Source: Burkholderiales bacterium (GTDB taxonomy: Bacteria; Pseudomonadota; Gammaproteobacteria; Burkholderiales; Burkholderiaceae_C). Taken from it: a stretch of DNA of 56,569 nt. The notes under the pieces are model-generated. The model ran no database searches. It worked only from the letters and a program-made list of their open reading frames with translations, and was not told where the DNA came from. Both the position numbers and the translations under genes were made by a program. Positions 1 to 56,569 of the stretch are shown here, piece after piece (position 1 is the stretch's first letter; every line of letters begins with the position of its first letter). The stretch covers positions 1 through 56,569 of the forward strand of contig JAABRA010000392.1 of assembly GCA_011391155.1 (NCBI GenBank). The letters run 5' to 3'.

Positions 1-1
1 C

Positions 2-733
2 GCCGAGGAGCGCGGGGACATCAAGCCGGGGGACACGCTGATCGAGGCGACCTCGGGCAACACCGGCATTGCGCTGGCCATGGCGGCGGCGATCAAGGGC
101 TACCGCATGGTGCTGATCATGCCGGAGGACCTGTCCATCGAGCGGGCGCAGACCATGAAGGCCTTTGGCGCCGAACTCATCCTGACGCCCAAGAGCGGTG
201 GCATGGAGTCCGCCCGCGATCTGGCCGAGAACATGCAGAAGTCCGGCAAGGGCCGGGTGCTCGACCAGTTCGCCAATGCCGACAACCCGCGCATTCACTA
301 CGAGACCACCGGCCCCGAACTGTGGGAGCAGACCGGCGGGCGCATCACGCATTTCGTCAGCGCCATGGGCACCACCGGCACCATCACCGGGGTGTCGCGG
401 TTCCTGAAGGAAAAGAACCCGGCGGTGCGCATCATCGGCGCGCAGCCCAGTGAGGGTTCGCGCATTCCCGGCATCCGCAAATGGCCGCAGGCCTACCTGC
501 CCAAGATCTACGACCCGCGGGCGGTCGATGAACTGGTGCTGGTGAGCCAGGATGACGCCGAGGAGATGTGTCGCCGGCTGGCGCGCGAGGAAGGCATCTT
601 CGCCGGCATCTCGGCGGCGGGCGCGTGCTGGGTGGCGCAGGAAACTGCAAAAACCGTGGAGAACGCGACCATTGTCTTTATCGTCTGCGACCGGGGTGAC
701 CGCTACCTGTCCACCGGCGTGTTTCCGGCGTGA
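2..733 (+). CDS. cysM: Cysteine synthase B (O-acetylserine sulfhydrylase), 5' truncated by window edge
   Basis: Reading frame is open to the window start (AEERGDIKPGDTLIEATSGNTGIALAMAAAIKGYRMVLIMP); PLP-dependent cysteine synthase motif SGNTGIALA. Confidence 0.9.
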   Translation, partial: AEERGDIKPGDTLIEATSGNTGIALAMAAAIKGYRMVLIMPEDLSIERAQTMKAFGAELILTPKSGGMESARDLAENMQKSGKGRVLDQFANADNPRIHYETTGPELWEQTGGRITHFVSAMGTTGTITGVSRFLKEKNPAVRIIGAQPSEGSRIPGIRKWPQAYLPKIYDPRAVDELVLVSQDDAEEMCRRLAREEGIFAGISAAGACWVAQETAKTVENATIVFIVCDRGDRYLSTGVFPA

Positions 734-751
734 TTTTTGAATTTCGTGGAC

Positions 752-800
752 AAAATGGCACTATCCCATCGTGGAATGGTCATTGTTAGCTATAAAAATA
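752..800 (+). repeat. Interspersed element A, copy 1 (intergenic)
   Basis: AAAATGGCACTATCCCATCGTGGAATGGTCATTGTTAGCTATAAAAATAG matches the 29-nt core shared by 10 loci in the window. Confidence 0.85.
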
Positions 801-820
801 GTACTATTTGAAGCGCCGCC

Positions 821-1348
821 ATGACCCACGCCTTCCGTTATTGCCCCAGTTGCGCGACGCCGCTGGCCCTGATTTCCCAGATGGAAGACGGCGGCGAAAA
901 GGCCCGGCTGCGCTGCCCGGCCTGTGACTACACGCACTGGAACAATCCGACGCCGGTGCTGGCAGCGGTGATCGAATACGACGGAAAAATCCTGCTGGCG
1001 CGCAATGCCGCCTGGCCGGGGCGATTGTTCGCGCTGATCACGGGTTTCATGGAAGCCGGGGAGACGCCCGAGCAGGGCATCACGCGCGAGATCCAGGAGG
1101 AAACCAGTCTCACGGTGCACGCGCTCAAGCTGATCGGCGTCTATGACTTCCAGCGCATGAACCAGATCATCATTGCTTACCATGCAGTGGCCAGCGGTGA
1201 CATTCGCCTGTCGCCCGAACTGGTCGAATACCAGTTGTACGCCCCCGAGAAAGTCAAGTGCTGGCCTGCGGGCACGGGGTACGCGCTGGCCGACTGGTTG
1301 CGCTCGCGCGGCCACGAGCCCAGCTTCATTGAGCCGTTCAAGGCCTGA
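821..1348 (+). CDS. NUDIX hydrolase with N-terminal zinc ribbon
   Basis: CPSC...CPAC ribbon and Nudix box GFMEAGETPEQGITREIQEET. Confidence 0.88.
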   Translation: MTHAFRYCPSCATPLALISQMEDGGEKARLRCPACDYTHWNNPTPVLAAVIEYDGKILLARNAAWPGRLFALITGFMEAGETPEQGITREIQEETSLTVHALKLIGVYDFQRMNQIIIAYHAVASGDIRLSPELVEYQLYAPEKVKCWPAGTGYALADWLRSRGHEPSFIEPFKA

Positions 1349-1381
1349 ATGCAGTAAATTCGCGCATTATCTGGAAACCCC

Positions 1382-1609
1382 ATGAACATCGACAAAGAAA
1401 TCGACACCCGCGGCCTGAACTGCCCCTTGCCCATCCTGAAAGCCAAGAAGGCGCTGAGCGAGATGACCAGTGGCCAGTTGCTGAAGGTGGTGGCAACCGA
1501 TGGCGGCTCCGTGCGTGACTTCCAGGCCTTTGCCCGGCAGACCGCCAACGACCTGGTCGAGCAGACCACCGAAGGCAGTGACTTCATCCACGTGCTGCGC
1601 CGCCGCTAG
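1382..1609 (+). CDS. TusA/SirA-family sulfurtransferase
   Basis: 75 aa, IDTRGLNCPLPILKAKKAL motif typical of TusA family. Confidence 0.88.
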   Translation: MNIDKEIDTRGLNCPLPILKAKKALSEMTSGQLLKVVATDGGSVRDFQAFARQTANDLVEQTTEGSDFIHVLRRR

Positions 1610-1648
1610 CCAGCGGGGGGCGACGCCGGTCGACCGGATTGCGTCGGC

Positions 1649-2536
1649 TCAGGGCTTGAGCGCGCGCAGGTATTCGCGGAAGTGGGCGCCGACCTGCGGG
1701 TGCTGCAGGGCGAGTTCGACGGTGGCCTCCAGAAAGCCTTCCTTGCTCCCGCAGTCGTAGCGTTTGCCCTCGTACTGGAAGGCGTACACGGCCTCGTGGG
1801 TCAGCAGGCGGCTGATGGCATCGGTCAACTGGATTTCGCCCCCCACGCCCGTGGGCTGGTTGCGGATCTCCTGAAAGATGCGCGGCGTCAGGATGTAGCG
1901 CCCGGCCACGCCCATGCGCGAGGGCGCTTCTTCCGGCGACGGTTTCTCGACGATTTTTTCCAGTCGGATCAGGTTGCGGCCGGCGGGCTCGCCATCCACG
2001 ATGCCGTAGCGGCGCACCTGGTCCAGCGGCACCTCTTGCACGGCGAGCATGGAGCGGCCCATTTTCTCAAACGCGGCCACCATCTGGCCCAGCACACCGG
2101 GCCCACCGGCGATGCCGGTCATCAAGTCATCGGCCAGCAGCACGGCAAAGGGCTCGTTGCCCACCAGGCGCTCGGCACACAGCACGGCATGCCCCAGTCC
2201 CAGCGATCGCGCCTGGCGCACGTAGCTGCAGATCATGTCGGCCGGCTGCACGGAACGCAGCAGGCTCAACAGTTCGTCCTTGTGGGCGGCGGCCAGTTCA
2301 TGCTCAAGCTCGTAGGCCGTGTCGAAATGGTCTTCGATCGCCCGCTTGCTGCGCCCGGTCACGAACACCATGTGCCGGATGCCGGCGGCATAGGCTTCCT
2401 CCACAGCGTACTGGATCAGCGGCTTGTCCACCACCGGCAGCATTTCCTTGGGCGCGGCCTTGGTGGCGGGCAGAAAGCGGGTTCCCAGGCCGGCGACCGG
2501 GAAAACGGCGGTGTTGATTTTTTGAACGTTGCTCAT
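1649..2536 (-). CDS. galU: UTP--glucose-1-phosphate uridylyltransferase
   Basis: MSNVQKINTAVFPVAGLGTRFLPATKAAPKEMLPVVDKPLIQYAVEEA; start chosen at 2536. Confidence 0.93.
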   Translation of the reverse strand: MSNVQKINTAVFPVAGLGTRFLPATKAAPKEMLPVVDKPLIQYAVEEAYAAGIRHMVFVTGRSKRAIEDHFDTAYELEHELAAAHKDELLSLLRSVQPADMICSYVRQARSLGLGHAVLCAERLVGNEPFAVLLADDLMTGIAGGPGVLGQMVAAFEKMGRSMLAVQEVPLDQVRRYGIVDGEPAGRNLIRLEKIVEKPSPEEAPSRMGVAGRYILTPRIFQEIRNQPTGVGGEIQLTDAISRLLTHEAVYAFQYEGKRYDCGSKEGFLEATVELALQHPQVGAHFREYLRALKP

Positions 2537-2601
2537 GGCGCCCGAGCATACCGCCTCGCGAACCGCCGGCAGCCGGGTGAATGGCCCCGGCTTGACCGGG
2601 A

Positions 2602-5544
2602 TCAACCGGTGTTGCGCAGACCGGCGGCGATGCCGTTGATGGAGATGTGGATGCCGCGGCGCACGCGCTCGTCGGCCTTGCCCTCGCGGTAACGCCGCAC
2701 CAGTTCGACCTGCAGGTGATGCAGGGGGTCGATGTAGGGAAAGCGGTGGCGCATGGAGCGTGCCAGCGCCGCGTTGCTGGCCAGGCGCTGCTTTTCTCCG
2801 GTGATATGGCCCAGGGCGTCCGCGGTGCGGTGCCATTCGGCTTCAATGGCGGTAAAGACGCGCTTGCGCAGACGCGCATCGGCGACCAGTTCGCTGTAGC
2901 GTGAGGCCAGCGCCAGATCGCTCTTGGCCAGCACCATGTCCATGTTCGACAGCAGGGCACGGAAGAACGGCCACTGGCGGTACATCTTCTGCAGCAAAAC
3001 CAGCGCCTCCTTGCGCGCCGCGGGCGTGGGCTGCTCCAGGAAGGTCTCCACGGCCGATCCGAAGCCGTACCAGCCGGGCAGCGTCAGGCGGCACTGGCCC
3101 CAGCTGAAGCCCCAGGGGATGGCGCGCAAGTCCTCGATCTTGTGCGTGGCCTTGCGCGAGGCCGGGCGCGAGCCGATGTTGAGCTCGGCAATTTCGCGGA
3201 TCGGGGTGGCGCTGAAAAAATAGTCGGTGAAGCCCGGGGTTTCATACACCAGCGCCCGGTAGGCGGCCATGCTGGCCTGCGACAGGGCCATGGCCGCGTC
3301 CAGAAAGGTGGGCGGAGCCGGCTTGGTGGGTTGCAGCAGGGAGGCCTCCAGCGTGGCGGCGACCAGGGTTTCAAGGTTGCGCCGGCCGATCTCGGGGTTG
3401 GCGTACTTGGAACCGATGACCTCGCCCTGTTCGGTCAGGCGGATCTGGCCACGCACAGTGCCGGGCGGCTGGGCCAGGATCGCCTGGTAGCTCGGGCCAC
3501 CGCCACGGCCCACGGTGCCGCCACGGCCGTGGAACATGCGCAGCTGGATGTTGTGGCTGTTGGCCAGTTCATCGAACAGGTCGACCAGCGCGATCTCGGC
3601 GCGGTACAGCTCCCAGTTGCTGGTGAAGATGCCGCCGTCCTTGTTGCTGTCGGAGTAGCCCAGCATAATGTCCTGCTCCGCACCCGAGCGCTGCACCAGT
3701 TTCGCGATGCCGGGCAGTGCGTAGAAGGCGCGCATGATGGGCGCGGCATTGCGCAGGTCTTCGATGGTCTCGAACAGCGGCACGACGATGAGGTCGTTGG
3801 TGGATGCCGCCGCGCCGGGCCGCCCCAGGCACGGCACGGCCCCCTCGGGGGGCAGCGAGGACACGCCAGTGCCGAGCGTGGGGGCCCCATACGCATCCAG
3901 CGTGCCGCGCATCAGCCCCACTTCCTTTTGCAGCAGCAGCACCTCGAGCAGGTCGCTCACGGCTTCGGTGTGGCTGATGATGTAGTGGCGGATGGCCTGG
4001 CGGCCGAAACGCTCCAGCATGAGCTTGGCGGTCTCGAAGATGGCGAGCTCGTCGCGGGTCAGGGCGCCGTACTCGGCACCATGGACCCGAAGCGGCCGCG
4101 CGTCGTTGAGCAACTCCAGCAGCACCGCACGTTTGGCGCCTTCGTCCAGGCTGGCATAGGCCGGCTCGATGCGGGCCGTGGCCAGCAGTTCGGCCACGAC
4201 GGCTTCGTGCTGGTCGGAACTCTGGCGCAGATCGACCGTGGCCAGGTGGAAGCCGAAAACCTCGACAGCACGGATCAGCGGGTGCAGGCGCTGCACCGCC
4301 AGCGGTGCCCCGTGGTGCGTGCGCAGCGAGGCCTCGATCACCTGCAGGTCGGCCAGGAAGGCCTCGGGCCCGGGGTAGGCGTTTTGCGGCGCCACCGCAT
4401 GGCGTGCGGCCTCGCCGCCCGTCAGCGTCTTCAGCGTGGCGGCCAGGCGCGCGTAGATGCCGGTGAGCGCGCGGCGATAGGGCTCGTCCTGGCGATGTTC
4501 GTTGGTGTCGGGCGAGCGTTCAGCCAGCGCCTGCATGGCCGGGGACACGTCGATCAGCATCGCTGACAGCGATAACTCGCCGCCCAGGTAGTGCACCTCG
4601 GTGAGGTAGTGGCGCAGGGCCACGTCGGCCTGGCGGCGCAGCGCGTAGGCCAGCGTTTCCGCGGTGACGTTGGGGTTGCCGTCACGGTCGCCACCGATCC
4701 ATTGCCCCATGCGCAGGAAACTGGCGACCGGCTGGCCGCCGAGTTCGCGTTCGAGTTCCGCGTAGATCTTCGGGATTTCGCGCAGGAAGGTGGACTCGTA
4801 GTAGCTCAGCGCGTTCTCGATCTCGTCGGCCACCGTGAGCTTGGTGAAGCGCAGCAGGCGGGTCTGCCAGAGCTGCATCACGCGGGCACGCAACTGGGCC
4901 TCGTTGCCGGCAAGTTCACGGGGCGTGAGGGCGTCCTTGGCGGCGCTGATCGCGGCTGCAGCGGCGCGCGCGCGAATTTCGTCACGTTCCGTGAGCAATT
5001 TGGCAATATCGCGCTCGGCGTCCAGGATGCTCTTGCGCTGCACTTCGGTGGGGTGGGCGGTGAGCACCGGTGAGACGAAGCTGTGGGCCAGCGTGCCGGC
5101 GATGGTGCGCGGCGTGATGCCGGCCCAGCGCAGGCGCTGCAGCGCGACCTCGATGCTGCCTTCCTGGGTGTTGCCTGCGCGTTCGTGGATGGCACGACGG
5201 CGGATGTGGTGGCGGTCCTCGGCCAGGTTGGCCAGGTGGCTGAAGTAGGTGAAGGCGCGGATCACGCTGACCGCCTGGTCGCCCGACAGGCCCTTGAGCA
5301 GTTTTTTCAGCGCGCGATCCGCCTCGTGATCCGCGTCGCGGCGAAAGGCGACCGACAGCTTGCGGATCTGCTCGATCAGCTCGAACGCCTCGGCACCTTC
5401 CTGCTCGCGGATCACGTCACCCAGGATGCGACCGAGCAGGCGGATATCGTCCACCAGCGGGCGCTCGTTGTCGCGGGGTCGCGCGCCGGGGCGCTTCGGG
5501 GTGGCCGCGCTTTGGGCCGGGGAGGCCGGTTCTGCCGTTTTCAT
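2602..5544 (-). CDS. ppc: Phosphoenolpyruvate carboxylase
   Basis: Motifs [52 protein letters not shown]-terminal NTG. Start chosen at MKTAEP (5544). Confidence 0.96.
3811..3889 (-). repeat. GC-rich interspersed element B, copy in ppc (in-frame)
   Basis: Minus strand GGGGCCCCCACGCTCGGCACTGGCGTGTCCTCGCTGCCCCCCGAGGGGGCCGTGCCGTGCCTGGGGCGGCCCGGC, similar to segments at 34261-34434 and 36981-37053. Confidence 0.8.
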
Positions 5545-5645
5545 GGGAATGGGTCCTGGTTTCGTGACGTCGCTCTGACCGGATCTGCAAGCAAGACCCA
5601 TGCTAGCATCGTGGCCCCCCAGCGGATTACCAACGAGTTACGACC

Positions 5646-6560
5646 TTGAGCACTTCCCCCGCACCCCTGGTGATTGCCACCCGTGAAAGCCGCCTGGCGC
5701 TGTGGCAGGCCGAACACGTGAAGGCGCTGCTGGAGGCGCGCGGGCACCGCGTCAGCCTGCTGGGCATGACCACGCTGGGTGACCAGATCCTGGATCGCTC
5801 GTTGAGCAAGGTGGGCGGCAAGGGCCTGTTTGTCAAGGAACTGGAGGTCGCCCTGGAGCAGGGTCGGGCCGACATCGCGGTGCATTCGTTGAAAGACGTG
5901 CCGATGGACCTGCCGGAGGGCTTTGCGCTGGCCTGCGTGATGGAACGCGAAGACCCGCGCGACGCCTGGGTCTCGGCGCAATGTGCATCGCTGGCCGCGT
6001 TGCCAGCCGGCGCGGTGGTCGGAACCTCCAGCCTGCGCCGCACGGTGCTGCTGCGGGCATTGCGGCCCGACCTGAAGATCGAGCCCCTGCGCGGCAACCT
6101 CGACACCCGGCTGCGCAAGCTCGACGAGGGCCAGTATGCGGGCATTGTGCTGGCTGCGGCCGGCTTGAAGCGGCTCGGTCTGGGCGCAAGGATTCGCCAA
6201 CTCTTCGAGCCCGGCGAGATGCTGCCAGCTGCCGGGCAGGGCGCGTTGGGCATCGAAATTCGTGCCGACCGCGCTGACCTGGTGGCCGCGCTGGCGCCGC
6301 TGGCGCACCCGCAGTCCTGGCACGCCGTGACGGCGGAACGCGCTGTCAGCCGCGCCATGGGCGGCAGTTGTTCCATGCCGCTGGCGGCCTTTGCGACGCT
6401 GGAGGGCGGACTGATCCGCCTGAATGCCGCCTGGGGTGACCCCGGGGGCAGCGCGACGCTGGTCACCGCCAGCGCCACGGCGCCCGTGGGCGAGCTCTCC
6501 GGCGCCGCCGCCTTGGGCGAGCAGGTCGCCGCCCAGTTGCGCGCGCAAGGCGCTGGCTGA
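5646..6560 (+). CDS. hemC: Porphobilinogen deaminase (hydroxymethylbilane synthase), TTG start
   Basis: [43 protein letters not shown] motifs. Confidence 0.95.
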
Positions 6561-6607
6561 AGTCGCCAGGCGCAGCGGCCGGTCAAAGCGTGCGGCCTGG
6601 CTCCCTC

Positions 6608-7429
6608 ATGTCTGACCGTTCCACAGCCTCCTCAGGCGGGCCCGTCTCCCGGGTGGTGGTCACGCGCCCGGCCCGTGAAGCCCGGCGATGGGTGGCGCAA
6701 CTGCAGGAGCGCGGGATCGACGCTGTGGCACTGCCGCTGATCGACATCGGCCCGGTGGACGACCGGTATCCCTTGCAAGAGGCGTGGCGACGGCTCGGGG
6801 ACTATGCGGCAGTCATGTTTGTCAGCGCCAATGCGGTGGAACACTTTTTGAAGGAAAAAGAGGTATTACCCAGCGTCAAATGGTGCTGTCCAGCTATCAA
6901 GACAAGAGCTTGGGCGACCGGGCCCGGCACCGCGCAGGCGCTGCTGCAGGCGGGCCTGGCCCGCACCCAGATCGACGCGCCGGGCGACGATGCCCGCCAG
7001 TTTGACTCCGAGGCGCTCTGGGCACGGGTCTGCACCCAGGTGCACCCGGGCCAGCGGGTGCTGATGGTGCGTGGCGGCGATGCGACCGGGCAAGGCGCCG
7101 GACGGGACTGGCTGGCCGATCAGCTGGCCGCCGCGGGGGCTCAGGTGGAGCGCCTGATTGCCTACCGGCGCTTGCCCCCCGCGTTTGCGGGGGATCAGCG
7201 GGCATGGGCGCAGGAGGCGGCCAGCGACGGATCGGTGTGGCTTTTCAGCAGCTCGGAGGCCGTTGGCCACCTGGCGGCGTTGTGTCCCGCGCAGGACTGG
7301 AGTCGGGCCCGGGCCGTGGCCACGCACCCGCGTATCGCCGAGACCGCCCGCCGCCTCGGCTTTGGTGTTGTTTGCGAGTCACGTCCGACGCTGGACGCGG
7401 TGGTGTCGTCGATAAAATCACTCGAATGA
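6608..7429 (+). CDS. hemD: Uroporphyrinogen-III synthase
   Basis: VVVTRPAREARRWVAQLQERG, directly after hemC and before hemX; alternative GTG start at 6590. Confidence 0.88.
   Translation: MSDRSTASSGGPVSRVVVTRPAREARRWVAQLQERGIDAVALPLIDIGPVDDRYPLQEAWRRLGDYAAVMFVSANAVEHFLKEKEVLPSVKWCCPAIKTRAWATGPGTAQALLQAGLARTQIDAPGDDARQFDSEALWARVCTQVHPGQRVLMVRGGDATGQGAGRDWLADQLAAAGAQVERLIAYRRLPPAFAGDQRAWAQEAASDGSVWLFSSSEAVGHLAALCPAQDWSRARAVATHPRIAETARRLGFGVVCESRPTLDAVVSSIKSLE
6855..6900 (+). repeat. Element A copy 2, inside hemD
   Basis: GGTATTACCCAGCGTCAAATGGTGCTGTCCAGCTATCAA matches the core spacing without gaps. Confidence 0.75.
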
Positions 7430-8496
7430 CCCCGGCGCCTACCCCCGATATCCCCGCAGAAGTTGCGGCGTCCGGGGTGGGGGCCGCAGGGGCGATGCCC
7501 GATGGGGCGCGGCCAGCAGCGATTTCCCGGGTGTTGCTGGCCCTTCTGGGGTGCCTGGCGGTGGCAGCGCTGTTGGCCAGCGGTTTGCTGTGGCAGAAGG
7601 TGACGGGCATGCAGGAGCAGCTGGCGCGCCAGAGCGCCGAGGCCGGGGCATCCTCGGTCGAAGCGCGCACGCTGGCCCGGCAGGCGCTGGAGCAAACCCG
7701 GGAGACCGCAGCCCGGCAGGCGCTCTCGGAAGTCAAGCTCAGTGAGGTGTCGCTGCAGCGCACGCAACTTGAAGAGCTCATGCAGAGCCTGTCGCGATCA
7801 CGGGACGAAAACCTGGTGGTCGACATCGAGTCGGCGCTGCGCCTGGCCCAGCAGCAGGCGCAACTCACGGGCAGCGTGGAACCGCTGCTGGCCGCACTCA
7901 AGAGCGCCGAGCAGCGGGTCGGCCGCGCCGGCCAGCCCCGCCTCACGCCGCTTCAACGCGCCATTGGCCGTGATGTCGACCGCATCAAGGCGGCCAGCCT
8001 GGCCGATCTGCCCGGCTTGCTCGTCAAGCTCGACGAAATGGTGCGCCTGGTGGACGAACTGCCCGTGGTGAATGCGGTGCCTGGTGTCATGGGGTCGAAT
8101 CGACCCCCGGCCGCCAGCGATGCCAGGCCCCAGGTCTGGTGGGAGCGTGCGCTGGCGATCCTCGCGCAGGAGACCCGCAAGCTGGTCCGTGTGAGTCGCA
8201 TCGAGCAACCGGAGGCGGCGCTGCTGTCGCCTGAGCAGTCATTCTTCCTGCGGGAGAACCTCAAGCTCAAGCTGCTGAACGCCCGTCTGGGGCTGCTTGC
8301 GCGGCAACTTGAATCCGCGCGTGCGGACCTGGCCGCCGCATCGGCTGCCCTCAACAAGTACTTCGATCCGGGCTCCCGCAAAACCCAGACCGCATCAAGC
8401 TTGCTGCAACAGGTGCAGAGCCAGATGAAGGCCACCGAACTGCCGCGCGTGGATGACACCCTTGCGGCATTGGCCACGGCGGCGGCGGGCCGATGA
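7426..8496 (+). CDS. hemX: HemX family protein (uroporphyrinogen-III C-methyltransferase-like)
   Basis: ATGA overlap with hemD; N-terminal TM segment followed by coiled-coil; position hemCDXY. Confidence 0.85.
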   Translation: MTPAPTPDIPAEVAASGVGAAGAMPDGARPAAISRVLLALLGCLAVAALLASGLLWQKVTGMQEQLARQSAEAGASSVEARTLARQALEQTRETAARQALSEVKLSEVSLQRTQLEELMQSLSRSRDENLVVDIESALRLAQQQAQLTGSVEPLLAALKSAEQRVGRAGQPRLTPLQRAIGRDVDRIKAASLADLPGLLVKLDEMVRLVDELPVVNAVPGVMGSNRPPAASDARPQVWWERALAILAQETRKLVRVSRIEQPEAALLSPEQSFFLRENLKLKLLNARLGLLARQLESARADLAAASAALNKYFDPGSRKTQTASSLLQQVQSQMKATELPRVDDTLAALATAAAGR

Positions 8497-8579
8497 ACAT
8501 GCGACACCCCGGTAGGCCCCTCGTGCGCCAGCTTGATGGCCGTCGGACCCTGCCCATGGGGCAACCGGCCAGGCACTGA

Positions 8580-9866
8580 ATGCGCGCCGCACTCTGGCTC
8601 CTGGCGCTGTTTGGCGTGGCCGTGGCCCTGGCCCTGTTCGCCGGCAACAACCAGAGCACGATCACCCTGTTCTGGCCGCCTTACCGGATTGACCTGTCCC
8701 TGAATCTGGTGGTGTTGTTGCTGATGGCCACTTTTGTGGCGCTGCACGTGGCCTTGCGGGCCCTGGCGGCACTGTTCGAGATGCCGCGCCAGGCCCGGCG
8801 CTGGCGGGCTCAGCAGAGGGAGCGTGCCACCCACACCGCCTTGCTCGACGCGCTGGGGCACCTGCTGGCGGGGCGTTTCATCCGCGCGAGGAAGGCGGCG
8901 CTGGCGGCGCTCGCGCGTGAAAAGGCACTGAAGACCGGCGGCCAGCGTCTGGCCCACGCCGTGCAGCTGCGGGCCCTGGCGCACCTCGTGGCGGCGGAAA
9001 GCGCCCAGGCCCTGCAGGACAAGGCCAGCCGGGACGAGCACCTCCAGCAGGCACTGACCCACACGGCGAGTCGCAGCACGCCCGCCGTGCAGGAGATTCG
9101 GGAAGGCACGCAATTGCGGGCCGCCCGGTGGGCCCTCGACGAGCGCGACATGCAGGCCTCGCTGGACTGGCTCGATGCCTTGCCGCAAGGGGCGCAGCGC
9201 CGCACGGTGGCGCTGCGCATCAAGCTCAAGGCAGCACGACTGGCGCGGCAGACGCCGGTGGCGCTCGAAACCGCACGCCTGCTGGCCAAGCACCGGGCCT
9301 TCTCGCAGGCGGCGGCGCAAAGCCTGGTGCGTGGGTTGATCGGCGAGATGATCCAGGGCGCGCACGATCTGGCCCAGTTGCAGGGGGTCTGGAATCGTCT
9401 CGACTCCGCCGAGCGCCAGATGCCCGAGATAGCCATTCTGGCCGCCCAGCGATTGATGAGCCTGGGCGCGGAAGGTGCTATGGCGCGCAACTGGCTGCTG
9501 CCGGTGTGGGAGCTGGCGCTGGCCAGGCCTGATGCCCTCACGGAGATACAACGCGTCAAGCTGGTCCGGGTTCTGGAGGTGGGCCTGGTGTCTGGTGACA
9601 CGGTGGCTGATCGGGACTGGCTGGCCCGCATTGAAACTGCGCAGCAGCGCGACGCGCGGGATCCGAACCTGCAGTACCTGGCGGGCAAGGCGTGCATGAA
9701 TCGCCAGCTCTGGGGCAAGGCGCAGCAGCTGCTGGCGCAGGCCGCGACCGGGTTGAAGGATTCCGGGCTGCAGGCCAGCGCCTGGCGCGCACTGGCCGAA
9801 CTGGCCGAGCAGCGGGGGGATCCTGAAGTGGCCGCCCAGGCCTGGAAGAAGGCGGCCCAGGGCTGA
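8580..9866 (+). CDS. hemY: HemY family protein (heme biosynthesis-associated, TPR-containing)
   Basis: MRAALWLLALFGVAVALALFAGNNQSTITLFWPPYRIDLSLNLVVLLL; hemY_N architecture and gene order. Confidence 0.87.
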   Translation: MRAALWLLALFGVAVALALFAGNNQSTITLFWPPYRIDLSLNLVVLLLMATFVALHVALRALAALFEMPRQARRWRAQQRERATHTALLDALGHLLAGRFIRARKAALAALAREKALKTGGQRLAHAVQLRALAHLVAAESAQALQDKASRDEHLQQALTHTASRSTPAVQEIREGTQLRAARWALDERDMQASLDWLDALPQGAQRRTVALRIKLKAARLARQTPVALETARLLAKHRAFSQAAAQSLVRGLIGEMIQGAHDLAQLQGVWNRLDSAERQMPEIAILAAQRLMSLGAEGAMARNWLLPVWELALARPDALTEIQRVKLVRVLEVGLVSGDTVADRDWLARIETAQQRDARDPNLQYLAGKACMNRQLWGKAQQLLAQAATGLKDSGLQASAWRALAELAEQRGDPEVAAQAWKKAAQG

Positions 9867-9875
9867 AAGACAAAA

Positions 9876-9901
9876 AGGCCAGGCGCTTGCGGGCCTGGCC
9901 T
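9876..9901 (-). terminator. Intrinsic terminator between convergent hemY and rne
   Basis: AGGCCAGGC / GCCTGGCCT 9-bp stem, followed on the minus strand by TTTTTGTC. Confidence 0.75.
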
Positions 9902-9941
9902 GTGCCTCCGGATCAGCGCGGCCCGGCCGCGCCAGGCCCGG

Positions 9942-12900
9942 TCAGAACGGCAAGCTCAGGTTGCGCAAGTCCTTTTTGGTTTCCACCAGAACCAGCGGGC
10001 CCTCGTCTGCCACCACGATCGGCGCACGTTCGCGTGGCACATGCACCCGGGCCGGTTCGGCCGCAATGGCTGCCTGCACGGCCGCGATCTTGCCAGCGTC
10101 GGAGTTCACCCATTGCAGTCCGGACTGTTCGGCGATCTGGGTCAGTTCGGCCATCGGAAGCTTGAAAGCCACCACCTCGGGCAGCGTCGCCGCCGGAGCC
10201 GTCCGGGCAGCGGCCGGTGCCACGGGCGCCAGGGAGGCGGGCGTCGTGAGCATCTCGGCAACCTGTGGGCTTGCTGCAACCGGTGCCGGTGCGATCACCA
10301 CGGCTTCGTCCGGCTCCGCCGAGGCCGCGGACACCGGGGTGGGGCGGTCGAAGTAAGAGCGTGCAGCGGGCTCGCGCGACTCGCCGGCCGCTTCCGTGGG
10401 GACCGTGCCTGTCGGCGCGGCTGCGCTCTCAGCGCGGCTATCGCCACGGTCGCTGCCACGTTCTCCGTTGCGTTCACGGCGGTCGCGGCCATAGCGGTCG
10501 CGGGACCGGCGTTCCCGGCGCTCTTCGCCTTCGGGGCGGCTGGCGTTATCGGGTGATGCGCCCTCACCGGCCTCGCTGTCGTTGGCAGGCAGCGCCAAGG
10601 CATCGGAGGAGGTATCCAGGGCCTGCGGTGTCGCGGGCCGAGGGCTGGCGTCGGTCGTGTCATCGGGCCGGGCCGCTCCCCCATTTCGCCCTTCGCCGCG
10701 TTCACCGCGCGGGCGGCTGTCACCGCGCTCGCCCCGCTCCCGCCGGCCTTCGCCGCGCTCGCCACGGGGCGGACGGTCCTGGCGTGGCTCGCCGTTTTCG
10801 ACCAGCACCGGCGCTTCTGCACCCATGGCGGGCGCATTGCCGGACATGGCGGGCTGGGTCTCGCGGCGCTCGCGCGAACCGTTGCGCTCACCGCGCTCGG
10901 TACGCTCGGCGCGCGGCGGGCGCTGGTCGCCCTCACGAGACTCGGCGCGGGGCTCTGCGCGACCTTCCCCACGACCTTCCCCGCGGCCTTCACTGCGGCT
11001 GTCCCGTCGCCCGTCCCGGCCGCCGCGGCCTTCACCCGGGCCATCGCCCCGGCGTCCATCGCCCCGGCGTCCGTCGCTCCGGCCATCACCGCGACCTTCG
11101 CTCCTGCGGCCGTCGCGGCGTTCGCCGTCCCGTCCGGTGCGAGCTTCACGCTTTTCGTCCTTCCGCGGCTCGACAGCGGGTAGCGGTACAGCGGCGGGCG
11201 CGGGTGCCGGTGGGGGCGTTGTGCCGAACAGGCCCTTGAGCCAGCCGAAGAAGCCTTTCTCGGCCGGTGCCGGTGCCGGGGTGGGGGCTGTGACCGGCGT
11301 CGGCGCTGCCACCGGCGCCTTCACGGGCTCGGGTCGGGGTGCTGCGACCGGCGCGGGGGCGTCCGGCAGCACGCCCTTGATCACCGGCGTCTGCTTGTTG
11401 GTGGGCTCCTGGGAGCGACGCGTGACTGCGGTGGGGTCTTCCACTTCGTCCGCCATCTTGTAGCTGGCTTCGATATTGTCCAGGCGCGGATCGTCATGCT
11501 TGAGTCGCTCCAGCCGGTAGTTCGGGGTCTCCAGCGTCTTGTTGGGCACCATCAGCACGTTGATGCGCTGCTTGAGTTCGATCTTGGCAATTTCCGGGCG
11601 CTTTTCGTTGAGCAGGAAAGACGCCACATCCACCGGCACCTGGCACAGGACGGAGGCGGTGTTGTCCTTCATGGACTCTTCCTGGATGATGCGCAGGATC
11701 TGCAGCGCCGAACTCTCCGTGTCGCGGATATGGCCGGAGCCGCCGCAGCGCGGGCAGGGGATGGAGGAGCCTTCGCTCAGCGCGGGCTTGAGGCGCTGGC
11801 GGCTCATTTCCATCAGGCCGAACTTGCTGATCGAGCCGAACTGCACGCGGGCGCGGTCCTGGCGCAGGGCATCGCGCAGGCGGTTCTCCACTTCGCGGCG
11901 GTTCTTCGACTCTTCCATGTCGATGAAGTCGATCACGATCAGGCCGCCGAGGTCGCGCAGGCGCATCTGGCGCGCCACTTCGTCAGCGGCTTCCAGGTTG
12001 GTGCGCGTGGCGGTTTCCTCGATGTCGCCGCCCTTGATGGCGCGGGCCGAGTTCACGTCCACGCTGACCAGGGCCTCGGTGTGGTCGATCACGATGGCGC
12101 CGCCGCTGGGCAGCTGCACGGTGCGGGCATAGGCCGATTCGATCTGGTGTTCGATCTGGAAGCGGCTGAACAGCGGCGCGTCGTCGCGGTAGCGCTTAAC
12201 CCGCGCGGCATGCTCGGGCATGACGTGGGCCATGAACTGCTGTGCCTGGTCGTAGATGTCATCGGTGTCGATCAGGATGTCGCCGATGTCGTTGTTGAAG
12301 TAGTCGCGGATGGCGCGGATGACGAGGCTCGATTCCTGGTAAATCAGGAAGGCGCCCTTGCCGCCCTTGGTGGCACCGTCGATGGCGCCCCACAGCTTCA
12401 ATAGGTAGTTCAGGTCCCACTGGAGTTCAGGCGCGCTGCGGCCGATGCCGGCGGTTCGCGCGATGATGGACATGCCGTTGGGATATTCCAGCTGGTCCAT
12501 CGCCTCCTTGAGTTCGGCGCGGTCATCGCCCTCGATGCGCCGGCTGACGCCGCCGCCACGGGGATTGTTGGGCATCAGCACGACGTAGCGGCCCGCCAGC
12601 GAGATGAAGGTGGTCAGTGCCGCGCCCTTGTTGCCGCGTTCTTCCTTTTCAACCTGCACCAGCAGTTCGTCGCCCTCGCGGATCACGTCCTGGATGCGCG
12701 CCTGGCTGACCGACACGCCCTGGGCGAAATACTGCCGCGAGATTTCCTTGAACGGGAGAAAGCCGTGACGGTCCTCGCCGTAGTCTACGAAGCAGGCTTC
12801 AAGACTGGGCTCGACGCGCGTGACGACGGCCTTGTAGATATTGCCCTTGCGCTGTTCGCGCCCTTCAATTTCAATTTCGTAATCGAGCAGCTTCTGCCCG

Positions 12901-12959
12901 TCCACAATCGCCAGCCGGCGTTCTTCCGACTGCGTGGCGTTGATCAGCATCCGTTTCAT
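9942..12959 (-). CDS. rne: Ribonuclease E (Rne/Rng family) with long Arg/Gly/Asp/Glu-rich C-terminal scaffold
   Basis: [62 protein letters not shown]1 and catalytic domain, CPRCGGSG Zn-link; low-complexity C-terminus. Confidence 0.96.
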
Positions 12960-13262
12960 CGCGGAACCTTTACGTAAACAAAGTACCTGCCCTCGAGGGG
13001 CCTTTGATGCCGAAACTGACGCTGTGAACCGAAGGGAATTGCCGGAGGAGCCTGTGGCAGTGCCGAGTTTTATCTCTGCAGCCGGGGCGTGGGCGCGTGG
13101 AAGGGGGCGAGGGGGGATGGGTGTTGATCAGCTGTGAATAAAACAGCTGCAGGCGCCCGAAGGCGGCCAGTTCGGGTCGAACTCATGCCGTTGGGCGGAG
13201 GCAGAAGCCATCGCCAGAAGGCAGAAATTGACAATATCAACACAAAAGTCTCGCTTCGATCC

Positions 13263-13287
13263 GTTCGCCAGCGATGCGCTGGCGAAC
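13263..13287. promoter_or_regulatory. Perfect 10-bp inverted repeat in the rne/rluC divergent region
   Basis: GTTCGCCAGC-GATGC-GCTGGCGAAC; no adjoining T-tract, so probably not a simple terminator. Confidence 0.5.
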
Positions 13288-13486
13288 TTGGGTATTCCGT
13301 ATCTGGGTTTCATGGCGCCGGCTCGTCCGGTGGGATTGTGTGCCACTGTCAGCGCGGGCCTCCAGTCTGCAGACAATGCGCATCGGCGGCATCGACCTTC
13401 CAGCGCGGCTGGGCGTGATGGCTGGACTAAACTCCCCGGTTGGGAGCCAACTTCCATTCAAATCAACCACTTACAGCCTGTCGCTA

Positions 13487-14518
13487 GTGAACAAGATTAT
13501 AGGGGCCAACCCGCCGCCGGCAAGCCTTCGGGGGGCAACTCAGGGACAACCCCAAGTCCAGAGCGTGATCGTCGATGAAGAGTCAGGTGGCCAGCGGCTG
13601 GACAATTTCCTGATTCGCCAGCTCAAGGGGGTGCCGAAAACCCATGTCTACCGCATCATCCGCAGCGGTGAGGTGCGGGTCAACAAAGGCCGGGCCTCTG
13701 CGGATTCACGGGTGCAATCGGGGGACGTGGTGCGCCTGCCGCCGGTGCGGACCGCTGACAGTGCGGCACAGAAGATCGAGCGCCCGGCGCCAGGCCGCGA
13801 ATTTCCGCTGTTGCTGGAGGACGAGGCTTTGCTGGCGATCGACAAGCCGGCCGGAGTGGCTGTGCACGGGGGCTCCGGCGTGAGCTTTGGTGTGATCGAA
13901 CAGCTTCGGCAGGCGCGACCCCAGGCCCGGTTCCTAGAACTGGTGCACCGGCTGGACCGTGAAACCAGCGGCATCCTGCTGGTCGCAAAAAAGCGCAGCG
14001 CGCTCAAGCACCTTCAGGAGCAGTTTCGCGAAAGGGAGACCGGAAAGACTTATCTGGCGCTGGTCGCGGGGGACTGGCCCGCCAGCAAGAAGGTCATTGA
14101 CGCCCCGCTGCACAAATACGTGCTGCCGGGCAAGGAAGGCGGTGCCAGCGCCGGCGAACGCCGGGTGAAGGTGGTCGCCAGGGACGATCCGGACGGCATG
14201 CATTCCGTGACCCTGGTCAAGATTCGCCAGCGATTGACGGGTTTCACCCTGCTCGAAGTCACGATCAAGACCGGCCGCACCCACCAGATCCGGGTGCATC
14301 TGGCATCGCAGGGGCACGCCATCGCCGGCGATGACAAATATGGCGACTTCGAACGCAACAAGGCCTTGCAGAAACAGGGCCTGAAGCGCATGTTCCTGCA
14401 TGCCTGGCGGTTACAGTTCAACCATCCGGCCAGTGGCGAACGCATTGAACTGCGCGCCGATCTGCCTCCAGAACTTGAAAATTTTGTCGCCCATGTCACC
14501 CCGCCCCCGCCAGTTTGA
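13487..14518 (+). CDS. rluC: 23S rRNA pseudouridine synthase RluC
   Basis: S4 domain followed by LVHRLDRETSGILLVAKKRSALK and RTHQIRVHLASQGHAIAGDDKYGD. GTG start at 13487 is a guess; the supplied ORF extends further upstream. Confidence 0.9.
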   Translation: MNKIIGANPPPASLRGATQGQPQVQSVIVDEESGGQRLDNFLIRQLKGVPKTHVYRIIRSGEVRVNKGRASADSRVQSGDVVRLPPVRTADSAAQKIERPAPGREFPLLLEDEALLAIDKPAGVAVHGGSGVSFGVIEQLRQARPQARFLELVHRLDRETSGILLVAKKRSALKHLQEQFRERETGKTYLALVAGDWPASKKVIDAPLHKYVLPGKEGGASAGERRVKVVARDDPDGMHSVTLVKIRQRLTGFTLLEVTIKTGRTHQIRVHLASQGHAIAGDDKYGDFERNKALQKQGLKRMFLHAWRLQFNHPASGERIELRADLPPELENFVAHVTPPPPV

Positions 14519-15158
14519 CCTGATCGCCTTTGACTGGGATGGCACCCTGTTCGATTCGACGGCCATCATCACGCGCAGCATCCAGCGGGCGGTGCAAGAC
14601 GTCGGCGGCACGGTGCCCAGTGCCAAAGATGCCGCCTATGTGATCGGCATGGGGCTGATGCAGGCGCTGGCGCACGCCGCACCCGATGTGCCGAAGGACA
14701 AATATCCCGAACTGGGCGCGCGCTACCGTCACCACTACACCCGGCATCAGAACGACATCAGCTTGTTCGACGGCGTGCTGGCGCTGCTGGCGGATCTGCG
14801 TTCACGCCAGCACTGGCTGGCCGTGGCCACCGGCAAGAGTCGACTCGGACTCAACGAAGCGCTGCAGGCGGTCGAACTTCGGGGCAGCTTTGACGCCTCC
14901 CGAACGGCGGATGAAACCGCCGGCAAGCCGGACCCGCTGATGCTCAAACAATTGATGCGGGAGTTCGGCGTCGAACCCGCGCGCACGCTGATGATCGGCG
15001 ATACCACGCACGATCTGCAGATGGCGCTGAATGCGGGCTGCGCCAGCGTGGGCGTGAGCTACGGCGCGCATGAGCCGGAGGCCTTCCATGCGCTGCATCC
15101 CCGGTTTGTCGGCCATTCAGTGCCGGAACTGCATGACTGGCTGCGGGCCAACGCTTGA
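14493..15158 (+). CDS. HAD-family hydrolase (phosphoglycolate phosphatase-like)
   Basis: FDLIAFDWDGTLFDS, MIGDTTHDLQMALNAG motifs. Confidence 0.9.
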   Translation: MSPRPRQFDLIAFDWDGTLFDSTAIITRSIQRAVQDVGGTVPSAKDAAYVIGMGLMQALAHAAPDVPKDKYPELGARYRHHYTRHQNDISLFDGVLALLADLRSRQHWLAVATGKSRLGLNEALQAVELRGSFDASRTADETAGKPDPLMLKQLMREFGVEPARTLMIGDTTHDLQMALNAGCASVGVSYGAHEPEAFHALHPRFVGHSVPELHDWLRANA

Positions 15159-15165
15159 CTTGTCC

Positions 15166-15537
15166 GTGACGACACTGGTTTCCCTGTGCAATTCCGGCGA
15201 CCTGATCGATGCCGGCGACGCCGTGCCCTTCGATGTGGTGTACGAGGGGCGATCCTGCCGGGCCTTTGCGATCCGCTTCCAGGGGCGGGTTCATGCCTAC
15301 CTGAACCGCTGCATGCACGTGGCCATGGAAATGGACATGGTGCCCAACCGGTTTTTCGACCACACTGGCCAATGGCTGATCTGCGCCACCCACGGCGCCA
15401 CCTACCGGCCTGACACCGGCGCCTGTGCAGGAGGCCCGTGCCGCGGCGGTCTGATCGCCATTGCCCTGACAGAACAGGAAGGCCGGGTGCACTGGCATAC
15501 TGGGAAAAACCTTTACCCGATTGAATCCCGATCATGA
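15166..15537 (+). CDS. Rieske [2Fe-2S] domain protein
   Basis: CMHVAMEMD and CATHGATY (C-x-H...C-x2-H) Rieske motifs; GTG start assumed. Confidence 0.8.
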   Translation: MTTLVSLCNSGDLIDAGDAVPFDVVYEGRSCRAFAIRFQGRVHAYLNRCMHVAMEMDMVPNRFFDHTGQWLICATHGATYRPDTGACAGGPCRGGLIAIALTEQEGRVHWHTGKNLYPIESRS

Positions 15538-16574
15538 CCGACCCCAATGTCCCTGCCCCACCGAATTCGGATGAAAAAAGGCCTGAACCCAGCGTGGAAC
15601 GGTCATATTCAGCTCCTGATAATGTATTGAAAGACGCGGCCAACCAGGGCTCGGGCTGGGAGCGCTCGACCCTGGAAAAGCTGGCTTTTGCCGCGCTGGA
15701 CGAGCAGCGGGCAGCGCGTCGCTGGCGCAACTTCACGCGTCTGGCCTGGCTGCTGCTTTTTGCGGCCGCGGGCTGGATGCTGTTCAGCCGCAGCACGCCC
15801 AGCGCGGACCCCAGCACGCCGCATACGGCGGTGGTCGAAATCCGGGGCGAGATCGCGTCCGGTGGCGACGCCAGTGCCGAATCGGTGGTGTCGGCGATGC
15901 GGGGCGCGCTGGAAGACAAGGGGTCGCAGGCGCTGGTCCTGCTGATCAGCTCACCCGGGGGCAGTCCGGTGCAGGCGGGCATCATCAACGATGAGATCAC
16001 GCGCCTCAAGGCGCTGCACAAGAAGCCCGTGTATGCTGTGGTCGAGGAGTCCTGCGCTTCAGCCGCTTATTACGTTGCCGCGGCTGCCGACCAGATTTAT
16101 GTGGACAAGGCCAGCATCGTGGGCAGCATCGGGGTCCTGATGGATGGTTTTGGCTTTACCGGGCTCATGGAGAAACTGGGCGTGGAGCGGCGCCTGATGA
16201 CCGCCGGGGCCAACAAGGGCTTCCTCGATCCCTTCAGTCCGCAGACCGAGGCGCAACGCGCCCACGCGCAGACCATGCTGAACCAGATTCATCAGCAATT
16301 CATCGACGTGGTCAAGAAGGGGCGTGGCGCCCGCCTGAAGGAAACCCCCGAGATGTTCAGCGGCCTGTTCTGGACCGGTCAGCAAGCCGTCGAAATGGGT
16401 CTCGCGGACGGGCTGGGCACCCTGGATCAGGTGGCGCGTGACGTGGTCAAGGCCGAAGATATCGTGGACTACACTCGCCGTGAAAACTTGGCCGAGCGGC
16501 TGGCCAAGCGCTTTGGCGCGGCCTTGGGCGAAGGCGGGGTGAATGCGCTGAGGTCAGCGCCCGGGCTTCGTTGA
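15534..16574 (+). CDS. S49 family signal peptide peptidase (SppA-like)
   Basis: N-terminal TM, SSPGGSPVQAG, SCASAAYYVAAAAD catalytic Ser region, SIVGSIGV. Confidence 0.9.
   Translation: MTDPNVPAPPNSDEKRPEPSVERSYSAPDNVLKDAANQGSGWERSTLEKLAFAALDEQRAARRWRNFTRLAWLLLFAAAGWMLFSRSTPSADPSTPHTAVVEIRGEIASGGDASAESVVSAMRGALEDKGSQALVLLISSPGGSPVQAGIINDEITRLKALHKKPVYAVVEESCASAAYYVAAAADQIYVDKASIVGSIGVLMDGFGFTGLMEKLGVERRLMTAGANKGFLDPFSPQTEAQRAHAQTMLNQIHQQFIDVVKKGRGARLKETPEMFSGLFWTGQQAVEMGLADGLGTLDQVARDVVKAEDIVDYTRRENLAERLAKRFGAALGEGGVNALRSAPGLR
15574..15625 (+). repeat. Element A copy 3, in the N-terminal coding region of the S49 peptidase
   Basis: AAAAAAGGCCTGAACCCAGCGTGGAACGGTCATATTCAGCTCCTGATAATG. Confidence 0.75.
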
Positions 16575-16620
16575 GCGCATGACGGGGGCCGGCGGGCCAG
16601 GGCTGCGGCTCCTCCGGCGC

Positions 16621-17424
16621 TTATCGTCCGATCGCAAAAACGGCTGGCGTGCTGTTGTCAGGGCCCGCTGTCTGTTGGCGCCAGGTTTTCGCCAGATGGC
16701 TTTGCGTCCGGGCGCCGGAAAGGGTGAGCCCGCTGCTGATCGCCAGCCGGGTGTTGTGCTGCAGGTGCTGCAGCAGCGCCTGCAGCAGTGCGGCGTTGCG
16801 ATACGGCGTTTCGATGAATAGCTGGGTCTGGCCGGTTTTGAGGGCCAGGGACTCGAGTTCACGGATACGGCGCGCGCGCTCCGCCGTGTCGTGCGGCAGG
16901 TACCCGACGAAAGCGAAGTTCTGGCCATTCATCCCGCTGGCGGCCAGGGCCAGCAGCACGGACACCGGACCCGCCAGGGGGAAGACTTGCAGTCCCAGTT
17001 CGTGGGCGGCGCGCACGACCGAACTGCCCGGGTCGGCAATCGCCGGCATGCCAGCTTCACTCACCAGGCCCATGTCGTGGCCGTTCAATGCGGCCGTCAG
17101 CAGGGGCCGGGCGTCAAAGCCCGCGCCTGGAGCGCCGGCATGATCGCCCTTCTTGTGCACCTGGTGCGGCAGTTCGGCGATGGTTTGTGCCTGGAGAGGC
17201 AACGCCAGCGGCACCAGCGCGTCCACGCGCTTGAGGTAGGCGCGCGCGGACTTCGCGTTTTCGCAGATCCAGTGCGTCAGCCGCGCCGCCACGGTCAGCG
17301 TGCCCTGCGGCATGACATCGGTGAGCGGTGCCTGGCTGTCGCAGCCGAAGTCCAGCGGCGCCGGTACCAGGTAGAGCCTGCCGTGGCGCGCGGCGCCGGC
17401 ATAGGGTCGGGATTGGGGGGTCAT
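16621..17424 (-). CDS. SAM-dependent (tetrapyrrole methylase fold, RsmI-like) methyltransferase
   Basis: GLVSEAGMPAIADPGSSVVRAAHELGLQVFPLAGPVSVLLALAASG and FIETPYRN motifs. Confidence 0.85.
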   Translation of the reverse strand: MTPQSRPYAGAARHGRLYLVPAPLDFGCDSQAPLTDVMPQGTLTVAARLTHWICENAKSARAYLKRVDALVPLALPLQAQTIAELPHQVHKKGDHAGAPGAGFDARPLLTAALNGHDMGLVSEAGMPAIADPGSSVVRAAHELGLQVFPLAGPVSVLLALAASGMNGQNFAFVGYLPHDTAERARRIRELESLALKTGQTQLFIETPYRNAALLQALLQHLQHNTRLAISSGLTLSGARTQSHLAKTWRQQTAGPDNSTPAVFAIGR

Positions 17425-18044
17425 AGCAGTTTGATGCCGGCGGCGCGGATCATGCGGCAGGTGCGGATCAGTGGCAAACCGACCAGTGCGGTCGGGTCGT
17501 CGCTGTCGATCGCTGCCAGCAGGGCAATGCCAAGCCCTTCGCTCTTGGCCGCGCCGGCGCAGTCGTAGGGCTGTTCGGTGTGCAGATAGTTCTCGATTTC
17601 TGCGTCGCCCAATCCATCCTCGAGGCTTCGAAAGCGCACCCTGACTGGCGCCAGGTCCACCTGCTCGAAGCCGGTGGCAACGCAGACCACCGCCACAGCG
17701 GTCTGAAACACCACGGTCTGGCCACGCATGCGCTGCAATTGCGCCATGGCGCGCGCATGGGTGCCCGGTTTGCCCAACGCCGTGCCATGGAGGTCCGCGA
17801 CCTGGTCCGAGCCGATCACCACAGCCTGCGGATGCAGCCGCGCGACCGCGCGCGCCTTCTCAAGCGCCAGGCGCAATGCCAGTTCACGCGGTAGTTCAGA
17901 AGCGCGGGGGGACTCGTCGACGTCCGGTGAGGCGACCTCAAACGGGATGTGCAGGCGTTCCAGCAGTTCGCGGCGGTACCGCGAGGTTGAACCCAGCACC
18001 AGGGGTCGACCGGGCGGCGAAATTGGGCAAGCAAGGTCAGTCAT
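17421..18044 (-). CDS. Maf-like nucleotide pyrophosphatase (YceF-type)
   Basis: LVLGSTSRYRRELLERLHIPFEVASPDVDE; VIGSDQV motif. Confidence 0.92.
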   Translation of the reverse strand: MTDLACPISPPGRPLVLGSTSRYRRELLERLHIPFEVASPDVDESPRASELPRELALRLALEKARAVARLHPQAVVIGSDQVADLHGTALGKPGTHARAMAQLQRMRGQTVVFQTAVAVVCVATGFEQVDLAPVRVRFRSLEDGLGDAEIENYLHTEQPYDCAGAAKSEGLGIALLAAIDSDDPTALVGLPLIRTCRMIRAAGIKLL

Positions 18045-18069
18045 CCCTTGATTCTCTTACACTGGCCGG

Positions 18070-18618
18070 ATGAAAAAAGAGTTTGTTGCGAGACGAGTGG
18101 ACGTGAAATTGTTTGCGCAAGCCGGCACATCGCTGTCCGCCGTGGAGACCCTGGCGGATCACGAGCGCCTGGCGCAGGAAGCCCAGGGACCGCTGGACGG
18201 GCTGATGGTGAACTGGTCGGCGCGCGGCGAAATGCGCGCGGGCGCGGATGGCAGCGATGAGATCTGGCTGCACCTTCAGGCGCAGACGCGCCTGCCCTTG
18301 CTGTGTCAGCGTTGCATGGGTCCGGTGGATACCGAGATTCAGGCTGACCGGTGGTTCCGCTTCGCCGCGGACGAGGCGACAGCGGCCGCTCTGGATGAAG
18401 AGGCGGATGAAGATGTGCTGGTGCTCAGCACCGATCTTGACCTTTCGGCGCTCGTGGAGGACGAGTTGCTGTTGGCGCTGCCGCTGGTGCCGCGCCACGA
18501 CCGTTGTCCGGTGGAGGTCAAGCTGGCCGTGGCGGACGCTGATTTCGAAGCAACCTCTGCCGTCAAGGCCAGCCCGTTTGCCGCGCTGGCGAGTTTGCGG
18601 CTGGACAAACCCGGCTAA
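18070..18618 (+). CDS. YceD family (DUF177) protein
   Basis: LPLLCQRCMGPV motif, immediately upstream of rpmF. Confidence 0.87.
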   Translation: MKKEFVARRVDVKLFAQAGTSLSAVETLADHERLAQEAQGPLDGLMVNWSARGEMRAGADGSDEIWLHLQAQTRLPLLCQRCMGPVDTEIQADRWFRFAADEATAAALDEEADEDVLVLSTDLDLSALVEDELLLALPLVPRHDRCPVEVKLAVADADFEATSAVKASPFAALASLRLDKPG

Positions 18619-18633
18619 GTCGTTGATTTGGGC

Positions 18634-18639
18634 TATAAT
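18634..18639 (+). promoter_or_regulatory. Candidate -10 box (TATAAT) of the rpmF promoter
   Basis: TTGGGCTATAATTTAAGG about 110 bp upstream of rpmF; -35 not convincing. Confidence 0.45.
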
Positions 18640-18747
18640 TTAAGGCTTCGCTTGGGATCCTCCCGTGCGTGATAGAGCCACCAACCCGTCAACCTGAGGC
18701 TGCGCCTGCCTGAATCGCGCGGCGTCATTTGCTTTCAAGGAGCCATC

Positions 18748-18930
18748 ATGGCCGTCCAGCAGAACAAGAAGTCACCCTCCAAGCGCGGCATGCACCGCTC
18801 GCACAATGCCTTGAACGTGCCGGGCATCGCGGTGGAGCCCACCACCGGCGAGACGCATCTGCGCCACCACATCAGCCCCAATGGTTTCTACCGCGGCCGT
18901 CAGGTCGTGAAGAGCAAATCCGAAGCCTGA
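18748..18930 (+). CDS. rpmF: 50S ribosomal protein L32
   Basis: [22 protein letters not shown]. Confidence 0.97.
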
Positions 18931-18945
18931 TTCGGTTTGAGACAC

Positions 18946-18981
18946 AAGGCCCGGCGCTACGGTACTGTAGCCTCGGGCCTT
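18946..18981 (+). terminator. Intrinsic terminator after rpmF
   Basis: AAGGCCCGGCGCTACGGTACTGTAGCCTCGGGCCTT stem-loop followed by TGTTTTTG. Confidence 0.75.
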
Positions 18982-19036
18982 TGTTTTTGATGCATGTTTT
19001 TCAATGTCTCCAGGTGCCATGGTGCCTCTCGAAGCC

Positions 19037-20086
19037 ATGATCACACTGGCCGTTGACTGCATGGGCGGCGACCATGGTCCGACGGTGACGCTCGCTGCCT
19101 GCCGCCGCTTCCTTGATCAGCATCCGGACGCGGAGCTCCTGCTTGTGGGCTTGCCTGGCGCCCTGGCGGCGTTCGAGCACCCGCGTGCCCGCGTCGTTGC
19201 GGCCAGCGAGGTGGTTGCCATGGACGACCCGCTGGAAGTGGCGCTGCGCCGGAAGAAGGATTCTTCGATGCGCGTCGCGATCCAGCAGGTCAAGGAGGGC
19301 GCTGCGCAGGCGGCTCTTTCAGCGGGCAACACGGGCGCGCTGATGGCTATTGCCCGCTACGTGCTCAAGACCCTCGACGGCATTGACCGCCCCGCCATTG
19401 CCACCCAGTTGCCCAATGCCAGGGGTGGCGCGACCACCGTGCTGGATTTGGGTGCCAATGTGGATTGCACAGCAGAGCACCTGCTGCAGTTTGCCGTGAT
19501 GGGGTCGGCTCTGGTGTCGGTGCTCAACAACGACGACAACCCGACCGTCGGACTGCTCAATATTGGTGAAGAGGCGATCAAGGGCAGTGAAATCATCAAA
19601 AAAGCCGGTGAACTGCTTCGATCAGCTGCCAACGCGGGTGATCTGAATTTCTACGGCAACATTGAAGGGAACGACATCTTCAAGGGAACGACCGACATCG
19701 TGGTCTGTGACGGGTTTGTCGGCAACGTGGCGCTCAAGACCTCCGAAGGTCTGGCGACGATGATCGGAGGGTTCCTCAAAGCAGAGTTCTCGCGCAATAT
19801 CTTCACGAAAATAGCGGCGATTTTTGCTTATCCGGTGTTAATTGCGTTTAAAAAGCGGGTTGATCATCGTCGTTATAACGGTGCCGCCCTGCTCGGCTTG
19901 CGCGGACTGGTGTTCAAAAGCCATGGATCAGCGGACGAACTGGCCTTTGGCAGTGCGCTGAACCGGGCGTATGATGCGTCTCGCAACAAATTGCTCGACC
20001 GTGTCCAGGCCCGGATCGCCCACGCCGCGCCGCTCCTGGCGTCGGCAACCCGGTCCGAAGTGGTGGTGACGGCAACCCCTGATTAA
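19037..20086 (+). CDS. plsX: Phosphate acyltransferase PlsX
   Basis: [29 protein letters not shown]; start possible at 19004. Confidence 0.94.
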
Positions 20087-21064
20087 ATGAGACGTTATTC
20101 CCGAATTTCCGGTACTGGGAGTTACCTGCCGCCGCGCCGGCTGACGAATGCTGACCTGGTGGCAAAGCTGGCGAAGCACGGCGTTGAAACGTCGGATCAC
20201 TGGATTGTCGAGCGCACCGGCATCCGCGCCCGTCACTTTGCCGCTCCGGGGGTCTTCAGCAGCGACCTGGGCCTTGAAGCCGCCAGGAATGCGCTGACCG
20301 CGGCTGGCGTCGATGCGAAAGACATCGACCTGATCATCGTGGCCACATCGACACCGGACATGGTGTTTCCGTCCACCGCAGCGATTCTCCAGCACAAGTT
20401 GGGCATTGCCGGCTGCCCGGCGTTCGATGTACAGGCCGTTTGCAGCGGATTTGTGTATGCGCTGACGGTGGCAGACGCCATGATCCAGACCGGCACGGCC
20501 AGCAAGGCCCTGGTGGTGGGGACCGAAGTCTTCAGCCGCATTCTCGATTTCAAGGACCGCACGACCTGCGTGCTGTTTGGCGATGGTGCCGGCGCCGTGG
20601 TGCTTGAGGCGTCCAGGGTGCCGGGCATTCTGGCCAGCGATTTGCACGCCGATGGAAAGCATGCCGACATCCTCTGCGTGCCTGGCCACGTTTCGGGCGG
20701 CAAGGCGTCTGGCGATCCCCTGTTGAAGATGGATGGTCAGGCAGTCTTCAAGCTCGCGGTGGGTGTGCTCGAAGACGCGGCGCGTGCCGTGCTGGCCAAG
20801 GCCGGCAAGACCGAGGCCGATATCGACTGGCTGGTGCCACACCAGGCCAACATCCGCATCATGCGAAGCACGGCGAAAAAGCTGAAGTTGCCCATGAGCA
20901 AGGTGGTGGTGACCGTGGATCAGCACGGCAACACCTCTGCGGCATCCATTCCGATGGCCCTTGACAGTGCCGTGCGATCCGGTCACATCAACCGGGGTGA
21001 GACCGTCCTGCTCGAAGGGGTGGGCGGCGGATTTACCTGGGGCGCAATACTCTTGAAAATGTAG
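20087..21064 (+). CDS. fabH: 3-oxoacyl-ACP synthase III (KAS III)
   Basis: [50 protein letters not shown]. Confidence 0.96.
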
Positions 21065-21102
21065 CAATAAGTGACCATCTCACGCTGGGAAGGTGCCTGT
21101 TC
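21061..21102 (-). repeat. Element A copy 4 (fabH-fabD junction, overlaps the fabH stop codon)
   Basis: Plus strand GTAGCAATAAGTGACCATCTCACGCTGGGAAGGTGCC; reverse complement matches the core. Confidence 0.75.
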
Positions 21103-21126
21103 TGTCAATATTTTTCCGAAAAAACC

Positions 21127-22077
21127 ATGAAATCCTTTGCTTTTGTCTTTCCGGGTCAAGGCTCGCAGGCTGTGGGCATGCTCGACGCCTGGGGCGATCA
21201 CCCGGCCGTCGTGGAAACCTTGCGGGAAGCCTCGGACGCGCTTGGTGAAGACGTCGGGCAGTTGATCAGGGAGGGCCCCCGGGAGGCCCTGGCGTTGACC
21301 ACCAACACCCAGCCGGTGATGCTGGTGGCGGGTGTCGCTGCTTACCGGGCCTGGCGCGCCGAAAGCGGCGCAGAGCCTGCAGTGGTGGCAGGCCATTCAT
21401 TGGGTGAGTACTCGGCCCTGGTGGCCGCTGGCGCGTTGACACTTGCCCAGGCGGCGCCGCTGGTGCGGTTTCGTGCCGCCGCGATGCAGGAAGCCGTGCC
21501 GGTGGGTGTGGGCGCGATGGCCGCCATCCTGGGAATGGACGCCCTAAACGTGATCGCCGGGTGCGCGCAAGCCCAGGCCAGCTTTGGTGCGGGCAGCGGT
21601 GAAGTTGTGGAAGTCGCCAATTTCAATGACGCCGGCCAGAATGTGATCTCGGGCAGCAAGGCTGCCGTGCAGAAAGCCTGTGAAGTGTTGAAAGCCAATG
21701 GCGCGAAGCGAACCCTGCCTTTGCCGGTCTCTGCACCCTTTCATTCCAGCCTGATGAAGCCGGCCGCCGAAAAGCTGCGCGAGCAACTTGCGGCCGTCAC
21801 GTTTGCAGCGCCCCGGATTCCCGTGATCAACAACATCGACGTACGGGTGGAAATCAGCCCGGATCGCATCCGTGACGCCCTCTACCGGCAGGCGTTTGGT
21901 CCGGTGCGCTGGGTGGAATGCGTCCAGGCCATCAAGGCGCGCGACGTGATGACGGTGATTGAATGCGGGCCGGGCAAGGTGCTCGCCGGTATGGTCAGGC
22001 GAATCGATGCCGAAATGCTGGGGGCCGCCCTGTTTGATCCCGAGACCCTGCTGGAAGTGAAAGGTCTTGTGTCATGA
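21127..22077 (+). CDS. fabD: Malonyl CoA-ACP transacylase
   Basis: FVFPGQGSQAVGML, VAGHSLGEYSALVAAG. Confidence 0.96.
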   Translation: MKSFAFVFPGQGSQAVGMLDAWGDHPAVVETLREASDALGEDVGQLIREGPREALALTTNTQPVMLVAGVAAYRAWRAESGAEPAVVAGHSLGEYSALVAAGALTLAQAAPLVRFRAAAMQEAVPVGVGAMAAILGMDALNVIAGCAQAQASFGAGSGEVVEVANFNDAGQNVISGSKAAVQKACEVLKANGAKRTLPLPVSAPFHSSLMKPAAEKLREQLAAVTFAAPRIPVINNIDVRVEISPDRIRDALYRQAFGPVRWVECVQAIKARDVMTVIECGPGKVLAGMVRRIDAEMLGAALFDPETLLEVKGLVS

Positions 22078-22823
22078 GTGAAGTCACATTTGAGGGGCAG
22101 GTCGCCCTGGTGACGGGCGCCTCCCGAGGCATTGGCGCGGCGATTGCCCAGGAACTCGCTGCGCGTGGCCTGAAAGTCATCGGCACCGCGACCACGGACG
22201 ACGGCGCTGCCCGGATCAGCGCTGCGCTGGCGGCGTACCCGGGCTGCCGGGGCGCGAACCTGAACGTGACCGATGCCGCAGCCATCGAAACCACGATCGA
22301 CGGCATCGTGGCCGAGCACGGCGGCTTGCAGGTGCTGGTCAACAATGCCGGCATTACCCGTGACATGCTGGCCATGCGCCTGAAAGACGACGACTGGGAT
22401 GCGGTGCTGGACACCAACCTCAAGGCGGTTTTCCGCATGAGTCGGGCAGTGATTCGTCCCATGATGAAGCAACGCTATGGGCGCATCATCAGCATCACCA
22501 GCGTGGTGGGCGCGTCCGGCAACCCGGGCCAGGCCAACTATGCGGCTGCCAAGGCGGGTGTGGCGGGCATGACCCGAGCCTTGGCGCGTGAACTGGGCAG
22601 CCGGAACATCACGGTCAACTGCGTGGCTCCAGGCTTTATCGAAACCGACATGACTGCCGCCTTGCCCGAGACCCAGCAGAAAGCGTTGTTGACCCAGATT
22701 CCGTTGGGCCATCTGGGTCAGCCTTCCGACATTGCCCATGCCGTGGCCTATCTTGCAAGCCCCCAGGCTGCCTATGTGACGGGGCAGGAACTGCACGTCA
22801 ACGGCGGCATGTACATGGCCTGA
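22074..22823 (+). CDS. fabG: 3-oxoacyl-ACP reductase
   Basis: ALVTGASRGIGAAIA, NNAGITRDMLAMRL, SVVGASGNPGQANYAAAKAG; ATGA overlap with fabD. Confidence 0.96.
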   Translation: MSEVTFEGQVALVTGASRGIGAAIAQELAARGLKVIGTATTDDGAARISAALAAYPGCRGANLNVTDAAAIETTIDGIVAEHGGLQVLVNNAGITRDMLAMRLKDDDWDAVLDTNLKAVFRMSRAVIRPMMKQRYGRIISITSVVGASGNPGQANYAAAKAGVAGMTRALARELGSRNITVNCVAPGFIETDMTAALPETQQKALLTQIPLGHLGQPSDIAHAVAYLASPQAAYVTGQELHVNGGMYMA

Positions 22824-22906
22824 AAGACGGCGAACCGGCGCACAGCATCCGACATTTCCTGGTCCGTCCCGCGGTGCTGCGCAGTGCCAGCACCGAGGAC
22901 GGGTAA

Positions 22907-23176
<270 letters not shown>

Positions 23177-23182
23177 TTTGAG

Positions 23183-24427
23183 ATGACCCGTCGCCGCGTT
23201 GTCGTCACGGGTTTGGGATGCATCAGCCCCGTGGGCAATACGGTGGCGGATGCATGGGCCAACGTGCTTGCCGGAAATTCCGGCATCGACCTCATTACCC
23301 GGTTCGACGCCACGAATTTCGCCTGCAAGATCGCCGGCGAGGTGAAGGGCTTCGATCTGGAGTCGTACATGACCGCGAAAGAAGCGCGGGCCATGGATTC
23401 CTTCATTCACTTTGGCATCGCTGCTGCCGCCCAGGCGGTGGCGGATGCCGGTCTGCCGACGGGCGAGGCGCTGAGTGACGAACTGGCGACCCGCATCGGT
23501 TGTGTGATTGGTTCCGGCATCGGTGGCCTGCCGCTGATCGAGGAAACCCATACCGAGCTGACCAACCGCGGTCCGCGCCGCATCACGCCGTTCTTCGTGC
23601 CGGCGTCCATCATCAACATGATTTCCGGTCATGTTTCGATACGGTTTGGTTTCAAGGGCCCGAATCTGGCCATCGTCACCGCCTGCACCACGGGCTTGCA
23701 CTGCATCGGGCAGGCCGGCCGCATGATTGAGTACGGTGATGCCGACGTCATCGTGGCTGGCGGCTCCGAAGCCACGGTGTCGCCGCTGGGCGTCGGAGGG
23801 TTTGCCTCCATGCGTGCGCTGTCCACCCGCAACGATGACCCTAAAACCGCATCCCGGCCCTGGGACCGGGACCGCGATGGCTTTGTGCTGGGCGAGGGCG
23901 CGGGGGTGATGGTCCTGGAGGCCTATGAGCATGCGAAGGCTCGGGGCGCCAGGATTTATGCCGAACTGACCGGTTTTGGCATGAGTGCTGACGCCAGCCA
24001 CATGACGGCACCGAACATGGACGGGCCACGTCGCGCCATGGTGAATGCGTTGCGCAACGCCGGCATCAACGCCGACCAGCTGGATTACCTGAACGCGCAT
24101 GGCACCTCTACGCCGCTGGGCGATATCAACGAAACCAACGCCATCAAGGCTGCGCTGGGCGATCATGCGAAAAAACTGGTCGTCAACTCAACCAAGTCCA
24201 TGACCGGCCACCTTCTGGGGGGAGCTGGCGGTATCGAGAGCATCTTCACCGTGCTGGCGTTGTATCACCAGAAGAGTCCGCCCACCATCAACATCTTCAA
24301 CCAGGATCCGCAGTGTGATCTGGACTACTGCGCCAATACCGCACGGGACCTGAAGATCGACATGGCATTGAAGAACAATTTTGGTTTCGGCGGCACCAAC
24401 GGGTCCCTCGTTTTCAAGCGCATCTGA
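23183..24427 (+). CDS. fabF: 3-oxoacyl-ACP synthase II
   Basis: [44 protein letters not shown]. Confidence 0.97.
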
Positions 24428-24475
24428 ACCGGACGCAGGCCGCTTTTTGCCGACCTGATCCAGGTTTCCTGCCTT

Positions 24476-24922
24476 ATGCACAGTGCCCCATCGGTCACCT
24501 ACCCGGTGGGGCGCTCCCGTTTTCTCGGTGGTTTGCTGGCGGTCTTCGTCCTGACCGGGGTTGCCGCTGGAGTGATGGTTTGGCAGCGAACGCCCCTGAA
24601 TGGCTGGCAGGTTTTCATTGTCGGGGCGGTGACCTTGCTTGCGGGGCTGGGGGCGGGGTTCTTCTGGCGGACCCTGCCTCAGGGGGATTTGCGCTGGGAC
24701 GGCCATCGCTGGGAAGGCCCTGGTGCAGCAACGCGAACCGCCGGAGTGCACGTTCATCTCGATTTGCAGCGCCATCTGCTAGTGCGTTTGCAGGGAGCGG
24801 GTGATGCCGGCCCATGGCTATGGTTGTCAGCCGCCTCCCGGCCCGAGCGCTGGGATGATTTGCGCCGTGCGGTATATTCCCGCGCCATGACCGATGCGAA
24901 GCAGGATGGCGCGAACCCATGA
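24476..24922 (+). CDS. Conserved hypothetical protein with two TM segments, between fabF and rpoE
   Basis: Intact ORF with TM-like segments; ATGA overlap with rpoE. Confidence 0.65.
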   Translation: MHSAPSVTYPVGRSRFLGGLLAVFVLTGVAAGVMVWQRTPLNGWQVFIVGAVTLLAGLGAGFFWRTLPQGDLRWDGHRWEGPGAATRTAGVHVHLDLQRHLLVRLQGAGDAGPWLWLSAASRPERWDDLRRAVYSRAMTDAKQDGANP

Positions 24923-25551
24923 CGGATGCCGGTCAGCCCCCTTCCTCGCCACTTGACAACAGTGACCGCCAGCTCGTGGAGCGCGCCGTCGCCGGCGACC
25001 AACGTGCTTTTGAACTTCTGGTCCTCAAATACCAGCGCCGCATCGAGCGTTTGATCGGGCGGATGGTTCGCGATGTGGACCTGGTGGAAGACATCGCGCA
25101 GGAAACCTTTATCCGGGCGTGGCGCGCCTTGCACCAGTTTCGTGGCGACGCCCAGTTTTACACCTGGCTCTACCGGATCGCCGTGAATACCGCCAAGAAG
25201 GCGCTATTGGACTTGAAGCGCAACCCGACGGTCAGGGGCAGCGCGACGGATACCGATGAAGACGATGAAACTTCCCGGCGCGAAAACGAACTAACCACCG
25301 AAGAAACGCCAGAGTCGGTTTATGCCGCCAAGGAGATCGCGGCTGCAGTGAACGCGGCGATGGAGGCATTGCCCGAGGATTTGCGCCAGGCGGTGACGTT
25401 GCGCGAGATCGAAGGGCTGAGCTACGACGAGATATCGGGGTTGATGGATTGTCCGATTGGGACCGTGCGATCCCGGATATTCCGGGCGCGCGAGGCAATT
25501 TCAGCGCGCGTCAGGCCGATGCTGGAGCATCAGGCCGGCAAGCGCTGGTAA
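24919..25551 (+). CDS. rpoE: RNA polymerase sigma-E factor (ECF)
   Basis: DRQLVERAVAGDQRAFELLVLKYQRRIERLIGRMVRDVDLVEDIAQETFIRAWRAL; region 4 YDEISGLMDCPIGTVRSRIFRARE. Confidence 0.95.
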   Translation: MTDAGQPPSSPLDNSDRQLVERAVAGDQRAFELLVLKYQRRIERLIGRMVRDVDLVEDIAQETFIRAWRALHQFRGDAQFYTWLYRIAVNTAKKALLDLKRNPTVRGSATDTDEDDETSRRENELTTEETPESVYAAKEIAAAVNAAMEALPEDLRQAVTLREIEGLSYDEISGLMDCPIGTVRSRIFRAREAISARVRPMLEHQAGKRW

Positions 25552-25580
25552 TCCCCGGCTGGTAATTTCGACACACGGGT

Positions 25581-26258
25581 ATGGAAATGAATGCTGATGA
25601 ACGACTGAAGCAACGTGAGCAGATCTCCGCGTTGGCCGATGGCCAATTGAGCGACCTTGAATGTGCCGCGGCCGTCAAGGTGACTTCGATTGATGATGAT
25701 GCGCGTGCCTGCTGGCAGATGTACCACCTGGTGGGCGACGTGTTGCGATCGGGGGAGCTGGGCGCCTTTGGCCGTGACCGAGACTTTCTTGCCCGACTGA
25801 ACACACGGCTTCAGGCTGAACCTGGTGCGCTCCGGGCTGTCACAGGTATCTTGGATGATCCTGAATCAATAGCATATAAAGACCCTTTGACGCTGGGAAG
25901 CGAGGAAAATCGTCAAGTATTTCCTCCTGCAGCCAATGACAGCAGTTTTCGATGGAAGCTGGTTGCGGGTTTCGCTTCGCTGGCCGCCGTTGCGGCGATC
26001 AGTTGGAGCACCATCGGTTTGTCACCTGGCACATCGGATGGTGCCCTGCTGGCCCGGTCCGGCATTGACGCGGCAGGCTCGCCTGCGCCGGTGCTCCTGG
26101 CCGGTGCATCGCCGGTGCCTGCCGTCGCGCCTGTCTTGATCCGGGACCGCAGGCTGGATGAACTGATGGCGGCGCACCGCCAGTTTGGTGGAAACTCTGC
26201 CTTGCAGAACCCTTCTGGTTTCTTGCGCAACGCCACGTTTGAAGGGCCGTCACGGTAA
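25581..26258 (+). CDS. rseA: Anti-sigma-E factor (RseA/MucA-like)
   Basis: REQISALADGQL...CWQMYHLVGDVLRSGEL N-terminal anti-sigma domain plus single TM; follows rpoE. Confidence 0.88.
   Translation: MEMNADERLKQREQISALADGQLSDLECAAAVKVTSIDDDARACWQMYHLVGDVLRSGELGAFGRDRDFLARLNTRLQAEPGALRAVTGILDDPESIAYKDPLTLGSEENRQVFPPAANDSSFRWKLVAGFASLAAVAAISWSTIGLSPGTSDGALLARSGIDAAGSPAPVLLAGASPVPAVAPVLIRDRRLDELMAAHRQFGGNSALQNPSGFLRNATFEGPSR
25863..25910 (-). repeat. Element A copy 5, inside rseA
   Basis: Plus strand GAATCAATAGCATATAAAGACCCTTTGACGCTGGGAAGCGAGGAAAAT. Confidence 0.75.
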
Positions 26259-26295
26259 GTGGCGCCTGAAAGCCCGCGTTCCGTTCACTGATTCC

Positions 26296-27348
26296 ATGAA
26301 GCCCGCGAATATTTTCATTCCTCTTGCCCTGGTGCTGTGGCTCGGCGGCAGCCTGCAGACCGCCGTTGCCCAGACCCCGGCCCCAACGGGCCCCGCCGCA
26401 TCGCAGGCGGGCCCGCCCGCCGCCGAGCGTGGCCTGGCTGAATGGCTCATGCGCCTGCACGAAGCACCCCGCAAGCGGGCTTACTCGGGCACTCTGGTGG
26501 TGTCGTCCGATGCAGGCGCCCTGTCGAGCGCACGGATCTGGCACGTTTGCGATGGTGATCAGCAGATGGAGCGCGTTGAAACCTTGACAGGCCCGCCACG
26601 CACGACCTTCCGTCGCAACGACGAAGTGATCACTTTCCTGCCTGAAAGCAGGACTGCGCGCAGTGAAAACCGCGAGTCCCTGGGGCCTTTCCCGAACTTT
26701 CTCAAGACCGGCGAATACGCCCTTCCCGAGTTTTATGGGGTTCGCCTCATCGGCAGCGAACGCGTTGCCGGCTTCGACGCAGATGTCGTGCAGTTCGTTC
26801 CCAGGGACAAGCTGCGTTTCGGCTACCGGATCTGGAGCGAGAAAAAGACCGGGCTGGTGATCAAGCTTCAGACGCTGGATACGGCGGGGCATGTGCTGGA
26901 ACAGGCCGCCTTTTCGGAGTTGCAGCTCGATGCGCCCGTGAAGATGGACCAGTTGGCCCGGATGATGGGACGCACCGGTGGCTACAAGCTCGAAAAGCCG
27001 GACATGGTGAAAACCACACCGGCCGCTGAGGGGTGGTCGATGCGGAACCCGGTTCCCGGCTTCCGGCCCACGAGCTGTTTCAGGCGTCCTGCTCCTGCAG
27101 GGGATGCTGGCGGGGAACCATCCGTGCAATGGGTTTTCTCCGACGGTCTCGCCACGGTATCGCTTTTCGTTGAAGCCTTCGACCGGCGGCGCCATCTTCA
27201 TGACGGCGTGATGGCGATGGGCGCGACGCAGATGCTGACCCGCCAGATCGCCGACAAAGGCCATGGGGCATGGTGGCTTACGGCGGTCGGCGAAGTGCCG
27301 GTTCAGACCCTGCAGGCGTTCGCGCAGAGTCTTGAGCGGCGCCGGTGA
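26296..27348 (+). CDS. rseB: Sigma-E regulatory protein RseB/MucB
   Basis: Signal peptide, LAEWLMRLHEAPRKRAYSGTLVVSSDAGALSSARIWHVCDG; position after rseA. Confidence 0.9.
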   Translation: MKPANIFIPLALVLWLGGSLQTAVAQTPAPTGPAASQAGPPAAERGLAEWLMRLHEAPRKRAYSGTLVVSSDAGALSSARIWHVCDGDQQMERVETLTGPPRTTFRRNDEVITFLPESRTARSENRESLGPFPNFLKTGEYALPEFYGVRLIGSERVAGFDADVVQFVPRDKLRFGYRIWSEKKTGLVIKLQTLDTAGHVLEQAAFSELQLDAPVKMDQLARMMGRTGGYKLEKPDMVKTTPAAEGWSMRNPVPGFRPTSCFRRPAPAGDAGGEPSVQWVFSDGLATVSLFVEAFDRRRHLHDGVMAMGATQMLTRQIADKGHGAWWLTAVGEVPVQTLQAFAQSLERRR

Positions 27349-27418
27349 GCCCCAATCTGCAGCTTCTGGGACGCGGGCGCTACTGTGGCTCCCGTGCCGA
27401 TGATTTGATGGAAGGTTG

Positions 27419-28900
27419 ATGATGTTGAAACTGGAACTGAAATCTTTGCGGCAGCGGGTATTGCCGGGCGTCCTTCTTGCAGCAACGCTGGCCATGCTGG
27501 TCCCTGCTGCACCGGTCGCTGCACAGGCTGGTGCGCTGGTCCGTGGCTTGCCCGATTTCACGGAATTGGTCGAGCAGGTGGGGCCGTCGGTGGTGAACAT
27601 CCGCACCACCGAGAAGGTGCGCGCCAACGGCGGGCCAGGGGGCGGATCCGATGAAGAAATGCAGGAGTTTTTCAGGCGGTTTTTTGGGGTGCCCATTCCC
27701 AACGGGCCCCGCCCTGCGCCGCGTCAGAATCGTCCCCAGGAGGACGAGCAGCCGCGTGGCGTCGGTTCGGGTTTCATCCTGACCGCCGACGGCTTCATCA
27801 TGACCAACGCCCATGTCGTGGACGGGGCGGATGAAGTGATTGTGACCTTGACGGACAAGCGCGAGTTCAAGGCGCGTCTGGTCGGCGCCGACAAGCGCAC
27901 GGATGTGGCCGTCGTCAAGATTGATGCCGCTGGCCTGCCAGCCATCAAGATTGGCGATGTCAACCGCTTGAAGGTGGGCGAATGGGTGATGGCGATTGGT
28001 TCACCGTTTGGCCTGGAAAACTCGGTCACGGCGGGCATCGTCAGCGCCAAGCAGCGCGATACCGGGGACTACCTTCCGTTCATCCAGACCGATGTGGCCA
28101 TCAATCCGGGCAATTCAGGTGGGCCCCTGATCAACATGCGCGGGGAAGTGGTGGGCATCAACAGCCAGATCTATTCGCGTTCGGGGGGCTACATGGGCAT
28201 TTCGTTTGCGATACCGATGGACGAGGCCGTGCGCGTCAGCGAGCAGCTACGTTCCAGTGGCCGGGTGACCCGCGGGCGGATCGGCGTGCAGATTGACCAG
28301 GTCACCAAGGAAGTGGCGGAGTCGATCGGGCTCGGCAAGCCGCAAGGGGCGCTGGTGCGCGGCGTGGAAAGCGGCTCACCGGCTGACAAGGCCGGCGTGG
28401 AGGCCGGCGATATCATCACGCGCTTCGATGGCAAGGTCATCGAGAAGGCATCCGACCTGCCCCGGTTCGTCGGCAACATCAAGCCCGGGACCCGCAGCAC
28501 ATTCACGGTGTTTCGTCGTGGGGCCAACAAGGAGCTGAGCATTGTGATTGGCGAGGTCGAAGCGGAAAAGACCGCGGTTCGCAAACCGGCGGAGCGCGAG
28601 GACAAGCCCAAGCCCAGTGCCGCCGCCCAGTTACTGGGCCTGAGCGTGAGTGAACTGGGAGAGGCCCAGAAAAAGGAGTTGAAAATCAGGGGCGGCGTCA
28701 AAGTGGAAGCCGCGACCGAGAGCGCGGCGCGGGCCGGCCTGCGTGAGGGCGATGTGATCGTGCAGATCGCCAATACGGAAGTCGCCAGTGTGAAGGAGTT
28801 TGATGCGGCGCTCGCCAGGCTCGACAAAAACAAGCCCGTGAGCGTGCTGTTTCGCCGGGGCGAGTGGGCGCAATACGCGTTGATTCGGCCAGCTCGCTGA
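27419..28900 (+). CDS. DegP/MucD-type periplasmic serine endoprotease
   Basis: GSGFILTADGFIMTNAHVV, TDVAVVKIDA, QTDVAINPGNSGGPLIN, two PDZ domains. Confidence 0.95.
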   Translation: MMLKLELKSLRQRVLPGVLLAATLAMLVPAAPVAAQAGALVRGLPDFTELVEQVGPSVVNIRTTEKVRANGGPGGGSDEEMQEFFRRFFGVPIPNGPRPAPRQNRPQEDEQPRGVGSGFILTADGFIMTNAHVVDGADEVIVTLTDKREFKARLVGADKRTDVAVVKIDAAGLPAIKIGDVNRLKVGEWVMAIGSPFGLENSVTAGIVSAKQRDTGDYLPFIQTDVAINPGNSGGPLINMRGEVVGINSQIYSRSGGYMGISFAIPMDEAVRVSEQLRSSGRVTRGRIGVQIDQVTKEVAESIGLGKPQGALVRGVESGSPADKAGVEAGDIITRFDGKVIEKASDLPRFVGNIKPGTRSTFTVFRRGANKELSIVIGEVEAEKTAVRKPAEREDKPKPSAAAQLLGLSVSELGEAQKKELKIRGGVKVEAATESAARAGLREGDVIVQIANTEVASVKEFDAALARLDKNKPVSVLFRRGEWAQYALIRPAR

Positions 28901-29218
28901 GTTCTGGCGGCCGCAATGGCCCGGAAAACCCCCTTTCGAGGTCGGGATTGGCGATGTTTTTTGGGGAGCTTATTCCAGAAAGATCGGGTCGACGAAGGAG
29001 TTCGGCTGGGGTCGGCAACTCCTGCCGTTGTTTGCGCTCACTAACTTTTCTGACGCCTAATTACTTTATTCGATAGAATCAGGACGCCCTGAAGTCGATT
29101 ACCGGCATATTGAAATTGCAGAAGTCCACGATGCGGAATGTTGATGACACATCCGTCATTGCTCGACCTTTCACCCACACGTTGTCCATAAGATGCACTG
29201 GCAATGCTGTTAATAAGT

Positions 29219-29227
29219 TGTGAATAA
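29219..29227 (-). promoter_or_regulatory. Match to DnaA box consensus (TTATTCACA on minus strand)
   Basis: TGTGAATAA on plus strand; second imperfect site TGTCCATAA at 29183-29191. Confidence 0.3.
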
Positions 29228-29303
29228 CATGTGTGTTGCAAGCCCGCAACGTCGATGCTTTGGTGGCTTCAAGGCTATGCGGCTTGGCCTTTTTGCCTAC
29301 AAT

Positions 29304-29376
29304 GAAGTCCCAACTATCGCAGTTGCCTTTGATTGTTGGTTCAGGGCGCGTCAGCTTTCGACGCGCCCTTTTTTTG
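29304..29376 (+). ncRNA. Candidate small RNA or lepA leader/attenuator with two hairpins
   Basis: CAACTATCGCAGTTG hairpin followed by the GGGCGCGTC-AGCTTTC-GACGCGCCC-T7 terminator, in a ~500-bp gap without plausible CDS; -10-like TACAAT at 29298. Confidence 0.4.
29344..29375 (+). terminator. Strong intrinsic terminator upstream of lepA
   Basis: 9-bp perfect stem GGGCGCGTC/GACGCGCCC followed by TTTTTTT. Confidence 0.85.
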
Positions 29377-29419
29377 TCTTTCCGGCTGTTTTAATTCAAT
29401 CACTTGAAACGCATCGTTG

Positions 29420-31227
<1,808 letters not shown>

Positions 31228-31228
<1 letters not shown>

Positions 31229-32193
31229 TGCAGTACCTCACCGCACTGATTCTTTCCGCCTTCGTGGGCTACGCCGGCGCCTGGTACTTCGGCATGCTGG
31301 AAGGCAACTTCGCCTTGCTGCTGTTCCTGGCCACCGTCGTGACTGGTTTGTATTGGGTGGCGGAGCGTTTTTACTTCCTGCCGCGGCGGCAAAAGGCGGC
31401 GGACGCTTTGCAGCTACAGGCAGAACAGCGTCGCGCCGACCTCAGCAAAATGGGGATTGCCCCGGTTGATGGCGATATCGCCGAGGCGAAGCACAGGCTC
31501 ATCATGCAGCCCTGGTGGCTGGACTGGACAGCCGGCCTGTTCCCGGTGATCCTGCTGGTGTTCCTGTTGCGCTCGTTCCTGTTTGAGCCCTTCAAGATTC
31601 CCTCGGGCTCGATGATTCCCACCTTGCTGGTCGGTGACCTGATCCTGGTGAACAAATTCACCTATGGCGTGCGCCTGCCCGTGATCAACGTCAAGGTGAT
31701 CGACGGCAACACGCCCCAGCGCGGTGACGTCATGGTGTTTCGTTACCCGCCCAGGCCCAGCCTGGACTACATCAAGCGCGTGGTCGGCGTGCCGGGCGAC
31801 GAGGTTGCATACCTCAACAAAAAGCTCACCGTCAACGGCCAGTTGGTGCCAACGATGGCTTTGCCGGAGTATTTTGACGAAGACGCCATGCGCTATTTCC
31901 CGCAGTTCGAGGAGGCGTTGGGAGAGAAGAAACATCGGTCGCTGAACGATCCGTCCCGACCGGCGATGATCGCAGGCGCTGATGATTTCCCCAATCGCCA
32001 GAATTGCCGCTACAGTATTGAGGGGGTGGTCTGCAAGGTGCCCGAGGGCCACTATTTCATGATGGGCGACAACCGGGACAATTCGCTGGATTCGCGGTAT
32101 TGGGGCTTCGTACCGGACCGCAATATCGTCGGCAAGGCATTTTTTGTCTGGATGAATTTCGGCAATCTGAAACGCATTGGTTCGTTCAATTGA
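31228..32193 (+). CDS. lepB: Signal peptidase I
   Basis: FKIPSGSMIPTLLVGDLILVNKFTYG; GDNRDNSLDSRYWGFVP. Confidence 0.96.
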
Positions 32194-32221
32194 GACGCAT
32201 GCATTTGGAAGGGGAACAGGG

Positions 32222-32581
32222 ATGACCCATGAATTTCGTTCGCGCTCGGGGCAGCGCGGTATTTCCTTTATCGGTTTGCTGTTCGTCGGGATCGTGGTGG
32301 CCTGCACCCTGGTCGTCGCGGCCCAGGTCTTCCCCACCGTCGTGGAATACCAGGCCGTCGTGAAAGCCGTCAACAAGGCCAGTGGGGGCAGCACGGTGCC
32401 GGAGATCAAGGCGATTTTCGACAAGGCGGCCCAGATCGATGACATCAGTTCCATCGCCGGCAAGGACCTTGAAATCACCAAGAACAACGACAAGGTCGTG
32501 GTCGCTTTTGCCTACACCCGGGAGATCCACCTCGCGGGGCCGGCCTATCTGGTCTTGAAGTACAGCGGACGCTCCAAGTAA
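32222..32581 (+). CDS. DUF4845 domain membrane protein
   Basis: RGISFIGLLFVGIVVACTLVVAAQVFPTVVEYQAV; lepB-DUF4845-rnc order. Confidence 0.85.
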   Translation: MTHEFRSRSGQRGISFIGLLFVGIVVACTLVVAAQVFPTVVEYQAVVKAVNKASGGSTVPEIKAIFDKAAQIDDISSIAGKDLEITKNNDKVVVAFAYTREIHLAGPAYLVLKYSGRSK

Positions 32582-32583
32582 GC

Positions 32584-33267
32584 GTGGAGCCCATTCTTTC
32601 GGCGCTGCAGCAGCGCCTGCAGCACCAGTTTTTGAATCCGCAGTTGCTGACGCTGGCCGTCACGCACCGCAGTTTTTCGGCCGACCACAACGAACGGCTG
32701 GAGTTTCTGGGCGACTCGGTGCTGAACCTCGCGGTGGCCCACCTACTCTACGAGCGCTTGAGTGGATTGCCCGAGGGCGACCTGTCGCGCGTGCGGGCCA
32801 ATCTGGTCAAGCAGGATACCCTGCATGGCCTAGCCTTGAAACTGGATCTGGCGCAGGCCTTGCGGCTTGGCGAAGGCGAAATGCGTTCGGGGGGGCAGAA
32901 GCGTCCGTCGATCCTGGCCGATGCGCTCGAAGCGGTGCTCGGGGCGGTGTACCTTGACGCCGGATACCCGGTGGCCCAGGCGCTGGTGCGCCGGCTGTTC
33001 GAGCCGGTAGAAATCAACGCCACCATGCAGGCCGCCGCCAAGGACCCCAAGACCGAGTTGCAGGAATGGTTGCAGGCGCGCAAGATGCGTGTGCCGGCCT
33101 ACCGCGTCGTGGGCACGATGGGCGCAGCGCACCAGCAGACTTTCGATGTGGAGTGCGAGATTGCCGAAATGGCGCTGTGCCAGCGCGGCATTGGGGGTTC
33201 ACGCCGTGCCGGTGAACAGGCCGCCGCCGCCGCCATGCTGGAGAACCTGAGATCCAAGACCCCATGA
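32584..33267 (+). CDS. rnc: Ribonuclease III
   Basis: [25 protein letters not shown]-terminal dsRBD; GTG start. Confidence 0.96.
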
Positions 33268-34259
33268 ATAACGCTACAAACATTGAAGCAAACAATGACC
33301 TTCCGACGTTGGGGACTGACCCAAAAAGCATTGAATCCGGGCTTGCGCAGGAAACGGCGCTCGCGGCGCGGCATTGTGGCCTGATTGCCATCGTCGGCAA
33401 GCCCAACGTCGGCAAATCGACGCTGCTGAACGCTTTGGTGGGGCAGAAGATCAGCATCACCTCGCGCAAGGCGCAGACCACACGCCACCGCATCACCGGC
33501 ATCACCACGCGCGGTGCAACCCAGTTCGTGTTCGTCGATACGCCCGGCTTCCAGACCGTGCACAACACCGCGCTGAACAAGTCGCTCAACAAGACCGTGT
33601 TGGGCGCGGTGGGCGACGTGGACCTGGTGCTGTTCGTGGTCGAGGCGGGCAGCTTTACCCCGGCCGACGAGCGGGTGCTGGCCTTGCTCAAGCCCGGCGT
33701 GCCGGCGCTGCTGATCGCCAACAAGCTCGACACCGTACACCGCCGCTCTGACGTCGCGCCCTGGCTGCAGTCCATGCAGGCGCGTCACCCCTTCGCCGAG
33801 TTCGTGCCGATGTCGGCCAAGAACGCGAAAGATGTCGAGCGTCTCTTCGGCATCTGCGAGAAGTACCTGCCAGAGCAGGACTGGTCCTACGCTGAGGACG
33901 AACTCACCGACCGCAGCGAAAAGTTCCTGGCCAGCGAGATCGTGCGCGAAAAGCTGTTCCGCTTCACCGGCGATGAATTGCCCTACACCTCCACGGTCAT
34001 CATCGACAAGTTCGAGGACGAGATCGGCCGCAACAAGAGCCGCCTGGCGCGCATCGCGGCCACCATCGTGGTCGAGCGCGACAACCACAAGGCCATGATC
34101 ATCGGTGAGAAGGGCGAGCGCCTGAAACGCATCGGCACCGAAGCGCGCCAGGAGCTGGAGCGCCTCATGGACTGCAAGGTGTTCCTGGAGTTGTGGGTGA
34201 AGGTGCGCTCGGGCTGGGCGGATGACGAGGCTCGCGTCCGCTCTTTTGGCTATGAGTGA
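33264..34259 (+). CDS. era: GTPase Era
   Basis: [44 protein letters not shown] domain; ATGA overlap with rnc. Confidence 0.97.
33281..33328 (-). repeat. Element A copy 6, N-terminal codons of era
   Basis: Plus strand CATTGAAGCAAACAATGACCTTCCGACGTTGGGGACTGACCCAAAAAG; reverse complement fits the gapless core. Confidence 0.72.
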
Positions 34260-34260
34260 C

Positions 34261-34434
34261 GGGGCCCCCACGCTCCCTCACTGCGTGTGGTCGCTGCCCC
34301 CCGGGGGGGCTGGCCTTGCTTGGGGCGGCCCTGCGCTGTGGCCGGTGGCCCCCACGCTCCCTCGCTGCGTGTGGTCGCTGGCCCCGGGGGCTGGCCTTGC
34401 TGGGGGCGGCCCGGCGCTGCGGCCGGTGGCCCCG
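34261..34434 (+). repeat. GC-rich element B, two tandem units between era and recO
   Basis: Unit 1 34261-34346 and unit 2 34347-34434: GGCCCCCACGCTCCCTC(A/G)CTGCGTGTGGTCGCTG...CTGGCCTTGCT(T)GGGGGCGGCCC.GCGCTG.GGCCGGT. Confidence 0.88.
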
Positions 34435-34458
34435 CCGGTGGTCAAGTCTCGCTGAGCC

Positions 34459-35238
34459 GTGGTCGCCAAGCGCATCACCGAAGAGCCCGCCTACGTCCTG
34501 CACCGCTACGACTGGAGCGAATCCAGCCTGATCCTGGAGGTTTTCACCCGCCACCATGGCCGCATTGCCCTGGTCGCCAAGGGCGCCAAGCGCCCGAGCT
34601 CCAACTTCCGCCCGGTGCTGCTGCCCTTGCAGCCGCTGCACCTCAACTTCGGTGGTGACGCCGAGATTCGCACGCTCAAGGGCGCGGAATGGGTCGGCGG
34701 GCATGTCATGCCCACGGGCGACGCGCTGATGTCGGGCTATTACCTGAACGAGTTGCTGCTGCGCCTGCTGGCGCGCGACGACCCGCATCCGGGCCTCTTC
34801 GACGCCTATGCCGATGTGGTGCGCGTGCTGGCCGGTCACGGCAGCCCGCAAGCGCTGGCGCCCGGACTGCAGGGCGAGGTGCTGCATGTGGCCTTGCGCG
34901 CATTCGAGTTGCTGCTGCTGCGTGAAATCGGCCTGCTGCCCGTGCTCGATGCCCAGACGCTCACGCTGGAGCCGCTCGACCCCGATGGCCGCTATTGCCT
35001 GGTGCCGGAAGGCGGCCTGCGCGAGGCGCACGATGACGACCGCGCCAGCCTGAACGGTGCGCAATGGGAGCGTCTGCAGGGGGCGCTGGGCGATGGGGCA
35101 GGGTTTACCGCCGTGCTGCGCGCCAGCGGGCCGGTCATGCCGGAACTGCGCAGCCAGCTACGCACCTTGCTGAATTACCATTGCGGGGTCAGCACCTTGC
35201 GCACCCGGCAGATGATGATCGACCTCCAGAACCTGTAA
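34459..35238 (+). CDS. recO: DNA repair protein RecO
   Basis: [47 protein letters not shown] start; position era-recO-pdxJ. Confidence 0.95.
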
Positions 35239-35285
35239 ACCGGCGCGCCACCGCCTGACATCGCAAACCATTCACGGCCCACAGC

Positions 35286-36044
35286 ATGACGACAGCCCTC
35301 TCGGTCAACCTCAACAAGGTCGCGCTGGTGCGCAACACGCGCCATCTGGGCATCCCCAGTGTCACCCGCGCGGCGACCCAGTGTCTGCAGGCCGGCGCGC
35401 ACGGCATCACGGTGCACCCGCGGCCCGACGAGCGGCACATCCGCGCGCAGGACGTGTTTGACCTCGCCGCACTGCTGCAGGACTGGCCCGGGCGTGAGTA
35501 CAACATCGAGGGCAACCCGTTCCACAACCTGATGGACTTCGTGCGCCAGGTGCGCCCGCAGCAGGTGACTTTCGTGCCCGACAGCGAGGGCCAGTTCACG
35601 AGCGATCACGGCTGGAATTTCCCCGAAGACGCGGACCGGTTGTTGCCGCTGATCCGCGAATGCCAGGCGCTGGGTGCGCGGGTCAGCCTGTTCATGGACC
35701 CGGTGCCGGCGCAGATGGCGCTGGCCAGGGCCGCCGGGGCCGACCGGGTGGAGCTCTACACCGAGCCCTATGCCGCCGCCTGGGGTCACGCCAGCCTCGC
35801 CGGGCAGTTGCAGCGGTATGCGGCGGCTGCGCAGGCCGCGCTGGATGCGGGCCTGGGCGTCAACGCCGGCCATGACCTGAACCGCGACAACCTGCCCCCC
35901 TTCCTGTGCGCCGTGCCGGGCGTGGCCGAGGTGTCAATTGGCCATGCGCTGATCGCCGATGCGCTGGAGCTGGGCTATGCGGCCACGGTGGCCGCCTACC
36001 TGCGCTGCATCGACGCGGCCTTCCCGCCGGTCCACCCGGCCTGA
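35286..36044 (+). CDS. pdxJ: Pyridoxine 5'-phosphate synthase
   Basis: [38 protein letters not shown]. Confidence 0.96.
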
Positions 36045-36069
36045 GCCCCGCCTCGCCCCCGGGAAGTCC

Positions 36070-36477
36070 ATGATTTACGGCATCGGAACCGACATCTGCG
36101 ATATTCGCCGCATCCGCGCCAGCCTGGACAAGCATGGTGACCGTTTTGCGTTGAAGATCCTCAGCGAGGGCGAGCTCGCCACCTGGCGCCTGCGCAGTGC
36201 GCGCTGGCCTGAACGCGGCGTGCGTTACCTTGCCACGCGGTTTTCCGCCAAGGAGGCCTTCAGCAAGGCGATTGGCCTGGGGATACGTTCGCCCATGCGC
36301 TGGCGACTGTGCGAGGTGGGCAAGCTGCCGGCCGGGTCTGCGAATGCGGGCAAGCCCGTCATCGTGCTGCACGGTGCGTTGAAGACCTGGTTTGAAGCAC
36401 AGGGGCTCACCGCTTACGTCAGCGTGACCGACGAGAGCGACTATGCGGCCAGTTTCTGTGTGGTGGAGAAGATTTGA
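36070..36477 (+). CDS. acpS: Holo-ACP synthase
   Basis: [27 protein letters not shown]. Confidence 0.96.
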
Positions 36478-36479
36478 AG

Positions 36480-36532
36480 ACGTTTTGGCACTATCCCAGC
36501 GTCGGATGGTCACTGTTTGCTATTGATAGGTG
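36480..36532 (+). repeat. Element A copy 7 (acpS-nagZ intergenic)
   Basis: GTTTTGGCACTATCCCAGCGTCGGATGGTCACTGTTTGCTATTGATAGG. Confidence 0.85.
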
Positions 36533-36560
36533 ATTCATTGATTGATTTTCCGGAGTTCCC

Positions 36561-37721
36561 ATGACCCAGCATGCCCCCCTGATTCTCGACATCGCCGGCA
36601 CCCGGCTGACGCCTGCCGACCGCCAGCGCCTGGCCCACCCGCTCACGGGCGGGCTGATCCTGTTCGCGCGCAACTGGGAAAGCCGTGCGCAACTGATGGC
36701 CCTGTGCGCCGACGTCAAGCGCGTGCGGCGCGACCTGCTGATCTGCGTGGACCACGAAGGCGGCCACGTGCAGCGTTTCAAGACCGACGGTTTCACCCAC
36801 CTGCCGCCGATGCGCGCCTTCGGCGAACTGTGGATGCAGGACGGCAAGGGACCGGCGGGCAGCGGCGCCATGAAGGCGACCAACGCCGCCAGCGCCGCCG
36901 GCTATGTGCTGGGGGCGGAATTGCGCGCTTGCGGCGTGGATCTGAGCTTCACGCCGGTGCTCGACCTGGACTACCAGGATGAGGCCCCCACGCAAGCGCA
37001 AGCGCTTGCTGCCCCCCGAGGGGGCGCGGGCGTCTTGGGGCGGCCCGGCGCCTCCCGGAGCAGCGTCATCGGCAGCCGCGCCTTCGCCCGCGACCCGCGC
37101 GTGGTCAGCCTGCTGGCCAAGAGCCTCATGCACGGCCTGCTGCGCGCCGGCATGGCCAACTGCGGCAAACACTTCCCGGGTCACGGCTTCGTCAAGGCCG
37201 ACTCCCATACCGACATCCCGGTGGACCGGCGCAGCCTCAAGGCCATCCTGGCTGACGACGCTGCGCCTTACGGCTGGCTCAATACCACGCTGGACAGCGT
37301 CATGCCCGCTCACGTGATCTACCCGAAGGTGGACACGCGCCCGGCCGGATTTTCCAGCCGATGGCTGAACGACATCCTGCGACATGGGCTCGGTTTTGGC
37401 GGCGCGATCTTCAGCGACGACCTGTCGATGGAAGGCGCGCGCAAGATCGACGGGCAGCCGGTCAGCTACACCCAGGCGGCGGTTGCTGCCCTGGCTGCAG
37501 GCTGCGACATGGTGCTGCTGTGCAACCAGAGCGTGGATGGCGGCCAGGCCGTCGATGAACTGCTCGACGGCCTGGCCGAAGCCCAGCTCAAGGGCGGCTG
37601 GCAGCCGCATGAGGCCAGCGAGCATCGTCGCCAAGCATTGCTTCCCGCTGGCTTGGCAACAGAGTGGGACGACCTGATGTGCTCGCCCGGCTACATCCAC
37701 GCGCTCGGTCTGTTGCCCTGA
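36561..37721 (+). CDS. nagZ: Beta-N-acetylhexosaminidase NagZ
   Basis: GGLILFARNWESRAQLMALCADVK; CVDHEGGHVQRF; KHFPGHGFVKADSHTDIPVD. Confidence 0.95.
   Translation: MTQHAPLILDIAGTRLTPADRQRLAHPLTGGLILFARNWESRAQLMALCADVKRVRRDLLICVDHEGGHVQRFKTDGFTHLPPMRAFGELWMQDGKGPAGSGAMKATNAASAAGYVLGAELRACGVDLSFTPVLDLDYQDEAPTQAQALAAPRGGAGVLGRPGASRSSVIGSRAFARDPRVVSLLAKSLMHGLLRAGMANCGKHFPGHGFVKADSHTDIPVDRRSLKAILADDAAPYGWLNTTLDSVMPAHVIYPKVDTRPAGFSSRWLNDILRHGLGFGGAIFSDDLSMEGARKIDGQPVSYTQAAVAALAAGCDMVLLCNQSVDGGQAVDELLDGLAEAQLKGGWQPHEASEHRRQALLPAGLATEWDDLMCSPGYIHALGLLP
36981..37053 (+). repeat. GC-rich element B, in-frame inside nagZ
   Basis: GAGGCCCCCACGCAAGCGCAAGCGCTTGCTGCCCCCCGAGGGGGCGCGGGCGTCTTGGGGCGGCCCGGCGCC. 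Confidence 0.82.
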
Positions 37722-37804
37722 GGCTCACGCGACTTGAAAACACACGCAGCGGCCTGCATTTGCATGTTTGCTGAACTTTCGGGGCGTTTCCCGCTCCACG
37801 TTTC

Positions 37805-38119
37805 ATGGTACTGATCACGGATTTCGTCGCCCGCATCGTCTCAATGGCCCTGCGCCTGGTCTTCGGGCTGGCTGCGGTCGTGTTCGCCCTGAGCCTGCTC
37901 TTTGCCGGGCTGCTGGCCGTGGTGTTCATGCTGCTGCGTGCGCTGCTGACGGGTCGCAAGCCGGCCCCGGTCATGGTGTGGCAACGCTACCGCGAGGCTT
38001 CGCGGGCGTCTACGGCCCGCTGGACGAGCCGCGCCGTGGCCGACCCGGCGGCAAAGGGTGTTCGTGCTGTGCCGGCCGACGTGGTGGATGTGACACCCCG
38101 CGACATCCCGCCACGCTGA
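37805..38119 (+). CDS. Small membrane protein of unknown function
   Basis: 104 aa with long hydrophobic segment ALRLVFGLAAVVFALSLLFAGLLAVVFMLLRALL; intact ORF between nagZ and lysS. Confidence 0.6.
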   Translation: MVLITDFVARIVSMALRLVFGLAAVVFALSLLFAGLLAVVFMLLRALLTGRKPAPVMVWQRYREASRASTARWTSRAVADPAAKGVRAVPADVVDVTPRDIPPR

Positions 38120-38151
38120 GGGGCCGGCGCGCCTGCGGGCGCTGCCGGAGT

Positions 38152-39711
<1,560 letters not shown>

Positions 39712-39841
39712 GGGGAGCCAAAGGTTGAGGCCCGGCACCAAGGCACCGCGCGGGAGGCATTTCTAGCCGAAACCATGTATTTTAGTTTTTTGCGCCCGCC
39801 CGCCCACGGCAGGGCGATGCCATGACTCGATAATTCACGCC

Positions 39842-41377
39842 ATGTTTCTCAAAGCTGGCGCGCTGTCCCTTGCCCTGCTGCTGGCCAGCCGCTTGCTGGG
39901 TCTGGCGCGCGAGTCGGCGCAAGCGGCGGCGTTCGGCACCTCGGGCCTGGGGGATGTGGCGGTGCTGATGCTTACCTTGCCCGACTGGCTGGCCGGGCTG
40001 CTGGCCAGTGGCGCACTGGCCTACGTGCTGTTGCCGCACTGGTCCAGACAGGCACCGGCCGCGCAGGCCGCCTCGCAGCGCACGGTGGCCTGGGCACTGC
40101 TGGTGCTGGGTGGGACGCTGGGGCTGGCGATCTGGCTGGGCCGGGGGCCGCTCGTTGCCCTGCTGGCGGCGGGGCTGGCGCCGGATTTGCGCGGCCTGGC
40201 CGGCCAGGCGCTGGGCTGGAGCGCGCTGGCGCTGCCGGCCGCGCTGCTGGCGGCCCTGTGGGCCACGCGCCTGCAGCATCAGCGCGACTTCATCGGAATG
40301 TACGCGGCCAATCTAGTGGTCAATGGAGTGCTGGTGCTTGCTTTGTTATTAATAGCAATTAATGACCCATCGACGCTGGGATTGATGCATTTGGGGCTGT
40401 ATTTTCTTCTGGCGATGGGGCTGCGGCTGCTCTGGCTGCTCTGGCGGCAGCGCGCCCGGCCGGCCAGGCCTGCTGGCGGACACTCGCCGGGCGAGGGTGA
40501 GGGTGAGGCCTTTCACCAATCGTCCATGACCACCCCGTCACATCTTCCCGCGCCTCGCGTCTGGCTGTGGGCCGCGCTCTCCGCAGGCTTGCCGCTGGCG
40601 CTGCCGTTTGCGGCGCGCTCGATGGCGTCAAGCGGCGGCGAGGGCGCGCTGGCCACCTTCAACTACGCCTGGAAACTGGTTGAACTCCCACTGATACTGG
40701 CGATCCAGCTGGTGGCCACACTCGCGTTTCCGGCCATCACGCAGGCCTTCGCCCGGGACGCGGGGACTGCCGGACACCCCGGTGCCGACGCCACCCGGGC
40801 GGTGCGCGGTGCTTTCGCACTGGCCTGGACGCTGGCCTGCGCAGCGGCGGCCGGACTGCTGCTGGGCGCGCCGGCCGTCACGCAACTGCTGTTCGGTTGG
40901 GGTCGCATGGGCCCGGAGGCCCTGGCGCGGGTGGCGGCCTGGGGCGCTGCCGGGTCGTGGGGTCTGCTGCCACAGGCGCTGATCGCGGTGGCGCTGACAG
41001 TGCTGGCCACGCAGGGGCGCATGCGCTGGGCGGCGGTAGCCTACGCTCTGGCGCTGGGCGCGCTACTGGCGTCGACGGGCTGGGCCGGCGGCGATGGCGT
41101 GCGGTTGATGGGCGTGCTCAACGCGGTGTTCGTCGTTGTGGCCGTGGTCACGCTGCTGGCGCTGGGCCCGGCGGCCCGGCACTGGCTGCCCGCGCGGGTG
41201 ATGGTCATGACCGGGAGCGCGACAGTGGCGCTGGCGGCGGTTCAGGCGGCCGGCTGGCTGCCGCTTTCAGCCGGGAGCGGTCTTGCATCACTGGTTTTCG
41301 CGATGGCCACGGCGCTGGCCGTGGTCGCGCTGGGCGCACTCGCCGGACCCGATCTGAGGCAGGCGCTGCGGCGATAA
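39842..41377 (+). CDS. murJ: Lipid II flippase MurJ
   Basis: MVF superfamily: SLALLLASRLLGLARESAQAAAFGTSGLGDVAVLMLTLPDWLAGLLASGALAYVLLP. Confidence 0.9.
   Translation: MFLKAGALSLALLLASRLLGLARESAQAAAFGTSGLGDVAVLMLTLPDWLAGLLASGALAYVLLPHWSRQAPAAQAASQRTVAWALLVLGGTLGLAIWLGRGPLVALLAAGLAPDLRGLAGQALGWSALALPAALLAALWATRLQHQRDFIGMYAANLVVNGVLVLALLLIAINDPSTLGLMHLGLYFLLAMGLRLLWLLWRQRARPARPAGGHSPGEGEGEAFHQSSMTTPSHLPAPRVWLWAALSAGLPLALPFAARSMASSGGEGALATFNYAWKLVELPLILAIQLVATLAFPAITQAFARDAGTAGHPGADATRAVRGAFALAWTLACAAAAGLLLGAPAVTQLLFGWGRMGPEALARVAAWGAAGSWGLLPQALIAVALTVLATQGRMRWAAVAYALALGALLASTGWAGGDGVRLMGVLNAVFVVVAVVTLLALGPAARHWLPARVMVMTGSATVALAAVQAAGWLPLSAGSGLASLVFAMATALAVVALGALAGPDLRQALRR
40345..40394 (-). 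repeat. Element A copy 8, inside murJ
   Basis: Plus strand GTTATTAATAGCAATTAATGACCCATCGACGCTGGGATTGATGCATTTGG. Confidence 0.78.
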
Positions 41378-41389
41378 TCCAGCGCTTGC

Positions 41390-42217
41390 ATGATTGACCT
41401 GATCCAGATCACCAACGACCCCGATCTTGCGCGCCGCTGCGATGCGCTGGAGGGCCTGCGGCTGTTCGTCGATCTGGAGCGCCTCGGCAAGGCCGAGCGC
41501 CAGGCTGGACGCAACACCTTCATCAGCGCCCATCAACTGGACGATGTGGCGCGTATCCGGGCTGTGCTGAAGCGCGCCCGGCTGATGGTGCGCGTGAACC
41601 CGCTGAACCCGGACAGTGCCGTCGAGGTGGATGCCGTGCTGGAACGCGGTGCCGACTGGCTCATGCTGCCCATGTTCACCCGGGCGGACGAAGTGCAGAC
41701 GTTTGCCGCGCTCGTGGCCGGCCGCGCGCCCATCGTCGCTTTGCTGGAGACGGCCGGCGCGCTGGCCACGCTGGACAAATGGATCGCCACGCCCGGCCTG
41801 TGCGAGGTGTTCGTCGGCCTGAACGATCTGCATCTTTCCCTGGGCGACCATTTCATGTTCGAACCGCTGGCGAACGGCCTGGTGGAGCGTGTGGCGGTGG
41901 CCGCCCGACAGCAAGGCCTGCGTTTTGGTTTTGGCGGCATCGCGCGGCTCGATGAAGGATTGCTGCCCGGGCGCGACGTGCTGGCCGAGCACCTGCGGCT
42001 GGGGTCACAGGCGGTGATTTTGTCGCGCACCTTCAATCGACCCGACGAGTCCGGCGCGCCAGCACACCCGTTTGAAGTCGAGGTGGCGGCCCTGCGGCAG
42101 GCCGAGCGCGCGCTGGCGGGGCGTACCCCGGCGCAGGTGGAAATGGACCGCACCCGCATTGGCGGCGTCATCAAGGCCATCGCCAGGTCGATCGGTGTGC
42201 GAACGGAGGCCGCTTGA
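41390..42217 (+). CDS. HpcH/HpaI aldolase/citrate lyase family protein
   Basis: ALLETAGALATLDKWIATPGLCEVFVGLNDLHLSLG pattern of the HpcH/HpaI fold. Confidence 0.8.
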   Translation: MIDLIQITNDPDLARRCDALEGLRLFVDLERLGKAERQAGRNTFISAHQLDDVARIRAVLKRARLMVRVNPLNPDSAVEVDAVLERGADWLMLPMFTRADEVQTFAALVAGRAPIVALLETAGALATLDKWIATPGLCEVFVGLNDLHLSLGDHFMFEPLANGLVERVAVAARQQGLRFGFGGIARLDEGLLPGRDVLAEHLRLGSQAVILSRTFNRPDESGAPAHPFEVEVAALRQAERALAGRTPAQVEMDRTRIGGVIKAIARSIGVRTEAA

Positions 42218-42768
42218 AGCGCGCCATGGACATCACGTTTTCGCTGGCCGCGCTGCTGATTCTGAGTCCCGTGCTGCTGGGCGCCGCACTGGCGATTGCC
42301 CTGGAAAGCGGCCGCCCGGTGTTGTTCCGCCAGACCCGGCTGGGCCTGCACGGCCGTGAATTCGGCATGTTCAAGTTCCGCAGCATGGTGAAGGACGCGG
42401 CGTCCATCGGCCCTTATTTCACGTCGGCCAACGACCCGCGCATTACCCGCGTGGGCCGTTTCATCCGCCGCACGAGCATCGACGAGCTGCCGCAGATCCT
42501 GAATGTCCTGCGCGGCGACATGAGCCTGGTCGGCCCGCGCCCCGACGTGCCGGCGCAGCGTCGCCTCTACCGCGATGCCGACTGGGCCCAGCGCTGCAGC
42601 GTGCGTCCCGGCATCACCGGACTGGCGCAGGCGCTTTACCGCTCCGACTCAAGCGAGGGCCAACGCCTGGAGGCCGACCTGCGCTACACGCGTGAAAGTA
42701 CGGTCTGGCTGGACCTGAAGATCATGGTGTGGACGCTGGGGCGTCTGGCGGGCAAGGGGAGCAACTAG
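42214..42768 (+). CDS. Small phosphoglycosyl transferase (undecaprenyl-phosphate sugar transferase, PglC/WcaJ C-terminal type)
   Basis: [53 protein letters not shown]. Confidence 0.92.
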
Positions 42769-42771
42769 GCG

Positions 42772-44583
42772 ATGTGCGGCATCTTCGGATATTGGGATCG
42801 ATCCCGCCAGCCGCTGGAGGAGGGCGCCCTGGGCGCCATGGCGCACGCCCTGGTGCACCGCGGCCCGGACGATGAAGGCATCTGGCACCAGCCCGGGCGC
42901 GGCGTGGCCGTTGGCAACCGGCGCTTGTCGATCATCGACATCGGCGGCGGCCACCAACCCTTCGTCAGCGACGACGGGCGGGTCGCCGTGGTGCAGAACG
43001 GCGAGATCTTCAACTACGTGGAGCTCGCCGCCGAACTGCGTGCGCAAGGCGTTCGGCTCGACACGCATTCGGACACGGAAGTCATCCTGCGCCTGTACGA
43101 GCGCGAGGGCATCGCCTGTCTCAAGCGCCTGAACGGCATGTTCGCCATCGCTATCGACGACGCGCGCGAGGATGCGCTTTATCTGGCGCGCGACCGCATC
43201 GGTGTGAAGCCGCTTTACGTGCTCGACGACGGCCAGCGCGCCCTGTTTGCATCAGAAATCAAGGCTTTTTGGCCTGTTCCCAGCGTCGCCAGGTCTTCAT
43301 CTGCTATCGATCTGGAAGCGATTCACCACTACCTCACGTTCAACTACATCCCGGCTCCCTGGACGGCGTACCAGGGCGTCAAGCATGTGATGCCCGGAAC
43401 CTGGATGAAATTCACACGCGGGACCGCAGTGGAGACCCGGCGCTGGTGGAACCTGGCCGACCAGCGCGAGCAGGACTTCGGGTTTGACGACTGGGCCAAC
43501 GAATTCATGGCCCTGCTGGACGACGCCACGCGCATCCGGCTGCGCGCCGACGTGCCTTTCGGCGCTTTCCTGTCCGGTGGCGTCGATTCGAGCACCATCG
43601 TCGGCCTGATGGCGCGCCATGTGGATCGGCCCGTCAAGACCTTCTGCATTGGCTTCGAAGACCCGCGCTACGACGAATCGGCGTTTGCGCTGCAGGCGGC
43701 GCAGCGCTTCGGCTGCGAGCACACCAGCGAAATCGCCGAACTCAACATGCTCGCACAGTGGCCGCGCGTGCTGCGCCACCTGGACCAGCCGCATGGCGAT
43801 GCCTCCTTCATGCCGACGCTGCGCGTCAGCGAGCTGGCGGCGAAGCAGGTGAAGGTGGTGCTGACCGGAGACGGCGGCGACGAGCTGTTTGCCGGCTACG
43901 ACAAATATGCGGCGTTTTTCGCCCAGCCTGAAGCCGCTTCCCTGTCTGCGGAGCGGTTCCAGCGCCGCTATTTCGACGCGATTTCGCTGTTTTCGCCCCA
44001 GGCCAAGCTGGCGCTGTACCGTCCCGAAGTGCGAAAACGGCTTGAAGGCATCGACAGTTTCACGGCTGCCGCCAAGCCGTGGTTCGACGAGGCGTTGCAC
44101 TTCGACCGGGTCAACCAGGCGCTGTACCTGGACATGCAGCTGCTGTTGAGCGGCAACAACCTGGTCAAGCCCGACCGCATGGGCATGGCCGTGAGCATCG
44201 AGGCGCGCACGCCGTTCCTGGACTGGCGCATGATGGAATTCGCCTTCCGCTCGCGCGGCGTGACCAAGCTGTCGGCGCAGGGCGACAAGAAGCACTGGTT
44301 CAAGCGCGCAGCGGCCCCGCTGATCGGCGAAGACCTGGCGCACCGCAAAAAGCAGATGTTCACCGTGCCGGTGGGCGACTGGTTCCGCCACGGCAGCTAC
44401 GCCTGGCTGCGCGACACCTTGCACGGCAGCGACCTGATCGCGCAGCTGTTCGAGCCTGCCGTCGTGACGTCGATGGTGGAGCGACACCGCACGGGCAACG
44501 CCAACTTCACGCGCGAGTTGCGCGCGCTGGCGGCGCTGGCGCTGTGGGGGCAAGGCGACGCATCCGGATCGACGGGCGCATGA
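42772..44583 (+). CDS. asnB: Asparagine synthase (glutamine-hydrolysing) family amidotransferase
   Basis: MCGIFGYWDRS N-terminal Cys; FGAFLSGGVDSSTIVGLMA PP-loop. Confidence 0.93.
   Translation: MCGIFGYWDRSRQPLEEGALGAMAHALVHRGPDDEGIWHQPGRGVAVGNRRLSIIDIGGGHQPFVSDDGRVAVVQNGEIFNYVELAAELRAQGVRLDTHSDTEVILRLYEREGIACLKRLNGMFAIAIDDAREDALYLARDRIGVKPLYVLDDGQRALFASEIKAFWPVPSVARSSSAIDLEAIHHYLTFNYIPAPWTAYQGVKHVMPGTWMKFTRGTAVETRRWWNLADQREQDFGFDDWANEFMALLDDATRIRLRADVPFGAFLSGGVDSSTIVGLMARHVDRPVKTFCIGFEDPRYDESAFALQAAQRFGCEHTSEIAELNMLAQWPRVLRHLDQPHGDASFMPTLRVSELAAKQVKVVLTGDGGDELFAGYDKYAAFFAQPEAASLSAERFQRRYFDAISLFSPQAKLALYRPEVRKRLEGIDSFTAAAKPWFDEALHFDRVNQALYLDMQLLLSGNNLVKPDRMGMAVSIEARTPFLDWRMMEFAFRSRGVTKLSAQGDKKHWFKRAAAPLIGEDLAHRKKQMFTVPVGDWFRHGSYAWLRDTLHGSDLIAQLFEPAVVTSMVERHRTGNANFTRELRALAALALWGQGDASGSTGA
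43265..43312 (+). repeat. Element A copy 9, inside asnB
   Basis: CTTTTTGGCCTGTTCCCAGCGTCGCCAGGTCTTCATCTGCTATCGATC. Confidence 0.78.
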
Positions 44584-45779
44584 AAAAGGTCCTGTTTGTC
44601 GCCTACGGCAGTGGCCACATCAAGATGGTGGTGCCGTTGGCCCAGGCTCTGGCCGAGAGCGGCCGGGCGGAACCTGTGGTGCTGGCCTTGACGACGGCAG
44701 CGCCGGTTGCGCGCGCCGCCGGGCTGGCGGTGATCCAGTTCAAGGACTTCGTGACCAGCGGCGATGGCGCGGCCCTGCAACTGGGCGAGCGCCTGATGCA
44801 GGGGCTGGGCGGACAGGTTGACGATCCGCAGGAGACCGCGGCCTATCTGGGCTTGTCCATGGCCGACCTGATCGACGAAGTCGGTGCCGAAAAGGCGGAG
44901 CTGGCCTACCGGCAATTCGGTCGCCAGGCGTTCTTGCCGGTCCGGACCTTGCATCGCATCCTGCGGCAGGTGATGCCCGATCTGGTCGTTTGCACGAATT
45001 CGCCACGGGCGGAACGCGCGGCGGTGCTGGGGGCCCGGCAACTTGGCATTCCGTCGGTCTGCGTGGTGGACCTGTTCGCGATCGACGAGGTGAAGTGGAT
45101 TGGCTCGCCCGACTATGCCGACCAGGTCTGTGTCCTGAACGAATCGGTCCGGCAGTTCCTGCTGGCGGCGGGGCGCTCCGGGGAACAGGTCGTGGTGACC
45201 GGGAATCCCGGCTTCGACGCGCTCAACGCCCCGGCAACGCTGGTGCAAGGGCGCCAGATCCGCGAGGCGCGTGGCTGGCTGAACCGGCGCGTGATCCTGT
45301 GGCCCACGCAGGTCGAGCCGCCTTTTCACCCGTTTGATGGCCGGCCAGGCGACCCCACCCTGCCGGCGCGGGCGCTGGCCGCGGTGATGCAGTGGGTGCT
45401 TGCTCGCACGGACAGCGTGCTGTGCATCCGTCCCCGGGCGGGCGAGGCCTTGCCGATCGTCCCCGCCGACCCGCGCATCGTGTTCACCGGGCAGGACTGG
45501 CCGCTGGCGCCGTTGCTGCATGCCACCGACCTGGTGGTCACCCTCACTTCGACCGTCGGGCTGGAAGGTCATCTGGCCGGCTGCCGGCTTATTCAGGTGC
45601 TGGGCTCCGTCTTCGATGAGGCCATGCCGCTGGCCCGTTATGGCATCGCCGACGCGGCCGTTCCGGTGGAGGCCATCGCCCAGGCGCTGGACAGTTGGGT
45701 TGGCGCCTCGCGCCTGGCCCTGCAGGGGCAGGCGACGGCGACCCGGCAGGTGCTGGCCGTCATGGGCAAATTCCTATAA
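44580..45779 (+). CDS. GT-B-fold glycosyltransferase / 2-epimerase-like protein of the glycan cluster
   Basis: KKVLFVAYGSGHIKMVVPLAQALAESG N-terminal nucleotide-sugar fold, C-terminal ATDLVVTLTSTVGLEGHLAGCRLIQV; family assignment approximate. Confidence 0.6.
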   Translation: MKKVLFVAYGSGHIKMVVPLAQALAESGRAEPVVLALTTAAPVARAAGLAVIQFKDFVTSGDGAALQLGERLMQGLGGQVDDPQETAAYLGLSMADLIDEVGAEKAELAYRQFGRQAFLPVRTLHRILRQVMPDLVVCTNSPRAERAAVLGARQLGIPSVCVVDLFAIDEVKWIGSPDYADQVCVLNESVRQFLLAAGRSGEQVVVTGNPGFDALNAPATLVQGRQIREARGWLNRRVILWPTQVEPPFHPFDGRPGDPTLPARALAAVMQWVLARTDSVLCIRPRAGEALPIVPADPRIVFTGQDWPLAPLLHATDLVVTLTSTVGLEGHLAGCRLIQVLGSVFDEAMPLARYGIADAAVPVEAIAQALDSWVGASRLALQGQATATRQVLAVMGKFL

Positions 45780-45851
45780 TCCGCAGCTTGGACTTTCCCG
45801 AACGCTGGAAGTCCTCGCCTCCCCCTTGCCACCGTCCTTCCTCAAAGCCGA

Positions 45852-47168
45852 ATGTCACTCATCCCCAACCCTGCTTCCGTTGATTTTTCGGCTTTTGATG
45901 CCAGCGACGACGACGCTCGCGTGATGTACGGCCTGCCGCGGTATGTGCATTTCTGCAAGAAGTGCGTGATCTCCAACCAGCGGCCCAACTCGGCCGTGGA
46001 GTACCAGCACACCAAAGCCAGCAAGAAAGCCACCATTGCCTTCGACGAGGAAGGCGTCTGCGATGCCTGCCGCTTTGCCGAGCAGAAGCACGGCACCATC
46101 AACTGGAAGGACCGGGAAGACCAGCTGGCCGTCCTGTGCGACAAGTTTCGCAGCAAGTCGGGTTACGACTGCCTGCTGCCCGGCTCCGGCGGCAAGGACA
46201 GTTTTTATGCCTCGCACATGCTCAAGACGCGCTTTGGCATGCATCCGCTGACCGTGACCTGGGCGCCCCATGTCTACACGGAATGGGGCTGGAAGAATTT
46301 CCAGTCCTGGCTGCACGCCGGGTTTGACAACTACCTCATGACGCCCAACGGCCGGGTGCACCGGCTGCTGACCCGCCTGGCGGTGGACAACCTGTTTCAC
46401 CCTTTCCAGGCGTTCATGTTCGGCCAGAAATCCCTGGCGCCCAAGATGGCCCTGCTGCACGACATTCCGTTCGTGGTGTATGGCGAAAACGAAGCCGAAT
46501 ATGGCAACCCGATTGGCGACACCAGCAGCGCCCAGCGTGACTGGTCGTATTTCACGTCGGCCAACAAGGCCGAGATCTACCTGGGCGGCACCTCGGTGCA
46601 AAGCCTGTACGACGACTTTGGCCTGGAAGAGCAGGACCTGCTGCCCTATCTGCCGGCCGATCCGGCCCAGATGCAGCGCAAGCAGGTCGAGGTGCATTAC
46701 CTGGGCTACTATCTCAAGTGGCATCCGCAGAGCTGTTACTACTACGCGGTGGAGCATGGCGGCTTTGAGGCGTCGCCCGAGCGCACGCCCGGCACCTACA
46801 GCAAGTACAACAGCATCGACGACCGCATCGACGACTTTCATTACTACACCACCTTTACCAAGTTCGGCATCGGTCGCGCCACGTATGACGCGGCGCAGGA
46901 AATCCGCTCGGGCGACATCAACCGCGACGAGGGCGTGGCGCTGGTGCGGCGCTATGACGGCGAATTCCCGGAGCGTTTCGCCGAGGAAATCTTCCGTTAC
47001 CTGAGCATCCCGGAGAAGGAGTTCGGGCGCGCCAGCAAAATGTTCGAAGCGCCGGTCATGGACCGCGACTACTTCATGCGCCTGGCCGACACCTTCCGTT
47101 CCCCCCACCTCTGGAAGCGCGAGAACGGGCAGTGGAAGCTGCGTCACACCGTGTTTGACGGCGTCTGA
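45852..47168 (+). CDS. N-acetyl sugar amidotransferase (WbpG/PseA family)
   Basis: FCKKCVISNQRPNSAVEYQHT, ICDACRFAE-like Cys motif, CLLPGSGGKDSFYASHMLKTRFGMHPLTVTWAPH PP-loop. Confidence 0.92.
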   Translation: MSLIPNPASVDFSAFDASDDDARVMYGLPRYVHFCKKCVISNQRPNSAVEYQHTKASKKATIAFDEEGVCDACRFAEQKHGTINWKDREDQLAVLCDKFRSKSGYDCLLPGSGGKDSFYASHMLKTRFGMHPLTVTWAPHVYTEWGWKNFQSWLHAGFDNYLMTPNGRVHRLLTRLAVDNLFHPFQAFMFGQKSLAPKMALLHDIPFVVYGENEAEYGNPIGDTSSAQRDWSYFTSANKAEIYLGGTSVQSLYDDFGLEEQDLLPYLPADPAQMQRKQVEVHYLGYYLKWHPQSCYYYAVEHGGFEASPERTPGTYSKYNSIDDRIDDFHYYTTFTKFGIGRATYDAAQEIRSGDINRDEGVALVRRYDGEFPERFAEEIFRYLSIPEKEFGRASKMFEAPVMDRDYFMRLADTFRSPHLWKRENGQWKLRHTVFDGV

Positions 47169-47178
47169 CCGCGGCGCC

Positions 47179-47934
47179 ATGGCGGGTTTGCGCATCATTC
47201 CCCGGCTCGACATCAAGGGCCCCAACCTGATCAAGGGCATCCGGCTGGAAGGACTGCGCGTGGTCGGCGATCCGCACGCGTTTGCCTTGCGCTACTACGC
47301 GCAGGGTGCGGATGAGCTGGTGTTCATGGACATCGTGGCCAGCCTCTACCAGCGCAACAGCCTGTCGGACATCATCCGGCGCGCGGCCGACCAAATCTAC
47401 ATTCCGATCACCGTGGGCGGCGGCATCCGTTCGCTGGACGATGTGCAGAACATGCTGCGCTCCGGCGCGGACAAGGTTGCCATCAACACCGCAGCCATAG
47501 CGCGGCCAGCCTTGATCGCCGAGGTGGCACGCCGCTTCGGCTCGCAGTGCATGGTGCTGTCGGTGGAAGCCAAACGTACCGGGCCGGGGCGCTGGGAGGC
47601 CTATACCGACAACGGCCGGGAGCACACCGGCCTGGACGTGATTGACTGGATTGCCCAGGCCGTGGAACTCGGGGCGGGAGAAATCCTGCTGACGGCGGTG
47701 GACCAGGAAGGCACGCGCAAAGGGCTGGATATCGAACTGCTGCGTGCTGTCAACGCGCGCGTCAACGTGCCGGTCATCACCAGCGGCGGCTTTGGTGAAC
47801 CGGTGGACCTGGAGCGCGCCAGTGCCGCAGGTGCGTCCGGCGTGGCCATTGCCGATGCCCTGCACTGGGGGCGCATGACGGTGCCCGAGATCAAGCAGCA
47901 GGCGCGGGCGCTGGGCGTGGAGGTGCGACTATGA
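47179..47934 (+). CDS. HisF-like cyclase subunit of sugar amidotransferase system (HisF2)
   Basis: RIIPRLDIKGPNLIKGIRLEGLRVVGDP (divergent from histidine HisF), linked to WbpG-like and HisH-like genes. Confidence 0.88.
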   Translation: MAGLRIIPRLDIKGPNLIKGIRLEGLRVVGDPHAFALRYYAQGADELVFMDIVASLYQRNSLSDIIRRAADQIYIPITVGGGIRSLDDVQNMLRSGADKVAINTAAIARPALIAEVARRFGSQCMVLSVEAKRTGPGRWEAYTDNGREHTGLDVIDWIAQAVELGAGEILLTAVDQEGTRKGLDIELLRAVNARVNVPVITSGGFGEPVDLERASAAGASGVAIADALHWGRMTVPEIKQQARALGVEVRL

Positions 47935-48581
47935 GCGCCCGTCATGTCACCGTGATCGACTACGGCATCGGCAACCTGCTCAACGTGGTGCGGGCGCTGG
48001 AACATTGCGGTGCCACGGTGCAGGTGGCCGAGCAGGCGACGCAGGTAGGCACCTTGCCGGACCGGCTGGTGCTGCCCGGCGTGGGCGCCTTCGCGGATGC
48101 CATGGCCGAATTGCGCGCGCGGGGCTTTGACGACCTGGTCAGGCGCTATGTCGATACCCGACGCCCGTTTCTGGGCATCTGCGTGGGGGCGCAACTGCTG
48201 TTCGAGGTGGGCGAAGAACATGGCGAGCACGCCGGCCTCGGGTTGATTCCCGGCCGGGTCCAGCCGGTTCCGGCCATCGACCCGGCTGGGCGCTCGCTGC
48301 GTGTGCCGCACATCGGATGGAGCGGCCTGGTGCGTCCGGCCGCGCGTGCGTCCTGGGATGGCACCATCCTGGCGTCGGCGCAACCCGGCGAGGCTGTGTA
48401 CTTTGTGCATTCCTACGCGCCGGTGCCCACGCATGAGGAACACCGGCTGGCCGATACCGATTACCACGGCGTGCGCATTTGCGCGGCTGTGGCGCGCGAC
48501 CACATCTATGGCTGCCAGTTTCATCCCGAGCGCAGCGCCGAGGCCGGGCTGGGCATTCTCGGCCAGTTTCTTTCGCTGTGA
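47931..48581 (+). CDS. HisH-like glutamine amidotransferase (HisH2)
   Basis: VTVIDYGIGNLLNVVRALEHCG; PFLGICVGAQLLFE; YGCQFHPERS. Confidence 0.9.
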   Translation: MSARHVTVIDYGIGNLLNVVRALEHCGATVQVAEQATQVGTLPDRLVLPGVGAFADAMAELRARGFDDLVRRYVDTRRPFLGICVGAQLLFEVGEEHGEHAGLGLIPGRVQPVPAIDPAGRSLRVPHIGWSGLVRPAARASWDGTILASAQPGEAVYFVHSYAPVPTHEEHRLADTDYHGVRICAAVARDHIYGCQFHPERSAEAGLGILGQFLSL

Positions 48582-48589
48582 AGGCGCGC

Positions 48590-49297
48590 ATGCCTGTGTT
48601 CCGAACCATCGCCACCATTTGCGCGCGGGGCGGCAGCAAGGGCCTGCCCGGCAAGAACCTCCGCGACTTCGCGGGCAAGCCATTGATCGTCCATTCGATC
48701 GCGCAGGCGCTGGCATGTCCGGACATCAACGCAGTGTACGTGTCCACGGATGACCCGGCGATTGCGGCGGTCGCGCGCGCCGCAGGGGCCGAAGTGCCTT
48801 ATATGCGGCCGGCCGAGCTGGCCAGCGATGCAGCGCCGAAACTGCCGGTGATCGAGCATCTGGTCCGGCATCTGGAACAGCAGGGACAAACCATCGCTCG
48901 CGTGGTGGACTTGCAGCCGACCTCGCCGCTGCGCGATGCCGCTGACATTGCCGCCGCGCTGCGGACGCAGCCTGACGCGGACCTCGTCGTAAGCGTGAAA
49001 GAAGCGGGCGACAACCCGTATTTCAACCTGGTGGAGCCGGGCGAAGACGGCTGGATGCACCTGTGCAAAGGGCAGGGCAGCACCCGCCGGCAGGCGGCCC
49101 CGGCGGTGTATGCGTTGAATGGCTCCATCTATGTCTGGCGGCGCGCGGCGCTGGCCCATGCGGCGGTGCACGGCCTGTGGAGCGTCCACATTGCCACGTT
49201 TGTCATGCCGCGCTGGAAATCCGTCGATATCGACGATCTGGAAGATTTTGAACAGGCGCTCTGGCTCTACCAGCGCCACGCAGGAGATGCACCGTGA
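48590..49297 (+). CDS. CMP-nonulosonic acid (N-acetylneuraminate/legionaminate) cytidylyltransferase
   Basis: TIATICARGGSKGLPGKNLRDFAGKPLIVHSI; LQPTSPLRDAADI. Confidence 0.88.
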   Translation: MPVFRTIATICARGGSKGLPGKNLRDFAGKPLIVHSIAQALACPDINAVYVSTDDPAIAAVARAAGAEVPYMRPAELASDAAPKLPVIEHLVRHLEQQGQTIARVVDLQPTSPLRDAADIAAALRTQPDADLVVSVKEAGDNPYFNLVEPGEDGWMHLCKGQGSTRRQAAPAVYALNGSIYVWRRAALAHAAVHGLWSVHIATFVMPRWKSVDIDDLEDFEQALWLYQRHAGDAP

Positions 49298-50331
49298 TCA
49301 CCATTGTTCCGCCCGTTTTCGTGATTGCCGAAGCTGGCGTCAACCACAACGGCGACCTGGGTCTGGCGCTGCGCCTGTGCGAGGCCGCGCACTCGGCGGG
49401 TGCCGATGCCGTCAAGTTCCAGACCTTCCGTGCGCAGGACCTGGTGGTGCCTGGCGCGCCAACCGCCGGCTACCAGGCGCGCCAGACCGGCGAGCAGGAC
49501 CAGTTCGCCATGCTCCAGCGGCTGGAACTGTCGGAAGCCCAGCACCGCCAGATCCAGACGCATTGCCATGCCATCGGCATCGAGTTCTTTTCAACCCCGT
49601 TTTCGCTGGAGGCCGTGGACCTGCTTGTCGGTCTGGGTGTCAAACGGCTCAAGCTGTCATCGGGCGAACTCACCCACCGGGCGCTCGTAGAGCACGCCGC
49701 CGCCACGCAGTTGCCGCTGCTGATGTCCACCGGCATGGCCACCATGGCGGAAATCACAGAGGCCGTCGGCTGGGTGCACGCTGCACGCGGGCACCTGCGC
49801 GATGTGGTGGTGCTGCACTGCACCTCGTCCTATCCGGCGCCTGACGAGACCCTGAACCTGCGGGCCATGCGGCAGATGGCCGACCAGCTGGGTGTGGCCA
49901 TCGGTTATTCGGACCACAGCCTGGGCATCGAAGCACCGCTAGCTGCGGTGGCGCTCGGCGCCGGGGTGATTGAAAAGCACCTGACGCTGGATTGCGCCAT
50001 GCCCGGCCCGGACCACAGCGCCTCGCTGGAGCCGGAAGCCTTCGCCCGCATGGTGCAGGGCATTCGCCGGGTGAGCGCCATGCTGGGGGACGGCGTCAAG
50101 GCACCGCGCCCCGATGAGCTGGACACGGCCCGCGTGGCGCGACGCAGTGTTGTGGTCACGCAGGCCATAGCGGCAGGCTCGGTGCTGACGGCAGACATGC
50201 TGGCCTGCCGGCGGCCCGCCACCGGCATCGCGCCGCGCGACCTGCCGCGTCTGGTGGGGCGGCGCGTGCGCCAGGCCATGGCCCCTGGCGCCGTGTTGCA
50301 GTGGGACCAACTCGAAGGCGAAGCCGGTTGA
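49294..50331 (+). CDS. NeuB-family nonulosonic acid synthase (sialic/legionaminic) with SAF domain
   Basis: VFVIAEAGVNHNGDLGLALRLCEAAHSAGADAVKFQTF; HCTSSYPAPDETLNLRAM; C-terminal antifreeze-like SAF. Confidence 0.92.
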   Translation: MITIVPPVFVIAEAGVNHNGDLGLALRLCEAAHSAGADAVKFQTFRAQDLVVPGAPTAGYQARQTGEQDQFAMLQRLELSEAQHRQIQTHCHAIGIEFFSTPFSLEAVDLLVGLGVKRLKLSSGELTHRALVEHAAATQLPLLMSTGMATMAEITEAVGWVHAARGHLRDVVVLHCTSSYPAPDETLNLRAMRQMADQLGVAIGYSDHSLGIEAPLAAVALGAGVIEKHLTLDCAMPGPDHSASLEPEAFARMVQGIRRVSAMLGDGVKAPRPDELDTARVARRSVVVTQAIAAGSVLTADMLACRRPATGIAPRDLPRLVGRRVRQAMAPGAVLQWDQLEGEAG

Positions 50332-51476
50332 TGACCAGCCCGTCTGTCAGCCGGCGCAAGCTGATCTACCTGAGCGGCACGCGTGCCGACTTCGGCTTGA
50401 TGCAATCCACGCTGCGGCGCCTGGCGTCGGTGCTGGACCTCAGCGTGGCCGTGAGCGGGATGCACCTGGACGCGCGCTACGGCCGCACGGTGGATGAGAT
50501 TCGAGCGGCGGGCTTTCGGGTGTGCGGGGAAATTCCGGTGGACGTGGGCACCCGGACGCCGCAGAGCATGTCGGCGGGCGTCGGGGAATGCCTCATAGGC
50601 GTCACGGATCTGCTGGCGCGGGAGCGCCCCGACCTGTTGCTGCTGCTCGGCGACCGCGGCGAGATGCTGGCGGGTGCGATCGCCGCGCTGCATCTGGGCG
50701 TCGTGTGCGTTCATGTGCATGGGGGTGAGCGCTCGGGCACGGTGGATGAACCGGTACGCCATGCCATCAGCAAACTGTGCAGTTATCACTTGGTGGCCAC
50801 GCTGGAATCGCAGGAACGGCTGCGGCGCATGGGCGAAGCGGCGGAACGCATCTTCGTGACCGGTGCGCCGGGTCTGGACGGGCTCCATGCCGAGGCCGCG
50901 ATGGGTGCGTCGGAATGCCGCGCGGCGCTCGGTCTGCCGCAGCACGGCGCCTTCGCGCTGGTGGTTTTCCATCCGGTGGTGCAGCAGGCCGGCGATGCCT
51001 ACCGGCAGACCGCAGCGTTGTTGCAGGCCGTTTCGGCCGTGAAGCTGCCCGTGCTCTGGCTCGAACCCAATGCGGATGCAGGATCGCTCGATGTCGTGCG
51101 CGCCCTCGATGCGCTGCCGCTGCCGCCCGGCTCTCGCCGCGTGACGCACCTGGCCCGCCCCCTGTTTTGTGCCGTACTGCGCCACTGTGCGGTGATGGTG
51201 GGCAACTCCTCGGCCGGCATCATCGAGGCGGCATCGTTTGGCACCCCGGTGGTCAACGTGGGCGACCGGCAGCGACTGCGCGAACGCAATCCGAATGTGG
51301 TCGATGTGGGCAACGGGGCCGAAGCCATCGCTGTCGCCCTGCAGGCGGCGCTCTCGCAGGGCCGATGGACGTGTGACAATCGATACGGGGATGGTCGTGC
51401 CGGTGAGCGCATCGCGTCCCTGCTGTCGAGCCTGCCGCTGGACGCGTCCATCCTCGAAAAAACCAATACTTACTGA
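50331..51476 (+). CDS. UDP-N-acetylglucosamine 2-epimerase (hydrolysing), NeuC/LegG family
   Basis: RKLIYLSGTRADFGLMQSTLRRL; HVHGGERSGTVDEPVRHAISKL; GNSSAGIIEAASFGTPVVNVGDRQ. Confidence 0.92.
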   Translation: MTSPSVSRRKLIYLSGTRADFGLMQSTLRRLASVLDLSVAVSGMHLDARYGRTVDEIRAAGFRVCGEIPVDVGTRTPQSMSAGVGECLIGVTDLLARERPDLLLLLGDRGEMLAGAIAALHLGVVCVHVHGGERSGTVDEPVRHAISKLCSYHLVATLESQERLRRMGEAAERIFVTGAPGLDGLHAEAAMGASECRAALGLPQHGAFALVVFHPVVQQAGDAYRQTAALLQAVSAVKLPVLWLEPNADAGSLDVVRALDALPLPPGSRRVTHLARPLFCAVLRHCAVMVGNSSAGIIEAASFGTPVVNVGDRQRLRERNPNVVDVGNGAEAIAVALQAALSQGRWTCDNRYGDGRAGERIASLLSSLPLDASILEKTNTY

Positions 51477-51490
51477 TTGCCCCGACAGCC

Positions 51491-52153
51491 GTGCCTTCGC
51501 CGACCGCCTTGAATCCCCTCGCCGCTGTAGCGGTCGTCCCGGCTTCGCTGCTGCTGTTTGGCGCTGGCGGGCACGCGCGCGTCGTGGCCGACGCGGCGCT
51601 GGCCAGCGCGGCTTGGGGCAGCGTCATCGGCTCTGACCGCGACGCCTCGCGTTGCACCGGCGAACTCGTGCCGGGCGTGCGCTTGTTGCAGGCCGGCGAC
51701 GCAGCGCTGGACAGCATTGCAGGCATTCACATCGCCATCGGCAACAATCCGGCGCGCGAGACAGAGGCCGCCGCGTGGGGCCATGCACGCCTGGCGACCG
51801 TGATCCATCCGGCTGCGACGGTGTCACCGCTCGCCGAGATCGGCGCGGGATGTTTTGTGGCCGCCGGTGCCATCGTGGGACCCGGTGCGCGCGTGGCGAT
51901 GGGCGTGATCGTGAATCATGGCGCGGTTGTGGACCACGACGTGATGCTTGGCGCGTTCTGCCATGTGGCGCCGAACGCCACCCTCGGCGGCGGGGTGCGC
52001 ATCGGGCGGCGCGTGCTGGTGGGCGCCAGCGCGGTGGTGCTGCCTGGCATCACGATTGCCGACGACGTGGTGATCGGCGCTGGCGCCGTGGCGAACGCAC
52101 CACTGCTTGAGGCTGGCACCTATGCCGGTGTTCCGGCCAGGAAAATTCAATGA
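51491..52153 (+). CDS. NeuD/PglD-like sugar O/N-acetyltransferase
   Basis: LLLFGAGGHARVVADAAL; left-handed beta-helix hexapeptides (ATVSPLAEIGAGCFVAAGAIVGPGARV); GTG start. Confidence 0.88.
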   Translation: MPSPTALNPLAAVAVVPASLLLFGAGGHARVVADAALASAAWGSVIGSDRDASRCTGELVPGVRLLQAGDAALDSIAGIHIAIGNNPARETEAAAWGHARLATVIHPAATVSPLAEIGAGCFVAAGAIVGPGARVAMGVIVNHGAVVDHDVMLGAFCHVAPNATLGGGVRIGRRVLVGASAVVLPGITIADDVVIGAGAVANAPLLEAGTYAGVPARKIQ

Positions 52154-53655
52154 ACTCCGCTGATTTCAGGGCCCTGTGCGTGCGGCCCGATTGCACGCTG
52201 CACGATGCGCTGCTGCGCATGGACCAGACCGCGCGCGGCATCCTGCTGGTCCTGCGGGAGGATGGAACGCTGGCGCGCACGCTGACCGATGGCGACCTGC
52301 GGCGGGCCCGTCTGCAGCAACTGGGCGATGACATGGCGGTTTCAGCCCTGCCCGAACAGGTCGCACTCACGGTGGGCGAAGAGGCCACCGCGCCGGCGGT
52401 TCTGGGCCTGATGGATGCGCACCAGATCGATCACGTGCCGGTGGTCGATGGCGCCGGACGCCCCGTCGACCTGGTGCTTCGCCGCGAACTCTCCCAACGG
52501 ATCTGGCTGTCCTCGCCGCACCTGGGCGACGAGGAGGCCGCGTTTGTCGAAAACGCCTTCCAGACCAACTGGATCGCCCCGCTCGGGCCGCATGTGGACG
52601 GGTTCGAGCGCGAACTCGCCGCACACGTCGGTATCGGTCACGCTGCTGCGCTGAGCTCCGGCACCGCCGCGATCCACCTGGGCCTGCTGCTGCTCGGCGT
52701 GAGGCCCGGTGACACGGTGTTCTGCTCCTCGCTGACCTTTGTCGGCAGTTGCAACCCCATTCTTTACTGCGGTGCGCACCCGGTGTTCATCGATTCCGAG
52801 CCGAAAACCTGGAACATGTCGCCCGCGGCGCTGGAGCGTGCCCTCGATTGGTCAAGGCGCGAAGGTCGCCTGCCGCGCTGTGTCATCGTCGTCAACCTGT
52901 ACGGCCAGAGCGCCGACATCGATGCCCTGGCGCCCATCTGCGAACGCTACGGCGTGCCCATCCTCGAGGATGCCGCGGAGTCGCTCGGGGCGCGCTACAA
53001 GGGCCGTTACAGCGGAACCTTCGGCCGCCTGGCGGTGTATTCCTTCAATGGCAACAAGATCATCACCACCTCGGGTGGCGGCATGCTGGTGGCCGATGAT
53101 CCCGATCTGGTCGCGCGTGCGCGCAAGCTGGCGACGCAGGCGCGCGAGCCGGCGCGGCACTATGAGCACGTGGAAGCGGGTTTTAACTACCGCATGAGCA
53201 ACGTGCTGGCGGGCATTGGCCGTGGACAACTGCGCGTGCTGGAGCAGCGGGTGGCCCAGCGCCGCCAGGTGTTTGAGCGCTACCGGGCGGCCTTGTCGGA
53301 TATTCCCCAGTTGCACTGGATGCCCGAGCCGGCGGGCTTCCATTCCACACGCTGGCTGACCTGTTTCACGCTGGACGGGCCAGATGCGTCGCTCAAGTGT
53401 GACCTGATCATGAAGTTCCTGGAGCGCCACGCCATTGAAGCGCGACCCGTCTGGAAGCCGATGCACCTGCAGCCCCTGTTTGGCGCAGCGCCGTATTTTG
53501 CGCATCAGACGGCGGCGGACGTCTCGGCGCGGCTGTTCGATTCCGGAATCTGCCTGCCTTCCGGCTCCAACCTGACGCAGGAGCAGCAGGATCGCGTGAT
53601 TCTCCTGCTGCGCCGTGCGCTGTCGATGGCCGAGGATCGCCGTGCCCTTGCGTAA
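52150..53655 (+). CDS. Fusion of tandem CBS domain and DegT/DnrJ/EryC1 (PglE/LegC-like) PLP aminotransferase
   Basis: N-terminal CBS pair (RGILLVLREDGTLARTLTDGDLRRARL...HQIDHVPVVDGAGRPVDLV) then SSGTAAIHLGLLLLGVRPGD...EDAAESLGARYKGRYSGTFGRLAVYSFNGNKIITTSGGG. Confidence 0.9.
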   Translation: MNSADFRALCVRPDCTLHDALLRMDQTARGILLVLREDGTLARTLTDGDLRRARLQQLGDDMAVSALPEQVALTVGEEATAPAVLGLMDAHQIDHVPVVDGAGRPVDLVLRRELSQRIWLSSPHLGDEEAAFVENAFQTNWIAPLGPHVDGFERELAAHVGIGHAAALSSGTAAIHLGLLLLGVRPGDTVFCSSLTFVGSCNPILYCGAHPVFIDSEPKTWNMSPAALERALDWSRREGRLPRCVIVVNLYGQSADIDALAPICERYGVPILEDAAESLGARYKGRYSGTFGRLAVYSFNGNKIITTSGGGMLVADDPDLVARARKLATQAREPARHYEHVEAGFNYRMSNVLAGIGRGQLRVLEQRVAQRRQVFERYRAALSDIPQLHWMPEPAGFHSTRWLTCFTLDGPDASLKCDLIMKFLERHAIEARPVWKPMHLQPLFGAAPYFAHQTAADVSARLFDSGICLPSGSNLTQEQQDRVILLLRRALSMAEDRRALA

Positions 53656-55450
53656 GGAGTCCTTGCGCCTTTTGCTGGTGGACATGGCGCTGGTCCTGCT
53701 GGCGTGGTGGGCGGCGTTCTGGCTGCGTTTCAATCTCGACATCCCGCCGGAGTTCGAAACGCTGGCCACGCAGACCGCCGGCTGGGTCGTGCCCTGCTTT
53801 GCGCTGGGCTTGCTGACCGCCAGGGTATACCGGCACGTCTGGAGCTACGTTGGCTTGCCGGAGTTGCGCCAGCTCGGCGCGGGGGTGCTGCTGGGCGGAC
53901 TCATCACCGTGGCGGTGCTGCTGATGCTGCGTTTTCCCAATTTCCCGCGCTCGGTGCTGGTTCTCCACCCCCTGCTGGTCCTGGTGTTTCTGGGGGCGGC
54001 CCGGGCGGGGTGGCGCACTTTTTCCGAACGGTCCACCACGGCGTCGGGGGAACGTCCCCTGCTGATCGTCGGGTCCTTGCAGGATGCGGCTGACGCCTTG
54101 CGCGCGCTCAAGGGTTCCGGGCACTGGCATGCTGCCGGCATTGTTTCGCCGCTGCCGGCGGAGCAGGGGCGGTCCCTGCAGGGCGTCGAGGTGCTGGGCA
54201 GCGTGGCCGATCTGGCTGCCATCACCCGGGCAGCGGGCGTTCAGACCGCCTTGATGGCCATGGCGCCGGGTGCGCCCGGGCGTCGCGACGTGCTGCTGCA
54301 ATCGGCCGAGGCGGGGTTGTCGCTCATGACCTTGCCGCGGGCCGATGAATGGCTGCGGCATGACGGAGCTAGTCCGCGCAAGGTCGAACTCGAAGACCTG
54401 CTCGGCCGTGATCCGGTGGAACTCGACGTCAAAGGGCTTTCGGAACTGCTCTCGGGCCAGACAGTATTGGTCACGGGTGCCGGCGGCTCCATTGGCTCGG
54501 AACTGTGCCGGCAGATCGCGCGTTTTGGGGTCGCGCGCCTGGTTTGCGTGGACGTATCCGAGTACGCGATCTACCAGCTGGAGCAGGAGCTTCGTGCCGC
54601 CCATCCGCAGATGCAGGGCATGTACTACACCGCCAACGTGCGCGAACTGGCCCGGCTGCAGGCCATTGCGATCGCCAACCAACCGTCGGTGGTCTTCCAT
54701 GCGGCCGCCTACAAGCATGTGCCGTTGATGGAAGACCTCAACGAGATCGAGGCCCTGCGCACCAACGTGCTGGGCACGCTGCATGCGGCGCGCGTCGCCG
54801 GGCGCTGCGGTGCGAGGCGCTTCGTGATGATCTCCACCGACAAGGCGGTGAACCCGACCAATGTGATGGGCGCGACCAAGCGCATGGCCGAATTGGTGGT
54901 GCAGGGCGTGGCGGCGGAGTTCCCGGCGACCGAGTATGTGTCCGTGCGCTTTGGCAACGTCCTGGGGTCCAGCGGGTCAGTGGTGCCGCTGTTCACGGCG
55001 CAGATTGCGCGGGGCGGGCCGGTGACGGTGACACACCCGGACATCGTCCGCTACTTCATGACCATCCCCGAGGCGGCGCAACTGGTGCTGCAGGCGGGTC
55101 TGATGGGGCGTTCGGGCCAGATCTTCGTGCTCGACATGGGCGAACCGGTCAAGATCGTGGAGCTGGCGCGTATGCTGATTCGCCTCTCGGGCAAGACCGA
55201 GCAGGACATTCCGATTGCCTTCACCGGCCTGCGGCCCGGCGAGAAGCTCTACGAGGAATTGCTCGCCAACGATGAAACCACCGCGCCCACACCGCACCCC
55301 AAGCTGCGCGTGGCCCGAACCAGCGGCCAGCAGGTGGTCGTGGCGTCCGAGGTGCAGCAGTGGATTGACACCGTCGGGCCGGCTCCCGACCGCACGCTGT
55401 TGCGCAACTGGCTCCGGCAACAGGTGCCGGAGTACAGCTTTAACCGCTAA
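53642..55450 (+). CDS. Membrane-anchored UDP-GlcNAc 4,6-dehydratase (PglF/WbpM/CapD family)
   Basis: N-terminal TM bundle; VLVTGAGGSIGSELCRQIARFG; STDKAVNPTNVMGATKRMAE. GTG start assumed. Confidence 0.9.
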   Translation: MPLRKESLRLLLVDMALVLLAWWAAFWLRFNLDIPPEFETLATQTAGWVVPCFALGLLTARVYRHVWSYVGLPELRQLGAGVLLGGLITVAVLLMLRFPNFPRSVLVLHPLLVLVFLGAARAGWRTFSERSTTASGERPLLIVGSLQDAADALRALKGSGHWHAAGIVSPLPAEQGRSLQGVEVLGSVADLAAITRAAGVQTALMAMAPGAPGRRDVLLQSAEAGLSLMTLPRADEWLRHDGASPRKVELEDLLGRDPVELDVKGLSELLSGQTVLVTGAGGSIGSELCRQIARFGVARLVCVDVSEYAIYQLEQELRAAHPQMQGMYYTANVRELARLQAIAIANQPSVVFHAAAYKHVPLMEDLNEIEALRTNVLGTLHAARVAGRCGARRFVMISTDKAVNPTNVMGATKRMAELVVQGVAAEFPATEYVSVRFGNVLGSSGSVVPLFTAQIARGGPVTVTHPDIVRYFMTIPEAAQLVLQAGLMGRSGQIFVLDMGEPVKIVELARMLIRLSGKTEQDIPIAFTGLRPGEKLYEELLANDETTAPTPHPKLRVARTSGQQVVVASEVQQWIDTVGPAPDRTLLRNWLRQQVPEYSFNR

Positions 55451-55458
55451 ATTCGAAT

Positions 55459-55509
55459 GATTTTGGCCTTATCCCAGCGTGGAATGGTCGTTGTCAGCTA
55501 TGAATACGG
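55459..55509 (+). repeat. Element A copy 10 (downstream end of the glycan operon)
   Basis: ATTTTGGCCTTATCCCAGCGTGGAATGGTCGTTGTCAGCTATGAATACG. Confidence 0.85.
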
Positions 55510-55577
55510 AAGTCTTTTGAGGCGATCCATTGCGGAAGATGGTCGCATCAGGCGGTCGGTCCGCTGCGGGAGCCCCT

Positions 55578-56569
55578 TCAGCGCCCGCTCACCGCTTCGA
55601 TCCGCGTGCCGTCCTGGATGCGGTCGTCCGGTTGCACGATTACCGTCTGGCCGGCCTGCAGGCCGTCGAGCACCTGCGCGGCCGTGGCGGAGCGGGCGCC
55701 GACCTTTACACCGGTGCGCCGTGCCGTGGCGCCGACAAGCGCATAGACCGCCCAGCCATCGCCGGCGCGGAACAGGGCGCTTCCCGGCACCTGCAGCACG
55801 TCCTGGTCCTGCCGCAGGATGAACTCCACCTCCACGCGATAGGCGTCGCCGAGCGCGGCCCATCTTTCGCGCGGCGAGGTGAAGTCGAGGATGACGCGGG
55901 TGCGCTGCTCTTCCACGCCCAGAGCCGACACCTTGGTGAAGCCACCGGGTTCGATGCGCGTCACGCTGGCGTCCAGCACGCCGTCGCCGCCCCAGCGCAG
56001 CACGCGGGCCTTCTGGCCGGCAGCCAGCCGCACGGCGTCGGTGGACAGCACCTCGACCTCGATCTCCAGCTGCGCCGGGTCGCCGATGTCCAGCAGGGGC
56101 TGGCCCATGGCCACAGCGGTGCTGCTCTCCACATGCCGCTTGAGCACCCTGCCTGCCACCGGCGCGGTGACCGGCAACACCTTGCCGCGGCCCGCCTGGC
56201 CCTCCTCGGCCAGCGCGGCGCGCGCCACCTGCAGGCGCCGGGCGGCGATCTGTTCGTCCGAGCGGGCGGTGGACAACGCAGCGCTGGCGGTTTCGGCCTG
56301 GGTGCGGGCCTGGTCGAGCTGGGACGCGGTCACCATGCCCTGGGCGCGCAGCTGCTGCATGCGGCCCAGCTCCCCTTTCGCCACCGCCTCGGTGGTCGCG
56401 GCCGCAGCCACGCGCTGGCGCGCGGCGCGCAAGGCGCTCTCGCCGGTGCTGACCTCGGCCAGCGCCTGGTTGCGCGCACGCGGGTCGAGCAGGGCGCTGC
56501 CCCCGGGGTCGATCTCGGCCACCACCTGCCGGGCCAACACGGCATCGCCGGGCTGTAGCCTAATGCGGC
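55578..56569 (-). CDS. Efflux RND periplasmic adaptor / HlyD-family membrane fusion protein, N-terminus beyond window
   Basis: Frame open to window end (RIRLQPGDAVLARQVVAEIDPGGSALLDPRARNQALAE); PVAGRVLKRHVESSTAVAMGQPLLDIGD. Confidence 0.85.
   Translation of the reverse strand, partial: RIRLQPGDAVLARQVVAEIDPGGSALLDPRARNQALAEVSTGESALRAARQRVAAAATTEAVAKGELGRMQQLRAQGMVTASQLDQARTQAETASAALSTARSDEQIAARRLQVARAALAEEGQAGRGKVLPVTAPVAGRVLKRHVESSTAVAMGQPLLDIGDPAQLEIEVEVLSTDAVRLAAGQKARVLRWGGDGVLDASVTRIEPGGFTKVSALGVEEQRTRVILDFTSPRERWAALGDAYRVEVEFILRQDQDVLQVPGSALFRAGDGWAVYALVGATARRTGVKVGARSATAAQVLDGLQAGQTVIVQPDDRIQDGTRIEAVSGR

Follow-up and report, generated by a model that had tools for sequence, protein, structure and literature searches.

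We identified, in a 56,569 bp stretch of a Burkholderiales contig (JAABRA010000392.1; hereafter the window), a gene that encodes a pair of CBS domains fused to a complete PglE/LegC-like aminotransferase within a cluster for nonulosonate synthesis. Sequence comparisons establish the architecture of the protein, the conservation of its CBS motif, its association with nonulosonate clusters, and the kinship of its CBS pair with that of PtmE-type enzymes. The CBS pair is probably best read as an allosteric sensor of a nucleotide, with CMP-legionaminate as the likeliest ligand, which would place the early-step aminotransferase under end-product feedback; we give this reading a probability of about 50%. 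The features of the cluster are listed in Table 1.

Table 1. Features of the nonulosonate cluster (window coordinates, bp).
Feature	Position	Strand	Evidence
WbuX-HisF-HisH-like amidotransferase trio	45852..48581	+	WbuX: TIGR03573 above cut-off; HisF/HisH named from sequence
CMP-nonulosonate cytidylyltransferase, LegF/PseF-like (start approximate)	48569..49297	+	PF02348; TIGR03584 below cut-off
NeuB/LegI-type nonulosonate synthase with SAF domain	49294..50331	+	TIGR03569 above cut-off; PF03102, PF08666
NeuC/LegG-type hydrolysing UDP-sugar 2-epimerase	50331..51476	+	TIGR03568 above cut-off
NeuD/PglD-type acetyltransferase, next catalytic step after the aminotransferase	51491..52153	+	TIGR03570 above cut-off
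Whole CBS-aminotransferase fusion gene, including stop	52150..53655	+	One open frame, 501 aa
N-terminal CBS pair (residues 1-115); predicted ligand motif R43-T-L-T-D47-G-D-L-R51-R52, CBS2 arginine R111	52150..52494	+	PF00571, conservation, fold
DegT/DnrJ/EryC1 aminotransferase domain, PglE/LegC type (residues 117-490)	52498..53619	+	PF01041, TIGR04181, fold
Membrane-type UDP-GlcNAc 4,6-dehydratase, PglF/WbpM kind, first UDP-route step (start approximate)	53642..55450	+	PF02719 7e-112

Pfam and fold comparisons agree on the domain order, and the description of the protein in an earlier sequence-only reading, as two CBS motifs running into a complete DegT/DnrJ/EryC1 aminotransferase, is borne out. 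PF00571 matches with an E-value of 7.6e-12, and residues 1-119 scanned alone yield two CBS stretches; PF01041 matches at 2.1e-95 over residues 125-485 and model positions 3-357 of 360, so the catalytic domain is complete. The N-terminus was placed by alignment with homologues. Because the second residue of PglE aligns to residue 117, directly behind CBS2, the two parts are joined without a linker. AlphaFold models have a mean pLDDT of 90.7 and a pTM of 0.88 for the fusion protein (with 33 sequences) and a mean pLDDT of 93.0 for the CBS pair alone. The protein has no Pfam match to the nucleotidyltransferase family PF00483, the catalytic domain of PtmE-type enzymes. A comparison with anti-phage defence families gave no match.

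The best NCBIfam match of the catalytic part is the LegC family TIGR04181, with PseC second. As its 355 bits fall below the curated cut-off of 420, we name the enzyme PglE/LegC-like and claim no formal LegC equivalog. The best sequence matches among solved structures are 1o61 and 4ztc, and the best fold match is PglE itself (4ztc, E 7.8e-42, 38% identity); together with the surrounding gene set, these support the earlier assignment to a PglE/LegC-like enzyme of a legionaminate-type cluster. K184, mutated to alanine in 4ztc, aligns to K303 in the motif SFNGNK, which is invariant across homologues and is, by this alignment, the putative catalytic PLP lysine. The window protein thus has in common with the UDP- or GDP-4-keto-6-deoxy-GlcNAc aminotransferases of the PglE/LegC group the whole aminotransferase domain and the catalytic lysine, whereas a CBS pair is absent from the PglE chain of known structure. 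By analogy with PglE, the enzyme would act on UDP-GlcNAc derivatives.

Legionaminate is a bacterial sialic-acid-like sugar. The window holds the full gene set expected for its UDP-linked synthesis (dehydratase, aminotransferase, acetyltransferase, hydrolysing epimerase, synthase and cytidylyltransferase), in the order WbuX-HisF-HisH, cytidylyltransferase, NeuB, NeuC, NeuD, CBS-aminotransferase, membrane dehydratase, and there is no PtmE within the window. The same UDP-linked chemistry, with a corresponding gene set, is found in the Sps pathway of Bacillus subtilis and in Legionella (PMC7439481, PMC6137143); the main text of PMC7439481 makes no mention of CBS domains, and a relative in Paenibacillus polymyxa (L099) has the aminotransferase in unfused form. 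The NeuC/NeuD/PglE-like set suggests legionaminate as the putative product over another 5,7-diamino nonulosonate, although the cytidylyltransferase scores as PseF, below the cut-off. The amidotransferase trio, homologues of which recur in related clusters, probably adds an acetamidino modification to the sugar. The ATG of the fusion gene and the stop codon of NeuD, the gene before it, share bases (ATGA), and the possible starts of the dehydratase gene fall within the 3' end of the fusion gene, so that the layout is operon-like. Just upstream of the legionaminate genes, behind a MurJ-like flippase, lie an HpcH/HpaI aldolase-like gene (41390-42217) and an asparagine-synthase-type amidotransferase (42772-44583); a protein of about 399 aa encoded between the latter and WbuX (44580-45779) has no Pfam match at 1e-5.

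The window comes from a fragmented draft genome of 414 contigs, and a sequencing artefact joining two genes had been named as what would refute the fusion. Such an error, whether of sequencing or of assembly, is vanishingly improbable and we reject it, since dozens of assemblies made independently of one another, some of them single-contig genomes, have the same architecture at full length. These homologues (51-79% identity) are mostly from Pseudomonadota. The fusion is full length and in one frame in nine of 100 related genomes and in 28 of the best 80 loci of a second collection; full-length fused homologues were also found in 4/368 other genomes drawn evenly from the class and in 4/398 from the phylum. 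Among the hosts are Ramlibacter, Polaromonas, Rubrivivax, Agrobacterium, Rhizobium, Devosia and Gammaproteobacteria, as well as metagenome-assembled genomes labelled Nitrospira and Phycisphaerae, labels that may be wrong. Most fused loci repeat the order cytidylyltransferase-NeuB-NeuC-NeuD-fusion. Since full-length homologues recur across collections, the fusion is genuine and not rare among the enzyme's kin, and the term unusual, applied to it earlier, is too strong for an architecture spread over Burkholderiales, Rhizobiales and other Pseudomonadota. The data do not show a single origin of the fusion: on the aminotransferase tree the fused label needs four changes, at least two of them forced by starred branches. 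A tree of the CBS pair, with 113 columns, has too few columns to resolve where the pair came from. No paper on a CBS-aminotransferase fusion was found in the open-access literature, the scope of our search.

Regarding the CBS pair, the ligand motif T/S-x-x-D is present as T46-D-G-D49, and CBS2 lacks the canonical Asp, with R111 and E113 instead. R43, D47, G48, D49, R51 and R52 are invariant in 38 of 38 fused homologues. Across these 38 proteins, mean pairwise identity is 42% in the CBS pair and 66% in the aminotransferase, so the RTxTDGDLRR motif is almost invariant although the part that carries it drifts faster than the catalytic part. The mean fraction of the commonest residue is 0.99 at the ligand-motif positions against 0.52 in the rest of the pair, a descriptive figure and no test, as the motif residues were picked after the alignment had been seen. 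This pattern, of a ligand site apparently retained on an otherwise drifting domain, fits nucleotide sensing.

D47, G48, R51 and R52 are common to the CBS pairs of the aminotransferase fusions, the PtmE type and the KdsD type. When scored with a profile built from the fused pairs, PtmE-type pairs reach 72-89 bits (median 81) and KdsD pairs 40-66 bits (median 56), which places the sensor closer to the PtmE type, the one that the sequence-only reading had named. PtmE-type enzymes of the GDP-linked route resemble the window protein in the [TS]DG[DN][LIV]RR motif, in the end product of their pathway and in being early enzymes, but carry a PF00483 nucleotidyltransferase where the window protein has an aminotransferase; the aminotransferases of that route form a separate group in the tree. 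The best solved match of the CBS pair, by sequence profile and by fold, is that of the arabinose-5-phosphate isomerase KdsD (4o9k), which we take to have been solved with CMP-Kdo; our open-access search on CMP-Kdo together with CBS returned nothing. KdsD/KpsF enzymes (4o9k, 3k2v, 3fna) have TDGDLRR in common with the fusion, but their CBS pair is C-terminal, their catalytic domain is SIS and their CBS profile score is lower. Two arginines are particular to the aminotransferase fusions, R43 (41/41) and R111 (40/41). Position 43 is glycine in all 47 PtmE- and KdsD-type pairs, and because R43 replaces it, the ligand or the interface of the fused pair may differ from theirs.

The distribution of the CBS pair follows nonulosonate synthesis. 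Anchored on the aminotransferase, NeuB and NeuC occur together in 39 of 41 fused loci (two pairs of which are identical proteins) against 2 of 58 unfused relatives of at least 45% identity, with a Fisher p of about 1e-22 in a calculation that ignores ancestry. The association is strong, with the qualification that most unfused relatives are Bacillota, so that the counts are confounded by ancestry; a phylogeny-aware independent-pairs test had no power. The Bacillota enzymes often have as neighbours NeuD and a recurring gene family, represented in proteobacteria by L038:9738-10346, a bacterial sugar transferase (PF02397), and these loci presumably make use of bacillosamine. None of the 41 fused loci has a PtmE-type CBS-nucleotidyltransferase. 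Anchored instead on NeuB (about 40% identity or more, evenly drawn phylum sample, window included), the pair sits on the aminotransferase in five loci, on a PtmE-type nucleotidyltransferase in 13 and on both in none, and it is absent from all nine NeuB+NeuC loci without the aminotransferase. One locus of this sample, L223, is an exception, with aminotransferase, NeuB and NeuC and no CBS pair nearby; L200, L205, L206, L224 and L225 are either truncated or different in kind. UDP-route clusters without CBS also exist (L099, L163). At the last of these (genome G014, also L008) a 79%-identical aminotransferase has no CBS pair. A frameshift or split CBS upstream was considered and rejected, as a three-frame reading shows NeuC leading straight into the aminotransferase, and the absence is therefore a real loss; NeuD is missing too, within the 19.5 kb read. 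The CBS pair is thus probably dispensable for catalysis.

According to the reading that we favour, a nucleotide would bind the TDGDLRR cleft of the CBS pair, and the likeliest candidate is CMP-legionaminate, the end product, or the acetamidino form of it. By way of the linker-less junction the signal would reach the N-terminal strand and the dimer of the aminotransferase and lower the activity of the enzyme, so that UDP-GlcNAc, which the cell wall also needs, would not be drained. In the GDP route, PtmE carries a sensor of the equivalent type. Until the free sugar is reached, the two routes run on different nucleotide sugars; they meet at 2,4-diacetamido-6-deoxymannose, legionaminate and CMP-legionaminate (PMC7439481, PMC6137143). 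Because each route has this sensor type on an early enzyme of its own, a common nucleotide ligand is the simplest explanation, and CMP-legionaminate is favoured as the pathway nucleotide that both routes have in common. A supporting parallel is that KdsD, whose CBS pair is the best solved match, is likewise an early enzyme of a CMP-ulosonate pathway, that of CMP-Kdo. The aminotransferase is indeed an early step, as had been stated, and from these comparisons the feedback idea appears plausible and regulation at an early step likely.

Several observations count against CMP-legionaminate feedback, namely R43 in place of glycine, the loci without CBS (L099, L163 and L223) and the confounding by ancestry. 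In other proteins, adenine nucleotides are common ligands of CBS pairs, as in many solved structures, and IMPDH with ATP, AcuB with AMP/ADP and PAE2072 with AMP rank high in the fold search. As the main rival reading, the pair could then be an energy-charge sensor that binds AMP, ADP or ATP and tunes surface-sugar flux to the energy state of the cell. We consider this doubtful, since it leaves unexplained why the pair tracks nonulosonate clusters, why one or the other of two non-homologous enzymes has it but never the two together, and why its nearest relatives in sequence are the PtmE- and KdsD-type pairs. The comparisons thus speak more for a ligand that the UDP and GDP routes have in common than for a general sensor of adenine nucleotides, and these nucleotides, which had been proposed alongside the CMP-sugar, do not seem to be the best-supported ligand.

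CBS pairs can bind varied nucleotides, and with an aminotransferase that, judging from PglE, acts on UDP-GlcNAc derivatives, the pair might respond to an intermediate or to a metabolite upstream (UDP-GlcNAc, UDP-bacillosamine, UTP/CTP or the free nonulosonate), for substrate activation or some other balancing of precursor pools. This is improbable: PtmE-route enzymes use GDP-linked sugars, which makes a common UDP-sugar ligand less likely, and the unfused relatives in loci without NeuB, probably with the same UDP substrate, have no CBS pair. CBS pairs also dimerise, and this one is fused without a linker, as might be expected of a ligand-free module for oligomerisation or protein docking, for instance one that passes intermediates on to NeuD or the membrane dehydratase. 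That role is a rather remote prospect, as it is the ligand-motif residues (D47, D49, R51, R52) that are conserved, and the pair is kept in L048, where a formyltransferase (L048:7213-8001) takes the position of NeuD beside the CBS-aminotransferase. The formyltransferase itself suggests an N-formylated variant of the sugar.

The CBS-aminotransferase fusion belongs to a known kind, of which it is a variant that recurs. Its sensor is found on two unrelated enzymes, mutually exclusive between routes, which points at a common ligand and puts the question within reach of a direct test. No description of feedback control of bacterial legionaminate synthesis was found in the open-access literature. If CMP-legionaminate is the ligand, the fusion would explain how cells keep the draw on UDP-GlcNAc in check, and the ligands of many unannotated CBS fusions could be predicted from CBS motifs. 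More tentatively, CBS pairs with [TS]DG[DN][LIV]RR could be a portable CMP-ulosonate sensor placed on whichever early enzyme controls the pathway (the KdsD SIS isomerase, the PtmE nucleotidyltransferase, the window aminotransferase or the GHMP-type kinase of L159 and L162), each feedback-inhibited by its own CMP-sugar. In these kinase fusions (L159:7392-8909 and L162:6210-7730) the CBS pair carries TDGDIRR, and they adjoin a NeuB-like synthase and a cytidylyltransferase, a CMP-ulosonate-like cluster. The first of the two loci also encodes a 635-aa protein (L159:9809-11716) in which a NeuB domain is fused to a xylose-isomerase-like TIM barrel.
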